Shown here one piece after another: positions 1 through 64,000 of a stretch of 64,000 nt of DNA (position 1 is the stretch's first letter; every line of letters begins with the position of its first letter). The notes under the pieces are model-generated. The model saw only the letters and a program-made list of their open reading frames with translations, was not told the origin of the DNA and ran no database searches. The stretch is from NCBI RefSeq assembly GCF_029962835.1, contig NC_080574.1, positions 20,124,001 to 20,188,000 of the forward strand, in the 5' to 3' direction. A program made the translations under genes and the position numbers. This DNA is from Magnolia sinica (lineage: Eukaryota; Streptophyta; Magnoliopsida; Magnoliales; Magnoliaceae).

Positions 1-980
1 GTAAAAGTGTAATATTTTCAAAATTCCTAAATTTTATAAGTGAGCAATAGAAGTAAGCTTACTTTTGAAAATCTTACTGTTTTTAGCATTTGCATATGAG
101 CCTTTCATTTCACATTAATACAAATTATCATGGGTCTAGTCTCATGGCTCAGTGATAAACAGATTCTATTTCAACACATGATTTAGTGTGTGAGGATGGA
201 TGCGTCAAAATAAATAAATAAAATCCAATTACCACTATTAAACCCCACCAAACGACCTCCTTTGCCCATATGCAAAAATGCGACAATTAAACATTATCAA
301 ATCAGCCCTGAAGTTGGGGTGATGGTTGGAGTCTTGCCTTTATAACTGTAATTTTAACTAACTTACCAGTTTTTGAGCCACTGAACGCACCATGAGTATG
401 CATGAATCTGGATCGTAGATCCAGTGGATGACACATGATCAATTGACATGCTGTTTGGACCGTAGATCTGGTGGACCCTACAGTGGGTGACACGTGATCA
501 ATTGACATGCTGACTGGGGGTTCAAAACCAACCCAATAAGTGAACTCTAAATCAACAATAGGAAGTTTTTTTTTTTTTTTTTCTTAGTGCTAGACGGGAA
601 CTACAGTCAAGTGATGGCTAGGATCATCAGTATGGCTTTTGAACAATCGGTCATCCACTGTAGATTCGCCACATGGACCGCCTTGATTCATGTTTCTATA
701 ATACTCTGCGCTACCGGGGGTAGCAATGGTGTTGTGGAGAAGAAAAGATTATGTTTCTACATCGGTGAGTACTGAGTAGTACTAATATATATTGTGCTAA
801 TCTAGAATATTATATATTTGAGATGTGCTATTTTTTGTTCTTTTTTAGCTTAAAAGTTTATTGTATCCTTACATATTGAGGTGCTCTTATATAAATAACA
901 ATGAATAAGAAATCATTTTCTATTCTTCTCTAGTGCATGTAAGCTACTAGGCCAAACCATGTAAATTTTCATTGTGTTAA
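1..980. other. AT-rich intergenic stretch, no gene seen
   Basis: No reading frame here looks coding. Around 131-225 there is a SINE-head-like stretch with an A-box-like GGCTCAGTGATAAAC. A run of T lies at about 567-582. I see nothing else I can support. Confidence 0.5.
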
Positions 981-995
981 GTGTGTAATTGTGTT

Positions 996-1142
996 ACATC
1001 CTGATCCATAGCTCAAGTGGTAAACTGAGTGAAAGATACCTCATTTCAACACTGAGGTCTTGGCATCGATTCCCTAATAGGGGTGGCTAACCGTGAAGTG
1101 TGAACTGACAGTGGGGTATACTAATTAAAAAAAAAAAAAAAA
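996..1142 (+). mobile_element. Full-length SINE (family 1)
   Basis: This is a tRNA-derived SINE. An A-box-like stretch (ATAGCTCAAGTGGTAAACTG) lies near 1008-1027 and a B-box-like stretch (GGTCTTGGCATCGATTCCC) at 1056-1074. The body ends in an A-run at about 1127-1142. It is flanked by imperfect direct repeats of 15 bp at 981-995 and 1143-1157 (GTGTGTAATTGTGTT against GTGTGCGGTTGTGTT, 12 of 15 identical), as expected of LINE-mediated insertion. Its 3' body (GTGAAGTGTGAACTGACAGT) recurs at 62561-62651, 44635-44690 and about 12940-12995. Confidence 0.82.
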
Positions 1143-1159
1143 GTGTGCGGTTGTGTTTA

Positions 1160-1556
1160 TTAAATTCTTTAAATAGGCTAGTTGGGCCAAGGCTTAGGCC
1201 CTAAACTTGGCCCGAGGGTCAAACCCGGGCTTGAAATCTCAGTCAATGTTCAGCTCCAGTTAGGCCCGGCCAATGATGTGGACCAATCCAGCCTTTAGCT
1301 CAAATTATCAACTGAGCCACCGAAAGACTGACTGGATGCTTTAAAATACTTGGCCAGTTCCAATTCACCATACATATTCAGTTTAAAGCCATGGAGATGT
1401 TTCAATGATCTTTCCTTAATATAAATAAATAAATAATCTAACTTGGACCATTTCGAGCATTTGATTATTTAAAATATTCATCCATCCCGTTCTGGCTGGC
1501 CCTTGTCAGGGCAGGGCATCTTCATCCCATTTAAGGCCAGGCCCAGGGTTTAGTGG
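1160..1556. repeat. Dispersed repeat R1, copy 1
   Basis: The segment contains CCTAAACTTGGCCCGAGG, CCGGGCTTGAAATC and CAGCCTTTAGCTCAAATTAT. It is repeated in direct orientation at about 5825-6150 (CCTAAACTTGGCCCGGGG, CCGGGCTTGAAATC, CAGCCTTGAGCTAAAATTAT). No coding potential, terminal repeats or target duplications were recognised, so the class is unknown. Confidence 0.55.
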
Positions 1557-1775
1557 ACAAGGCCTGAGCTAGTCGGGGCCATTGCTGCCATCCCTCATGC
1601 ACCTTTTCAGCACACGTGTCAACCAGGGAATCACGTTTAACATCTGCGTATTTAAAACTCATGAACTCATCAGCAGGTCGCACATGTGCATTGAATGATG
1701 GGCCGTTGACAAGTACCTCATCACCGTCCTTTCTTTTCATATACGGATGTCCCACCCGATGAGTGGTGCAGGGGA

Positions 1776-2150
1776 GGGAAGTGGATTAGGTGAGACACCG
1801 GCCTCACCCAAGAAGGAGCGGCCCTTACCGTGGCCCCAATGTGTGTATTCTATATCCCCACCGTCCATCCGTTTTTTCAGGTGATTTTAGGGTATTATTC
1901 AAAAAATAAAGAAGATTCAAATCTCAGGTGGACCATACTCTAGAAAACAGTGGTGATTGAACATCCTATCATTAAAAACTTGTTATGGCCCACCTGATAA
2001 TTGTATATGCTTCATTTTCTGGATAATGCTCTAAAATAATATGGAAAAATGGATGGACGGGGTGGATATAGAATACACACGTCGAGGTTAGCCCCACGGT
2101 AAGAGCCGGACCGTCTTGGGTGAGGCCGGGGTCTTACCTAATCCGCTCCC
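1776..2150. mobile_element. MITE-like TIR element, 375 bp
   Basis: The ends are inverted repeats of about 40 bp. The left begins GGGAAGTGGATTAGGTGAGA and continues CACCGGCCTCACCCAAGA. The reverse complement of the right end begins GGGAGCGGATTAGGTAAGAC and continues CCCGGCCTCACCCAAGAC. The interior carries the window-wide quasi-palindrome, with 'ccaccgtccatccg' near the left and 'aaaatggatggacggggtgg' near the right. No convincing target duplication is visible. It is non-coding. Confidence 0.68.
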
Positions 2151-2250
2151 ACACAAGGAGGTGGCATCTTGTGCAGTACTCAGATGTCGTATGTACTTTG
2201 CCGTTTACCGTCTCCGCGACGGTTTGGATTGTCTATCCGTTCGCTGAAGC

Positions 2251-2720
2251 CTGAAGCATATGGAGTAAACTCTGTGGGGCCTGCAATGATGTATATATAT
2301 TATCCACGCCGTTCATCCGTTTTATCAGTTCATTTTAGGGCATGAGTCCAAAATCGGATTATATCTAAAGCTCAAGTGGACCATACCACAGGAAGTGGTG
2401 GAGATAATGATATCCACCGTTGAAACCTTCTTAGGGCCACAATGATGTTTATTTGTCATCCAGGATGTTTATAAGGTCACAAGGTCATGGATGTAGGGAA
2501 AGCAGAAATATCAGCTTGATCCAAAACTTCTGTGACCCTAAGAAGTTTTCAACAGTAGCATTCAATTCACGCTGTTTTCCAGTGGTGTGGTCTTCTTGAG
2601 CTTGTATGTGCTTCAATTTTTGAACCATGTCCTAAAATGAGCTTGTAAAACGGATGGACGGTGTAGATAAAATACATACGTCAAAGTGGGCCCCACATAG
2701 TTTACTCCATATGCTATAGC
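2251..2720. mobile_element. MITE-like TIR element of the quasi-palindromic family
   Basis: The left end reads GAAGCATATGGAGTAAACTC and the right end is its inverted counterpart (GTTTACTCCATATGCTATAG). Between them lie the family landmarks: a cognate of 'gatgtatgtgttttatccac', 'aagtggaccataccacagg' and 'aaaacggatggacggtgtag'. It is non-coding. Confidence 0.65.
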
Positions 2721-2929
2721 GGCATAGGAATATGCATTCACAACCTTCAGCCTTCATTTTGTACATGTGCCCCCACGTTTTAGGGATCTGGGTCGTTGAT
2801 CTGATTCGCATAATATGAATAAACTATGTTCGGCAAATCATCCTGATGGGACAATCCTGACCCTCCGTTCTTAGGCCTGCAAATAGATAGTAAGAAACTA
2901 AGAATAAATACAGACAACGTTCCAAATTC

Positions 2930-2931
<2 letters not shown>

Positions 2932-2961
<30 letters not shown>
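2932..2961. repeat. (GA)n microsatellite
   Basis: A pure GA dinucleotide run of about 30 bp. Stretch 2721-3230 otherwise shows no gene or element I can name. Confidence 0.9.
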
Positions 2962-2964
<3 letters not shown>

Positions 2965-3230
2965 GATGCTTGAGATGTCTCTATCTAGAAAGAAAATGAC
3001 ATCTATTCCATCCATGCCGGTACCATCTAATGAATGGTCTAGATTACCGAACCATAGGCCCGATTGTACAAAATGGAGTGGAGTATAATATAAAATACAT
3101 ATGGACGAGGATCGTATCATAGGGGGCAGGTGACCGAAGCGACCCGGATATTCTCGAGGTATGTTCCCACGCTCCGTTGTCCTCGTCTTCCTCTCTCTGT
3201 CCTCGTTTTGTCTGCGTTTTCGCTCATAAG

Positions 3231-3750
3231 GGGGTGAGATTGCATCCTACCCCGCCAGTCTCCAACTGGGAACGGGCAGGAGCTTTGAGTGGCCACCGTG
3301 ATGCATGGGTTTTATCCACACCGTTCATCTATTTTTTCATATCATTTTAGTGCATAGTGCCAAAAATGAGTGAGATCCAAGACTCAAGTGGACCGCACCA
3401 CAGCAAGCAGCGATGATAATGATTCTCACCGTTGAAACTTTTCTAGGGCCCAACGTGATGTTTATTTTCCATCCAACCTAATCGTAAAGTTACGTGGACC
3501 TGGATGAAAATAAAACACAAATATCAGCTCCGTCCAAAACTTCTGTGGCTCCCAAAAAGTTTTCAAAGGTAAGAGTTTAATCCCCATTGTGTAGTCCACT
3601 TGGGCCTTGGATATGTCTCATTTTTGGGTCTATTCCCTGAAATGATACGAAAAAATAAATGGACGGTGTGAATAAGACTCATACATTACGGTGGACACTA
3701 AAAGCTCATGCCCGTTCCCAGTTGCGGGAATAGGACGCAATCCGCGTCCC
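3231..3750. mobile_element. MITE-like TIR element, about 520 bp
   Basis: The left end (GGGGTGAGATTGCATCCTAC, then AACTGGGAACGGGC) is inverted at the right end (GCCCGTTCCCAGTT, then AGGACGCAATCCGCGTCCC). The inner part is the quasi-palindromic family sequence. No target duplication was found. A truncated family copy follows at about 3765-4050. Confidence 0.66.
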
Positions 3751-4284
3751 TACTAAATGGTGCTCCGTGGGCCCACCGTGTAATGTATGCATTTCATCCC
3801 TGCCATTCATCCATTTTTTCGATATCATTTAAGGCCAAATCTCTGGTGGACTATACGACAGGAAATGGTAGCAATTGAATGCTCACCGTTAAGAACTTTT
3901 CAGAGGCTAAAAAGGTTTTGGATGAAGCCAATGTTTATGTTTTCCCTTCATCCATCAATGGGTTGGATGACAAATAAATTTTAAAGTAGAAATTACTTAG
4001 AAAAATAGATAAAAGAGAAAATAAAATAAATATATCATGATGGACCCACGTAGCACTGTTGGTAGCTAGCCACCTCGGTACGGCGCAGGTCCATTTGAGT
4101 GACACTTGAAAATGAGTTCACCTCATTTTAATTAATAATAATTATGTATTAAAAGATCATCATTTATTTAAATTACCAATAAACTAAACCGGAATAAAAT
4201 TAATTTTAAGTTTCACCCAAACACACCTTAAATGTATAGAATTAGGAATAATTTATTTTAGTACAGTTCTTGCCACTCAGCTGT

Positions 4285-4842
4285 GGACGCGGATTAGATA
4301 CTGAGAAGGTCAGTAGCCAAATTACTATTGAAGTGATGTCACAAGCTCTGTGGACCCCACCATGATGCATGTATTGTATCCATAGTGTCCAACCATTTGT
4401 AGAGATCGTTTTATGGCATGAGAAAAAGAATGAGCTAGATCTAAAGTTCAAGTGGACCCATCACAGAAAACCGTGGGAGGAGTCACAACCACCGTTGAAA
4501 CATTTACAGGGCCCACCATGATGTATTTTTGATATCTAACCTATTCATAAGTTAACATATACATGGATGAAGTGAAAACAAAAATATCAGCCTGCTCCGA
4601 AACTTCTGACTCTCCTAAGAAGTTTTTAGCGGTGGATGTCACTGTCCCCACTGTTTTCTATGGTCGAGTCCACTCAAACTTTAGATCTATCTTATTCTTT
4701 TTCTGGTGCCGTAAAACAATCTCTCCAAATGGATGGATCGATATGAATACAACACATGCATCATAGTGGTGTCCGGAGAGCTTGGTGACGTCACTTCAAT
4801 AGTCATTTGAATTCTGATCTTGTCGGTATCCAACCGGCGTCC
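4285..4842. mobile_element. Mutator-like MITE, 558 bp, 9-bp target duplication (7/9)
   Basis: Inverted ends start GGACGCGGATTAGATACTGA on the left and GGACGCCGGTTGGATACCGA on the reverse-complemented right. They continue through ACTATTGAAGTGA-GTCAC on both sides. The flanks are CTCAGCTGT (4276-4284) and CCCAGCTAT (4843-4851), matching at 7 of 9 positions, which suits an old Mutator-type insertion. The interior is the quasi-palindromic family sequence and has no coding. Confidence 0.72.
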
Positions 4843-4855
4843 CCCAGCTATTCGC

Positions 4856-4966
4856 TAAAATGACTTTTTGGGACGCCTATTTTGCAGTAAGGTGCTCGCC
4901 ACCTTTTACTAAAATGAGTTTTTGGGATGTCTATTTTGTAGTAAGGTGCTCGCCGCCTTTTACCAT
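4856..4966. repeat. 54-bp tandem duplication
   Basis: The unit starting TAAAATGACTTTTTGGGACG is present twice in direct tandem, ending CTCGCCACCTTTTAC and CTCGCCGCCTTTTAC. Function unknown. Confidence 0.75.
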
Positions 4967-5134
4967 GGTGGGGGCACTATGAAATATGTGCTTTATCCAT
5001 GCTGTCTATCCATTTTATTTTCCAGGAACACGAGGCAAATTTAAAATATGTAAAGCTCTAGCAAGCTAAGAAACACCTATTATTGAAATTTTTTTAGGAT
5101 AAGCTAATATTCAATTGTTTTGAAGTGTTAATGT

Positions 5135-5590
5135 CACCAAGTTATGTGGGCTCTACAATGATGTATATATTATATATCAACATTGTTCATCCATTTAATG
5201 GGATCTTTTAGATTATGATCCCAAAAATGAGACAGATGCAATGCTTAAGTGGACTACACCATTGAAAGTAGTGGGGACAATGATTCTGACCATTGGAACC
5301 TTTCTAAGGCCCACTATGATGTTTATTTCTCATCCAATCGTATTCATTAGGTCACACAAAACTAGATGGGAAAATACAAATATCAAATCCAAAACTTTGT
5401 GTAACTTAAGAAGTTTTCAATGGTAAATGTTCAATCTTCATTACTTTATATAGTGTGGTCTACTCGACAATCAAATATACCACGATTTTGAGCACATGTT
5501 TTAAAATAATCTCTTAAAATGAATAGGAGATGTTGATATAATACTTAGATCATAGTGAGTCTCACATAACTTAATGACATCAACCCATGG
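5135..5590. mobile_element. Quasi-palindromic family copy
   Basis: The left edge (CACCAAGTTATGTGGGCTCT) is inverted at the right edge (GAGTCTCACATAACTTAATG). Family landmarks inside include 'aagtggactacaccattg' and 'gcccactatgatgttta'. A partial copy follows at about 5640-5790. Non-coding. Confidence 0.6.
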
Positions 5591-5824
5591 TCAACACACG
5601 GCACGCAATCCATTTCCGACAAATAAACATCACCCTAGTCAACATCTCCACTCTTTCTTGTGACATGATTCACTTAAACTTAGGATCACTTCATTTGTTG
5701 GTTCATGCCCTAAAATGAGCTGATAGAATGGATGGACTGCATAGATATAAAACACATATATCACAGCGACACAATAGCATCCAATGCATCAACATATATA
5801 CAGAGTTAGGGTGGTGTGCGTGGG

Positions 5825-6150
5825 TGGCAATGGGGCGGATAGGACCAATGCTTGTGCCCTAAACTTGGCCCGGGGTCAGGACCGGGCTTGAAATCAAGGG
5901 CAGTGTTCAGATGACTTTAGACACGGCGAATGATGAGTGGCCCAGTACAGCCTTGAGCTAAAATTATCAAGTGAGCTACCGTTACCAAAAGGACCGCACG
6001 CTTTAAAAAATACCTGCCACTGTTTTAACGATATAGATGATGTTTCGATTATAATATGACAGACAGCCGAAAGAGGATTAAAAAATAATAATAATCTTAA
6101 GTTAAACTTTTTCAAACCTTGATCGTTTAAAATTTTCATCCATCACCTCC
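5825..6150. repeat. Dispersed repeat R1, copy 2 (truncated)
   Basis: Direct repeat of the segment at 1160-1556. It is cut off on the right at about 6150, where a half copy of the 1776-type element (GGATTAGGTGAGAT then CCTCACCC) begins. The class is unknown. Confidence 0.55.
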
Positions 6151-6154
6151 AGCT

Positions 6155-6840
6155 CCTAGTTGGGAATGGATTAGGTGAGATCCAAGCCTCACCCGGGATG
6201 GTGGGGCTCTTACCAAGGGGCCCGCCTTGACATGTTTATTCTATATCCACACCATTCATCTGTTTTTCCATATCATTGTTAGTTATGATCAGATTAGGTG
6301 GTACCCATTAACACCTTAATGGGTGTTACCCTTACTAACAGTGGGGCCCACTATAATAATGTATTTCATATCTAGGTTGTCCATTCATTTCTTTATACCG
6401 TCTTATGACCTTGTCCCAAAAATTAAGTAGATACAAATCTTAGGTGGATAAAAATTAAGTAGATCTAAATCTCAGGTGGACCACACCGCAGGAAACTAAT
6501 GATTGAACTTTCACCATTGAAAACTTTCCAAGGCCCATGGTAAGTAGATAGGTAATATTTATCTTCCATCCAACATGTTGGTAAGGTCAACTAGACGTGG
6601 ATGAAGGGAAATACAAAGATCTTCTTGATCAAAAACTTTTGTTGCCTACAAAAAGCTTTTTACAGTAACTCACCCCTTATGTCAATGCTGTAGTTAATGG
6701 GAGATTTGTATGATCTGATTAAGTTTTGGAATAACCTCCTCAAATGAGCTGAGAAAATGGATGGGCGGTGTTGATATATAACACATTAATAATTATGGCC
6801 CACGCAGTAAGGGTAACCCACTCTGGTGTTATCGCTGGGA
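6155..6840. mobile_element. Composite of two TIR elements
   Basis: 6155-6300 is the left half of a 1776-type element. From about 6313 a second element starts (AACACCTTAATGGGTGTTAC, CCTTACT). It ends near 6836 with the inverted form (GTAAGGGTAACCC, GGTGTTATC). The arrangement looks like one element inserted into, and truncating, another. 6841-7187 shows only weak traces of the same family. Confidence 0.5.
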
Positions 6841-7187
6841 TGCTAGTGGGCCAGTGTGATGTTGGTGAGAAATGCGCGCCGTGCATGCATTTTGAGAGAT
6901 CATTTTAAAACATGCTACAAAAAAGAGTGACTCACTGACCACTGTTTGAAACATTCGTATGGCCATATATTTTCAAATCAGGCCATGCTTTCAGTGTGTT
7001 CACTTCATCCCAGTGGGAGTGACCTTATAAACGGTTTGAATGGCATATAAACACCGCGGTAGATACCAGGAGGGTTTCAACCGTAGGAAATCCGCGACCC
7101 CTCCACCGTGCATTTAAAGGCGTACGGTTAAGTGATTGCGTGCTGTGACACACACCACACACCACCAACCTGAGTGGTGTGTTGACA

Positions 7188-7555
7188 TCACTAAGTTTTG
7201 TGGACCCAATATAATATATGCATTATATCCACACCGTCTATCCATCTGACTAGGTTATTTTAGGTTATGAGACCAAAAATGACACAAATCCAAAGAGCAG
7301 GTGTACCACACCACAAAAAGCAGTGGGATAATGATTTCCACTATTAAAACCTTTTTGGGTCTACCGTGATGTTTATTTGTCATCCAACAAGATGTAGTAA
7401 AAACCTTAGGTGGTTACTAAGAAGTTTTCAATAGTCGACATTCAATCCCTATTCTTTTGTGTTGTGGTCTACTTAATTGATGATGTACCTTAATTTTGGG
7501 CTCATGACCTGAAATGATATTGGAAAATGGATAAATAGTGTAGGTATGGCCTACT
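7188..7555. mobile_element. Quasi-palindromic family copy, right edge degraded
   Basis: It starts near CATCACTAAGTTTTGTGGAC and carries 'tatatccacaccgtctatcc', 'ggtgtaccacaccac' and a late 'ggaaaatggataaatagtgt'. It is non-coding. Confidence 0.5.
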
Positions 7556-7582
7556 GTTGCCATACATCAAGCACTTTTGCTT

Positions 7583-7895
7583 CTTTTTTTTTTTTTTTTA
7601 ACACACATACAAACACGACTCACACACTAGCGCCTCAATGGGATTTCACTACCTATGGGTGCTCAACCCTTGACCAGGTGTTGAAACACCACTAAAGCAA
7701 GAGTAAGGACCCAACCAGGCAAGCGCTTTTTCTTTTTTATACACACGCACATATACCCACACACTCACACTGGTGGAATTTCACTATGGTTCTGGAATCC
7801 TTGAGCCGGTGTTGAAAGTCCTAAGAGTCTACCACCCGAGTAAGAGTAATGACCCAACTCGGCAAGGCAAGTTCTTTGAGCATGGGGTAGCTTTG
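7583..7895 (-). mobile_element. Two SINEs (family 2) in a row
   Basis: On the minus strand each copy reads TACTC(G)GGTGGTAGACTC (A-box-like), then GGTCAAGG- or GGCTCAAGGATTCC (B-box-like), then TGAAATTCCACCAGTGTGAG, then a TG-rich tail and A-run. The first is about 7583-7710 and the second about 7727-7895. The first is bracketed by similar CAAGCACTTTTGC and CAAGCGCTTTTTC, a possible target duplication. Related copies are at 17271-17380, 35083-35203 and 37971-38105. Confidence 0.6.
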
Positions 7896-7904
7896 TTGGA
7901 TCCC

Positions 7905-8254
7905 TGACTGTGGAATCCACCAGGGTGTATGTGTCGTAAATCAATGCCATCCATCCATTTTAAAATATCATTTTGGATCATTTTTTCAAAAATGATGCAG
8001 ATCCACATCTTAGGAGGACCACACCACAGGAAACAATGGTTATCAACAGTTAAAATTTTCTTGTGAGTTGGAAAAGTTTTGGATCAAGTTGATATGTATT
8101 CGGTCCCTTCGTCCAGGCCTTTGTGACCTTATCAACTGGTTGATGGCAAATAAACATCCTGGTGCCTCACAAGAAGTTTTTAATGATACATGGTCGATCA
8201 CCATTGCTCGTGTGGTACAATCCGCCTAAGATTTGGATTTGTTTAATTTTTGGA
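7905..8254. mobile_element. Quasi-palindromic family copy split by E1 (left part)
   Basis: Family landmarks run up to GATTTGGATTTGTTTAATTT. The sequence then resumes after E1 at 16979 with CGCGCTAAAATGACTTGTCA, exactly where other copies read 'ctcatgctctaaaatgatct'. The element therefore serves as a pre-insertion site for E1. Positions 8246-8254 (ATTTTTGGA) are the left copy of the E1 target duplication. Confidence 0.75.
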
Positions 8255-9490
8255 GAGAAATTTACGACTGTACGACCCATTTAGGAGACTAAGCCCACCT
8301 CATTTTCCCCTGCGAGAATACGCCCCAGCTGTACGGATGGCTTGACAAAGGTCGAAAATGCCCCTGCTTGTTCCGTCAAGCGGATCGGTGGTGCTCAAAG
8401 ACGAACGCTGACACTCCTCGAACTCCGAGTTGCACGAACGGTTCAAAAGATATCAAAGTTACATGGCCCCACAGTTACGTATTTATTTTATCCACAACGT
8501 TCATCCATATTTCGAGATCATTTGGGAGCATTATCAAAAAAAAATATCATATCCAAAGATCAACTGGACCACACCACAAAGAGCAACAGGAAAATTGATT
8601 TTCACCGTTAAAAATTTTGTAGGGCCCACCATAACATTTATTTTCCATCCAATCTATTCATAAGGTCACAAAAGCCTGGATGAAGAGGGAAAAAAAAAAT
8701 TCATAATGATCCAATACTTCTGTGACCCCTAAAAGGCTTTCAATGTTAGACGTTCAATCCTCCACAGCTTTTTACAGTGTGGTCTACTTGATAGCTAGAT
8801 CTGTCTCATTTTTCATCTCAAGCCTTAATACGAGTTCGTCCAATATATGCACGGTTTGGATATAACACATACCTTATCATAGGACCCACAAAAAGCGGTA
8901 GGAATTACAAAAGTAAAAAATAAAATAGTAATAAATAAATAGGCCAGGAACTTATGGCTACGGTATTTTCTATAGCTACAGATTATAACCGTAGCCATAG
9001 TCGTAGCCCTTGCCACTTCGATATGTCCTTTTATATATATCGAAGGTCTTTCGATTAATCGAAAAAGGTCCAGAACTGTCCGGCGAGTTTGCTTCAAAAA
9101 TCCTGTAATTTTCGATATGTATCGAAGATGATATGACCAATAGCTACAGATTATAACCGTAGCCATAACTGTAGTTTGTGCTGGTTTATGAATTTTTTTT
9201 ATTTTTTTATTTTTTATTTTTTATTTTTTATTTTTTTACATAGATAATTTTATTCAACCTACAATTTTCTCTAATACATTTTTATATAAATATGTATATA
9301 TAAGCATATAAAAAAAAAAAAATTCTCTTTTTTTCATTTATTTCTTTATTCATTTAACAAGAATATCTCCTAAACCAAAATTAGTTACTTGACGTACCCT
9401 ATATGATTTTGGGGTAGGAGAAGCTACTTTAGCCAACCAACCTAGTTATTTTTCAATATTCCATTAGATCTATGGTCAAAAATCCATTTC
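8255..9490. repeat. E1 left terminal inverted repeat
   Basis: It pairs with 15733-16969. From the outside in: the terminal motif; a GC-richer part (CGAGAATACGCC, GTCGAAAATG, CTCCTCGAACTCCGAGTTG); a copy of the quasi-palindromic family (8455-8900); a block of TCGATTAATCGA-like palindromes flanked by two copies of AGCTACAGATTATAACCGTA (about 8979 and 9140); T-rich runs; and a ~90-bp stretch with GATTTTGGGGTAGGAG and CTACTTTAGCCAACCAAC. The last also occurs in the gypsy LTRs at 41584 and 47817. Confidence 0.85.
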
Positions 9491-10895
9491 ATTCACTTCG
9501 CGGTCAATTTCAATCAGTTCGTGGTCAATTTCATTCATTTCATTTACTTCACGATCAATTCCATGCATTTCACGGTCAATCCCAACGATTCCGTTTTGAT
9601 TCACGGTCATTTCCATGCATTTCACAGTCAATTCCCTTGACTTCACGGTCATTTGCATGCATTTCGCGGTCAAATCGCTTCAAACCATGATCATTCCCAT
9701 GCATTTCACGGTCATCTCAAACAATTCCGTGTTGATTCACGGTCGTTTTGAGGCATTTCGCGGTCAATTCCCTTCACTTCACGGTTATTTGCATGCATTT
9801 CGCGATCAAATCGCTTCAAACCATGATCATTCCCATGCATTTCGCGGTCATCCCAAACAATTCCGTGTTGATTCATGGTCATTTCGCGATCAATTCCCTT
9901 CACTTCACGGTCATTTGCATGCATTTCGCGGTCAAATCGCTTCAAACCATGATCATTCCCATGCATTTCGCGGTCATCCCAAACAATTCCGTGTTGATTC
10001 ACGGTCATTTCGAGGCATTTCGCGGTCAATTCCCTTCACTTCACGGTCATTTGCATGCATTTCGCGGTCAAATCGCTTCAAACCATGATCATTCCCATGC
10101 ATTTCACGGTCATCCCAAACAATTCCGTGTTGATTCATGGTCGTTTCGAGACATTTTGAGGTCAATTCCCTTCACTTCACGGTCATTTGCATGCATTTCG
10201 CGCTCAAATCGCTTCAAACCATGATCATTCCCATGCATTTCACGGTCATCCCAAACAATTCCGTGTTGATTCATGGTCGTTTCGAGGCATTTCGCGGTCA
10301 ATTCCCTTCACTTCACGGTCATTTGCATGCATTTCGCTGTCGAATCGCTTCAAAACATGATCATTCCCATGCATTTCACGGTCATCCCAAACAATTCCGT
10401 GTTGATTCACGGTCGTTTCGAGGCAATTCGCGGTCAATTCCCCTCACTTCACGGTCATTTGCATGCATTTCGCGGTCAAATCACTTCAAACCATGATCAT
10501 TCCCATGCATTTCGCAGTCATCCCAAACAATTCCGTGTTGATTCACGGTCGTTTCGAGGCATTTCGCTGTCAATTCCCTTCACTTCACGGTCATTTGCAT
10601 GCATTTCGCGGTCAAACGCTTCAAACCATGATCATTCCCATGCATTTCGCGGTCATCCCAAACAATTCCGTGTTGATTCACGGTCGTTTCGAGGCATTTC
10701 GCAGTCAATTCCCTTCACTTCACGATCATTTGCATGCATTTCGCGGTCAAATCGCTTCAAACCATGATCATTCCCATGCATTTCACGGTCATCCCAAACA
10801 ATTCTGTGTTGATTCACAGTCGTTTTGAGGCATTTCGCAGTCAATTCCCCTCACTTCAGGGTCATTTGCATGCATTTCGCGATCAATTCCCTTTC
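9485..10895. repeat. 136-bp tandem array A in E1
   Basis: About ten units of roughly 136 bp, marked by GTGTTGATTCACGGTC at about 9729, 9999, 10399, 10535, 10667 and between. The unit is made of smaller 20-22-bp modules that share TTCRCGGTCA (R = A or G), often ending TTGCATGCA or CCCATGCA. The first ~130 bp are irregular short modules. Frames on both strands are largely free of stops, but 136 is not a multiple of three, so each unit changes frame. I treat the predicted peptides as artefacts. Confidence 0.92.
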
Positions 10896-11150
10896 TTTTT
10901 GGAGGACTGATCACCTGCAACCGAGATACATATGCACATACAATTTTCTGAAGGCAAAAACTAGGCTGTGGCATACCACTAGTTGTAGGTGGTGATCGTT
11001 CCCCCTATTCTCTTAAGATTATAAAATAATTATACAGATATCGATATTGGTTTCAACGGCATCACCCTAGCAAACGCTTAGTCTGACCTGAGAGAATATA
11101 CACTGTGCACTCCTCTTTCAAGTATTTCAATCAATTACTATATCATTTCA
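10896..11150. other. Spacer between E1 arrays
   Basis: Unique-looking sequence between the 136-bp and 42-bp arrays. No frame or element was recognised. Confidence 0.5.
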
Positions 11151-11159
11151 CGCTCATTT

Positions 11160-11425
11160 CCATGCAATGTATGGTCAATTCCGACGATTCCACTTCACTT
11201 CACAGTCATTTCCATGCATTTCACCGTCAATTCCCTTCACTTCACGGTCATTTCCATGCATTTCACCGTCAATTCCCTTCACTTCACGGTCATTTCCATG
11301 CATTTCACCGTCAATTCCCTCCACTTCACGGACAATTCCATGCATTTCACGGTCAATTCCCTTCACTTCATGGACAATTCCATGCATTTCACGGTCAATT
11401 CCGACAATTCCGTGCATTCAAGTGT
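11160..11425. repeat. 42-bp tandem array in E1
   Basis: Repeats of about 42 bp built from two 21-bp halves, TTCACTTCACGGTCATTTCC and ATGCATTTCACCGTCAATTC. This is the same sequence vocabulary as the 136-bp array in a simpler arrangement. As 42 is a multiple of three, both strands give long repetitive frames, and I do not regard these as genes. Confidence 0.88.
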
Positions 11426-11429
11426 CCAA

Positions 11430-12465
11430 CATTTCCACACTTGAAAGAAATCGAAATTGTCTGTGATCGACTACCTCCTGTCATCCAATGCCTTTGTTGG
11501 TCAGATTGGGAACATTTCCTTGGTTGTGCTACCACACCATTTGTGGTTGCTAAATGTGACCCAAGTTCTTCGATCTGCTGATGATGGCCCACCTTGTCAA
11601 CTTCACTTCCTATACTAGGCAACGGTTGGGATCCTTTCCAATTTGATGTATTGAATGATGCACTCTCTCGCCCGTTGACATCTCTTGTACTCCCATCTGT
11701 ATGTAAACCGGGTTCCTTGCTAGGCAGATGGTAGGGAACCTCCGCCACTTGGAATCCTTCACCAGAAGATGATGACGGCTCTTTATTTATGAATCCATGG
11801 AGTAACATACTCTCCAGTGCATTACCATTTCCTTCTGCCCCTTCATGTAAATCAAGACCCTTGATTGGTGGATGTTGGCTTCCCTCCGCTTCAAATACTT
11901 TTTGAGATGATGATAGTGGTTCGTTCTCTATCGACCCATGGAATAACACACCCTCTAAATCACTACAATCTCCTTCTCTCCCTTCATGCAAATAAATATC
12001 CTCAATTTTAAGATGGTGGCCCACCTCCTTCACTTCAGATCCTCCACCAGATGATGAAACTGGCCCTCTCTCTATTAACTCATCAATTGATATATCCTCG
12101 CGTTTGTCATCATCTCATACCTCTTGTTCATGCAAATTAATCCTTTCGATCGGTAGATGGTGGTCCACTTCCACTTCAAATTCTTCACCTGATGATTTCT
12201 CTATTGATCGATGCAATATCACATCCTTCAGTCCATTATCATATCCTTCTTTGAGCACTTCGATCAATAAAGATTCATTACTAGATGATGATGGACAATC
12301 ATTCTCAATTGACCCATACAACAACATACCCTCAATTCCATCACCATCTCCTCCCCCTTCTTCATTTAAATCGAGTTTCTCGATCAGCGAATGGTGGCCC
12401 ACCTCCTCCACTTGAAACCCTTCCCCAGTCAATAAGATTCTGGTTGCTGGACCATTGAGGTACAT
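11430..12465 (-). pseudogene. Captured coding-like block with ~47-aa repeats
   Basis: One minus-strand frame stays open from 12465 to 11395 except for a single TGA at 12115-12117. The predicted protein is acidic and Ser-rich. It consists of about seven degenerate repeats spaced mostly 47-48 residues apart, each with a VGHHLPIE-like core, then LDLHEG, then LLHGSIENE and SSSS. One interval is 78 residues and probably lost a core. The TGA sits in GAG|GTATGA, which also resembles a splice donor, but coding-like sequence resumes at once. I do not recognise the family. Its position inside a transposon, the stop and its fusion to satellite suggest a captured gene fragment. No promoter was identified. 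Confidence 0.5.
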
Positions 12466-12870
12466 TTTCGATATATCGATATTTACTCGATATATACTTA
12501 CTTCGATATATCAAAATATCGGAGATATAATCGATAATTGCATTAAAAAAGCAGTTCGACGCTGGACATTTTCTGACAATTTTCGATATATCGAAATCTA
12601 GTCGATATATCGATACCCCGATATATCGACATCTACTCGATTATATCGATAATACAATTTAAAAAGCATTTTGTCGCTGGACAGTGTGTGACCATTTTCG
12701 ATCAATCGAATAATAGTCGATATATCGGTTGATTGTAAGGATGACTTACTACTATTATATCAACTAGATTTCGATATAATCGACAACTTACTCTACCATT
12801 AATCGATTAGGTTTCGATTATATCGAAGAGTTTCGATATATCGTGTTCTATTCGATATATCAAAGTGTAA
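12466..12870. repeat. TCGATATATCGA-rich palindromic block in E1
   Basis: Dense copies of TCGATATATCGA and variants (TCGATTATATCGA, TCGATCAATCGA). They include two similar ~105-bp stretches with GCTGGACATTTTCTGACAAT and GCTGGACAGTGTGTGACCAT. Shorter blocks of the same vocabulary lie in both E1 terminal repeats (about 9020-9130 and 16070-16200). Function unknown. Confidence 0.75.
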
Positions 12871-13029
12871 TTTTTCCATTTTTTTTCTAATGTGTTTTTT
12901 ATTTTATTTTTTATATATATATTTTTTTGTTTTGCTTTTTTAGGTTAGCTTGTTAGTACACACCCATGTCGGTACACACTCCATGTAATCCAAGCTGTGT
13001 TCATAGTGTGCTTCTTCTAGTCTCTTAAG
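12871..13029 (-). repeat. T-rich run and SINE-tail fragment
   Basis: A T-rich run is followed by TTAGCTTGTTAGTACACACC, the reverse complement of the family-1 SINE tail, at about 12940-12995. It is a 5'-truncated fragment only. Confidence 0.5.
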
Positions 13030-15490
13030 TTGCACGGTGATTTGCATGCATTTCGCGGTCGAATCGTTTCAAACCATGATCATTCCCAAGCATTTCACGG
13101 TCATCCCAAACAATTTCGTGTTGATTCACGGTCGTTTCGAGGCATTTCGCGGTCAATTCCCTTCACTTCAAGGTCATTTGCATGCATTTCGCGGTCAAAT
13201 CGCTTCAAACCATGATCATTCCCATGCATTTCGCGGTCATCCCAAACAATTCCATGTTGATTCACGGTCATTTCGAGGCATTTCGCGGTCAATTCCCTTC
13301 ACTTCACGGTCATTTGCATGCATTTCGCGGTCAAATCACTTCAAACCATGATCATTCCCATGCATTTCGCGGTCATCCCAAACAATTCCGTGTTGATTCA
13401 CGGTTGTTTTGAGGCATTTCGCGGTCAATTCCCTTCACTTCACGGTCATTTGCATGCATTTCGCAGTCAGATCGCTTCAAACCATGATCATTCTCATGCA
13501 TTTCATGGTCATCCCAAACAATTCCGTGTTGATTCACGGTCGTTTCGAGGCATTTCGCGGTCAATTCCCTTCACTTCACGGTCATTTGCATGCATTTCGC
13601 GGTCAAATCGCTTCAAACCATGATCATTCCCATGCATTTCACGGTCGTCCCAAACAATTCCGTGTTGATTCACGGTCGTTTCGAGGCATTTCGTGGTCAA
13701 TTCCCTTTACTTCACGGTCAGTTGCATGCATTTCGCGGTCAATTCGCTTCAAACCATGATCATTCCCATACATTTCACGTCGTCCCAAACAATTCCGTGT
13801 TGATTCATGGTCGTTTCGAGGCATTTCACAGTCAATTCCCTTCACTTCACGGTCAGTTGCATGCATTTTGCGGTCAATTCGCTTCAAACCATGATCATTC
13901 CCATACATTTCACGGTCGTCCCAAATAATTCCGTGTTGATTCACGGTCGTTTCGAGGCATTTCGCGGTTAATTCCCTTCCCTTCACGGTTAGTTGCATGC
14001 ATTTCGCGGTCAATTCGCTTCAAACCATGATCATTCCCATGCATTTCACGGTCGTCCCAAACAATTCCGTGTTGATTCACGGTCGTTTTGAGGCATTTCG
14101 CGGTCAATTCCCTTCACTCCACGGTCATTTGCATGCATTTCGCGGTCAAATCGCTTCAAGCCATGATCATTCCCATGCATTTCGCGGTCATCCCAAACAA
14201 TTCCGTGTTGATTCACGGTCGTTTCGAGGCATTTCGCGGTCAATTCCCTTCACTTCACGGTCATTTACATGCATTTCGCGGTCAAATCGCTTCAAACCAT
14301 GATCATTCCCATGCATTTCGCGGTCATCCCAAACAATTCCGTGTTGATTCACGGTCATTTCGAGGCATTTTGCGGTCAATTCCCTTCACTTCATGGTCAT
14401 TTGCATGCATTTCGCGGTCAAATCGCTTCAAACCATGATTATTCCCATGCATTTTACGGTCATCCCAAACAATTCTGTGTTGATTCACGGTTGTTTCGAG
14501 GCATTTCGCGGTCAATTCGCTTCACTTCACGGTCTATTGCATGTATTTCGCGGTCAATTCGCTTCAAACTATGATCATTCCCATGCATTTCGCGGTCATC
14601 CCAAACAATTCTGTGTTGATTCACGGTCGTTTCGAGGCATTTCGCGGTCAATTCGCTTCACTTCACGGTCATTTGCATGCATTTCGCGGTCAAATCGCTT
14701 CAAACCATGATCATTCCCATGCATTTCACGGTCATCCCAAACAATTCCGTGTTGATTCACGGTCGTTTCGAGGCATTTCACGGTCAATTCGCTTCACTTC
14801 ACGGTCAGTTGCATGCATTTCGCGGTCAATTCGCTTCAAACCATGATCATTCCCATGCACTTCACGGTCGTCCCAAACAATTCCGTGTTGATTCACGGTC
14901 GTTTCGAGGCATTTCGCGGTCAATTCGCTTCACTTCACGGTCATTTGCATGCATTTCGCGGTCAATTCGCTTCAAACCATGATCATTCCCATGCATTTCA
15001 CGGTCGTCCCAAACAATTCCGTGTTGATTCACGGTCGTTTCGAGGCATTTCGCGGTCAATTCCCTTCACTTCACGATCATTTGCATGCATTTCGCGGTCA
15101 AATCGCTTCAAACCATGATCATTCCCATGCATTTCACGGTCGTCCCAAACAATTCCATGTTGATTCACGGTCGTTTCAAGGCATTTCGCGGTCAATTCCC
15201 TTCACTTCACGGTCAGTTGCATGCATTTCGCGGTCAATTTGCTTCAAACCATGATCATTCCCATGCACTTCACGGTCGTCCCAAACAATTCCGTGTTGAT
15301 TCACGGTCGTTTCGAGGCATTTCACGGTCAATTCCCTTCACTTTACGGTCATTTGCATGCATTTCGCGGTCAATTCACTTCAAACCATGATCATTCCCAT
15401 GCACTTCACGGTCATCCCAAACAATTCCGTGTTGATTCACGGTCGTTTCGAGGCATTTCGCGGTCAATTCCCTTCACTTCACGGTCAGTT
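13030..15490. repeat. 136-bp tandem array B in E1
   Basis: About 18 units of the same 136-bp repeat, in the same orientation as array A. The marker GTGTTGATTCACGGTC recurs every ~136 bp, for example at 13391, 13527, 13663, 14206, 14342, 14750, 14886, 15022 and 15294. Units are highly similar, so amplification or homogenisation is probably recent. Variants such as CGGTCAAATCGC against CGGTCAATTCGC are grouped along the array, which suggests local multi-unit duplication. Confidence 0.93.
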
Positions 15491-15506
15491 GCATGACCGT
15501 GAAGTG
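15475..15506. repeat. Perfect hairpin at array inversion point
   Basis: CACTTCACGGTCA (15475-15487), a 6-base loop GTTGCA, then TGACCGTGAAGTG (15494-15506). This is the exact switch from plus- to minus-oriented satellite. Confidence 0.9.
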
Positions 15507-15745
15507 CATGAGAATGATCATGAATTGATGCGAATTGAACGTGAAATGCATGCAAATGACCGTGAAGTGAAGGGAATTGACCGTGAAATGCCTCGAAATG
15601 ACCGTGAATCAACACGGAATAGTTTGGGATGACCGTGAAATGCATGGAATTGTCCGTGAAGTGGAGGGAATTGACGGTGAAATGCATGGAAATGACCACG
15701 AAGTGAATGCATTGACCGCAAAGTGAATGAAATGGATTTTCGACC
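15494..15745. repeat. Inverted short array C in E1
   Basis: The same modules in reverse orientation (TGACCGTGAAGTG, GACCGTGAATCAACACGGAA), running into the right terminal repeat. It mirrors the start of array A. Confidence 0.85.
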
Positions 15746-16969
15746 ATCGACCTGATGGAATCTTGGAAAATAACTAGGTTAGTTGGCTAAAGTATCTTCT
15801 CCTACCCCAAAATCATATAGGGTACATCAAGTAACTAATTTTGGTTTAGAAGATATTCTTGTTAAATGAATAGAGAAATAAATGAAAACAAGAGAGAATT
15901 TTTTTATTAATATGCTTATATATACATATTTATATAAATACGTATTAGAGAAAATTGTAGGTAAAATAAATTTCTCCATGTAAAAAATAAAAAATAAAAA
16001 AATAAAAAAATTTGCATAGACTTTTATGGACTGCAGTTATGGCTACGGCTATAATCTGTAGCTATATCTTCGATACATATCGAATACACTTCGATTAATC
16101 GAAAATTGTAGGATTTTTTATGCAAAGTTGCTGAACAGTTTTGGACCTTTTTCGATTAATCGAAAGACATTCGATATATCAAAGTACATATCGAAAGACC
16201 TTCCATGCATAGTAGAGGACATATTGAAAGAGCATTGGCTGCTGTTATCTATATGGTTATAATCCGTAACCATAGATACCAGGCTTTTTTCTTTTCCCTG
16301 TTTTAATCCCCACCGCCTTTGTGGGTCCTTTTACGAGGTATGTGTTATATCCAAACCGTCTATCTATCTGGCGAACTCATACTAACGCTTGGGAAGAAAA
16401 ATAAAATAGATTTAGCTATCAAGTGGACCACACTGTAAAAGGCAGTGGAAGATTGAATGTCTACCATTGAAACCCTTTTAGGGGTCCCAGAAGTTTTGGA
16501 TCATTACAAAATTTGTTTTTGCTCTTCATCCAGGTCTTTGTGACATTATGAATGGATTGATGGAAAATAAATGTTATGGTGGGCCCTACAAAAGTTTCCA
16601 CGGTGAAACTCAATTTTCTGCTGCTCTTTGTGGTGTGGTCCAGTTGCTCTTTGGATATGATTTTTTTTGCTTGGATAATGCTCCAAAATGATCTCGAAAT
16701 ATGGATGAACGTTGTGGATATAATAAATACGTAACTGTGGGGCCCATGTAACTTTGATATCTTTTGAACCGTTCGTACAACTCGGAGTTCGAGGAGTGTC
16801 AGCGCTCGTCTTCGAGCACCACCTATCGGCTTGAAGGAACAAGCAGGGGGCCATTTTCGACCTTTGGCAAGCCATCCGTACAGCTGAGGCGTATTCTCGC
16901 AAGGGGAAATAGGGTAGGCTTGGTCTCGTAAATAGGGCCATAAATGGGTCGTACAGTCGCAAATTTTCC
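15733..16969. repeat. E1 right terminal inverted repeat
   Basis: Reverse complement of 8255-9490 with scattered differences and almost equal length (1237 against 1236 bp). It ends GTACAGTCGCAAATTTTCC, immediately followed by the 9-bp duplication ATTTTTGGA at 16970-16978. Confidence 0.85.
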
Positions 16970-16978
16970 ATTTTTGGA

Positions 16979-17570
16979 CGCGCTAAAATGACTTGTCAAA
17001 ACAGATGTACAGCGTGAATGCAAAGAATATGCATCAGTGATGGTGCTCTGAGACCCCACGTGTGTGTGTTTTATCCAAGATGTCCATCTACATTTCCAAA
17101 TCATTATAGAGCATGATCCCAAAACCTAGGAAGATCCGAATCTCGAAGACACCACAAGGAAACAGTGGCAATTGAATGCCCACCATTAAAAACTTCCTAC
17201 GGCTCATCCTAATGTTTATTTGTCATCCAACTTGCTGATTATGTCAGGCACCCTAGGTGAAGAGAAAATAATCCCTGTCAAGGGTTCGAGTACCCATAAG
17301 TGGTGAAATTCCACCAGCGTGAGTGTGTCGGGTGTGTGTGCGTGTGTAAAATTTATTTATTTATTTTTATATAAAAAAAGGTGAAGAGAAAATACAAATA
17401 TCAGCTTAATCCAAAAGTTTTGTGGTTCCTAAGAAGTTTTTAATGGTGATTATTCATTTCACATTAGATGGTTTGTAATTTTGGACTCATGCTATTAAAT
17501 AGTTTGATAAAAATGGATAAAAAATATAAATAAGATACATACATCATGATGGGCCCACGTATCACTGTTA
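16979..17570. mobile_element. Quasi-palindromic family copies right of E1
   Basis: 16979-17030 completes the element split by E1. A second family copy starts near 17037 (GTGCTCTGAGACCCCACGTG) and ends near 17570 (CATGATGGGCCCACGTATCA). It is itself interrupted by the SINE at 17271-17380. A further partial copy lies at 17640-17990 and a truncated one at 18030-18195. None codes. Confidence 0.6.
17271..17380 (+). mobile_element. 5'-truncated SINE (family 2) with 14-bp target duplication
   Basis: The sequence starts just before the B-box-like GGGTTCGAGTACCC, continues GTGGTGAAATTCCACCAGCG and a TG-rich tract, and ends in an A-rich tail. It is flanked by a perfect 14-bp duplication, GTGAAGAGAAAATA, at 17257-17270 and 17381-17394. 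The A-box half is missing. Confidence 0.85.
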
Positions 17571-18195
17571 GAAGCCATCTCACAACTGAAGCTGTCAGTA
17601 AGCAAACCATGCAAAAAATTAGGCAGATACAATACTCAAGTGGACCACACAGTATGAATTGAATGCCGATCATTAGAAACTTGTAGGAGGCTGCAAAAGA
17701 TTTTGATCAAGCTGGTATTTATATTTTTACTTCACCCAGGCCCATGTGATCTTATGAACAAGTTGAATGCCAAAATAAAAATCATAGTGGGCCTTAGGAA
17801 AGTTTCAATAGTGAGGGTCATTATCACCACTACTTTCTATAGTGTGGTCCACTTGATCCTTGGATCTGCCTCATTTTTGGGCTCATATCTTAAAAAAATT
17901 TATAAAAAAAAATAACAATAAAAATGGATGGACTGCATGGATAAAACCCATACATCACGATAGGCCCCACAGAACCTCACCTGCAAGAGTCTGTTTAGGT
18001 GAGGGCAGGACACAATCCTTTTGACCTTGGAGCATCTGAGAGCGGATTGGGCGAGACCCCGGCCTCACCCAAGATGGGCTGCCCTTGTCATGGGGCCCAC
18101 TTTGATATATCTATCGTATATCCAATGCCATCCATCAATTTTTCCAAACCATTTTGGGACATGATCCAAAAAATGAGGAAGATCCAAGTCTCATG

Positions 18196-19050
18196 TTTTA
18201 AGCTCGCATTCCCATTATTCACAACCTTAGTCTTAGTAGAATTATCTATTTAAATTTTCATTCCATCTCTTACCTTCTTTAAGTAAAAAACATATTTCAA
18301 CTAAAGAAAATGTATTTGGTGGCACCCGCGTTAATCCACCATCCATTCACATCACAAGCAACGAATGCTTTAGTAATAGTTCACACTAACTCCTTAGCCA
18401 TGTAAGCATAAGTTTTCTCCTTTGTGTTACATTACCTGTGGCAAAATTATAGCGTAAATTTTAGGTTTCTTACACACAAAACAACAGGCCTTTATATTGT
18501 TTTTGTCTGTCTTCTTGTCCTTGTTAAAATAAAATTTTCTTTCTTGAATGATTGAATTTTGGATTTTCATGACATTTTCCTTTATTTTGATTAAGTGCGC
18601 CTTAGCAATAGATTCCACTTTCGTAAATTGTTTGTCATAATTCTAAGCTTCTTCTTGTATTCAGTCATCCAAACTCATTTTTCTCCTTTTATATCTAGGA
18701 GACTTTTTATTTTCTATAATAAAATAAAAGTTATTCAATAATCATGGCGAACTAGAAGACCTCATTTATCTTCATGCCTAGGATAAAATTTCAAGTGTTA
18801 TCTTTTACGGATAATGAACTTGGTTTACAGCTGGCTTATTATCAACCACTTTAAAATTAATATATCGACCAACAATGTACTTCTTGATCTCTGCCTCTTC
18901 GGTTTTGATATATTTTCTTCAAATGCATCAAAGATAATTTGGACAAAGTGTGATATGTGTGTATATATATCATAATTTTCATTTGTTAATACACTTAGAA
19001 TATGATTACATAACAAGTAATCATCTTCCACACATTAAGTTCATTTAAAG
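18196..19050 (-). pseudogene. Ty1/copia gag-protease remnant
   Basis: Minus-strand frames, broken by stops and frameshifts, match the layout of plant copia polyproteins. From right to left they give a UBN2-type gag stretch (LLCNHILSVLTNENYDIYTH at about 18980), a decayed CCHC zinc knuckle (CFVCKKPKIYA at about 18460) and the pre-protease motif GWWINAGATKYIF at about 18330, where WWIDSGAT is usual. Reverse transcriptase, integrase and LTRs were not found. The left border cuts into a quasi-palindromic copy near 18195. Confidence 0.72.
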
Positions 19051-21052
19051 AAAGTAGCAGGTTCAAAAGCATCAATAAGTGGGGTTTATTTTTTATGACA
19101 TAAATCAATTTTAGAGTAGTTATATAGAAGTGTATATATATTTTTTTATTGTTATCTTTTAAAAAAAAATTCCATAAAAAACTTTAAAAGCTTATTATTA
19201 GTAATACGGACTTGAAACTCTGTTTTCCACGTGGGCTTTTAATTAACTTGCCTGGGCCTAATTTGCGACTCTAGCCAGCCGCCTCAGGTGGCTTGGCTGA
19301 TAATCATTTTCTCATTTTTTTTCTTTTTATATATTTTTTTTCTTTTTATAACACAGGCACCCACTACACACCCACGCACGTCGTAGTGGGATTTCTCATC
19401 TATTAGTCTACAACACAATGGTTCTTTTCAAAGAGGCCCACTTCAGTAATGTGATGGTCCATGTTTGAAGTAGGGGTGCCAATGGTCCAGGGTCACCCAC
19501 AATGCATGACTTCAGTCGACCCATTTATCAAATGGGTCTTGAGTTTAAGCCCCTGGCGGATCCACGACAAGTTATCGGGCCCAAGCCTGTGTGACTTGAC
19601 CCGTTAAGGATTTCACACCACTCATCAAACCTTTCTCTTACTAATGATAAGCTTGTCGTGAGCAGGTATGGATCAGGTCAAGGTAGTCTAGGCCCAGCCT
19701 GTTTACTTAATGGGCCTCATTTCAGGTATGGACCCGACTCAAGACCCAGTAAGAAGCAAGTGATTGAGTGGGGCCACAACCGACCATTGCCAGTGTAACT
19801 TGAAGGCAAATGGACCATTGTTGTTATTTGGCTGTGGCCCACCCATGATGTGGGCCCACTAGATGGGAAGTGCCATTAACTATACAGATCTACATGAAGC
19901 TTGGGGTGATCCATTATTTTAGGTGGGCTATTGGGCCATTAAAAAAAAATCCTGCAGAAGCCCTTTTTGCCTCTATGTTACATCATTTCACTTTTGCCTC
20001 TTGAACCTGGACCGTTGGTTAAGTTTTGATTTGACCACCCATTTTCTGGTCACCAATCTAATGGCTACAGTGAATCTCGGTGTGTTTTTCGGGTTAAGAG
20101 ACTGGGACCCACCTACAAAGTGTGTTATGAGATTCACGTAAAAAGTGTCCATTTGACAGATGGTCTATACACGTGATCACATGTACAGTCAAGATTTGGA
20201 TTGCTGGTGGGAGGACATATAAAAAGTGTGGCCGAGCAAAAGATGAGATGGGTGAGCTTTTCCAGTTCAAGGCTCCCGCATTTCTTGCTGCTACAGCCAA
20301 CAAGTGGTGAGGAATCGTATATACCGCATTGATGCACCACCACATAAGTGCCCCCAGACTAGCTATAAAAGTACCACCCATGTTTTAGTGATCCATGCAG
20401 TCAATTTCATGGGGGCCCACATTATATTAGGGATGCCATTAAGATCTCCCAAAATGGAGGATCCTAGCCCTTCAACCAACGGAATATAGATGGACAGTAA
20501 ATAAAGAAACTTAGCAACTGCACAGAAGAAAAGCCAGAGACTGGATGGCCAGGATCATCCAATCTGTATAAAAAAAATTGTAGCATACCCCATCCACGGC
20601 GGATCACATCCGATGGATGGTCTGGATCACAAAAACATGGGGCCCACTTGTACAAATGGAGGAATAAAAGTTGAAAAATGAGTAGATCAATCCCATAAAT
20701 CCTGAGAGGTTGAAGATGTTGATTGTATAGTGGGTGTTGACTCTTTGTGGGGAAATTGATTATCCAAAGATGAGATGGGTGGTCGCTTGCATGGATTAAT
20801 TAACACAGGTAAGGTTGGGTAAAAAAGAGACAGGTGGATGCACATCAATCATCTTAGTCTCTTTTAGGCCACATAAAAACCATCATTAGTTGATTAAAAG
20901 GGAGTTACTCATTTCAGATCCATCACCCCTTGTTTCAATTTCAAACTAAGCTTTGTGAACAAGTTGAGATTGGACCCATGGCCCATTGCCATGTCTTCTG
21001 CAATCACATCACTTTCAGTTTGGTTTTGTAGCAGTAAGGCCAAACAATACCA
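19051..21052. other. Intergenic stretch, no gene seen
   Basis: Contains T/A-rich runs (19130-19190, 19310-19350) and a 19480-19760 segment rich in GGCCC/GGGCC words. 19920-20660 shows only scattered short frames without family resemblance. Several sentence-like words such as GGGGCCCAC occur but no complete element. Confidence 0.4.

Positions 21053-21054
<2 letters not shown>

Positions 21055-21094
<40 letters not shown>
21055..21094. repeat. (CT)n microsatellite
   Basis: An uninterrupted CT run of about 40 bp. Confidence 0.95.
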
Positions 21095-21099
<5 letters not shown>

Positions 21100-23440
21100 T
21101 TCTTTTTTATTTTTTAATGAAAGAAATTAACTGAATCTTTACTCTCTCCAGGTACCTGCTAACGCTGCACATGCGATCGGTGCTGTTCGTCCGGTGGGGC
21201 CTGCAATAGATGCTATATGGCCCAAAAATTAGGCGGCCCCAGTAATTGGACGGGCCACGTGCTCATGAAAAGAATGGATGGATAGAAAAGATTGACAGAT
21301 GGGTGTTCTATATTCTACGTACCCATGTGGCCCTCGTGCTCATTGCATCGGCCTAATTCTGGGGCCACCTCACATTAATGTTAGGCCCCAACTGATGAAA
21401 AGCCTGGATCTTGTACAAGTGTGCCCAGGGGAGAGTAAGATCTGATGGCTACGGCTGCAAGTGGCCATGATGCTGGGTCTCTCCTCACAGGACTCGGATT
21501 GCCTAATGTAGAACACAGCACTGAGGTTGGTATTGTGCTGATGTGGCAAAGTAATGTAAGCCCACCATGACGTATGTGTTATATCCACACAATCCCATAC
21601 TTTTTGCTAAAAAAATGATCCCAATAAATGAGATAGATCAAAAGCTGAAATGAACCATATCACAAGAAGTATCGAGGATTGAATACATATCATCAAAACC
21701 ATATCACTTTTGAATTAAACTGATATTTGTATTTTAGCTTCATCATCTAAGTCTATGTGACCTTATAGATAAGTTATATGGCAAATAAGCACCATGGTGT
21801 ACACAAAGAAGGATTCTAAGAGTATGTGGTCCACTTAAGCATTGGATCTGCCTCATTTTTTGGTTCATGTTGTAAAATGTTTTGAAAAAATAGATGAACA
21901 GTATAAATATAACACATACAAAATAGTGAGGCCTACAGAACTTTGCCATGTCAACACAAGACCCACCTCGACGCCGTGTTCTACGCTATGCAATCCGAGT
22001 CCTTACATGGGGCGGTGGCCCACCCCTAAACAGTTTGGTAGGCCTCCATACGGACTACCATCCTCCATGCATGTGGTATTTGATTCTTTTTTCTCTTTTT
22101 GGTATGGGTGAGATGATTAGAAGGGTAGTGCTTCCGAGCTTATTAAGCAAAGGATAGTATTATTGTAATTTGTAAGCATGGCAGGTACAATATGATGTGA
22201 AATTGTGAATATTTCAAATTGCCAAACGGCCCCCCCACTCCCCTTTCTTTTTTTGGGTTTTGGCCTTGGTCCACATCGGCTGAACGTTTTCTAAACAGTA
22301 ACAATGCTAAAAACTGATGATTACCGTACGTGGTGATGAATCTAGACCGTCTAATCCATTGGAATCTTGTTGGATGAGCTCTATCCGAAAATTTTGACTG
22401 ATTCGAAGTTCATAACAATTCAATGTATTATCTATTTTGAACAATCAGGCAAAAATAAAACTGGAAAAACCTATATAAAGTCCAGATAGTGAATTTCGTG
22501 CATTGAAGCATTGGTGAAAAATCGATTGGATGGTTCAGATTGATCATAATACGTGGCAGGTTTGCGAATTATAGGGTCGTGCCAATATCTAAGTGGCAGC
22601 CCTAGATGCACCGGATCTAGCCTCTACTTTTTTAATTCTCGGTAAGTTGATGAGTTCTCTTTTTCTTTTCTAAGAATGATACTATGCGGCACCCATCCAT
22701 GCGATGCTCGTGAGTGGACCCCTCCCACATGACGTCAGCATGATCTCGATAGTTCATCAGCTGGGCCCCACGGTTGAGATGCTATGTCCTGAACGCACAC
22801 TAATCGGAAGTTTGTAACCGTTTGATTGGTAGGCTGCAAAATGGGTGGTTAAGAGTATTGGTGGATGGTCCAGATGAAGTCCTCTATGGTGAGACATTGA
22901 ATCGACGGTGCAGATCATGCTGACATGACATGGATTGCCGTCTCAGGATTCTATGTTGAAGAACCATTCTACGTATGCTGATACGAGCATTGAGCTGCAC
23001 ATGCATTCGGGCCCACTCTCTCTCTCCACCCAAGGCATGCACACAGCACTCGGGTTTTCCTTTCGTACAAATGGCCACAACGATTCAATGATCCAGACCA
23101 TTCCTCTCCCTGGCCCCATAGTCTATGGACCATTCCCCAAAAAGATTCTGAATAAGATAATCATCATTTTATGGATTGGGAAATAGAAGGTTAAGAAGAG
23201 AAGTAATGCTACCGTCCCCATCAACTAGAAATATGTTCTAGTTGCAGTCGAGGATCTTCGAATTTGGGACATGGACGGGTGTAAACAGGTCCATCGACTG
23301 TGGGCCCATTAGATCAATCTGGATCACTGATAGATGGGCCTCACTCCTATAAACTGAAAACATGAGTATATGGTGCATATCCTCCGGTTGAGAATCATAT
23401 AATTCCTCCTACCTGTATACACGCAACGCATGTATGCTTG
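21095..23440. other. Intergenic stretch with one degraded MITE copy
   Basis: 21545-21955 is a degraded quasi-palindromic copy, from CCCACCATGACGTATGTG to CAAAATAGTGAGGCCTAC. The rest (21095-21544 and 21956-23440) has no recognisable gene, RNA or complete element. Confidence 0.4.
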
Positions 23441-23455
23441 CACGGATGCCTACGG

Positions 23456-24621
23456 AAGCGGATTGGCTGGTGTACCGCACACCAGCTATATGGCTGATTT
23501 GTTGACGTCACCAAATTCCGTGGGTCCCATCATGAGGTATGTGTTATATCCCAACCGTCCTTTCATTTGGAGAGCTCGTACTAAGTCATGAACCGAAAAA
23601 TAAGACAGATCCAATGATCAAGTGGACCACACTGCAAAAAGGTGTGAGGGATTGAATGTCTACCATTGAAACCTTTCGTGTCACGGAAGTTTTGGATAGA
23701 TACGATATTTGTTTTTACTCTTCATCCAGGTCTGTGTGACCTTATGAACATATTGGATGGAATATAAACTCTATGCTAGACTCTACGAATGTTTTAACGG
23801 TGAGAATCATTGTCCCCGCTGCTATTTCTGGTGTGGTCCACTTAAGATTTGGATATGAATAATTTTTGGTATCATGCTCTTAAATTATCTCAAAAAATGG
23901 ATGAACGGTGTTGATATAATAAATACATCATTTTGGGGGACGTGTAACTTTGATATACTTTGAACGGGAACGGATTGGCTACTCCCCCTGACACCAGCCA
24001 TTGGCCGATGGTCGGTGCTTTGTGGGATCCACCATGATGTATGTGTGTCATCCATGCCGTCCATCTATTTTTATATATCATTTTATGATATTATAAAAAA
24101 AAATTAAATATATCTCAATCTCAAGCAGACCACATTGCAGGAAACAGTGTTGAATGAATTTTGGCCATTAAAAACGTTTTGGGGGGCCATAAAAGTTTTG
24201 GATCAAGCTGATATTTATTTTTTCCCTTCATCTGGGTCTTTATGACCAAATCAAAAGATTGGATGTCAAATAAACAGTACAGTGGGCCTTAGGAGGATTT
24301 TAATTGTGAATATCTATTCATTATTGTTGTCCTGTGGTGTGGCCTACCTAAGATTTATATCCCTATCATTTTTTGTATCAAGCTCTAAAATGATCTGTAA
24401 AAATGGATTAACGGAATGGATGAAACACATACATCATGGTGGGGCCCACATAGCACCGACCATCAGCCACCGGACTGGTGTCAGGGGGAGTAGCCAATGC
24501 GTTACCACTTTGAACTGTTCGTACAACTCAGAGCTCGAGGAGCTGCAACGATCGTCTTCGCACGACACGTACTCACATCAGCCATATTGCTGCTGTGCGG
24601 TACACCAGCCAATCCGCTTAC
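23456..24621. mobile_element. Mutator-like element with 11-bp target duplication, host of a nested MITE
   Basis: The inverted ends read AAGCGGATTGGCTGGTGTAC on the left and, reverse-complemented, GTAAGCGGATTGGCTGGTGT on the right. A perfect 11-bp direct repeat, GATGCCTACGG, flanks it at 23445-23455 and 24622-24632. The inner part includes a quasi-palindromic copy and a GC-richer arm (TTCGTACAACTCAGAGCTCG) also found in the E1 terminal repeats. A second element (23966-24506) sits inside it. It is non-coding. Confidence 0.85.
23966..24506. mobile_element. Nested Mutator-like MITE, 541 bp, perfect 9-bp target duplication
   Basis: The ends are GGGAACGGATTGGCTACTCC and, reverse-complemented, GGTAACGCATTGGCTACTCC, both continuing CCCTGACACCAG. 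A perfect 9-bp duplication, ACTTTGAAC, lies at 23957-23965 and 24507-24515. Removing the element and one repeat restores the host sequence 'tatactttgaactgttcgta', as in the uninterrupted relative at about 25848. Non-coding. Confidence 0.9.
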
Positions 24622-24660
24622 GATGCCTACGGTTATGTACGACCGTACGAGGGAGTTATT

Positions 24661-25036
24661 TAATACTCGCGCAGCGGACGGCACTTGATACGCAGGCACT
24701 CAGAAATGTACACATGACATACATTAACTCAAATTAAACCGTCTAAATTGTAGAACTCACAACAATCAGATTGGTTGAACGATCCTAACCTCTGATTCGC
24801 CGAGACCTGTTTGTTGAAATAGGACAAATGGATATTTTTCATTTTTAACCGTCCAATGGATGTCTACCAATCCGATAGTCCGATTATAAAATAAGCGTAA
24901 TTATTATTCCACCATACACGTAAACTGGGACCTATAATTTTGATAGTTTGATTTGAGTCGGTTGTATTCCACATATTCAATTTGTAAGTAATTTCTAAGT
25001 GCCTGCGTATCATGAAACCTGCTCCGCCAGAGTATT
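24661..25036. mobile_element. TIR element of a second MITE family, copy 1
   Basis: The left end (TAATACTCGCGCAGCGGACG, TGATACGCAGGCACTCAGAA) is inverted at the right (TTCTAAGTGCCTGCGTATCA, CTCCGCCAGAGTATTA). The middle has paired words such as AAACCGTCTAAATTG and AACCGTCCAATGG. A diverged copy is at about 55255-55625. No clear target duplication. Confidence 0.65.
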
Positions 25037-25793
25037 AAAGTTTTTCTCTCATGTACGTGTGTACGCATTGTGCTTCTGCTGCACGTACAACACTACCGGG
25101 AAAGCTGGCCACCATTTCTAAGTTGTGACGTCTCATCCACCGTACATTCATCGTGCAGTCACATCAGTTGACAGCACAATCCAAATCATAAGGTGGATTT
25201 TAGATGGAACGCTGAAAATCACACTAGCCAAATGATTCTAATCAAACAGTTAGTGGCCATCAAATGGATGGTTATGAGTAAAGTGGACGGCAGTCGATAT
25301 TCCACGAGTGAGATTAGAAGGTTAAGATCGTTCGATCAATGAGATTTTCTTCGAGCTGCGATCCAACAACAATGGGAACCACAGACGGCCATGGTTGGAG
25401 TGCACGCATGCCACAACTTAAAATAGTGGTGGACTATCACGTAAGTCTTGGGCGCTGTTGTGCGATGGTAACCTTTCTATAATTCCTTCGAAAATCACAT
25501 CAATCATGCATTCGTGCGTAAGGACTTTCCTCAGTTGAATGTGCACCGTGATTCTATTTTTAAATTGTCGTTTGAAAACCAACTTACCATATATGGCCAG
25601 GATCATCTGATCATTTTTTACTTCGTAAGATTTTCCATCCACAGCGGGGACTACTAGATGAACGGTCCATCATGCAACTGGTACATCTCTCGAACTTCAC
25701 ACATGTGAATGCTTGACCACGGTTACTAGTACTCCGTACCATTAATCACCCGAGGGAATTTTGGTCACCTATGTTTTCCATGCTATTCTTGTA
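25037..25793. other. Intergenic stretch, no gene seen
   Basis: No frame, RNA or complete element recognised. Confidence 0.4.
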
Positions 25794-25803
25794 CGTGTTT
25801 ATG

Positions 25804-26367
25804 GGAAGAGGATTGGCTGGTGTACCACACACCAGCAAGCTCCGAGTTTGTACGAACGGTTCAAAGGAGATCAAAGTTACATGGGCCACACAATGATGTA
25901 TTTATCATATCTACACCGTTCATCCATTTGGCGAGATCATTTTACACCCTGATCCCAAAAATGAGTAATTTCAGAGGCTTAAGTGAACCACACCACAAAT
26001 AGAAGTGGGGACAATGATTTTCACCGTTACAAAATTAGTAGCCCCACCATAACGTTTACTTTCCATCTAATTTATTCACAAGGTCACACAGACCTGGATG
26101 AAGAGAAAAAACAAATATCATATCGATCCAAAATTTCTGTGACTCCATAAGGGTTTCAATGGCATACATTCAATCCTCTATTGCCTTTTACAGTGTGGTC
26201 CACTTGAATTTTGGATCTTTCTTATTTTTTGGCTCAAGTATAAATACGAGCTCACAAAGTGTACGGACGGTTTGGATATAATTCATACCTCATGATGGGA
26301 CCCACAGAACTTGGTGACGTCAACACAGCCACATCGGTGGTGTGCGGTACACCAGCCAATCCACTTC
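25804..26367. mobile_element. Mutator-like MITE, 564 bp, 10-bp target duplication
   Basis: The ends are GGAAGAGGATTGGCTGGTGT and, reverse-complemented, GAAGTGGATTGGCTGGTGTA, followed by CCGCACACCA-like sequence. A perfect 10-bp duplication, CGTGTTTATG, flanks it at 25794-25803 and 26368-26377. It is an uninterrupted relative of the element at 23456-24621. Non-coding. Confidence 0.86.
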
Positions 26368-26377
26368 CGTGTTTATG

Positions 26378-26837
26378 ATATATATAAAAAAAAAGACCCA
26401 AACGAGTACGCCTCACACGAGTGCACATGCACGTGTGACACACTTCTCCTGCTGATGACCACATGCATGATGCAATGCTTGTGCAAGCAGCCACCCATTT
26501 AAAAAGGAAAGAAAAGGAGCATTGCATTGTCACTCAAGACAACCACCAAGATCATCAGAAGGCAAGTTAAAAAAAAAAAAAAAAAAGGCTTGCCTACACA
26601 ACAGTGCTGTTTGGGCTCCACTCTCCCCACCTTATACTCCCCATCCAATAACCAACTCACGTGCTTTATGTGATCTCAACTTAAGAAGCCATTTCAGAAA
26701 AAAAAAAAAAAAAAACATTTGAAAGATCATCTAATTTCAACAAAACACATGATATATTGTTATTATAAGAGCATAAAAATGTTACACTTTCATTAAGGAG
26801 TATAGTTACATTTTCAGATCTCTTTTTTCTTTTCTAT
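26378..26837. other. Region 3' of the NAC gene
   Basis: Holds two A-runs (about 26570-26586 and 26700-26715) and probably the 3' untranslated region of the minus-strand NAC gene. No poly(A) signal could be singled out. No other gene seen. Confidence 0.4.
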
Positions 26838-27642
26838 CTAATTCGGCAAACTAATCTCATCGAGATCATCGTCTAACGACAAGAAAACCTCATCCAAGCA
26901 TGAAAGCTCTGTCCCCTCATCGCAGAAGCTCGATTGCGAACCGCTATCTCTCTCATGCACTCGGCACAGGATCCAATCTTTCGAAACCTGAAAAACATCG
27001 AATTGTGAGAAAGATTACAAGAAAATGAGTTATTGGTATTGGTTATAAACATGTGGGTACCCACATGGAGATGGACTATTGGTTATAAACATGTGGGTAC
27101 CCACATGAAGATGGATCACTTACTGTTTTGGGCTTTCCTCTCTTCTTTGAAGATTTACTACTAGTAGCACAATCCAAGAGATGAAACTCATGCATTACCC
27201 AATTGGTTTTAATCCCAAATGGAGATTCACCGACGTAGAAGATTAGAGATTTCTTCATTCCAACTGTCCTACTACCACTAGTGATTGTGTCATCCACACC
27301 TATTGGCTTCCAATAACCATTGGCTGTGGCTGGGTTTTGTGTTCTATGGCTGAAAAAATACCATTGGTTTTCTCCTTCCAATGCTTTGCCTACAGCCATA
27401 TAAGAAAGAAAGAGAGAGAAAATTATTTACTACAAGAAAGAACGTTGTCCACTAAAAAAATGTGGTGTGACCATAGCTTTCTAACCATTGAGTTCCCATG
27501 GATCATAGCGGTAGAGCTCGATGTCGGGGATGATGTCGGGGTGGCAAGGTAAGCGGGCCGCCTTGCGGTAGAGGAAATGAACGATGAGCTCTTCATCGTT
27601 GGGGTGGAATCGGAAACCAGGAGGGAGGTTGATAGAGCTCAT
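26838..27642 (-). CDS. XND1: NAC transcription factor, XND1/ANAC104-like
   Basis: A plant-specific NAC-domain transcription factor. Coding exons on the minus strand are 27642-27486, 27389-27124 and 26987-26838, giving 190 residues plus TAG. The introns have GT..AG ends and the splice phases join exactly. Residues 5-23 read [19 protein letters not shown] (NAC subdomain A). Exon 2 carries [19 protein letters not shown] and NWVMHEFHL (subdomains C and D), and exon 3 carries WILCRV (subdomain E). The acidic tail [16 protein letters not shown] closely resembles the end of Arabidopsis XND1, which restrains xylem vessel differentiation. The tail's LSCLDE recalls the LXCXE-type retinoblastoma-binding motif reported for XND1, though the match is imperfect. 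The short length also fits XND1. Function is inferred by homology; orthology is likely but untested. Confidence 0.93.
27037..27116. repeat. 40-bp tandem duplication in NAC intron 2
   Basis: Two 40-bp units (27037-27076 and 27077-27116) start TATTGGTTATAAACATGTGG. Each contains the perfect 18-bp palindrome CATGTGGGTACCCACATG. They lie just inside the 5' end of intron 2, whose donor is at 27123-27122. Confidence 0.9.
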
Positions 27643-27719
27643 TTAGATGTGATAAGAAAGGAAGAAGTGGGAATCAATGAAGAGAAATGAATTGAGGAAT
27701 GGTAGCTGGGTGTGTTTTG

Positions 27720-27740
27720 TATTTATAGAGAGAGAGAGAG
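27720..27740 (-). promoter_or_regulatory. TATA box and CT-rich tract of the NAC gene
   Basis: On the minus strand a CT run leads straight into TATAAATA (27727-27720), 78 bp upstream of the ATG. A start of transcription about 30 bp downstream, near 27690, would leave a ~50-bp leader. This is the best core-promoter match near either gene. Confidence 0.75.
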
Positions 27741-27744
27741 GTTT

Positions 27745-28565
27745 GACGTGATTGAGAAGATGGTTTGATAACGAATGGAGTGTTGGGTGGTGGGATATAG
27801 AAGGCGGCGGGTAACGGAACTTTTGATAATTGAAAAAAAATACCTTCAACGGGATTTTGTCAGTGTTGGAGGGAACGGGTTTTATAATTATATTATATAG
27901 ATAGGAATTGTAGTTCAATGATGCATAAGGACGTCTATAGATTGATTACCCTGCACCGGTGGGCCAGGATTCAGTAATCCAGACCATTGATATGAATGGC
28001 CCCTAGTTCCTAACCATGGACTAATGATACACAATTAAAAAGTACAAGTGGGTAGGATTTTCCACTATGGGTTTTTCGGGGACACCAAAATATGATGAGA
28101 ACCTTCAAATCAATGGTCTGGATCACTGAACCATAGGCCCCACTTCAATTTATGCACTATGAAGTATCCAAACTACTGATGGGGTGGTCAGGATCGTCCC
28201 ATCAAAATGGTTTAGGCTGTGACCCAATTCATAGTGTGAACTATCTTGTTGGTGCTGCCAATTCAATCAAACTAGGCCACATTTGTACACGAGTGTTGAA
28301 TTGATTGCTTATGTGTAGGTAAAGTATGCGGGTTACTGTTTGCTTGCCTAACTCAAGTGTTGATCGAATTGTTGGTGTCTCCTTCACTGAGGTGGACAGT
28401 TTGGAGACTGGGATCAAAGGTCGAGGCTCATCTTAATCACTAATATTGCACTCCGTTTAAGTTATTTGTGAAAGGAAATGAGGCTAATATTTTTAAATGA
28501 GTTTTTATTGTCTTATGACAATAGACATAAGTTTATGGACTTAAGAACCTTTTCTTTTAGTGTGA
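27745..28565. other. Upstream region of the NAC gene
   Basis: No further gene is seen. 27950-28250 has dispersed words shared with other intergenic parts (CAGTAATCCAGACCATTG-type) but no complete element. Confidence 0.4.
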
Positions 28566-28573
28566 TTCACTAC

Positions 28574-29499
28574 TAGGGGTGTAAATCGAGTCGAACCGAG
28601 TCAAGCTACCATCAGCTCGACTCGGCTCGGCCACTGGTTGACCTCAGCTTGAACTTGGCTCAGCTCGATCCTCGAGCCTGACTGGCCAGCTCAGCTCAGT
28701 TCAGTCAGTAGCTCGAGCCAACTCAAGCCGAGTTCGAGCCAAGATCAAGCCAAGTTCACCATTGAGGCATTTCCACAAACACCTGGACTGCACCTTCAAA
28801 ATCCCTCTTGGCAAAGTAGCGTGCGCTTTGCCGATGCCTTCCCAGCAGGAGAGTAGGCCTAGCCTACTTGCGTGCCACGGTAAGAGATAAGGGTGGGTGC
28901 TATTGCCAAATTTGAAGGAAGCGATGTTGGGGTTCTTTATGGAGACATCAGCCTTAAGTGTCATGTTGATGGATAGATTTGTAGCAGTTTCTATGTTGAA
29001 TTTCATCCTATTGATGATAATGGAATTCAATGTCATATCAGGGTCTCTTACTCTGAAAACAGTTAGAGCCAACACCAAGATTACTATGGCAAGAATTAGT
29101 GTTGTAGCTGCGCAACAACCACAACAGAGTATGTAACACTGCTTTCAGAGCTTTTTAGGTGATGGTCGCTTCTTCGCATCCTCCTCGTCGCTATTCATTC
29201 GATTGAAAGCTGGTGCCAGCGGTCTTACTTGATCCATTTTATCAAACACTTGGTGAGCAACATCAATGGCAAAGTAACCGAGTCACTGAACTGGTTCAAT
29301 CCGAGTTCGATTTGAGCTGGATTCGATCCGAGTCGAGTCGAGTCGAGCTAGGGCCAGCTCAAACTCGGCTCGAACTCATTTTCGAGCTCAAAAAATCTGC
29401 TCGACTCGGCTCGAACTCCGCTTCTAACCGGTCAAATTGAGCTTTTCCAAGTTGAGTCAAGCACGCTAACCGAGCTAGCTCAGTTCGTGTACACCCCTA
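28574..29499. mobile_element. hAT-type non-autonomous element with captured gene fragment
   Basis: The ends are TAGGGGTGTA and TACACCCCTA, a 10-bp inverted repeat. The flanks are a perfect 8-bp duplication, TTCACTAC, at 28566-28573 and 29500-29507, typical of the hAT superfamily. Subterminal regions are rich in GAGCT/CTCGA and AGTCGAGTCGAGTCGAGCT-like repeats. The core between about 28810 and 29215 is a LEA2/NHL gene fragment. A relative without this insert lies at 51937-52516. No transposase is encoded. Confidence 0.88.
28815..29198 (-). pseudogene. LEA2/NDR1-HIN1-like (NHL) gene fragment inside the hAT element
   Basis: The fragment starts at an ATG (29198-29196) giving MNSDEEDAKKRPSPKKL, then meets a TGA. 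The same frame continues as CCGCCAATTLILAIVILVL, a cysteine-led membrane segment, then TVFRVRDPDMTLNSI and SIKNPNIASFKFGNS. This is the usual layout of plant LEA2/NHL proteins, whose N-terminal anchor precedes the LEA2 domain. After GNST the match moves to another frame (SYRGTQVG, stop, then AGKASAKRTL), so there is at least one frameshift and one more stop. The C-terminal half of the domain is missing. It is probably non-functional cargo. Confidence 0.85.
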
Positions 29500-29507
29500 T
29501 TCACTAC

Positions 29508-32500
29508 CGTAGTCTAATAATAAAAATAAAGAAAGAAAATATGAGTCAAAAATGTTTTTCTATAAATGATGTTTACAATAACGACAATCCGTTCATTGCC
29601 TAATCGAGACTGAGCTTTGTAGCGGAACAATCGTGATGTGTTGGATAGTCGTCTAGTCAGTGCTTGGTTAGAATTAGACATCGTGGTGAGACGACCGATA
29701 AAAGGTAGATCTTTGGCAATTTATTTGTGTGCTCAATCGGAACCAAGCTTCACAATGAGGTTGAAATTTGTTTGTGAGCTTAATCGAATATGAGCATGTA
29801 GCAAGACGATTGTGACTCGGCTATCACCTTTTTATCTCGTGTAGACCAAACTTCGTGACAATATGGTCGACAAAATCACCTAATATGTAGCAAGAAAGTC
29901 CCGTGGTATTTCGTTCGAAATTGAGCGATTTTTCATGCAATTCATAAGGATGTCGTGAATAAAGTGTAGAAGGATAAACTAAGAACTAAGAACTAAAAAC
30001 TAGGAGCCCTATACTATAAGTAGTAATTGACTAAAAATAAACTAAAATAAATAAATAAAAAGATAAACGTCCATTATGGATGAAAAAAATAAAATTGTAC
30101 ATGCTTGATTATAATAACACGTGAGGCCTAGAGCTCTTCGTGGAGTGTTGTGTATATGCACTTCTAGGAAGTGATGTCCCTGCATAGTCTTCAACATCGT
30201 GAAGGATCTAGACATTCGGCTATGCGAATCTCTTTAATTTTTTCATGTATGCGTAACATATCGCATGTTGTCGCATGTACAAGAGAGGCTCTCGCATGTG
30301 TGGATTTCATTGGTAAAGAGTTGCTTGCAAGGCTAGCTCTAACATTTAATGTTAGATATATATAGATCACATTTAATGAGATTCTGATATTTAATAATGA
30401 GAGAGTGAGTTTGCTTTAATGAGACTCTTAATTTTGTATAGAATACTTTTTATAGAATTCTAACATTTAATATTATTTCTAATGCACATGTCTTTAATTC
30501 ATCTTGAAGTTGATTTACAACACACATGACACAGTTGCCATGCAGCATATTCAGAGCTCGTTTGATATGGTCGCGCCAGATTGCATGGAAAAAATGGAGG
30601 GTACAAGTAGAATTTCACCAATCAATTAACGTGTGATGCCGACATGTGGTGTCATCTTATTGACTCATGTAAGTGTGCCAAAGATAGGCATAAGTACTTT
30701 TAAAATGAAGGTCAACAGGACATCATTGCTTACCCGGATTGGAGGTTATCCCATTTAAAGTTCTATTTTTATTTTTTTCTCTTAGCAAAAATTTAGAAAT
30801 TTTGATTTTATAGCTCTTCCTACAAAATGTATCATTAAGAAAAAAGAGGTTGAATGCTATGTAATTGCAGTAAAATATGCTTAACCAAAAAAAATATTAA
30901 AAAAAAAATAGTCATATGCGTGTGAAACGTATCCATCTATACCTACAACTTATTCTGACACGTCTAAAGCCTATTCATGTGCCTATAAAATTTAATAATG
31001 TGTTTTGGGTGGGATGTTGCCCACCTGATGACTAGATTGGCATAATTGGTGGGCGGCGGCGGCGATTTTTCTGATCGGGAGACCCAGTTGGACGGTTGGA
31101 TGTCATACATATATACCATGCACAGTGGGCCCTACAGTTACTTGTGCTGAATACTCATTTACGTACTCGTCAAATTGAAATTAAAATGCGAAGAAACCAC
31201 AAAAGAGACAAGGACAAAGATAGTGTACAAGAGCTATGTAATGTTCTGTTTAGTGATCCAAACCGTTGATATGATGTGTGTCATGATGGATGGACTGATC
31301 CACTAAAAACAATTCCTGTTTCTTGGATAGGAGCCAGAAAGTACACTATTAAGTAGGAACAAAACATAGCAACAGTTATTCAATCAAAGAAGAAATTAAA
31401 GGCAAAATATTCGATAGGTGGGTCCTATCATTTAACAATGGTTCGGGTCATCAAACCATGGCCCACTTGTACAGTCTGAAATCTTACAGCACTATATTAA
31501 TAGGAAGTACAAGCACTCGGTTCGAGCATTGTATGGACTTTCATTATAAAATCCTATCTTTCCTGAGGAAGCGTGAGTCACGCGACTCCTATCTTTACAC
31601 ATCATACTCAGGCTTTCATTTATGATAAATAGGGACTATGGTATTTAATCCAAGCCATTGGTTGGTTGGGTAAGCTGTGGATGGACCACGCCTCAAAAAT
31701 ATTCTACCTACAGGGACTAGATGTTGATGTATGTATATATGCTGGCCATAAATTGAAATATTATAACTGTTACTGCATCTCCACGGTCAAGCACAATAAA
31801 CCAACGATCAAGATTACTGAAGGATGGACCCCACCTTTTAGAATTAAAAACCCGAGTAGAATATGCAAAGACGCGGGTGGGGCATCATATAAATAATTCC
31901 CCATCTTTCATTCCACTTTCCAAGGAATAAAAGATGAGAACTTGGATGCCTCCAAACTAAGGCCATGTCCCACCACCAACACTCCTTCCCATCTTTCCAA
32001 CCTTTCTAAAGAAAGTGGCCCACGTCTTTGCAAGTTATACACGGGTCTTTAGTTTTTAATAAGTGGGACCCATGGTTTTGCAATCTCAATGAATGGTCTA
32101 TAGACTTCGACCGTGGATGGAGCATACCACAAAAATCTTCCACAGCGGCTAATATTTCAATTCAATACAGATCATGGCTTTACTTGGCTTACTTGGCTTT
32201 ACTCAAATCAAAAGGTCGATATTTTCTGATCAAGGATAATTTTGAGGTTGTAGTCCATCGATGGTGGGACACAACACACCAATGGCCTGGATTACTGAGT
32301 TATGGACCTGATTCATCAGAACTGAAAGCCTGTGTAGAGTGTGCAAATGAACCTGTGCAGACAAAATGGGCTCCGTTATTTTCAATTGAAAGGAGGTTCA
32401 TTAGTTCATGCGCCGTTTCGATCAACCTGGGAGGAGGGCTATCCTCTATAATTTTCTTGTGATGGAAAGCGCCTGGGGATTAGTATCATCTAATCATTCA

Positions 32501-32845
32501 TGAGAGGGTGGGCCCCACTCAAAGTTTGCTTTATGTAAAGCTAGGTTTAAGGGGACGTGATAGATATGTACATATTTGTCTTGTTCCTAGATGGGCCCAT
32601 GGAAATGTCTCTTGGCCATCTGACCCTTGAAGATTTTTATTTTTTAATTTTTTAAATTGTAAAGTTGGTATTTCGTTAAAGAATAATAGTAGTTATGGAA
32701 GAATATTTTCATAACGCAACCTTCTTTTGTCTAGGGCCTGTTTGATTTTTCAAATCCCTGGTAAGTACCATGTAAATAAGTAATTATTACTTCTTTTTTT
32801 TACTGTTTGAAAAAAGCATGTATATCTGCTTGAAAACCGGTGCAA
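29508..32845. other. Long intergenic stretch, no gene seen
   Basis: AT-rich sequence with short frames only. A short GGCGGCGGCGGCG run is at about 31045. Segments around 31250-31480 and 32060-32320 share words with other gene-poor parts (GTGGGCCC, GGTCATCAAACCATGG) but have no recognisable ends. The 144-codon frame at 32028-32462 has no family features. Confidence 0.4.
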
Positions 32846-32854
32846 AAGAACTTG

Positions 32855-33165
32855 TTTAAATGTGTGGGCCCCACCATGATATATATGATATATCCGCTCC
32901 GTCCATCTACTTTCGTAGAACATTTTGAATCATGAAAAGAAAAATGAGACAGATCCAACACTCAAGTGGCCCACACTAAAGGAAATAGTGTCTCCAAGAA
33001 GTTTTTAACAGTAGGTGTTCGACTTTCTTTTTCCTGTGGTGTGGTCCACTTGAGCTTTGAATCTTCCTCATTGTTTTTTTCATGCCCTAAATTCAGGTGA
33101 AATAACGGATGGACGGTGTGTATAAGCCACATACATTATGATATGCCCCACATATATTTTGCAGT
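32855..33165. mobile_element. Partial quasi-palindromic family copy
   Basis: From TGTGGGCCCCACCATGATAT to TACATTATGATATGCCCCAC, with AAGTGGCCCACACTAAAGG and TTCCTGTGGTGTGGTCCACT between. It is shorter than other copies because the central third is missing. Confidence 0.6.
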
Positions 33166-34223
33166 GCCCTCGTTTTTAGCCGCACTGCATGTTGGTTACA
33201 CAGTCTGAAAACACAATTAGACTCAATTTGAAACCCAATTGAATGAAGTCAACTCAAAAAACTTGAACGAGTTTCTCCAAAAATCATGTCATAACATTGC
33301 AGCAGAAGCCGAGGAGTTCACCATCATCATATCGGGAGATGAACTGAGCTCTCACTTGTAGAAGCACTTTGACTACGTGTCTAAGTAATCATGCAAAGGC
33401 AACTTAGAATAAATATCATCATAGATTTCAGTACATGTAAAAATAAGTGGAGAATAAGATGCAAGATATATCTGACTCGTCACATCAGAACTAAAATAAT
33501 AGTACTATTAAGAAATTATTCTACTAACCAAATAAAAAGAATACAAGATACGAAAAGATACGAAAAGAAAAAAAATGTACGAAAATATAAGAAACATGTC
33601 TATCCCTTTTCTTATCATGTGCCTAAGAAACCTTCAAAACACCGTCCCATGCACATCTTCTCTCCCCTTGTCAATTTATGAGAAGAAATCCTTTGAAAAA
33701 AGAAAACCCTCTCTACCTTAAAAAAATGATAATAATATCTCTCTTTTTCTTTCCTCTCCATTTTGCTAGCTTTAAATAAATAAATAAATTATATACCGTG
33801 CCTTGAAGACATTAGTGAAAAGATTAATTTGCCCTTAAAATGTTGTTATTCGAAAAAACTACCCCTCAACTAAAGTCAAAGTAATAAGATACTATTATAG
33901 CATTACATGAAATTTTCAAAATTTTTGAAAGTAGTATTTAATATTCAAAAGTATAAATAATATACAAATAATGTTTAGTCCCGTCAAGTTGACTTTGTCG
34001 AATTTTTTCGATTCAATTTGAGTTTCTCTTCAGTTTTGATAGAGTTGTGACTAGATTGATTATTTCTTGAGTCTTGGTGAAATATGGTTGGATCAACTCA
34101 AGCAAGTGAAGTTGGGTTTTTTTTTTTTTTTTTTTTTCAATTTTCTAACCATTAGGTACAACAATTATTCCATTAATGGACGTTAATTTGTTTGAATTAG
34201 ATCATTGACCTCTTTCTTTTCAT
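33166..34223. other. AT-rich intergenic stretch
   Basis: No gene seen. A T-run lies at about 34117-34136 just before E2. Confidence 0.4.
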
Positions 34224-35082
34224 TTTTTGTTGGAGAAATTTACGCCTGTGGACCCCACCTTTTAACCATTGGATATTCTTGAAGCAATACAAACTTAACA
34301 TACACACTTAGACCTCCTCGTACGGACGACAAATTCCAGGACGAAAATACCCCTCCTTTTCAAGGAAACGGATTGGGTACTCCTCCTGCCACCCGCCAAT
34401 GGCGGATCGTCGGTGGTCTGTGGGCCCCACCATGATGTATTCTTTTCATCCATGCCGTCCATATATTTTTCCAGATCATTTTATGGTATGAGACCAAAAA
34501 TGAGGTATATCCAAATCTTAAGTGTACCACATTACAAGAAACAGTGTTAAATGAGCGTCAACCATTAGAAACTCAAGTGGAGCCCACTGTGATGTTTGTG
34601 AGAAATCCTCCCCGTCTAAGTTCATTCATAGGGTCACAAAGACCTGGATGAAGAGGAAAAAAAAAATTCATAATGATCCAAAACTTCTGTAACCCCTAAA
34701 AGGGTTTCAATGGTAGACGTTCAATTCCCCACTGCCTTTTACAGTGTGGTCCACTTGATAGTTAGATCTATCTTATTTTTCGTCTCAAGCCTTAATATGA
34801 GCTCGTCAAATAAATGGACGGTTTGGATATAACACAAACCTCATGATGGGACCCACAAAAGCAACATAGAAAAAAAAAATCTACAGACTGCTGCCGTGGC
34901 AGTCTAGCAGATTTTTTATTTTTTATTTTTTTTAATTACAGGGAGAACTTTTTCTCCCTTAAATTTTTCTCTAATACATAATTATGTAAATATGTATATA
35001 TAAGTATATAAAAATATTTTCCTACCTTTTAATTCATTTTTTTTGTCTATGTATTTAACAAGCATATCTCTTAAACTAGAAT

Positions 35083-35203
35083 AATTTTTTTTTCTTTACA
35101 CACACCCCCACACACTCACACTAGTGGAATTTCACCACCTATGGATACTCGAATGCTTGACCAGGTGTTGAAACTCCTAATAGTCTACCACCCGAGCGAG
35201 GCA
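35083..35203 (-). mobile_element. SINE (family 2) in the E2 left terminal repeat
   Basis: The sequence reads, on the minus strand, CTCGGGTGGTAGACTATTAG, then TGGTCAAGCATTCGAGTATC, then GTGGTGAAATTCCACTAGTG and a TG-rich tail. A mirror copy sits at 37971-38105 in the right terminal repeat. Confidence 0.7.
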
Positions 35204-35800
35204 AACATGAAAATGAGCGGAGCAAGCGTGAAAATGAGTGGGGCAAGCATGAAAATAAGTGGGGCAAGCTAGAAAAACAGCGGGGTAAACTGAAGTATGA
35301 GCGGGGCAAACTAAAACAATAGCAGGGCAAACCAGAAAAACAGTGGAGCAAACTGAAGTATGAGTAGGGCAAACTAGAAAAACAGTGGGGTAAACTGAAA
35401 TATGAGCAGGGCAAACTAAAAAATGAGCGGGGAAACATGAAAATGAGAGGGAGAAACTAGAAAATCAGCGAGAGAAACATAAAAATCAGCGGGGGAAACT
35501 AGAAAATCAGCAGGGGAAACATGAAAATGAGCAGGGCAAACTAGAAAATCAGCAGGGAAAACATGAAAATGAGTGGGGCAAATATGAAAAATGAGCGGGG
35601 CAATTATGAAAATGAGCGGAGCAAACTGAAATATGAGCGGGGCGAACAAGAAAAACGGCGAGGCAAACTGAAATATGAGCGGGGCAAACTGAAATATGAG
35701 GGGGTAAACTAGAAAAACAGCGGGGCAAACTGAAATATGAGTGGGGCAAACAAGAAAAATAGTGGGGCAAACTGAAATATGAGCGGGGCAAACTATCTGA
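35200..35800. repeat. 21-bp tandem array, left (E2)
   Basis: About 28 units of 21 bp with three main variants: GGGGCAAACATGAAAATGAGC-like, GGGGCAAACTAGAAAAACAGC-like and GGGGCAAACTGAAATATGAGC-like (each written here without its last base being essential). Variants alternate in blocks. A period of seven codons keeps frames open, which explains the repetitive predicted peptides. Confidence 0.88.
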
Positions 35801-36889
35801 TTTTGTTGATGAATTTGGAACTTTCAACATCAATTTCTTTGAGAGTAATGATCTCTTACAACCGGTTGTTGGATAGCTTATAACACAGTCCATCTAACCT
35901 GTAAACCTATCATCTACCTGGGACATGATCATGAGGGTCATGTTAAAGAAGGGACTCACCTTGAAGAATCATTTGGTGAAAAAACCAGGCCATTGTGCAT
36001 GAAAAAAACAGAGAGTTTAAATCAGAGATGTTGATGGTGTGCTTCCATGTACTCATTTGGCCCACCTGATAAATGAGCAGGGCTGATTTTTGTGCCAGTT
36101 GACCTACATGGTGGGTCACATTTCTTCATGGTTCAAATATCCTATACATGACATATTGGCACATGTGATTAGTTGTATCTTAAGCTAAGCAACGATGGAT
36201 TGTATGTGATCATTACTTTTCCTACAAATAAGAACCACCCATTTGGTGGGTCCCCATCGAATGGAGGGACCATCTAAGAAGTGCAATCTTGGGCAATTCC
36301 CATCCAAAAAGAGGCCCACAATTTAGAAGGTCAGGATTTATGTGCATATACACTAAATGTAGGGTGGACTTGTATTCTAAGTATGATCTACAATACTCCT
36401 CTTTTTTAATTCTTACTTTAATTGAGGGATTTTTTTTTTCTTCCTTCCTTTTTGCAAGCAGAGCTAATGCTCTTTGGGCTTCTATCATTGCTGTTGGGTC
36501 ATTGGATGATTTGGGTAGCTAAGATATGTATTAAATCTTCATCATTTAGCAATCACTTTTATCCGTGTGTGAAGGAAAGCTACAAAGGTGGGGTGATGAA
36601 TATGAAACATTTGCTGGTTGATGATATCTATCATTTCATTCACTTCGCGGTCAATTTTAATCAGGTTGCGGTCAATTTCAATCAAATTTAGATGGCTTGG
36701 ATTGTCGTGCAGCTATGCCATGTACGGTGGAAGAATTCTCTTCATTTTTTAGTCAGTGTTACACAAAAAAAGAAGAGAAAATGGGCTTTCTTGTTATACA
36801 ATGTCAGCATGGCGATTCATATGCCGATGTAGCAATTATATATGACACAGGCAAGTAGCAAAATTGTGTTTACAAAAATGACGATTCAT
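35801..36889. other. E2 central spacer
   Basis: The only large non-inverted part of E2. A short plus frame right after the array (about 35796-35876, DFVDEFGTFNINFFESNDLL then stop) looks protein-like, but I cannot assign it. At 36633-36690 the spacer carries ATTTCATTCACTTCGCGGTC, the words that open the E1 array at 9485. No complete gene seen. Confidence 0.5.
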
Positions 36890-37465
36890 ATACTTGACCC
36901 GCTCATTTTCATGTTTGCCCCGCTCATTTTCTAGTTTGCCCTGCTCATATTTTAGTTTACCCCGCTGATTTTCTAGTTTGCCGCGCTCATTTTCATGTTT
37001 ACCCCGCTCATTTTCATGATTGCCCCGCTCATTTTTCATGCTTGCCCCGCTCATTTTCATATTTCCCCCACTCATTTTCTAATTTGCCCCGCTCATTTTC
37101 ATGTTTTCCCTACTCATTTTCTAGTTTTTTCCGCTCATTTTTATGTTTCCCCCGCTGATTTTCTAGTTTCTCTCGCTCATTTTCATGTTTTCCTCGCTCA
37201 TTTTCATGTTTCCCCCCTGATTTTCTAATTTGTCCCGCTGTTTTTCTAGTTTGCTCCGCTCATACTTCAATTTGCCCCACTCATATTTCAGTTTGCCCCA
37301 CTGTTTTTCTAGTTTGCCCAACTAATTTTCATGCTTGCCCCGCTCATATTTCAGTTTGCCCCGCTGATTTTCATGCTTGCCCCGCTCATCTTTATGCTTG
37401 CCCCGCTAATTTTCATGTTTGCCCTGCTCATTTTCATGCTTGCCTCACTAATTTTTATGGGTGAT
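36890..37465. repeat. 21-bp tandem array, right and inverted (E2)
   Basis: Reverse-oriented units (GCTCATTTTCATGTTTGCCC, GCTGATTTTCTAGTTTGCCC, GCTCATATTTCAGTTTGCCC) matching the left array 35200-35800. Confidence 0.87.
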
Positions 37466-37970
37466 TTCGTCATGTATAAACCATATAGTTTCCTTGTTTG
37501 GATGAAACTTTTATTTTGGAGTTTTTGGGGTCTGAATCTTTCTTTCTGCTCCCAATTAAAATAGGGTTTGAGAACACAAAAAATGACGTGTTCACAGCTT
37601 TTACTCGTAATCTTCATATGGTTAACTCCACTTGATAATCTCATAATCACTTTCATGACAAACTACATAAATAATTGTGTTCTTTAATTTTCTTCATTGC
37701 TTTCACATTTTCAATCAACCGTATAATTGTGAGTTCATAATGGTTTCCTACCTATTCAAATAAACATAAAAATCAAAGTCAACAGTAAAACTTGGAGATG
37801 AACGATATGATCGTTGACAAGATAATATGAATAGTACTCTCGGGTCTTGAGTTTATTCAACTGTGACGCATGGTTTGGTGATCTAGGCCAGTCATCTAAT
37901 GGGTTGCACCATGAGCTAAATTTTTTCCAAAATTTTCCCTGCAAGTAAATCATTCTAGTTTAGGATTCTT

Positions 37971-38105
37971 ACTCTTGCTCGGGTGGTAGACTCTTAGGAG
38001 TTTCAACACCCGGTCAAGCGTTCAAGTATCCATACGTGGTGAAATTCTACTAGTGTGAGTGCATGGGCGTGTGTGTGCGTGTGTAAAAAAAAGAAAAAAA
38101 AAAAA
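37971..38105 (+). mobile_element. SINE (family 2) in the E2 right terminal repeat
   Basis: Shows GCTCGGGTGGTAGACTCTTA (A-box region), CCGGTCAAGCGTTCAAGTAT (B-box region), GTGGTGAAATTCTACTAGTG and a TG-rich stretch with an A-run tail. It is the mirror image of 35083-35203. Confidence 0.72.
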
Positions 38106-38255
38106 CATTCTAATTTAAGAGATATGCTTGTTAAACAAATAGACAAAGAAATGAATTAAAAGATAGAAAAATATTTTTATATACTTATATATACATATTT
38201 ACATAATTATGCATTAGAAAAAAATGTAAGAGAGAAAAAGTTCTCTACGTAAAAA

Positions 38256-38287
<32 letters not shown>

Positions 38288-38818
38288 CTGCCAGACACCG
38301 CGGCACTGCCGCCGATCTGTGCTCTTTTTTTTTGCTAGGTTGCTTTCGTGGGTCCCATCACGAGGTCTGTGTTATATCCAAACCGTCCATCTATTTGGTG
38401 AGCTTATATTAAGGCTTGAGACAAAAAATAAGATAGATCTGACTATCAAGTGGACCACACTGTAAAAGGCAGTGGAAAATTGAACGTCTACCATTGAAAC
38501 CCTTTTAGGGGTTACAGAAGTTTTGGATCATTATGAAATTTGTTTTTCCTCTTCATCCTGGTCTTTGTGACCCTATGAATGAACTTAGACGGGGAGGATT
38601 TCTCACAAACATCACAGTGGGCCCCACCTGAGTTCCCATCGCCGGACCGTCCGTCAGCGCTCGTCTCTGCACGCCAGCATGAGGAAGGCAGGGGTATTTT
38701 CGTCCTCAAATTCGGTGTCCGTACGAAGAGGTCTAAGTGCGTATGTTAAATTTGTATTGCTTCGTAAATACCACTAGATAAAAGGTGGGTCCACAGTCGT
38801 AAATTTCTCTTTTTGTTG

Positions 38819-40143
38819 TCCATCTTAATTATGGCCAAAACACAGGCAAGATGATCTATTGTCCATTGTTCTCAAGCTACAACAGACGCAAAGTGGGCCT
38901 CCGGATTTGGATAGTCAAGATTTGCTAAACAGAGATGATAGAAGCATGCATTGATCTAAGCATATCTTGAGCTTATAAATGTGTTGGGAGAGATACATAG
39001 ATTGAGTACTTATGCATTGGATGAAAAGAAAAAAAAAAAAAAACGCTCAACCTATGCATTGGATGGTCATAAGCAATACGTAATACGGGCCCACAGATTT
39101 TAGTAAAGGAAAAAAAATTACATTATAGTATTGGGATGCTTTATATGAAAGATTGGGAGTGGCACATAAGACATAGATGTAATAAAAATGATATTAAAAT
39201 GGTGGTGAGTAAACATTGCACGTGAACGTGTCCTAATGAACGCCAAAGAGCCATGATGGACTTGTGCTAGAGATGGAGAAAGGGTTGTGATGTGTCGTGC
39301 AACCATGCTCCCTATTCAACTATTTTGGGAAATTGATGTGAGAAATGATGTTTTTTACAATGGAAAGCTTCTTATCTTCTTAAAAGATGACTTGAAAGAG
39401 TTTATCTTCTTATCTGCGGTTGCTTGCATTCTCTTTTTCTTTCTCTATTTTAAGTTGAGAAGTTAGGTTCACTCATTTGTAATTATTCAGAACATGTTAT
39501 ACATGTAGCTGATATTTATACCCTCTTTTTTTTTTTTTTGTACATTCACCCCTTTGTTCTACTTTTTAGCATGCTTTCACTGCATTTTTATTGAAAAAAA
39601 GAGCCAAAAATATGGTGTATGTGTAAAGAAAAATATAGGGTATAGAGTGTGATGATCCATACACGTGCGCACATCTACAGTCCAAGTGTCATATTATCGG
39701 CCTCTCTTTAGATGTTGTGTGGCCCCTAAAATTAGATCAACGGATGATCCTATCTTCTCACTAACAGAAATTTGTTTGTTGAACTTGGACTGTTGGGTCA
39801 TTTGAATCAACCGTTCATTTTATGGCCACCCATCAAAGTGTTAAGATCGACCGTTCAATGTGATTTTTTAGATTAGGCCCCATCTACAATTTGGACTACC
39901 ATATGAATAGTTTGGATTAAGGTAGATATATGACACGTGTAGTGTCTGCATGCATGCGTGTTGATTGTTACATACTCTGGGATTTTAAGCTAATGCTGGG
40001 TTTTCTTTTATGATTAGGGGGTGAGGAGGACTTCAGAGGTTGGAATCTAAAGAGATTGATAAAAACAGTAAAGGTGTGGGCAATGGTCTGATTGAAAGGA
40101 AATTCGAGCCACGACAATCTAAGCCATTGAAAAGTTCTATAAT

Positions 40144-40185
<42 letters not shown>

Positions 40186-40812
40186 TTTTACCTGGAATTT
40201 TTATCTCACACAATTAACTTACCAAATGAACACGTTGACAAAACAAGCACATCCAGTCCATTGCATGTGAACTTCACATGCAAGCCCATCCTTCCTGTTA
40301 GCACGAATAGGACATCTGAGCCATGAAAAATGTGGGCCCCACAAAGAAGATCACCTTGAAAAAGTTAGGCCACAGTCCTCTCATGATACAACCGACAACG
40401 TATGGGTCTGAGTGTTGGTCTAACTGACTGTATAGGTGCAGACTACCTAATGAATGGACCATCCAGTTTCTTTGTGCTACCTGATATTCATGGCGAGGCT
40501 CAACCATATTACTAAAACAATTTAAATTTCATAAGGTGGATTCATTAGGTATGATTGTAGCAGATACGTATATAACGCTAATAACTGACAATTTTAAGTA
40601 GGCAATTAGTAGAAGAGTCATATCTTTTAAATTTGATATGACATTAGAAAGGAATTCCAACATATGTTGAGGAACTCGAGGGTCTGTTAGATTTTTTTAG
40701 TGGAAATATTATTATTTTTCCTATAATTAGTTGTAACCAGTGGAAAATAAACATTTATAACTTACAGAAAAATTTCTCTCCAGCCGCCCTATGACGTGAC
40801 AGCTAAAGGCTT
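38819..40812. other. Intergenic stretch, no gene seen
   Basis: A-runs at about 39029-39044, a T-run at about 39528-39539 and a (GA)n microsatellite at 40148-40182. No element with recognisable ends. Confidence 0.4.
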
Positions 40813-41583
40813 TGACGCCCCAAAATTAAAGATTGATAATTAAAATTTATGCAATTCATGTCACGTACCAAAATTTTGGTAGAGAGTGGCCACACTTTCG
40901 TACTCGAGTTTCAGTTTGTAACTCTGTACACAAAGTGTACTAAATTCATCTGTTGATCAGTTTAATCAAAGGTGAGAATTGCATTCATTCTAAGTTCTAC
41001 CTAATTTTATAGAATTCCAATTACACATGCATAGCGCTTAGCATCAGTCAAACAAGCATTTATAAATCTTCGTAACCATTCAAATTACATAAATCTCAAC
41101 CATCATTCATTTGTTATAGCATCTTGCTATAAATATGTTTATTATAGACTCACAATGTCTCAATTAAACAAATCTAAACAATTGTTTAAAAGCCCATAAT
41201 CAATGCCAATATGCATTATAGGTCAATCAAACTATCTGAACAAATAAATCATATATTCAGGAATGGTCTAATGCTGCCAATTCGTCTTTAGACAAGTATA
41301 TTGATCACATTTCACGTGGGTTATATTCAGGTTCGGTGACCCCTTCTCGTTTCTGCGCCACATCATTTGCGAACGGCTCATCTGTATGGTTTTTCCATCA
41401 ATAAAAAGATAAGTTGGCTAGGCTTAGTGAAATAACTCAGCGTAGTTCATAATCATAAAAATTAAAATATTACGAAGCACTGAATACAAAAATGTATGCA
41501 CTAATGTATGAATGCGCCAAATGGGGTGATCATTCATTTGCTTAGGTTGGAGATCGTCAACCCACATCCACCTATTGGGTAGG

Positions 41584-42266
41584 TGATGTAGAGCGGGTCG
41601 CAAATACGTTCATGTCTAAGATGGTTCAAAGAAGGCCCGATCAGAGGCGTAAGTCATCAAGACCGTCAAAACCTTCAAGCAGACATATCTCGTAAATCGG
41701 AATGAGTTACTCGATGTACCATATATGATTTTGGGGTAGGACGAGCTACTTTAGCCAACCAACTTAGCAATGTCAGGTTGCCCATACTGAATTTGCGAGA
41801 TTCCATCATATCGATTGTTGAATTCCATGTTTAATTCTGTTTTTACTATTTATAGTAAGTTTTAGTTTGATTATAACTCTTCATCCGTTAGGCTTTAGAA
41901 GTTGTGTCCAACATGAAAAGTGCTTAGAATAATTAGGAGAATAACTTGGTTACGCTACATAGGACACTTACTATAAAAGGAAATTTACTATTTATGTTAA
42001 GTTATAAATTTTAGGGAGTTTTAATTATAGTTTGCTTATAATTTCTCTCTCATTGCTTGGTATCCCCATTTAAAGGGTTGTGAACTTGTTTATTTCATTT
42101 ATCAATCATTCAAGAAGTTTCTTTCATATATTTTAAAATTATTTCTATTTCTTTTCCTTGTGGATTGGAGAAGTCTCTGTGAGGGGTCCATAGAAGCTCC
42201 ATGGATACAGAGTAGTTATCCTTAAGGAAGACGGTGATCGACCTCATCACGTTCATCCCAACGTCA
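41584..42266 (+). repeat. Gypsy 5' LTR
   Basis: Starts TGATGTAGAGCGGGTCGC and ends CATCCCAACGTCA. Includes GATTTTGGGGTAGGACGAGC (about 41731-41750), shared with the E1 terminal repeats. AT-rich middle; a TATA-like TATTTAAA lies near 42068. Confidence 0.85.
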
Positions 42267-42268
42267 AT

Positions 42269-42280
42269 TGGTATCAGAGC
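42269..42280 (+). other. Primer-binding site (initiator Met tRNA)
   Basis: TGGTATCAGAGC, two bases after the 5' LTR, is the standard complement to the 3' end of initiator methionine tRNA in plant LTR retrotransposons. Confidence 0.9.
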
Positions 42281-42300
42281 AAGGACTCCCCTTGCGCCGA

Positions 42301-43432
42301 TGGCAAACAACAAAGGCATAAACAAAAATCTTGTGGACGGTGATTCAGGGATTCGTTATCTTTCGGAAAGAATGATAGTTTTCCACCGGGAGAGTCAGTT
42401 GACCATACAAGAGCTGCAGGCAACCCTCGACTGTATTGCAGATGTGCTAATTCCGCCCCGAGCTCAAAGTAATGTTTAACCGCCCATGGTCGTTGTACGA
42501 CACAACCCCAATTTCTATAAAGCACTATTAGATGATGGTAAATCGCAGGCCACCACTTTGATCGTGAGGAAGCCGTTATACATGTCAAAGGTAGAAATAG
42601 AATTATAGCGAGATAATATCTTTTGAACGAGGTGCACTGTAAGCTAAAAAGTTTATAATGTGATCATTGATGTAAGGAGCAGTGAGAATCTCATGTCGAA
42701 ACTAATGGTGAAAAAGTTGTAACTGAAAATAGAAAAACATCCATCTCTGTACACAATTGGATGGATCAAAGAAGTCAACAAAATAGAGATAACCGAACAG
42801 TGCACTGTCTCGTTTTTCAATTGATAAAAATTATAAGGATTAAGTAGTTGTGACGTAGTCGACATGGAAGTTTTTCATATGTTACTTGGTCGACCATGAC
42901 AAATTAATATTAATGTTATTGATACACATAGAGGTCGGGATAATGTATTTAAATTTACTAAAGAAGGTAGAAAGATTGGCTTCGTCCCTGTGGGAATAGA
43001 GAACCAACCCGAAACTTCTAAAGTTGAGGAACGGTCTCTCATACCCAAACAGGATTTCGTAAAACGATTGAGAAAACAGGAGATGGAGATGCATTATTTG
43101 AAAAGGAAAAATATATGGAGCATGTGAACATCCCAGAGGATTTGGAACCAGTGTTACAGGAGTTCAAGGTGATTGTGCTTGATGAACTTCCTAATAAATT
43201 GTCTCTCATATGAGATATACAAAACCACATTGATCTTGTCACAGGGATAAATTTGCCTAATTACCCACATTATCAGAATGAGATCTTGAAGGCAAAAGTG
43301 AAGGAACTGATCTATACCAGCCATGTCAAGGAGAGCATGAGTAAATGTATTGTGTCAACTCACGAGCCTAATGCCAAGTATAAGAAAAAGGCTAATAAAC
43401 TTCAGCATCAAAAATTATCTCAAAATCATGAA
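42301..43432 (+). pseudogene. Decayed gypsy gag-pol with internal deletion
   Basis: A gag-like start (42301: MANNKGINK) stops after 59 codons. Later frames, broken by stops, show aspartic-protease-region motifs (SSENLMSKLMV at about 42680, VFHMLLGRP at about 42870) and the lead-in to reverse transcriptase (HIDLVTGINLPNYPHY at about 43220-43265). After SMSKCIVST (43336-43362) the frame passes directly to EPNAKYKKKANK. That resembles the region near the integrase C-terminus, so most of reverse transcriptase, RNase H and integrase is deleted. Not functional. Confidence 0.75.
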
Positions 43433-43872
43433 TGTAAGGCCCATATCCTAGTCTGTACCGTTCTGTAGACTTCTGCGATCCTTCCCGTCGAATTCTGGCA
43501 ACCAGCAACCTATGATTGATGTTTGTGTGTGACTCTAAGTCGTATTCCGTAGATCTGAGTCAGCTCAATCGAGACTTGTACTATTGCAACCGCGCCGTCG
43601 CCGCGGTTCCAACGCCGCATCTTGCACACCGATTCGATACCCTGGCCAGGAGATGTGGGCCCGCGTTCAGTTTGAGAAAACACCACATGTTTGCAATTAC
43701 AAGAGAATCTCTACAACATGTCCCATCAATCAATCAATCAATCACCTCATGTCAAATACAAGAGCAACCCCAAAGTCAACTCTGTCTCTCTCTCTCTCTT
43801 ACACACCCATACATGTCAAGTACATTTATCAACTCACATCCATCACTCACACCCATCACCTCTCTTATAACC

Positions 43873-43875
<3 letters not shown>

Positions 43876-43911
<36 letters not shown>
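43876..43911. repeat. (CT)n microsatellite
   Basis: A pure CT run of about 36 bp within the nested LTR-like element. A shorter one lies at about 43782-43798. Confidence 0.93.
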
Positions 43912-43913
<2 letters not shown>

Positions 43914-45964
43914 ACATGTTCCAAGCAACCAAGGAGGTGCACGTCCAAGCACTTTTAAGAGAGAAAAGAGTGTGTTGTGTGGCCCACTTCCTATCCCAAA
44001 ATCTATCATCCTAGCCCTTTAATCCTCATCACCTTCCATCAAAGTGAGACACAAGAAGATTGGCGTTCCATCGGACCAAGAAGATCGAACGGTGGGTGTT
44101 TTATAGGCATAGATTTAATGTTTTAATGATGGGCCAAGTAGGGCCTACCGATTGATGGTATGGATCTCACTTTGGACCCTAGATGTGGCCAATGGCCCAC
44201 TATGATTCTCATGATCATTCCATAATGGGGCCATTCTCCATGGACCCCCATCATGATGTTTACTTTCTAGTTTGAAAGAGGTCATCTAGACCTTCCATTT
44301 TGGTGGAGAAGGAATCTTCACCATTAATTTTTGATTTGGTGGGCCCATATGTATTGGGACCCACTTGATGTATGATTGAAATGTATGAAAGGGAGGGCTC
44401 ATAGTGTCAGGGTCCCTCCATCGCACGTGTCCCTTTCTCTCTCTCTCCCGCTCTTTTTCATTTTTTGTGATGATGGGGCAGTGTGACCCACTCGGATGGA
44501 CCCCACCTTGATATATGTCTTATCCACACCATCCAACCTTTTGGTGGCCTACCTAGGCAACACGCCTGCAGGTGGGGCCCACCTTAGAAATGTGTTGTAA
44601 CCAAACCGTCTAGCGTCCCTGGATGCTGGACATGGCACATAGTGAAGTGTGAACTAACCGTGTGGTGTGCTGACCGGCTAACCAAACAATATATATATAT
44701 ATATTAGCTTGATTCAACAAGCTTTTGGTGGGCCGCTCATGTAGGCCCCACCTTGAAGTATGGGTCTAATCCACACCGTCCATTCTATTTCCCAATTTAT
44801 TTTAGGCGTTGAGCCGAAAAATGAAGCCAATCCGATTTTCTAGCGGGCCATAGCATAGAAAATAGTAGTTTCTACCGTTAAAATCCATTAGGGCCCACTC
44901 TGATGTTTCTATACACCAAAAAACATCGCATATTGCGCTCATTTGGTCAGTCTTGAGCCATAGAATCCAATGGATGGAGTGGATTCACCTGATGCGGGGC
45001 CCACCTAGGAAAAAGCACAAAAAAATTATTTTTCAAAAAAAAATAATACAAACAGCAGACGCTGCTGCTGGATGTCCAAAGGACGCTGCAACAGCGTCCT
45101 GCTGCGTCGCTGGCAAAGATGAAGGGACCGTGGGTCCAACCGTGGGCCCCACTGTGATGTGTGTTGGACACCAACACCGTGCATTTTGTGGGCCCCTTCT
45201 AGTGGTGAGCCACCCTAAAAATCAGCCGTGCAAGGAACTCAGGTGGCCCACACTACAAGGAACAATGAGGATTGAACGTCTGCCATTGAAACCCTTTTGT
45301 TGTCACAGAAGTTTTGGATCAATATGAAATTTATTTTTCCTCTTCATTCAAGTCCCTGTGACCTTATTAACAGATTGGAGGGTAGATAAATGTTATGGTG
45401 GGCCCCACGTGGGACCCACTGATGTATGTATTGTAATCCACACCTTCCATCAGTTTGGACCCCACCATGAGGTATGTACTTTATCTATGTCGTCCATCCC
45501 TATGGGACCCACCATGATGCATGTGTTGCATCCAAACCGTCCAACCATTTTGAAAGATAATTTTAACGATTGAGATAGAAGAAAAATGAGACAGATCCAG
45601 TTATCAGGTGAACCATATTGCAGAAAAACAGTGGATTTGAACGTCCACCATTAAACCCTTGGACTTCAAAGTTTGGACCAATATAATATTTATTTTTCCT
45701 CTAAGTCCAGGTCTTTGTGACCTTATGAATAGGCTGGATGGGAAATAAACCCTATGATGGGGCCCACTGGAATTTAACCATGGAAATCATTATTACCACG
45801 GTTAGATATGGTATGATCCAGTTGATCTTTTGATATGATTCATTTTTATATAATACTCTATATTGATCTCTAAAAATAGATGAGTTGGGCTCGGCCCATT
45901 CAAATTGGCCCATTTGATTCGGCCCATTTGATTAGGCCCAATGTGATATATGAGACCCGTTGTT

Positions 45965-46075
45965 GAGGCCCACCTTGATGTGATGTATGAGGCCCGTTGT
46001 TGAGGCCCACCTTGATGTGATGTATGAGGCCCGTTGTTGAGGCCCACCTTGATGTGTATAAGACTCATTTGATGT
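45965..46075. repeat. 37-bp tandem repeat
   Basis: Three units starting GAGGCCCACCTTGATGTG at 45965, 46002 and 46039, spaced 37 bp. They are inside the nested LTR-like element. Confidence 0.85.
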
Positions 46076-47816
46076 ATTTAAGGCCCATGGGTTGAGGCCC
46101 AATGGGATGTATATAAGGTCTATTGCAATGCGTGGTTCCACCATAGTTTGTGTAATGATGTTTATAACGGGCTGTGCCTTGGGAGCAATGATGGTTTGAC
46201 GTCTACATTATAAGAATAATGTTGGTTAAATGTCCATATTGTATCTCTCCCTAGGGCCCATTGATAGGCCCATACTTGTTGTGTAAGCCGTCTGGACCCA
46301 TCTTCGTTGTGAGGATAGTTCATCACCATATAACATGTTTAGTATAACTCCATGATTCGTGCCCATACGTATCATATGTATGCTTGATATGAGGAATGTT
46401 TGATCATAGCATAAGCCATTGGGCTGAGACATTTACGGGACTCTTTATGAGACGGAGTGCCCCACATGATCGCGTGGTACGCGTAGGATTGTTGCATGAC
46501 TGGACGGTGTGACTCATGCATCTCGCATATGTGTGACATGATCATTATACGCCCTAGCGACATTAGGGTCGTGGCCTCCACAGGCATATTGTGGATGGCC
46601 GGAATGGATATCGAAAATATTAGCTCTAGCACTGTGGGCACGTAGAATGTCCTTGGGTGAAAATTCCATAACCTTTTTGGTACCAGGAGATGCTCCAACG
46701 TCTAGACTGAGTGGATACACGAGCGCCCGAGTGCTGAATGCCAGTAGACTGCGTCTCCCACTGTGTCGTGGTCGGTTGGAAGGGGGTGTGGCCTTATCTG
46801 TCCGAGTGAGGGGGTTGTAAGCTAGGCTGAGTTTGACCAGCTCGTAAATGAGTCTGTTATCAACGAGCTGAGTAGGTATTGGCAGAATACTGGTCAGGCG
46901 GATAGTGTGGTCTTTTTCACTCGCTGGGCTGTGCTGCTAGGGAGGCAGCAGTCAGTGTGGAGTGTACTAGACCCCGGTGATATTTCAGAGAGGAACTGTA
47001 CTGATATATGTATTAGATGAGGACTGACATGCTTGTATTGCATCTCGCATATGACATTTGGCTACGTAGGCCTCGCATCGCATGGCCTTGGTATGACCGA
47101 TAACATTCATGCATTGCATCGCATAGCCTTGGTACGACTGATAGTATTCATGGACTTACCAGCATATTTTCGCATTACTCTAATACTGCATACTTAGCAC
47201 TTGCCCTGCGCACACACTTACACCACCGTCTAAGCTTTTGTAAGCTTATGCATGACTATTACGTGCAGGTGACGTTGGATTGCAACAGCGCTGAGGCAGG
47301 AGTGCGCATCAGATTATTTTAGAGCCTTTTGATCACTTTGTATTTCCATTTCTGCATTGTACTTAAAGTTTTTGATATAGTGGATATATGGTGATGTTGT
47401 TTTGTGACTTGGTTATGCTTGTGATTATGCTCCAAAAAAAATCATACTGAAAATCCTCCTTATAGGATCTCAGGATCGGAATTTGGCATATGACTGCCGA
47501 GAGCCGAGAATGGGACACTACGAAGGCTGTCGGCGCCAGATTCGGTGATCGGAAATTTTGTGAGCCCGTTTTTCAAGTTTGGGACGTGACAATAAACCAA
47601 GTCCCTTAAGTAACTAGAGGATGAGTTTTTTTCAAGTGGAGGGGTCTAATGTAGAACATGTTATAGATACATTCCTAGCATGGCTAGATCAAAAGAAAGT
47701 GGACCGTAAATTAATCATAACTTTTATCTGGGTATCGTTACGACACACCAGACCGAGTATCATGAACCGAAGCTGCACGAGAACTGGAGGATGAGTTCTT
47801 TTGAAGTGGAGGGGAC

Positions 47817-48498
47817 TGTTGTAGAGGGGGTCGCAGACACTTTCATGTCCAAGATGGATCAGAGAAGGTCCGATCAGAGGCAGAAGTCATCAAGACCGTT
47901 CGAACCTTAAAACAGACATATCTCGCAAATCAAAATGAGTTACTCGATGTACCATATATGATTTTGGGGTAAGAGGAGCTACTTTAGCCAACTAACTTGG
48001 CAATGTCAGGCTGCCCATGCCGAATTTGCGAGATTCCATCATATCGAGGGCTGAATTCCATGTTTAATTCCGTTTTTACTATTTATAGTAAGTTTTAGTT
48101 TGATTATAACTCTTCATCCATTAGGCTTTAGGAGTTGTATCCAACATGAAAAGTGCTTAGAATAATTAGGAGAATAACGTGGTTAAGCCACATAGGACAC
48201 TTACTATAAAAATAAATTTACTATTTATAGTAAGTTACGAATTTTAGGGAGTTTTAGTTATAGTTTGCCTCTGATTTCTCTCTCATTGCTTAATATCCCT
48301 ATTTAAAGGTTTGTGAACTCGTTTATTTTATTCATCAATCATTCAAGAAGTTTCTTTCATATATCTTAAAATTATTTCTATTTCTTTTCCTCTTGATTCA
48401 AGAAGTCTCTGTGAGAGGTCCAGAGAATCTTCGTGGATTCAGAGTAGTTATCCTTGAGGAAGACGGTGATCGACCTCATCACATTCATCCCTGCATCA
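47817..48498 (+). repeat. Gypsy 3' LTR
   Basis: Starts TGTTGTAGAGGGGGTCGC right after AAGTGGAGGGGAC and ends CATCCCTGCATCA. Differs from the 5' LTR by scattered substitutions, so the insertion is not brand new. Confidence 0.85.
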
Positions 48499-50029
48499 AT
48501 AGGCTTCCAACTTTTGGTGGGCATAAGTATGACCCGCATCTGGTAACGTTCTACCAGGATCGACATTTCTTCTAGGAAAGGCCCTAAGGATCGACCATGT
48601 ATTTTGCGAATGCAATGAATGATGTATAAATTTATCATTTTCATATTTGTTCATATATACTTGTTTGAATGAAATGTAAGTATGAGATTTCAAATTATAT
48701 TTCATGAATTTAAATATGAGAATATAAATTAACATGCAACAGAATTTCATACATATCATTATTAGTCAAAATAATACTTTAAACTGGTTATTCATCAGTC
48801 AAACCACACATATAAATATATGAACACATCAACAAATCTCATTTTAATTTATATAAACATGAGACACGTTGGGTTACTCACTTAAATCTAATAGTGTGAA
48901 ATCCACAAGGTAATCAGGCTGGTTTGAATTCAAAAATCATATTAATTATATTCACAATATTGTTATTCATCTGGTTATATTACACAGTGGGGCCCACCTT
49001 TTATTAACATCTTCAGTGGCCAAACCCGAAATGACCAAATAATTGAAATTTTCATATATAATATATTCATTAAATTCAATTATCAAAATTTAGATTTTTT
49101 TTAAAAAAAATTCTGTTAAGACATTTATCGATTAATGCCATCGAATCAAGAAAATACACCTTAAGGCACACAGATCATTAGACGAAATTTAACACCTTGA
49201 TCTATTGATCAAAGATCAATCGACGGTACTTAGATTAACTCGATTAAAATAGAAAATTTGAGGATTTTCTTTGGTTATGAGTCTTGGGTCCATTTAACCA
49301 ATTTAAACAGATCTACACTCGTCATTGCTCACTCATTGGTCAAACACCATATAAGACCAATTGATTTGCTAATTTGAACCATTTATATGCTTATTTACAC
49401 ATAGATTCTGAAATTGAATGGCAAATAATTATTTGGGGTGGCCCACTAGATGATTAGATCATCTAAATTCTTGAGGTCTTAGCATACTTTGCCTCTACAC
49501 ATTAGATGAATGGTGTGGATCTGACCACACATATACCAATGGCCTATATCTTCCTTCTACGCAATAATCATATAGCCAATCTGGCCCGTTCATTGCGTTG
49601 TCCAAATAATTAAATCCTCAATTTATCAAAATTGATAATAACTAATCTATCTTACAAATTTAAATTTATCATCATTCATATAAAGCAATTCATTGTGCCG
49701 AAACTAGACTATTTGCACAACAAAATGATCATCTCCATTCAAGTGTATATAACGGCCAGAGGACTAATGCAAACCGTTCATCGCACCCATTAGGCCACAT
49801 ATTACATTCGAACTATAAAAATTATAAAAGTACCAACCTGAAATTGATTTCCCACCAACATTCTCTGTCTCCCTCATTTAGGAGGTTGAGAGATACGGGG
49901 AGAATTAAAGAGATAAAAGGAAAAAGTATCAGGGATAGATATAAGATAGAAAATTAGGATTAGATTTGGATTAGAGAAAGATGAGATATTCTCAAATTCA
50001 TTTTTTTTTTTCTCAGGCATTACAACCCA

Positions 50030-50455
50030 TCATGATATATTTGTTTGATCCATGTCATCCATCCATTTTACAAGCTCATTTTAAGGCATGGGCCCAAAAT
50101 TGAGAAGGATCCAAAGTACAAGTGGACCACACTACTTGAAATAGGGGGAATTAAATGCCCATCGTTTATAGCTTCTCGAGGGCACAAAAGTTTTGGATAA
50201 AGGTGATATTTGTATTTGCCCTTTATCCATGTCTGTTTGACTTTTTGATCGGTTTGGATTACAGCTACATATCATTGTGTCCTTAAGAAGTTTTGAACTG
50301 TCAACGGTGGACATCACTATCCACCACGTTTCTTGTGGTGTGGTCGATGTTATAACTACCTTATTTTTTAGTTCATGACTCAAAATGAGCTAGCAAGATG
50401 AATGGATGACGTGGTTCATGCACATACATCATGATGGGACCCACACATTGTTGTT
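50030..50455. mobile_element. Quasi-palindromic family copy
   Basis: From CCATCATGATATATTTG to CATACATCATGATGGGACCC, with AAGTGGACCACACTACTTG and TTCTTGTGGTGTGGTCGATG between. Abuts LTR-like element A. Confidence 0.62.
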
Positions 50456-51039
50456 GCTTAATCTCCCTTCATTTTTAAAAGGGCAATTTAAAAAAGTGAG
50501 GCTTAAATACAAGGTTAATTCTTCTTCTATCAGTCAGTTGTAAAAGTCATGATTACATATTTACCCCTATTTAATAAAGAAAAAAAAATGAAATTGACAA
50601 TTATAAAGTAGGCTTGAATTTTACCACATATGTCAATGAATTTAGAATATTTTGAAATTGGCAATTATCAAGGGTTGGATTGAATTTTACTCAGTGAATT
50701 TTACCCAGTGGCAAAGCTGAGTGGAATCAATGAGGCCATGACAAAATGAGATTTGATTGGGCCATGTGCCATTTGTTAGAAATGGGGCCCTCTTGTGATT
50801 TTTTTTTTTCCCATGCGAGTATGCCGTTGGCATTCTCTCTTTTCCCTATGGGTAGCCTACACCTTCAACTTGTTAAGAAAAATGGATTTAAATTTTTAAA
50901 AAAAAAATTGTTTTCCTTATCATATGGTTTTGGGTTTTTCCTTTTGTTGGGTTTAATCTCATATTGAAATTGAGATGAAATTTTTACGCATTTATATTAT
51001 AATCATCCACTTATTGTTTGTATTGAGAATCAAGAGTAT

Positions 51040-51327
51040 GCCTTGGGTGCAACTTCATACACGCACCGGCACGGACCACGGTCATGATCGTAGCGATGCT
51101 TTGTGTAGTGTGTCCTTGATTGGACAGTTTTTTTTTTCTCTACATGGGTAATGTCGTGATCATGCACATATGGACAGAAAATTGCCTAGAGTGCAACCTC
51201 ACATACGCGTGGGCGTGGGCCACAGTCATGATCATAGCGAGGCATTGTGTAGTGTGTCTTTGATTGGATAGTTTTTTTTTTCTCTACATGGGTGATGCCG
51301 TGATCAGGCACATATGGATAGAAAACT
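51040..51327. repeat. 144-bp tandem duplication
   Basis: Two units starting GCCTTGGGTGCAAC (51040) and GCCTAGAGTGCAAC (51184). Shared words include GTCATGATCGTAGCG/GTCATGATCATAGCG and TTTTTTTTTCTCTACATGGG. Moderate divergence between units. Confidence 0.88.
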
Positions 51328-51454
51328 ATCATCGACCAATATTTAATGTGCCGACATGCATTTATTACACCACCCGCATGCGCTTAGAGCCCAACAATCA
51401 TCTCTTAATTCTTTATAAAAGCAACTTGTTTTCTCATAGAAACCACTTCGAAAA

Positions 51455-51458
<4 letters not shown>

Positions 51459-51496
<38 letters not shown>
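51459..51496. repeat. (CT)n microsatellite
   Basis: A pure CT run of about 38 bp. Confidence 0.93.
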
Positions 51497-51502
<6 letters not shown>

Positions 51503-51936
51503 CCTCTGGATTCTCTCTGCAATATTTATTTGAGCAAATTAATACGAGCAGCCTTGGATTCGTGTGGTTGAGATTGTGAGTATACCTGATCAAATCCATT
51601 GATATTAGATAAGAGTTATTATATTTCAGAATCCAATGTATCATAAATTTTCTTTGTGGGATAAATTTATCTTTAAGATAGCTAGCGAATGTATACCTCA
51701 ACTCTCAAAATTATTCTTTTATTATTTCTGATTTTGATTTTTGATTTTTCTACGGTATTTTAAAACCAACAAAATTCCTAGTAAGATAGAATGTTGGGAG
51801 TTGATTGGCTCATGGATAAATTTATCTTTAAGACATCAATGTATACCTCACCTCTTTCTTACAGCTAATTTGATCTCAAACCTAAGACCTCCATATTAAA
51901 ACAAGCCTTGCCAACCAAATAGTCATGGGCTTGAGC

Positions 51937-52516
51937 TAGAGGTGTACACAAACCAGGCTACCTTGGTTAGCTCGCTCGACTCGACTCAAAAAAGCTTGAT
52001 TTGACTCAATTCGAAGCTGAGTTCGAGCCGAGTTGAGATGATTTTTTTAGCTCGAAAATGAGTTCGAGCTGGCCCCAGCTCGACTCGACTCGGATCAAAC
52101 CCAGCTCGAATCGAACTCAAACCGAACTAATTCGATGACTCAGTTACTTTGATATTGATGTTGCTCACCAAGTGTTTGATGAAATGACTCAACGAAGTGT
52201 GGCTAGTGGCAAGGAAGGTATTTATATGAAACAAATATCCTTTTTTACTTGATTTTTATGTTGCTTAGAAGGTGTTTGATAAAATACCTGAAAAGCCTTT
52301 GTTGTTGCTTTACATACAGTGGGATTTTGAAGGTATAGTCCAGGTGTTTGTGGAAATGCTGCACAGGTGAACTCGGCTCGATATTGGCTCGAACTCGGCT
52401 CGAGCTGGCCCGAGCTGCTGACTGAACAGAGCTGAGCTGGCCAGTCAGGCTCTAGGACTGAGCCGAGCGTCGAACTAAGGCCAGCTCGACTCAGTTCGAC
52501 TCGATGTACACCCCTA
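51937..52516. mobile_element. hAT-type element, second copy, without LEA2 cargo
   Basis: The ends are TAGAGGTGTAC and GTACACCCCTA. The 8-bp flanks are GCTTGAGC (51929-51936) and GATTGAGC (52517-52524), one mismatch. Subterminal GAGCT/CTCGA-rich arms match the element at 28574-29499 in inverted orientation. The core GATATTGATGTTGCTCACCA and GATTTTGAAGGTATAGTCCA corresponds to the sequences that border the LEA2 fragment there. Confidence 0.83.
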
Positions 52517-52524
52517 GATTGAGC

Positions 52525-53262
52525 TTATATCCAACGTATCTTGACTTTCCATTTTCCTAGTTTTATCACAATTTTAAGACTTTTAAATCATCAAGGTATT
52601 AAATTTTACAATAGGACCTTTCCCACGTATCTAATTTTTTAGTTTTGAATAGAATTTTTATAAAAGCTATTTTAAGGGAAGATCAACACATGCATCATGT
52701 TACATGTTGCATTTGGCCACCACGAGATTTTGCTGAGTATAGTGCGACCATGGCATGTGTTCCTTTTTGTCAGTGTCACACATTTTCATTTTTGGTTCGT
52801 CCTAACATTATTCTACAAATATCATCTAGAAGGCAAAGCCCAATGTGCATCCAATGATGGACATGTGAACAGAGGAATCATTAGGCCTGCATCATCACAG
52901 GATGGGTGTAATGTCCTACATCACCCCCTAATTCTTATAGGTAGGGCCCACGGTTAGTTAATCTGGATGGTTGATTTGATGGGCCCCATGATGGATCTAG
53001 CCCTGAAAATCTGAAGGAACATAATCCTTTGATCTGGTACATTGAAAATGGGCAACGGTCCTCATTCAATAGAAAGGGCCTAAAAGTTATATGGCTAGGA
53101 TCTTCTGAGATGGGATGGTTCCCTACCCCATCCATGATGGGTACAACGGATCAACGGTCTGAATTAACGATCGATGCCACACACTATATGGAGTATGGAC
53201 CTACGTAGGATATATACCTTTGAGAATGTTGTGAGACTAGCGAGGAAAGTGAGTTGTACCGT

Positions 53263-53307
<45 letters not shown>

Positions 53308-54225
53308 TCTCGGTGCATCAAAGAGGGTGGGCCCCACAGCAAGCACGCCAAAACGAGCCAGTGACGTTCCTCGTAGGGAGATGTGCTTATGTCATGCACC
53401 TCGAATAAACGCGTCAGTTACCACCAACTAGTGTGAGGAATGGCAGGATCATACTCGAGTCCTCAGTTCTGAAAAGTAGGGCCCACGTTTATGTAATCCA
53501 TGTAATTGGTCTGTCGTGCCTCATTGTGGGTGAACAACGATCCAAAAGTCTCATTGATGAGACAAACACTAACCTTCCATGTTATGATCCAGAATGGACG
53601 GTTAAGAAGACAAATACAACAACGCTCCACATGCAACATTGGTATCTAGGGTGGAGATTTTTTTCTGCATAATCCATCGACGTAGGACAACGTCCGAATG
53701 GTGGGGCTAACCAGAACATGGCCCCACCTGTCACGACTGAAAACCAAAGTGGAGTGGGAAACTGCAGTAGAAGGTGAGAAACGTGCGTGTCAATCGCTTG
53801 TTGGAGAAACCATACACACAAACACACACCTTTACCTTTAATGGCTAAAGGTGAGGAGGGGCCTCGTGCTAGTGAGTGAAATCAATCCACCAGCAGAGGC
53901 TACGAAGATCATGTACTTCAGGAGGTGGGCCCCACCATGGATAGTTCATGGACGGTCCTCTTTTTCTATAAAGTCTATCTTAATCATTCAAAAGATGGAC
54001 TTGAATGTAAACTGTTGACTATTCAATGACTTGATCTGTCCATAAATCGAATGGATAAGATCTCGTGTGTCAACTCCTACTTTTCACATTGCCTATCGAT
54101 GGTGGTACCCTCTTCTTGACTATCCGACATCGACTAAGGCCTACCAAAATTTCGGGTTGGGCCAGTCAGGTTCCGGTTGAACCCCTTGAAACGTCCTCCC
54201 GACTACAGGAACTTCCTGTAGTCCG
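52525..54225. other. Intergenic stretch, no gene seen
   Basis: Contains a compound (CT)n(CA)n microsatellite at about 53267-53308. The rest has only short frames and scattered GTGGGCCC words. No gene is supported. Confidence 0.4.
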
Positions 54226-54665
54226 AACCTATGTGGGGACCACAGAGATTCCCATGATAAATCCACTCCGTCCATTAGTTTCTCAACCTTACAACAGGAC
54301 AGGACACTAAAAATCAGGTAGATTAAATACTCATGTAAGCCACACGTCAGGAAACTGTGAGATTGGAAATTTCAACCGTTGTAAACTTTCTGTAGCCCAC
54401 AATGATGCATATACGCCATCTAAACCGTTCATAATGTTATTGACATTGGGATAATATGTAGGCACAAATATCGTCCTGATTCAAAACTTCCGTGGGCCCC
54501 ACAAACTTTCCAATGGTAGGCGTTCATCCACGCCGTTTCCTGTCGTGTGGCATACAAGAGTTTTGGATCTTCTTGATATTTGGATTCCCGTCCTATTGTG
54601 AGGTGGAGAAACTAACGGATTGAGTGGATTTCTCACGGGAATATTTGTGGGCCCCACATAGCTTC
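54226..54665. mobile_element. Quasi-palindromic family copy (variant)
   Basis: Left part CTATGTGGGGACCACAGAGA, TCCCATGATAAATCCACTCC; right part inverted as GAGTGGATTTCTCACGGGAA, GTGGGCCCCACATAG. Central words AAACTTTCTGTAGCCCACAA and CAAAACTTCCGTGGGCCCCA follow the family layout. A longer outer inverted repeat is possible but not traced. Confidence 0.58.
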
Positions 54666-55254
54666 CCTATCAATAGAACTTCATCTGGCCGGGGCACAGT
54701 CAATCCGCGTCCCCTTGAAAAGGCGGGTAATTTTATGCTATCTATCACTAACCTTTTTTTATTTAACGATGGTAAAATTTATTTTACCAAAATACATCTC
54801 TATTCATATGGACAAACTCATAAAGATAAAAATACATTTACTTTTTTTAACTGCTTTACTCTAAAAGCTCGGAGCATTTTTGTTCAAGACCTTTCCGTAA
54901 TCTAAAAGTTTACTCTCATAATAAAAATTTTCAGCCGTTGAAAAAAATTTTAAAAAAAAAAAAGCATAAAAGGAAAGTGCCTACAGTGCTAATTTTTTCA
55001 AAGACTAGCTCGCAAAGGCGGAGACGAGGAACAGATATAAAAGACTCGTCCGATTCGGATCGACTCGTTCAGTCCCGAGTCAGGCTAACCCTTGGTATCA
55101 AACCGGTTCTGGTTCTAGTGGATCCGAGTCGCATCAGACTCGCCCGAGTCTTAAAACCATAACTATAAGAAGATGTAAATTTTAGAAATTTCTTTATTAT
55201 GACGTCATGTGATGCGTCTAACTCACATGACATGAATCTTGGATTAAGATTAAA

Positions 55255-55625
55255 AGTCCAATACAAGGGCAGAAGGTGACGGTTTGACACGAAGGCACTA
55301 CGTACACGTTGCATACAAGCTACTCAAATTAGACCGTCCAAATTTTAAATCTAAGTTAGATTGATCAAAAACTGAATTTTATGATTAGTTGATTTATCTA
55401 GCTATCGGATTTGTGGACATTTAATGGACGGTTGAAATGAAAACAAGCCAGCGATGCATGATTCATCGAATATGTGTCCACAAATCAGAGGTTAGGATTG
55501 TTCCACCAATCTGATTTTGGGATGATAATCTGTCTGCACTGGATTTGTAATTTGAGTTAGTGTTGACAGGTGTTCAGCTTTCGGAGTGCCTTGTATCAAT
55601 CATGACACTCCGCCAGAGTATCAAA
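55255..55625. mobile_element. Second MITE family, copy 2
   Basis: Diverged relative of 24661-25036. Left CGAAGGCACTACGTACACG and ACTCAAATTAGACCGTCCAA; right CGGAGTGCCTTGTATCAATC and CACTCCGCCAGAGTATCAAA. Non-coding. Confidence 0.6.
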
Positions 55626-56090
55626 TAAGAGAAATGATCCCGTGGGATTTACGTATTTAAAACCTTTCCATGCGCCTGCTTGCATTTGTATTTAAAATGT
55701 TCGTACTGGTGGGATGATCCAATCATTAATAGAAGATAGGTCTACTCACGGATGTTTAGAACCAGCGGATTGCTGTGGATTTTGCATTGAAGTGGAAGGA
55801 AAGTAGCCTGAACCTAATGGACGGTCCAGATTGGTGATATGGATGCCAATACTCGTAATACGGCTGGTATGCATGGGAAGTTTTCGATACACTTGAATCC
55901 ACCAGATCATATCTAATAATTCCCCTGGCTTCAGGGAGCTTAGCTACTGGAGCCTACGTAAGCACACATTCTGAATGACACACGTGCGCGAGATCCCAGC
56001 ATTTCATCGCTGGACACATTTCAGATCCTAAAAATAAGAGTCAAGTGGGCCATTGCGTACGAATAAACGGACAGCTCTTGCACAAGGAAG
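55626..56090. other. Intergenic stretch, no gene seen
   Basis: No frame, RNA or complete element recognised. Confidence 0.4.
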
Positions 56091-56093
56091 CGG

Positions 56094-56594
56094 ATTGGGT
56101 GGTGACCCCAACACCACCGATATACCTGGTGACCGGACTCTGTGGAGCCCACCGTGATGTATGTGTTTTATCCATGCCGTCCATCCGTTTTTCTAGTTCA
56201 TTTTAGGACATGATCCCAATTTTGAAACATATCCAAATATCAAGTGGACCACACCACAGGAAACAGTGGGGATTGAACTCCTACCAATGAAAATTTCTTG
56301 AGGCGCAGAAATTTGGATCAAGCTGGTATTTCTGTTTTCTCTTCATCCAGGTCTCTGTGACGTTATGAAGAGGTTGGATGGCAAATAAACATCACGGTGG
56401 ACCCTAAGAAGGTTTGAGGGTGGACGTAATTATCCCCACTGTTTCCGATGATGTGGTCCACTTGACCTTTGGATATGCTTCAATTTTGGGCTCTTGCCGT
56501 TAAACGAGCTGGAAAAGGGGATGGATGGCGTGGATAAAACACATACATCACGGTGGGCTGCACAGGTGGTGTTGGGGTCACCACCCAATCCGCT
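56094..56594. mobile_element. MITE-like TIR element, complete family copy
   Basis: Left AGCGGATTGGGTGGTGACCC and CAACACCACC are exactly inverted at the right (GGTGGTGTTGGGGTCACCAC, CCAATCCGCT). The interior is one of the best-preserved copies of the quasi-palindromic sequence, with GATGTATGTGTTTTATCCAT at the left and AAAACACATACATCACGG at the right. No target duplication visible. Confidence 0.75.
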
Positions 56595-56659
56595 ACACCC
56601 GTGCACTCCGGATCTTCTCAAGAATACGGCCGGCCTTTTAGGCCAGAGGATGCCTGTGC

Positions 56660-56661
<2 letters not shown>

Positions 56662-56696
<35 letters not shown>
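56662..56696. repeat. (GA)n microsatellite
   Basis: A pure GA run of about 35 bp. Confidence 0.93.
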
Positions 56697-56698
<2 letters not shown>

Positions 56699-56699
56699 T

Positions 56700-58315
56700 G
56701 CCTGATATTGGGGACACAGCCCACGTAGGCCCATTTGGAGGCATGTATGGGGACTGGGCCACACATGCTTGTGGGCTTAGCAAGTTGCTTCAGAGGCCAT
56801 TTTAGTTCCTGATGTATTATTATTATAGAGAGCTAGGGCGAAAGGTGGCACACTACCATTTCGTTCGTCCATAAAAGGTTGGGTATTACAATATCGTTTC
56901 TACATGTGAGGCCCACAATTCAACGATCAAATCCACAGATACGACAGGCCTCGCCATGTGTGGTCTTGCACCAAAGACCCACACATTAGATTATCGTACC
57001 GTACAATATTTGGCCTTTTTTCTTCGTTGAATGTGATACGCTACTTTCACCTTTCTAACCTAACAGGACACTAGTTGAAGGTTAGGATTCACAGCCAATG
57101 CTATCTACAGTTTTGATCACCAAGAGGGTCCCACCAGCCGCAAACCTTGGGCCCAAGCATGGTCTAATACCCCACATTGACCAGAATAGCCTCCTAGATG
57201 AAGAATCTAAATTGCTCTGTGATCCAGTGCCCCCAAAAAGTCCCTGATGGACCGATCCTAGATCCTAACCTCCGATCAATGGCCTTCAAATAGACCAAGA
57301 AAGAACACCTTAGATACCCTCCCTCCCTTCCTCCCTCTTTCTACTTTTTTTCTTTTTTGAAGATTTTATCTAGTATATGACTATTTAACATATATATAAT
57401 AATATTTATTAATTTAATTATTAAAGTACCAAAATGAGTCAAGAATACAAGTCCAACTGACCAAGCTAGACATTGAGTCAAGTTTTCAATGTTTTTGAAC
57501 TATGGTTTCAGTCCAAAACAAACGAGTCACGACATCAATTGAGAGAGTAGGGGTGAGTCATATCGGTTACGGTCCCAAGCAAGCCATACTCTGAAAAACG
57601 GCTACTTAAACCCATGGTTCCAAATGATAGTCTTGAAATGATGGGTCTATGATTCCCAATCCTATGTCTTCACTTTGCAATATAAACATGATGTGGTACT
57701 CGTCTACTTTCCTCATGGACCCCACCTTGATTGATTTGGATCCTCCCCATATCGTGCCCCAAGTTCATTTCCATGGCTCAAAAATTAATTTGATAGGTGG
57801 ATCACAGATATGAAAATCCAATCAATGGATCATTGTGCCATTTTTTTACCATCCATTTTCAGGCTCTTGATCAGATGGTTAGGTTTTCTAATCAGTGGTT
57901 ATTGGGCTATGGGCATTTCAAGGTAGGGCAACTAAGCGAATGGTCCACATCATTTAATTAGGGTCTCTGTGCAAGGTAGGCTGGGTGCTACATCAATACA
58001 GGATCTTTCCTATTACGGGCCATCCCCCCCCCCCCCCCAAAAAAATAATAATAATAAAAAATAATAATGTCTTCCATCAATCATCCCAGTCGTTGCTCTT
58101 TGAAAATAGAGAACACAACATTCATAAGCTAATGTGTATGCATTTCGCTAAGAAAGCAAAGATAGACTTGGTTCTGAGTTTATATATGCTGGCAATTCCA
58201 GCAGCACAACTCTCAACAACAATTCCTTGTCACAAGAGAACAAAATACAAGAACCATTTTCTTATTTGTCAAAGTGAATTAAACGACTCATGGAAAAATG
58301 ACCAACTTACCGCAA
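56700..58315. other. Region 3' of the endosulfine gene
   Basis: No gene seen. A C15 run at 58024-58038 is followed by an A-run and AAT repeats. The proximal part probably includes the 3' untranslated region of the minus-strand endosulfine gene, but its end cannot be placed. Confidence 0.4.
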
Positions 58316-61300
58316 TCACTCGTTGTTGATCAGATCCTCAGCGGTAGCAATGCTTCCATCTGTTAATAGAAAAGAAAAGAAAAGAAAAAACCCCAAGGGA
58401 ATGGACCGTGAAATTCTTCTCAACAAACAACAAAATGGAAGCCTAGACTAGACTGCGTTTGGATGCAAAAGTCTGGCAAAAGGCCAGGTTGGCCGGTTAC
58501 ATTCAGGTCCCAATTTGCATTGTCACATTTCAGCCCCCTGGGTTGGATGCATCCAGTGTTTGGCAAATTTTCTCTTGAGCCTGGCCCAACCCCATTTGTG
58601 GCCTGAATGGGCAGGCCTGTCCTGGACTTCACAGGACTGGTTAATGAATAAAATAGCCCAGGCCTGATTTGTAGGCCCATTCAAATTGCCACCGCACAAG
58701 TGAATTGAATTGCAAATGTTCCATTTAATAAAGAGGAAAGTGGCCCTCAAATTGCAGTCGTGATCCTTTTGGGTCTAACTTGAAAGAAACATCATTGCAA
58801 TTAAGAGCTTGGATCCTCAATATGAATGCTAAGGAAGAGATCAATTTGGTTACTTCCATCTTTTTAGTCTAATAACTTCAATTCCACTCGGTAGTTCATC
58901 CAAACACGCCCTAAAGGTATCTTGGTGAGGCTCATTGCAGAAGCAAGCAACAGTGAGACCTGAAATCGCAGACGTACCTTCACCATCTGCAGGAGCATAA
59001 GCTGATCTCCTAGAACGGACTTGCTGGTGCGGCGTGGGCTAAATGCAAGACCAAAGAAATAAGTGAAATCAAACTACAACTCAACATTTTCAAGGTTATC
59101 TTCATCCACGAACAGGCATATGCATTCTTCAGGCACAATAAGTGCAACGCCCATGAAAAAAAAATTGAATTTGAGAGAGAGATTTCACATATCATCTCCA
59201 CCTCTTATCTAAACCTAATTATTATCTCCTATCTCATTTCTTATCTTATCTCCCATCTTAGCACCATCTCTAATCCTTCTGACTTTTTTTTAAGGAGGGT
59301 GAGTTCTACTTCAACTCAGATATTAACCAAAATGCACCTTATGACAACTGAGAAAGAGAGGTGATTTTGAAGAGCTTAGATCCGGTAGGTTTATTGTCAT
59401 TCTTTCATTATATTTTACGCATTTAATATAATTTGACTCGATCTATGCAATGAACGGTGTGGATTGGTCACACGTTCATTACATTAATATGTGGGTAGAT
59501 ACGATGTAAAGTTAATGGAAATCTAAAATTTCATGCGAAGTTTCTTGTCGCAAAGATTGATTGGTGTACATCAAGTCGAACCAGATTAAATTTGTATAGA
59601 TTATACGATCCCTAAGGCCAAAATATACAAGGGCCCTAACTTCCATATCAATCTGACCGTCGGCTGAGCCACACTAGTTAGATTTGAAAGTGTTCAATAA
59701 AGAAAGTTCATATTTTTGCGCAACCATTCATATCACTTGGTGTAGAAGGTCGAGATGAGCTATCGGTATATGTGTAGTTAGATCCACACCATTCATCTAA
59801 TGTGTAGAGGCAAAATATGCCAAGACCTCAAGAATCTGAAAATTCCAATCATACTGTAGGCCACCCTGATCAATCATTTGTCATTCAATTTCAGAATCTA
59901 GATGTAAATAAGCATATGAATGGTTCATATTGGTAAAGTAGGTCACCCTGATCAATCATTTGTCATTCAATTTCAGAATCTAAATGTAAATAAGCATATA
60001 AATGGTTCATATTAGTAAATTCATGGGCCTTCTCTGGTGTTTGACCAAGGAGTGGGCAATGATGGGTGTAGATCTGTATAAATTGGTTAAATTCCGTCCA
60101 ACAATCAGCATACCTTAAAATGTATTTTCTCGATTAGACGGCATCAATCGATAGTTATCTAAATAGAATTTTCAAAATTTTGAATTTTAATAATTGAATC
60201 TAATGAACATATTATTTCAATTATTTGGTCATTTAGGATTTGACCACCTAGGATGATAATCAAAGGCCGACTCCACTGTGTAATATAACCGGGTGAATAA
60301 TAATGTTGTAAATATAATTGATAGGATTTTTGAATTCAAATTAATTTGATTATCTTGTGAATTCTTCAACAGTAGACACAGGTGAGTCATCCCATTGTGT
60401 CTCATATTCCTTGGAATTAAAATAAATTGTTTGTGATGGTTGTTTGATTGATTGATGTACTGATTGGAGTGTTTTGTCACGATGTTATTGATTTAACTAC
60501 TGTGAATGTATGTTACGGTAACTCATGTGCTAATTCGTGTCAAATTGCATGAATTATGATAATTGTATGTTAAATTCACATACGAATGTTCTGATCAAGA
60601 CAAGTAACTATAACAGTAATGAAAATGATGCATTTATATATCATCATCATACAAATACATTGTATTATCAATCTTGGGGGCCCTCCCTGGAAGAAATGTT
60701 AATCCTGGTAAAGCGTTTCCAGATGCGGGCTATGCCCAAGTTTACCCAACAGGTGGATGCGAGTTGACGATCTCCAACCCAAGCAGATGGGGCGATCATC
60801 CCATCTGATACATTCATACACAATTTACATCCATATCATTGTACATACTCTGTTTCTATTATATCTTAATTTCAATAAGCATGAACCATGCTGGGTTTTC
60901 TCACTAAGCCTCGCTAGCTTACATTTTTATTGATGGAAAAACCGTGCAGATAAGCAATTAGTTGATGAGTTGGTGCATGAATAAGAAGTTATGGTTGAAC
61001 TAGTGCACGACCCACGTGAGACATGACCGTATCTATCAGAAGAGGAACTGACCATATTTGGACCATTCCTAATTATTTAATTAGAATTTTAATTGTTAGG
61101 ATAGTATGATTCATATATAATGAACGATGGTATTAATTTTAAGATTTTAAGCATTTGATTGGTTTGATTTAATTGAATTGTTCTAGGTCTGTAACAAATA
61201 CTCATTGGTAAGTTGTATTGACTAATGAATGGTGCCTAATTTATGCTGATTGAATGTTTATGGATGTTGAGAATGGACGGATGTTGATGCTTAAATCATT

Positions 61301-63839
61301 TTGTGTGAATGATTGTGTATGGACCTAATTTGAATGTAAAATGAATATTAATTTTGCCTTTGAATAATCGTATAATGGAATGACTTAAGTACACAATGTA
61401 CGAGTTACGACTAAAAACTCGGATATGAGAGTGCAGACTCTGTACTTAAATTACGAGGCATGACAGTGAGACCTATGTTTTTTCACTTGTTATATGCATA
61501 GAAATACAAGGATGCCCTTTTCGTTTGCAAAAAAGGGGCTACTGACACAACTAATACAAAATATACATGGTACTATTGACACAAGATAACTATAAGCAAA
61601 TACTAATGTAAATGTAGATGGTGTATTTGTTAGTGTTGCGTGCCCTGAAAAGTCAATCTTAACCATTCATAAACCAATGATGATCTTAATCGTTGATCAT
61701 GATAGCCTTGGGTCCTGTGTAGACATGTTATTAATGCCATGATTAATATGTGGGCTTTCTCTAAATTGCACATGTATTCATAGGTTAAAAGAGGGGTTCC
61801 TCTTTTGTCCTTGGATACTTTGAGATTGGAGACAACGGCCGCAGGGCAAGAGAGAGTTGTGAGCCATGGATCTCATACCTAGAACGACCATGACCATTTA
61901 GTAGGTGGTCCTGTGTGAGGGACTGATGATGAGTCAGGATGGAAGATCTCCGCCATTGGGCTCAACGAGTTGGTGCCTTTCGACCTTACCTCACATAGGA
62001 GTGTGAGGGTTCATGGATATGAGATCTTGTTATTAGACCATTTGGACATTTGCATTAAAGGATCTTCAAATCTCTGCATTAAGAGACCCATCATATCCAA
62101 TCCAGATGGACTTCTATAAGTGTTGGCTTTGACTAATCCTTAAACATGAAGACATATGGGGAGTTCAAGTTCTTAATGTAATATGCTTTGGCCCTCCTTC
62201 CAAGGTTATGTGGGTGTAGTTGGGTGTGTGCATTAGGACATGGTTGAGGTAAATACAATCCAACAAGGGATCCACTGTATGTAGGAACACTCTTATTATG
62301 GCTTAGATCTTAGTAATCGGACCATCCATCAAGTTGTTTTTAACTAGGCCTGACAATTCAATGGTTTTAAATGTTTTTATAAGTTTTCAATTGTTAATCT
62401 TTTGTTTTAACTGTTAAAAAGGTTTTAATCGCACTTGATGGTGATCCGATGGTTAAGATATTGTGGTGAATTGCATGGGTGTTGGATCAAGGGTGGATGG
62501 CTATGGTCAATGGAAGGATTTGGTCTATTTGGGTGCATGGGTAAGTGGAATCATGGACTTTTTTCTTTTTTTTTTGTTAGCTTGTTAGTACACCCACTGT
62601 CAGTTCACACTTCACTGTTAGCCACCCCCACTAGGGAATCGATACCAAGGAAATCATGGACTTGATATAGTAGAGCATACAAAAATCTATAGGGATAAGG
62701 CATACCATAACTGATGCATCTCATGAAACCCTAACTCCTTATATATAGATCATATCCTAGAGGAGTACAAATAGAGCCCTAGACATCCTAACAGCTCTCA
62801 TGCGCACGCCCCTGGCCCATTTGGAAAGACACCTCCTGGTTTAAGATTAGCATTGACAGTTTATTTAGTTTCTAGGCAGTATCGATCAGAGGTAATCCTA
62901 GCAGTAGGATTTTGTTTTAGAAACTTGATAAAATCTAAACGGGATCCATAAATTAGTTTTATTAAAATTTGAAAATTTTGAAAATTTTAATTCTGCTGCA
63001 TTTTGAAAATTCACCAACAGTATTGTCGTAAGAAAAACGAAAGAAAAGGTGCCAAGAATTAGGTACTAGAAAAACAGAACTATTCATGAAAACTGAAAAC
63101 TTGAAATCACACAGAATTTAAGCAAACGAACCAACTTAAATACCTCAGCATTTAAGCAAAAAATGGCATCAATACCTGCAATTTCGGGCGAAGTGCCTCT
63201 AGTGGTCCTTTGGGCTTCTGACCCTGCTGTTATATGTTCAAACACATTAGGAAGGGAAGCTACTCAATGTCATGGTTAGCCTTGAATGTATATAGCCACA
63301 CGGAACCCAGTACATGACAACAATACCTTTCCGAGTGCCCAATCAGCAGAATCAAAGAAAGCACGTTCATGGTCCTGGGGTGAAAGATGAACAAAATATT
63401 TATTATTAAGAACCCACCATTAAACTAGAACACAGTAGCATCACTCTCATAAGGCCTGCAGTTAAAATGCATGATGTGATCCCAACATTGATATGAAACT
63501 ACCAATAAGAAGAATGAATATTTACCTTAGATATGAGTGGCGTTTTCTTGGGTAACAGTCCTCCGTACTTTTTCTTGATTATTGCCTCCTACACAAAACA
63601 GGTTAAATGCTGAAAATAGCATGGGTCTCTTTGATTTAAATAACACGAATTTCATAGCAATGTGTGTAAACCATCGCAACACTGTCAAATACCTCCTCTT
63701 GGGCAGAGGGCATGGAATTTTCATTGCTTTTGTCTGCATGTTCTGGATCCGCTTCAGGGGAGTCTCTGTCAAGCTGTTGTATATGCGCATTCTCTGCATG
63801 TTCTTGCTCTTTGGGATCATCTATCTCCATGCCCGACAT
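58316..63839 (-). CDS. Endosulfine (ENSA/ARPP-19) family protein
   Basis: Coding exons on the minus strand are 63839-63693, 63588-63526, 63374-63327, 63226-63176, 59038-58978 and 58359-58316, giving 137 residues plus TGA. All introns have GT..AG ends and phases join. The N-terminus is acidic and variable. The conserved core starts KKKYGGLLPKK (exon 2), continues with FFDSADWALGK (exon 3) and GPLEALRPKLQ (exon 4), and the tail has RSRRSAYAP. In animals and yeast the Ser of the FDSGDY motif, FDSADW here, is phosphorylated by Greatwall/Rim15 kinases and the protein then inhibits PP2A-B55. That role in plants is by analogy. Intron 4 is 4.1 kb because of transposon insertions. An AG just upstream of the ATG (TGTTGTAG|GGTACCC, minus strand) suggests a 5'-UTR intron whose first exon lies beyond the window. 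Confidence 0.92.
59143..61465 (-). mobile_element. Solo-LTR-like element B in endosulfine intron 4
   Basis: On the minus strand it runs from TGTCATGCCTCGTAATTTAA (61465) to GGGCGTTGCA (59143), with TG...CA ends, 2.32 kb. It matches element A (40813-41583 plus 48504-50024) along its length, for example CCAGATGCGGGCTATGCCC at 60719 against the 48530 region and the AAATTTCTGAAATTGAATGG-type stretch. The flanks ATAAG and GTGAG match poorly (3 of 5). It contains an 82-bp tandem duplication. No retroviral-like genes. Confidence 0.68.
59856..60019. repeat. 82-bp tandem duplication in element B
   Basis: Two near-identical units starting GTAGGCCACCCTGATCAATC (59856) and GTAGGTCACCCTGATCAATC (59938). 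Element A has one unit at the matching place (about 49380-49450), so the duplication is specific to B. Confidence 0.85.
61466..62548. other. Rest of endosulfine intron 4
   Basis: No gene or complete element recognised in this part of the intron. Confidence 0.4.
62561..62651 (-). mobile_element. 5'-truncated SINE (family 1) in endosulfine intron 4
   Basis: On the minus strand it starts near TTGGTATCGATTCCC (B-box region), continues GTGAAGTGTGAACTGACAGT and TACTAACAAGCTAAC, and ends in an A-run. A perfect 12-bp duplication, AATCATGGACTT, flanks it at 62549-62560 and 62652-62663. Confidence 0.85.
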
Positions 63840-64000
63840 ATCGTGCTTGGGTACCCTACAACACAGCAGTTACAGATAGCAAAAGTGTTGGCTTTTCGTT
63901 CACATTCCAATTAAACTATTCCATAATCCAAGGAGAGGAATGTTAATGCGCACTTCTCATGGAATGCATATGAAATCCAGGCCACTCACACAATGAACCA

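What the first reader, a model, noticed from the sequence alone, without database searches (positions are those of the whole stretch)
8246..16978. E1: a Mutator-like foldback that carries ~4 kb of minisatellite between 1.24-kb terminal repeats
The ends, near-equal terminal repeats and perfect 9-bp duplication (ATTTTTGGA) are directly visible, and the empty site can be reconstructed in the interrupted MITE. Such a large tandem-repeat cargo in a Mutator-like element is unusual. With E2 it suggests a family whose members each amplify their own array.
Basis: partly seen in the sequence, partly recalled or inferred. Interest (0 to 1): 0.88.

Follow-up and report, generated by a model that had tools for sequence, protein, structure and literature searches.

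The report
Mutator-like transposon carrying 21-bp repeat arrays
This stretch of a magnolia chromosome holds a jumping gene packed with a short repeat of fixed 21-base spacing, and its larger relatives carry that kind of repeat beside a gene for a protein resembling one that other plant jumping genes use to switch off the host's silencing, so the repeat may be that protein's landing pad.

Summary
E1 (8255-16969) is a Mutator-like foldback with a perfect 9-bp duplication, ~1.24-kb arms and ~4.3 kb of minisatellite, inserted in a MITE. It belongs to a large family: 16 of 24 sampled end pairs on scaffold 1 have matching 9-10 bp duplications, and all 16 carry arrays of a 21-bp unit. Two lineages exist, E1-type (unit core TGACCGTGA) and E2-type (AGCGGGGCAAAC); end type and array type agree wherever the ends are clear. 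Large members encode a MURA transposase and, facing it, DUF1985 and Ulp1 parts, the make-up of the VANC/KIU anti-silencing genes of VANDAL transposons. Arrays avoid coding sequence (0 of 437 units; ~98 expected). Each lineage has its own DUF1985 protein (54-58% identical between lineages).

Best reading: the arrays are binding-site fields for a lineage-specific VANC-like anti-silencing protein, and E1 is a copy without these genes, rich in such sites. Binding and hypomethylation are inferred, not shown. The assembly matches Magnolia sinica, a magnoliid, outside the eudicots where (recalled) this system is said to have arisen.

The parts
8246..8254 (+). left copy of the 9-bp target-site duplication ATTTTTGGA
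16970..16978 (+). right copy of the target-site duplication
8255..16969 (.). E1, foldback MULE without transposase or DUF1985 gene, 8,715 bp, E1-type lineage
8255..9496 (+). left arm (terminal inverted repeat outside the array)
15703..16969 (-). right arm; like the left arm it matches the LEFT arm of relative L026
9497..10875 (-). array block 1, 45 units of the 21-bp repeat in 136-bp higher-order copies
11147..11408 (-). array block 2, 11 units
13031..15498 (-). array block 3, 80 units in 136-bp higher-order copies
15504..15702 (+). array block 4 in the right arm, 8 units, opposite orientation
11398..12510 (-). open-frame remnant, two pieces of 239 and 131 aa with repeated ~40-aa segments by eye; no Pfam match for the 239-aa piece
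12464..12727 (.). other tandem repeat (~115 bp), related to a 124-bp repeat in L026 in the other orientation
7909..8254 (.). left part of the MITE interrupted by E1 (the right part reaches to about 17039)
34233..38809 (.). E2, foldback MULE of the E2-type lineage, TSD TTTTTGTTG at 34224-34232 and 38810-38818
35195..35802 (+). E2 left array, 27 units AGCGGGGCAAAC-type
36904..37449 (-). E2 right array, 24 units, inverted

Best explanation
E1 is a member, itself without transposase or DUF1985 gene, of a large Mutator-like (MULE) family whose big members encode a MURA transposase and DUF1985 + Ulp1 parts of the VANC/KIU kind. The 21-bp arrays are fields of binding sites, at 21-bp spacing and confined to non-coding DNA, for that lineage's own VANC-like protein. 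Binding would strip silencing marks from copies with the matching array, so that E1 can be exposed and mobilised in trans by larger relatives. Array units multiply and are homogenised by unequal exchange or slippage, seen in E1 as the 136-bp higher-order expansion. E1's palindromic shape arose when its right arm was replaced by an inverted left-type arm. SHOWN: element, duplications, arrays, period, gene content, array avoidance of coding, agreement of end and array type, two lineages of transposase and DUF1985 protein, left-type similarity of both E1 arms. INFERRED: protein-array binding, hypomethylation, trans-mobilisation, mode of array growth and of arm replacement.
For: TSDs: 16 of 26 pairs (24 sampled plus E1 and E2) with <=1 mismatch at strict 9 bp against 0 of 650 swapped pairings; L009 and L026 add perfect 10-bp ones found with looser rules. 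Genes: Pfam finds PF03108, PF10551, SWIM, PF20167 and PF09331 in L045 and PF03108, PF10551 and Peptidase_C48 in L043; by tblastn both have all these parts and L013x has DUF1985 + C48 without transposase. Units: 2,241 E2-type and 343 E1-type in 26 elements (6 and 9 in shuffles); by far the commonest spacing is 21 (1,797 E2-type pairs, next 42 bp with 88; 186 E1-type pairs). Arrays avoid coding: 0 of 437 units, ~98 expected, in the four elements with genes. Of the first 12 unpaired end hits, 9 have arm homology and all 9 carry arrays of the type matching the end; the other 3 have neither. Genome-wide: 150 of 819 DUF1985 candidates scored, all 150 over cut-off; 115 matches to the E1-type transposase; comparing the two lists by eye I found 8 transposase/DUF1985 pairs facing each other within 21 kb. 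DUF1985 parts beside E1-type transposases form their own group (82-91% identical within, 54-58% to E2-type), while the transposase mid-part is 65%. dN/dS below 1: MURA 0.49, DUF1985 0.44-0.57, C48 0.26-0.36. Precedent: VANC proteins carry DUF1985 and bind short motifs in tandem repeats of non-coding VANDAL DNA (PMC5735166, passages and section 9).
Against: No binding, methylation, small-RNA or expression data. The CpG-decay test is inconclusive: CpG/CHH transition ratio 1.26 in arms and 1.22-1.31 in arrays, against about 1.8-2.4 in other window repeats, but few independent pairs, each counted both ways, and no difference between arrays and arms. VANDALs are described as having degenerate TIRs (PMC10398659, passage); here TIRs are kept or enlarged. 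Array type and end type would agree by common descent alone. L026 itself keeps only a broken Ulp1 fragment and no DUF1985 was found in it; the four E1-type DUF1985 loci were assigned to the lineage by a neighbouring transposase 78-85% identical to L026's, and their arrays were not read. 8 of 24 sampled pairs lack a matching duplication. The sampled large members carry stop codons.
Confidence: 0.5

Rival explanations
1. The 21-bp arrays are subterminal binding sites of the transposase itself; more sites raise transposition, so arrays are selected in cis, and no anti-silencing protein is involved.
For: Precedent in Galileo, whose TIR repeats contain extra transposase binding sites, and the same suggestion for Tetris (PMC4079207, passages). 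End type, array type and transposase lineage agree. In most E2-type elements the outermost arrays start ~0.8-2 kb from the ends and are inverted.
Against: Arrays are not only subterminal: they lie throughout the elements, between genes and in both orientations. The outer TIR already gives a conserved transposase target. It does not explain why a DUF1985-Ulp1 gene is kept.
Confidence: 0.2
2. The arrays are passive minisatellite that grew by slippage and unequal exchange inside foldback arms, with no function.
For: Minisatellite growth inside foldback TIRs is known (Tetris, Tm1); E1's 136-bp copies show late homogenisation.
Against: The same unit and 21-bp period persist across the sampled elements, with a better conserved core (E2-type columns 1-12 versus 13-21) and 0 of 437 units in coding; within-array homogenisation is weak, 4.8 versus 5.6 differences of 21.
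Confidence: 0.2
3. The inverted arrays mainly form hairpin transcripts that feed small-RNA silencing, so E1 is a silencing trap for its family rather than a beneficiary.
For: E1 and E2 are near-palindromes and long TIRs of MULEs are often a source of siRNA (passage in PMC10398659).
Against: Does not explain the conserved 21-bp period or core. No small-RNA data. It is compatible with the best explanation rather than exclusive.
Confidence: 0.07

Closest known systems
VANDAL / KIU (Kaonashi) MULEs of Arabidopsis with VANC anti-silencing proteins
   Same: MULE transposase; a further gene with DUF1985 (and Ulp1 in the KIU form); short motif in tandem repeats in non-coding parts; motif and protein diverge together between related families (passages of PMC5735166, PMC10398659, PMC13317346).
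   Different: Here TIRs are present (196 bp at 94% in L043, 136 bp at 98% in L045; longer in foldback copies), arrays have a 21-bp period and fill 14-51% of the 18 elements measured, and the host is a magnoliid. Anti-silencing is not shown here.
FARE foldback elements of Arabidopsis (Windsor and Waddell 2000; paper not held; description recalled)
   Same: Recalled: long modular inverted ends, 9-bp TSDs, small copies made of the ends and large copies with three proteins including a transposase. [quoted passage not shown]
   Different: Array unit and lineage split described here were not compared with FARE sequence.
Tm1 Mutator/foldback family of root-knot nematodes
   Same: 9-bp TSDs, TIRs built of a variable number of short tandem units, MULE-domain transposase (passages of PMC3169594).
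   Different: Phantom-type transposase and 14-bp unit; no DUF1985/Ulp1 gene in the passages seen.
Tetris and Galileo foldbacks of Drosophila
   Same: Tandem repeats inside TIRs that can expand (passages of PMC4079207).
   Different: Galileo is P-type (passage in PMC3169594); Tetris unit is ~220 bp and no autonomous Tetris was found.

Membership tests
Mutator superfamily (MULE) | 9-bp (8-11) target-site duplication | tested here: met
   16 of 26 pairs at strict 9 bp with <=1 mismatch against 0 of 650 swapped pairings, plus two perfect 10-bp ones; 8 of 26 without
Mutator superfamily (MULE) | MURA/MULE transposase between the same ends | tested here: met
   PF03108, PF10551 and SWIM in L045; PF03108 and PF10551 in L043; in L026 PF03108 over and PF10551 below its cut-off. 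E1 and E2 themselves have none
Foldback element | long inverted arms, often with tandem repeats | tested here: met
   E1 82% over 1,468 columns; L009 86% over 2,061; E2 87% over 662 plus arrays. Not met by all members: L013x and L048 show only ~127-134 bp of terminal inverted repeat in that test
VANDAL/KIU MULE | gene with DUF1985 (and Ulp1 in the KIU form) in the autonomous element | tested here: met
   L045 DUF1985 and L043 C48 over Pfam cut-off; L043, L045 and L013x have both by tblastn. That the parts form one gene is inferred. Absent from E1 and E2
VANDAL/KIU MULE | short motif in tandem repeats in non-coding DNA, differing between related families | tested here: met
   0 of 437 units in coding; two unit types
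VANDAL/KIU MULE | absent or degenerate TIRs | tested here: not met
   outer TIR 196 bp at 94% (L043) and 136 bp at 98% (L045). A passage of PMC6446971 notes that some members of the VANDAL clade do contain TIRs
VANDAL/KIU MULE | transposase falls in the VANDAL clade | not tested
VANC-type anti-silencing system | protein binds the motif and causes loss of methylation | not testable with these tools
   needs EMSA/DAP-seq and bisulfite data; CpG-decay proxy inconclusive

The most novel reading that the evidence does not exclude
A magnoliid carries a working sequence-specific anti-silencing system of the VANC/KIU type in TIR-bearing, often foldback transposons, with at least two diverged protein/array pairs of the same 21-bp (two helical turns) period. 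This would put the origin of such systems before eudicots split from magnoliids, show that they do not require loss of TIRs, and make array-rich foldbacks without these genes, such as E1, a large reservoir of target sites.
Probability: 0.42. Interest if true: 0.76.

Novelty: new variant of a known kind. Interest (0 to 1): 0.62.

Why it matters
It turns an odd 'transposon with minisatellite cargo' into a testable prediction: the repeats are landing pads of an anti-silencing protein. Two lineages in one genome, each with its own repeat and its own DUF1985 protein, form a natural specificity-swap experiment outside Arabidopsis, and the TIR-bearing, inverted form bears on the idea that such systems go with TIR loss. 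One search for anti-silencing + transposon + magnoliids found no paper in the held library; the key 2022 EMBO J paper on eudicots is not held, and most subscription journals are not searched, so novelty in print is not established.

Tried and rejected
Independent arrays per element: rejected for the 21-bp unit, kept for E1's 136-bp copies. CpG retention as proof of hypomethylation: inconclusive. Common origin of the two units: the CATG variant of the E2-type unit aligns 14 of 21 with the E1-type unit (148 of 20,000 shuffles reach it), but the main E2-type consensus gives only 11 of 21 (6,278 of 20,000 reach it); two variants tried, so suggestive at best. E1's own open frame as a transposase or DUF1985 remnant: its 239-aa part has no Pfam match and the element is not hit by those proteins. 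Nearest-neighbour pairing of ends: L012, L015, L016, L018, L022, L028, L041 and L048 show no TSD and may be mispaired, rearranged or chance ends; L013 gained a perfect TSD when paired with a further right end. RNA families: none at gathering score in the window. PDB: the C48 part weakly matches Ulp1-type proteases (best E 0.0036). A paper search on Magnolia/Mutator/foldback/minisatellite/MULE found 13 papers with three or more terms; the 8 listed showed nothing on this family by title and abstract start.
Full report
WHAT IS THERE. E1 occupies 8255-16969, flanked by ATTTTTGGA on both sides. Its ends form an inverted repeat, 82% over 1,468 columns. Four array blocks (9497-10875, 11147-11408, 13031-15498, 15504-15702) hold 144 copies of a 21-bp unit; the first three run one way and the last, inside the right arm, the other way. 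Tandem Repeats Finder sees the two large blocks as 136-bp units. The joined flanks match other copies of a ~410-bp MITE across the junction. E2 has a perfect 9-bp duplication and two inverted arrays of a different 21-bp unit.

WHOSE GENOME. The scaffold sampled has length 141,926,363, identical to the 'maximum scaffold length' of the Magnolia sinica assembly (PMC10999834, passages). Total size is close but not identical (1,838,573,281 bases in 127 contigs here; 1,839,595,854 bases in 130 scaffolds there). I infer Magnolia sinica, a magnoliid. That paper's tree puts magnolias beside eudicots + Ceratophyllales with monocots outside, and says the placement is disputed (abstract and passages).

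THE FAMILY. The end 12-mer occurs 1,255 times against 286 for the reversed control. From the first 100 places listed, all on scaffold 1, I took all 24 convergent neighbouring pairs closer than 20 kb; two wider pairs were not fetched. One (L013) was re-paired with a further right end. With E1 and E2 that makes 26. 16 of 26 have a 9-bp duplication with at most one mismatch; 0 of 650 swapped pairings do. Two more (L009, L026) have a perfect 10-bp one, found with looser rules that have no swapped control of their own. So 16 of the 24 sampled pairs, and 18 of 26 with E1 and E2, have matching duplications; all 18 carry arrays. Of the 8 pairs without one, 6 carry arrays and the two shortest (L015, L016) do not. 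As a check on selection I read the first 12 unpaired end hits: 9 have arm homology beyond the 12-mer and all 9 have arrays (4-23 units) within 1.6 kb; 3 have neither, close to the chance share expected from the control.

TWO LINEAGES. E2-type: 2,241 units, consensus AGCGGGGCAAACTAGAAAATC; E1-type: 343 units, ATGCATGGAAATGACCGTGAA; shuffled elements give 6 and 9. A given element carries essentially one type: E1, L026 and L048 have 0 E2-type units; E2-type elements have at most 6 E1-like hits each, four of which form one short run in L023. By end score, end type agrees with array type except for near ties (L011 left, 8 against 7.8 the wrong way; E2 right, 8 against 8.3 the right way), and array-less L015 has discordant ends. 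The commonest spacing is exactly 21 bp (1,797 E2-type and 186 E1-type neighbours). E1-type spacings of 31 and 52 bp, and the 136-bp higher-order period, are close to 3, 5 and 13 half-periods of 10.5 bp, but they are copies of one arrangement and count as few events.

ARRAYS AS INHERITED, NOT INDIVIDUAL. The E2-type consensus is identical in 14 of 21 elements and differs at 1-2 positions in 7; the first 12 positions are the same in all 21. Mean difference is 4.8 of 21 within an array and 5.6 between elements, so homogenisation is modest. E1's 136-bp copies are 89% identical within the left block, 94% within the right block and 91% between blocks, against 75% to L026 and 81.5% within L026: the 136-bp form is shared by E1, L026 and L048 and was re-amplified or homogenised in E1.

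E1'S FOLDBACK LOOKS DERIVED. In 150-bp windows both E1 arms match the left arm of L026 (left arm 0.82-0.93, right arm 0.72-0.93), and neither matches its right arm beyond the first window. L048's left arm matches E1 over its first ~600 bp and its right arm over the first ~150 bp only. So E1 looks like a left-left composite; the route is inferred.

GENES. In L045 (perfect TSD) three open frames carry a MURA transposase (PF03108, PF10551, SWIM) broken by two stops; further in and on the other strand lie a PF20167 protein, a DUF1985 part, a coil-rich middle part and an Ulp1 (C48) part. L043 (TSD with one mismatch) has the same order, with four stops in the transposase stretch. The DUF1985, middle and Ulp1 parts lie in order on one strand and I read them as one gene with introns (inferred). 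L013x has DUF1985, middle and Ulp1 parts without the transposase. L026 has an E1-type transposase and a broken Ulp1 fragment 54% identical to that of L043 over 70 residues. L045's Ulp1 part keeps the H, D, Q and C that I recall as catalytic, with one stop further on; L043 has L at the H position. dN/dS among L043, L045 and L013x: MURA 0.49, DUF1985 0.44-0.57, C48 0.26-0.36; L026-L045 MURA mid-part 0.14 with dS 1.6; the PF20167 genes were too diverged for an estimate. Of 437 units in L043, L045, L013x and L026, 0 overlap these coding parts (introns not counted as coding); about 98 are expected.

GENOME-WIDE. DUF1985: 150 of 819 candidates were scored, all 150 over the cut-off. Of the six scored on scaffold 1, four lie between convergent family ends: two in L043 and L045, two in the wider pairs not fetched. 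E1-type transposase: 115 matches, a few with open frames of 711-829 aa without stops (114 of 1,539 candidates scored). Comparing the two lists by eye, at least eight transposase/DUF1985 pairs face each other within 21 kb (C16:39.33/39.31, C16:21.25/21.27, C15:10.42/10.44, C6:86.73/86.71, C5:28.47/28.48, C12:64.23/64.25, C16:32.41/32.40, C5:61.98/61.97 Mb); by my arithmetic fewer than one is expected by chance. I fetched the DUF1985 part of the four whose neighbouring transposases are most like L026's (78-85% identical). They are 82-91% identical to each other over 142-199 residues and 54-58% to the E2-type proteins, which are 79-88% among themselves. The transposase mid-part differs less between lineages (65%, L026 against L045).

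INTERPRETATION. In Arabidopsis, VANC proteins carry DUF1985, bind short motifs in tandem repeats in non-coding VANDAL DNA, induce loss of methylation in matching copies, and are less conserved than the transposase (PMC5735166, abstract, passages and section 9; PMC10398659, abstract and passages). KIU genes are the Ulp1-bearing form, and the review dates the Ulp1 capture to the monocot/eudicot separation (PMC13317346, passages). From memory only, the 2022 EMBO J paper (title seen in reference lists; text not held) places the origin in eudicots and names sequence, density and helical periodicity of motifs as determinants. The Magnolia family shows the same parts: arrays outside coding DNA, a 21-bp (two helical turns) period, lineage-specific repeat and lineage-specific DUF1985 protein, and copies without these genes whose unit density is higher (E1 16.5 per kb, the highest of the 26; L043 7.8, L045 4.4). 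I therefore prefer 'target field of an anti-silencing protein' over transposase sites or passive minisatellite, at about one half.

LIMITS. No functional data. The element sample is from one scaffold plus the window, and E1-type members are few (E1, L026, L048 plus ends L051 and L058). CpG test inconclusive. Whether the arrays also occur outside the family was not tested: the genome-wide array scan did not complete.

Noticed in passing
window 2255-2715, 3293-3694, 23520-23965, 25859-26306, 56137-56557 and others: An abundant ~410-450 bp MITE family, at least some copies self-complementary; a sequence roughly 60-78% like it also forms part of the E1 arms (E1 positions ~190-640) and of E2's, and E1 itself is inserted in one copy.
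   Followed up: partly
E1 arm ~8405-8855 against L041, L014, L018: In arm windows from ~150 to 600, E1 is about as similar (0.84-0.93) to one arm of these E2-type elements as to E1-type L026, although the transposases of the two lineages differ by dS 1.6; suggests exchange of arm segments between lineages.
   Followed up: partly
L043:5976-7154 and L045:7672-8994 (minus): PF20167-like proteins in the same slot of two elements are only ~34% identical although their transposases are ~88% identical: very fast evolution or replacement.
   Followed up: no
window 11398-12510 (minus): E1 interior carries a ~370-aa open-frame remnant with ~40-aa repeats by eye and a zinc-knuckle-like end, no Pfam match for the 239-aa part scanned and no tblastn match in the other sampled elements.
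   Followed up: partly
C14:68533954/68552384, C77:10044/36226, C9:84407300/84436807: Transposase hits 52-53% identical to L026, with open frames of 378-809 aa, face DUF1985 hits within ~18-30 kb; may be a third lineage with its own array type.
   Followed up: no
window 28704-29144 (minus): Open frame that by eye resembles an NDR1/HIN1-like (LEA_2) plant gene; recalled resemblance only.
   Followed up: no
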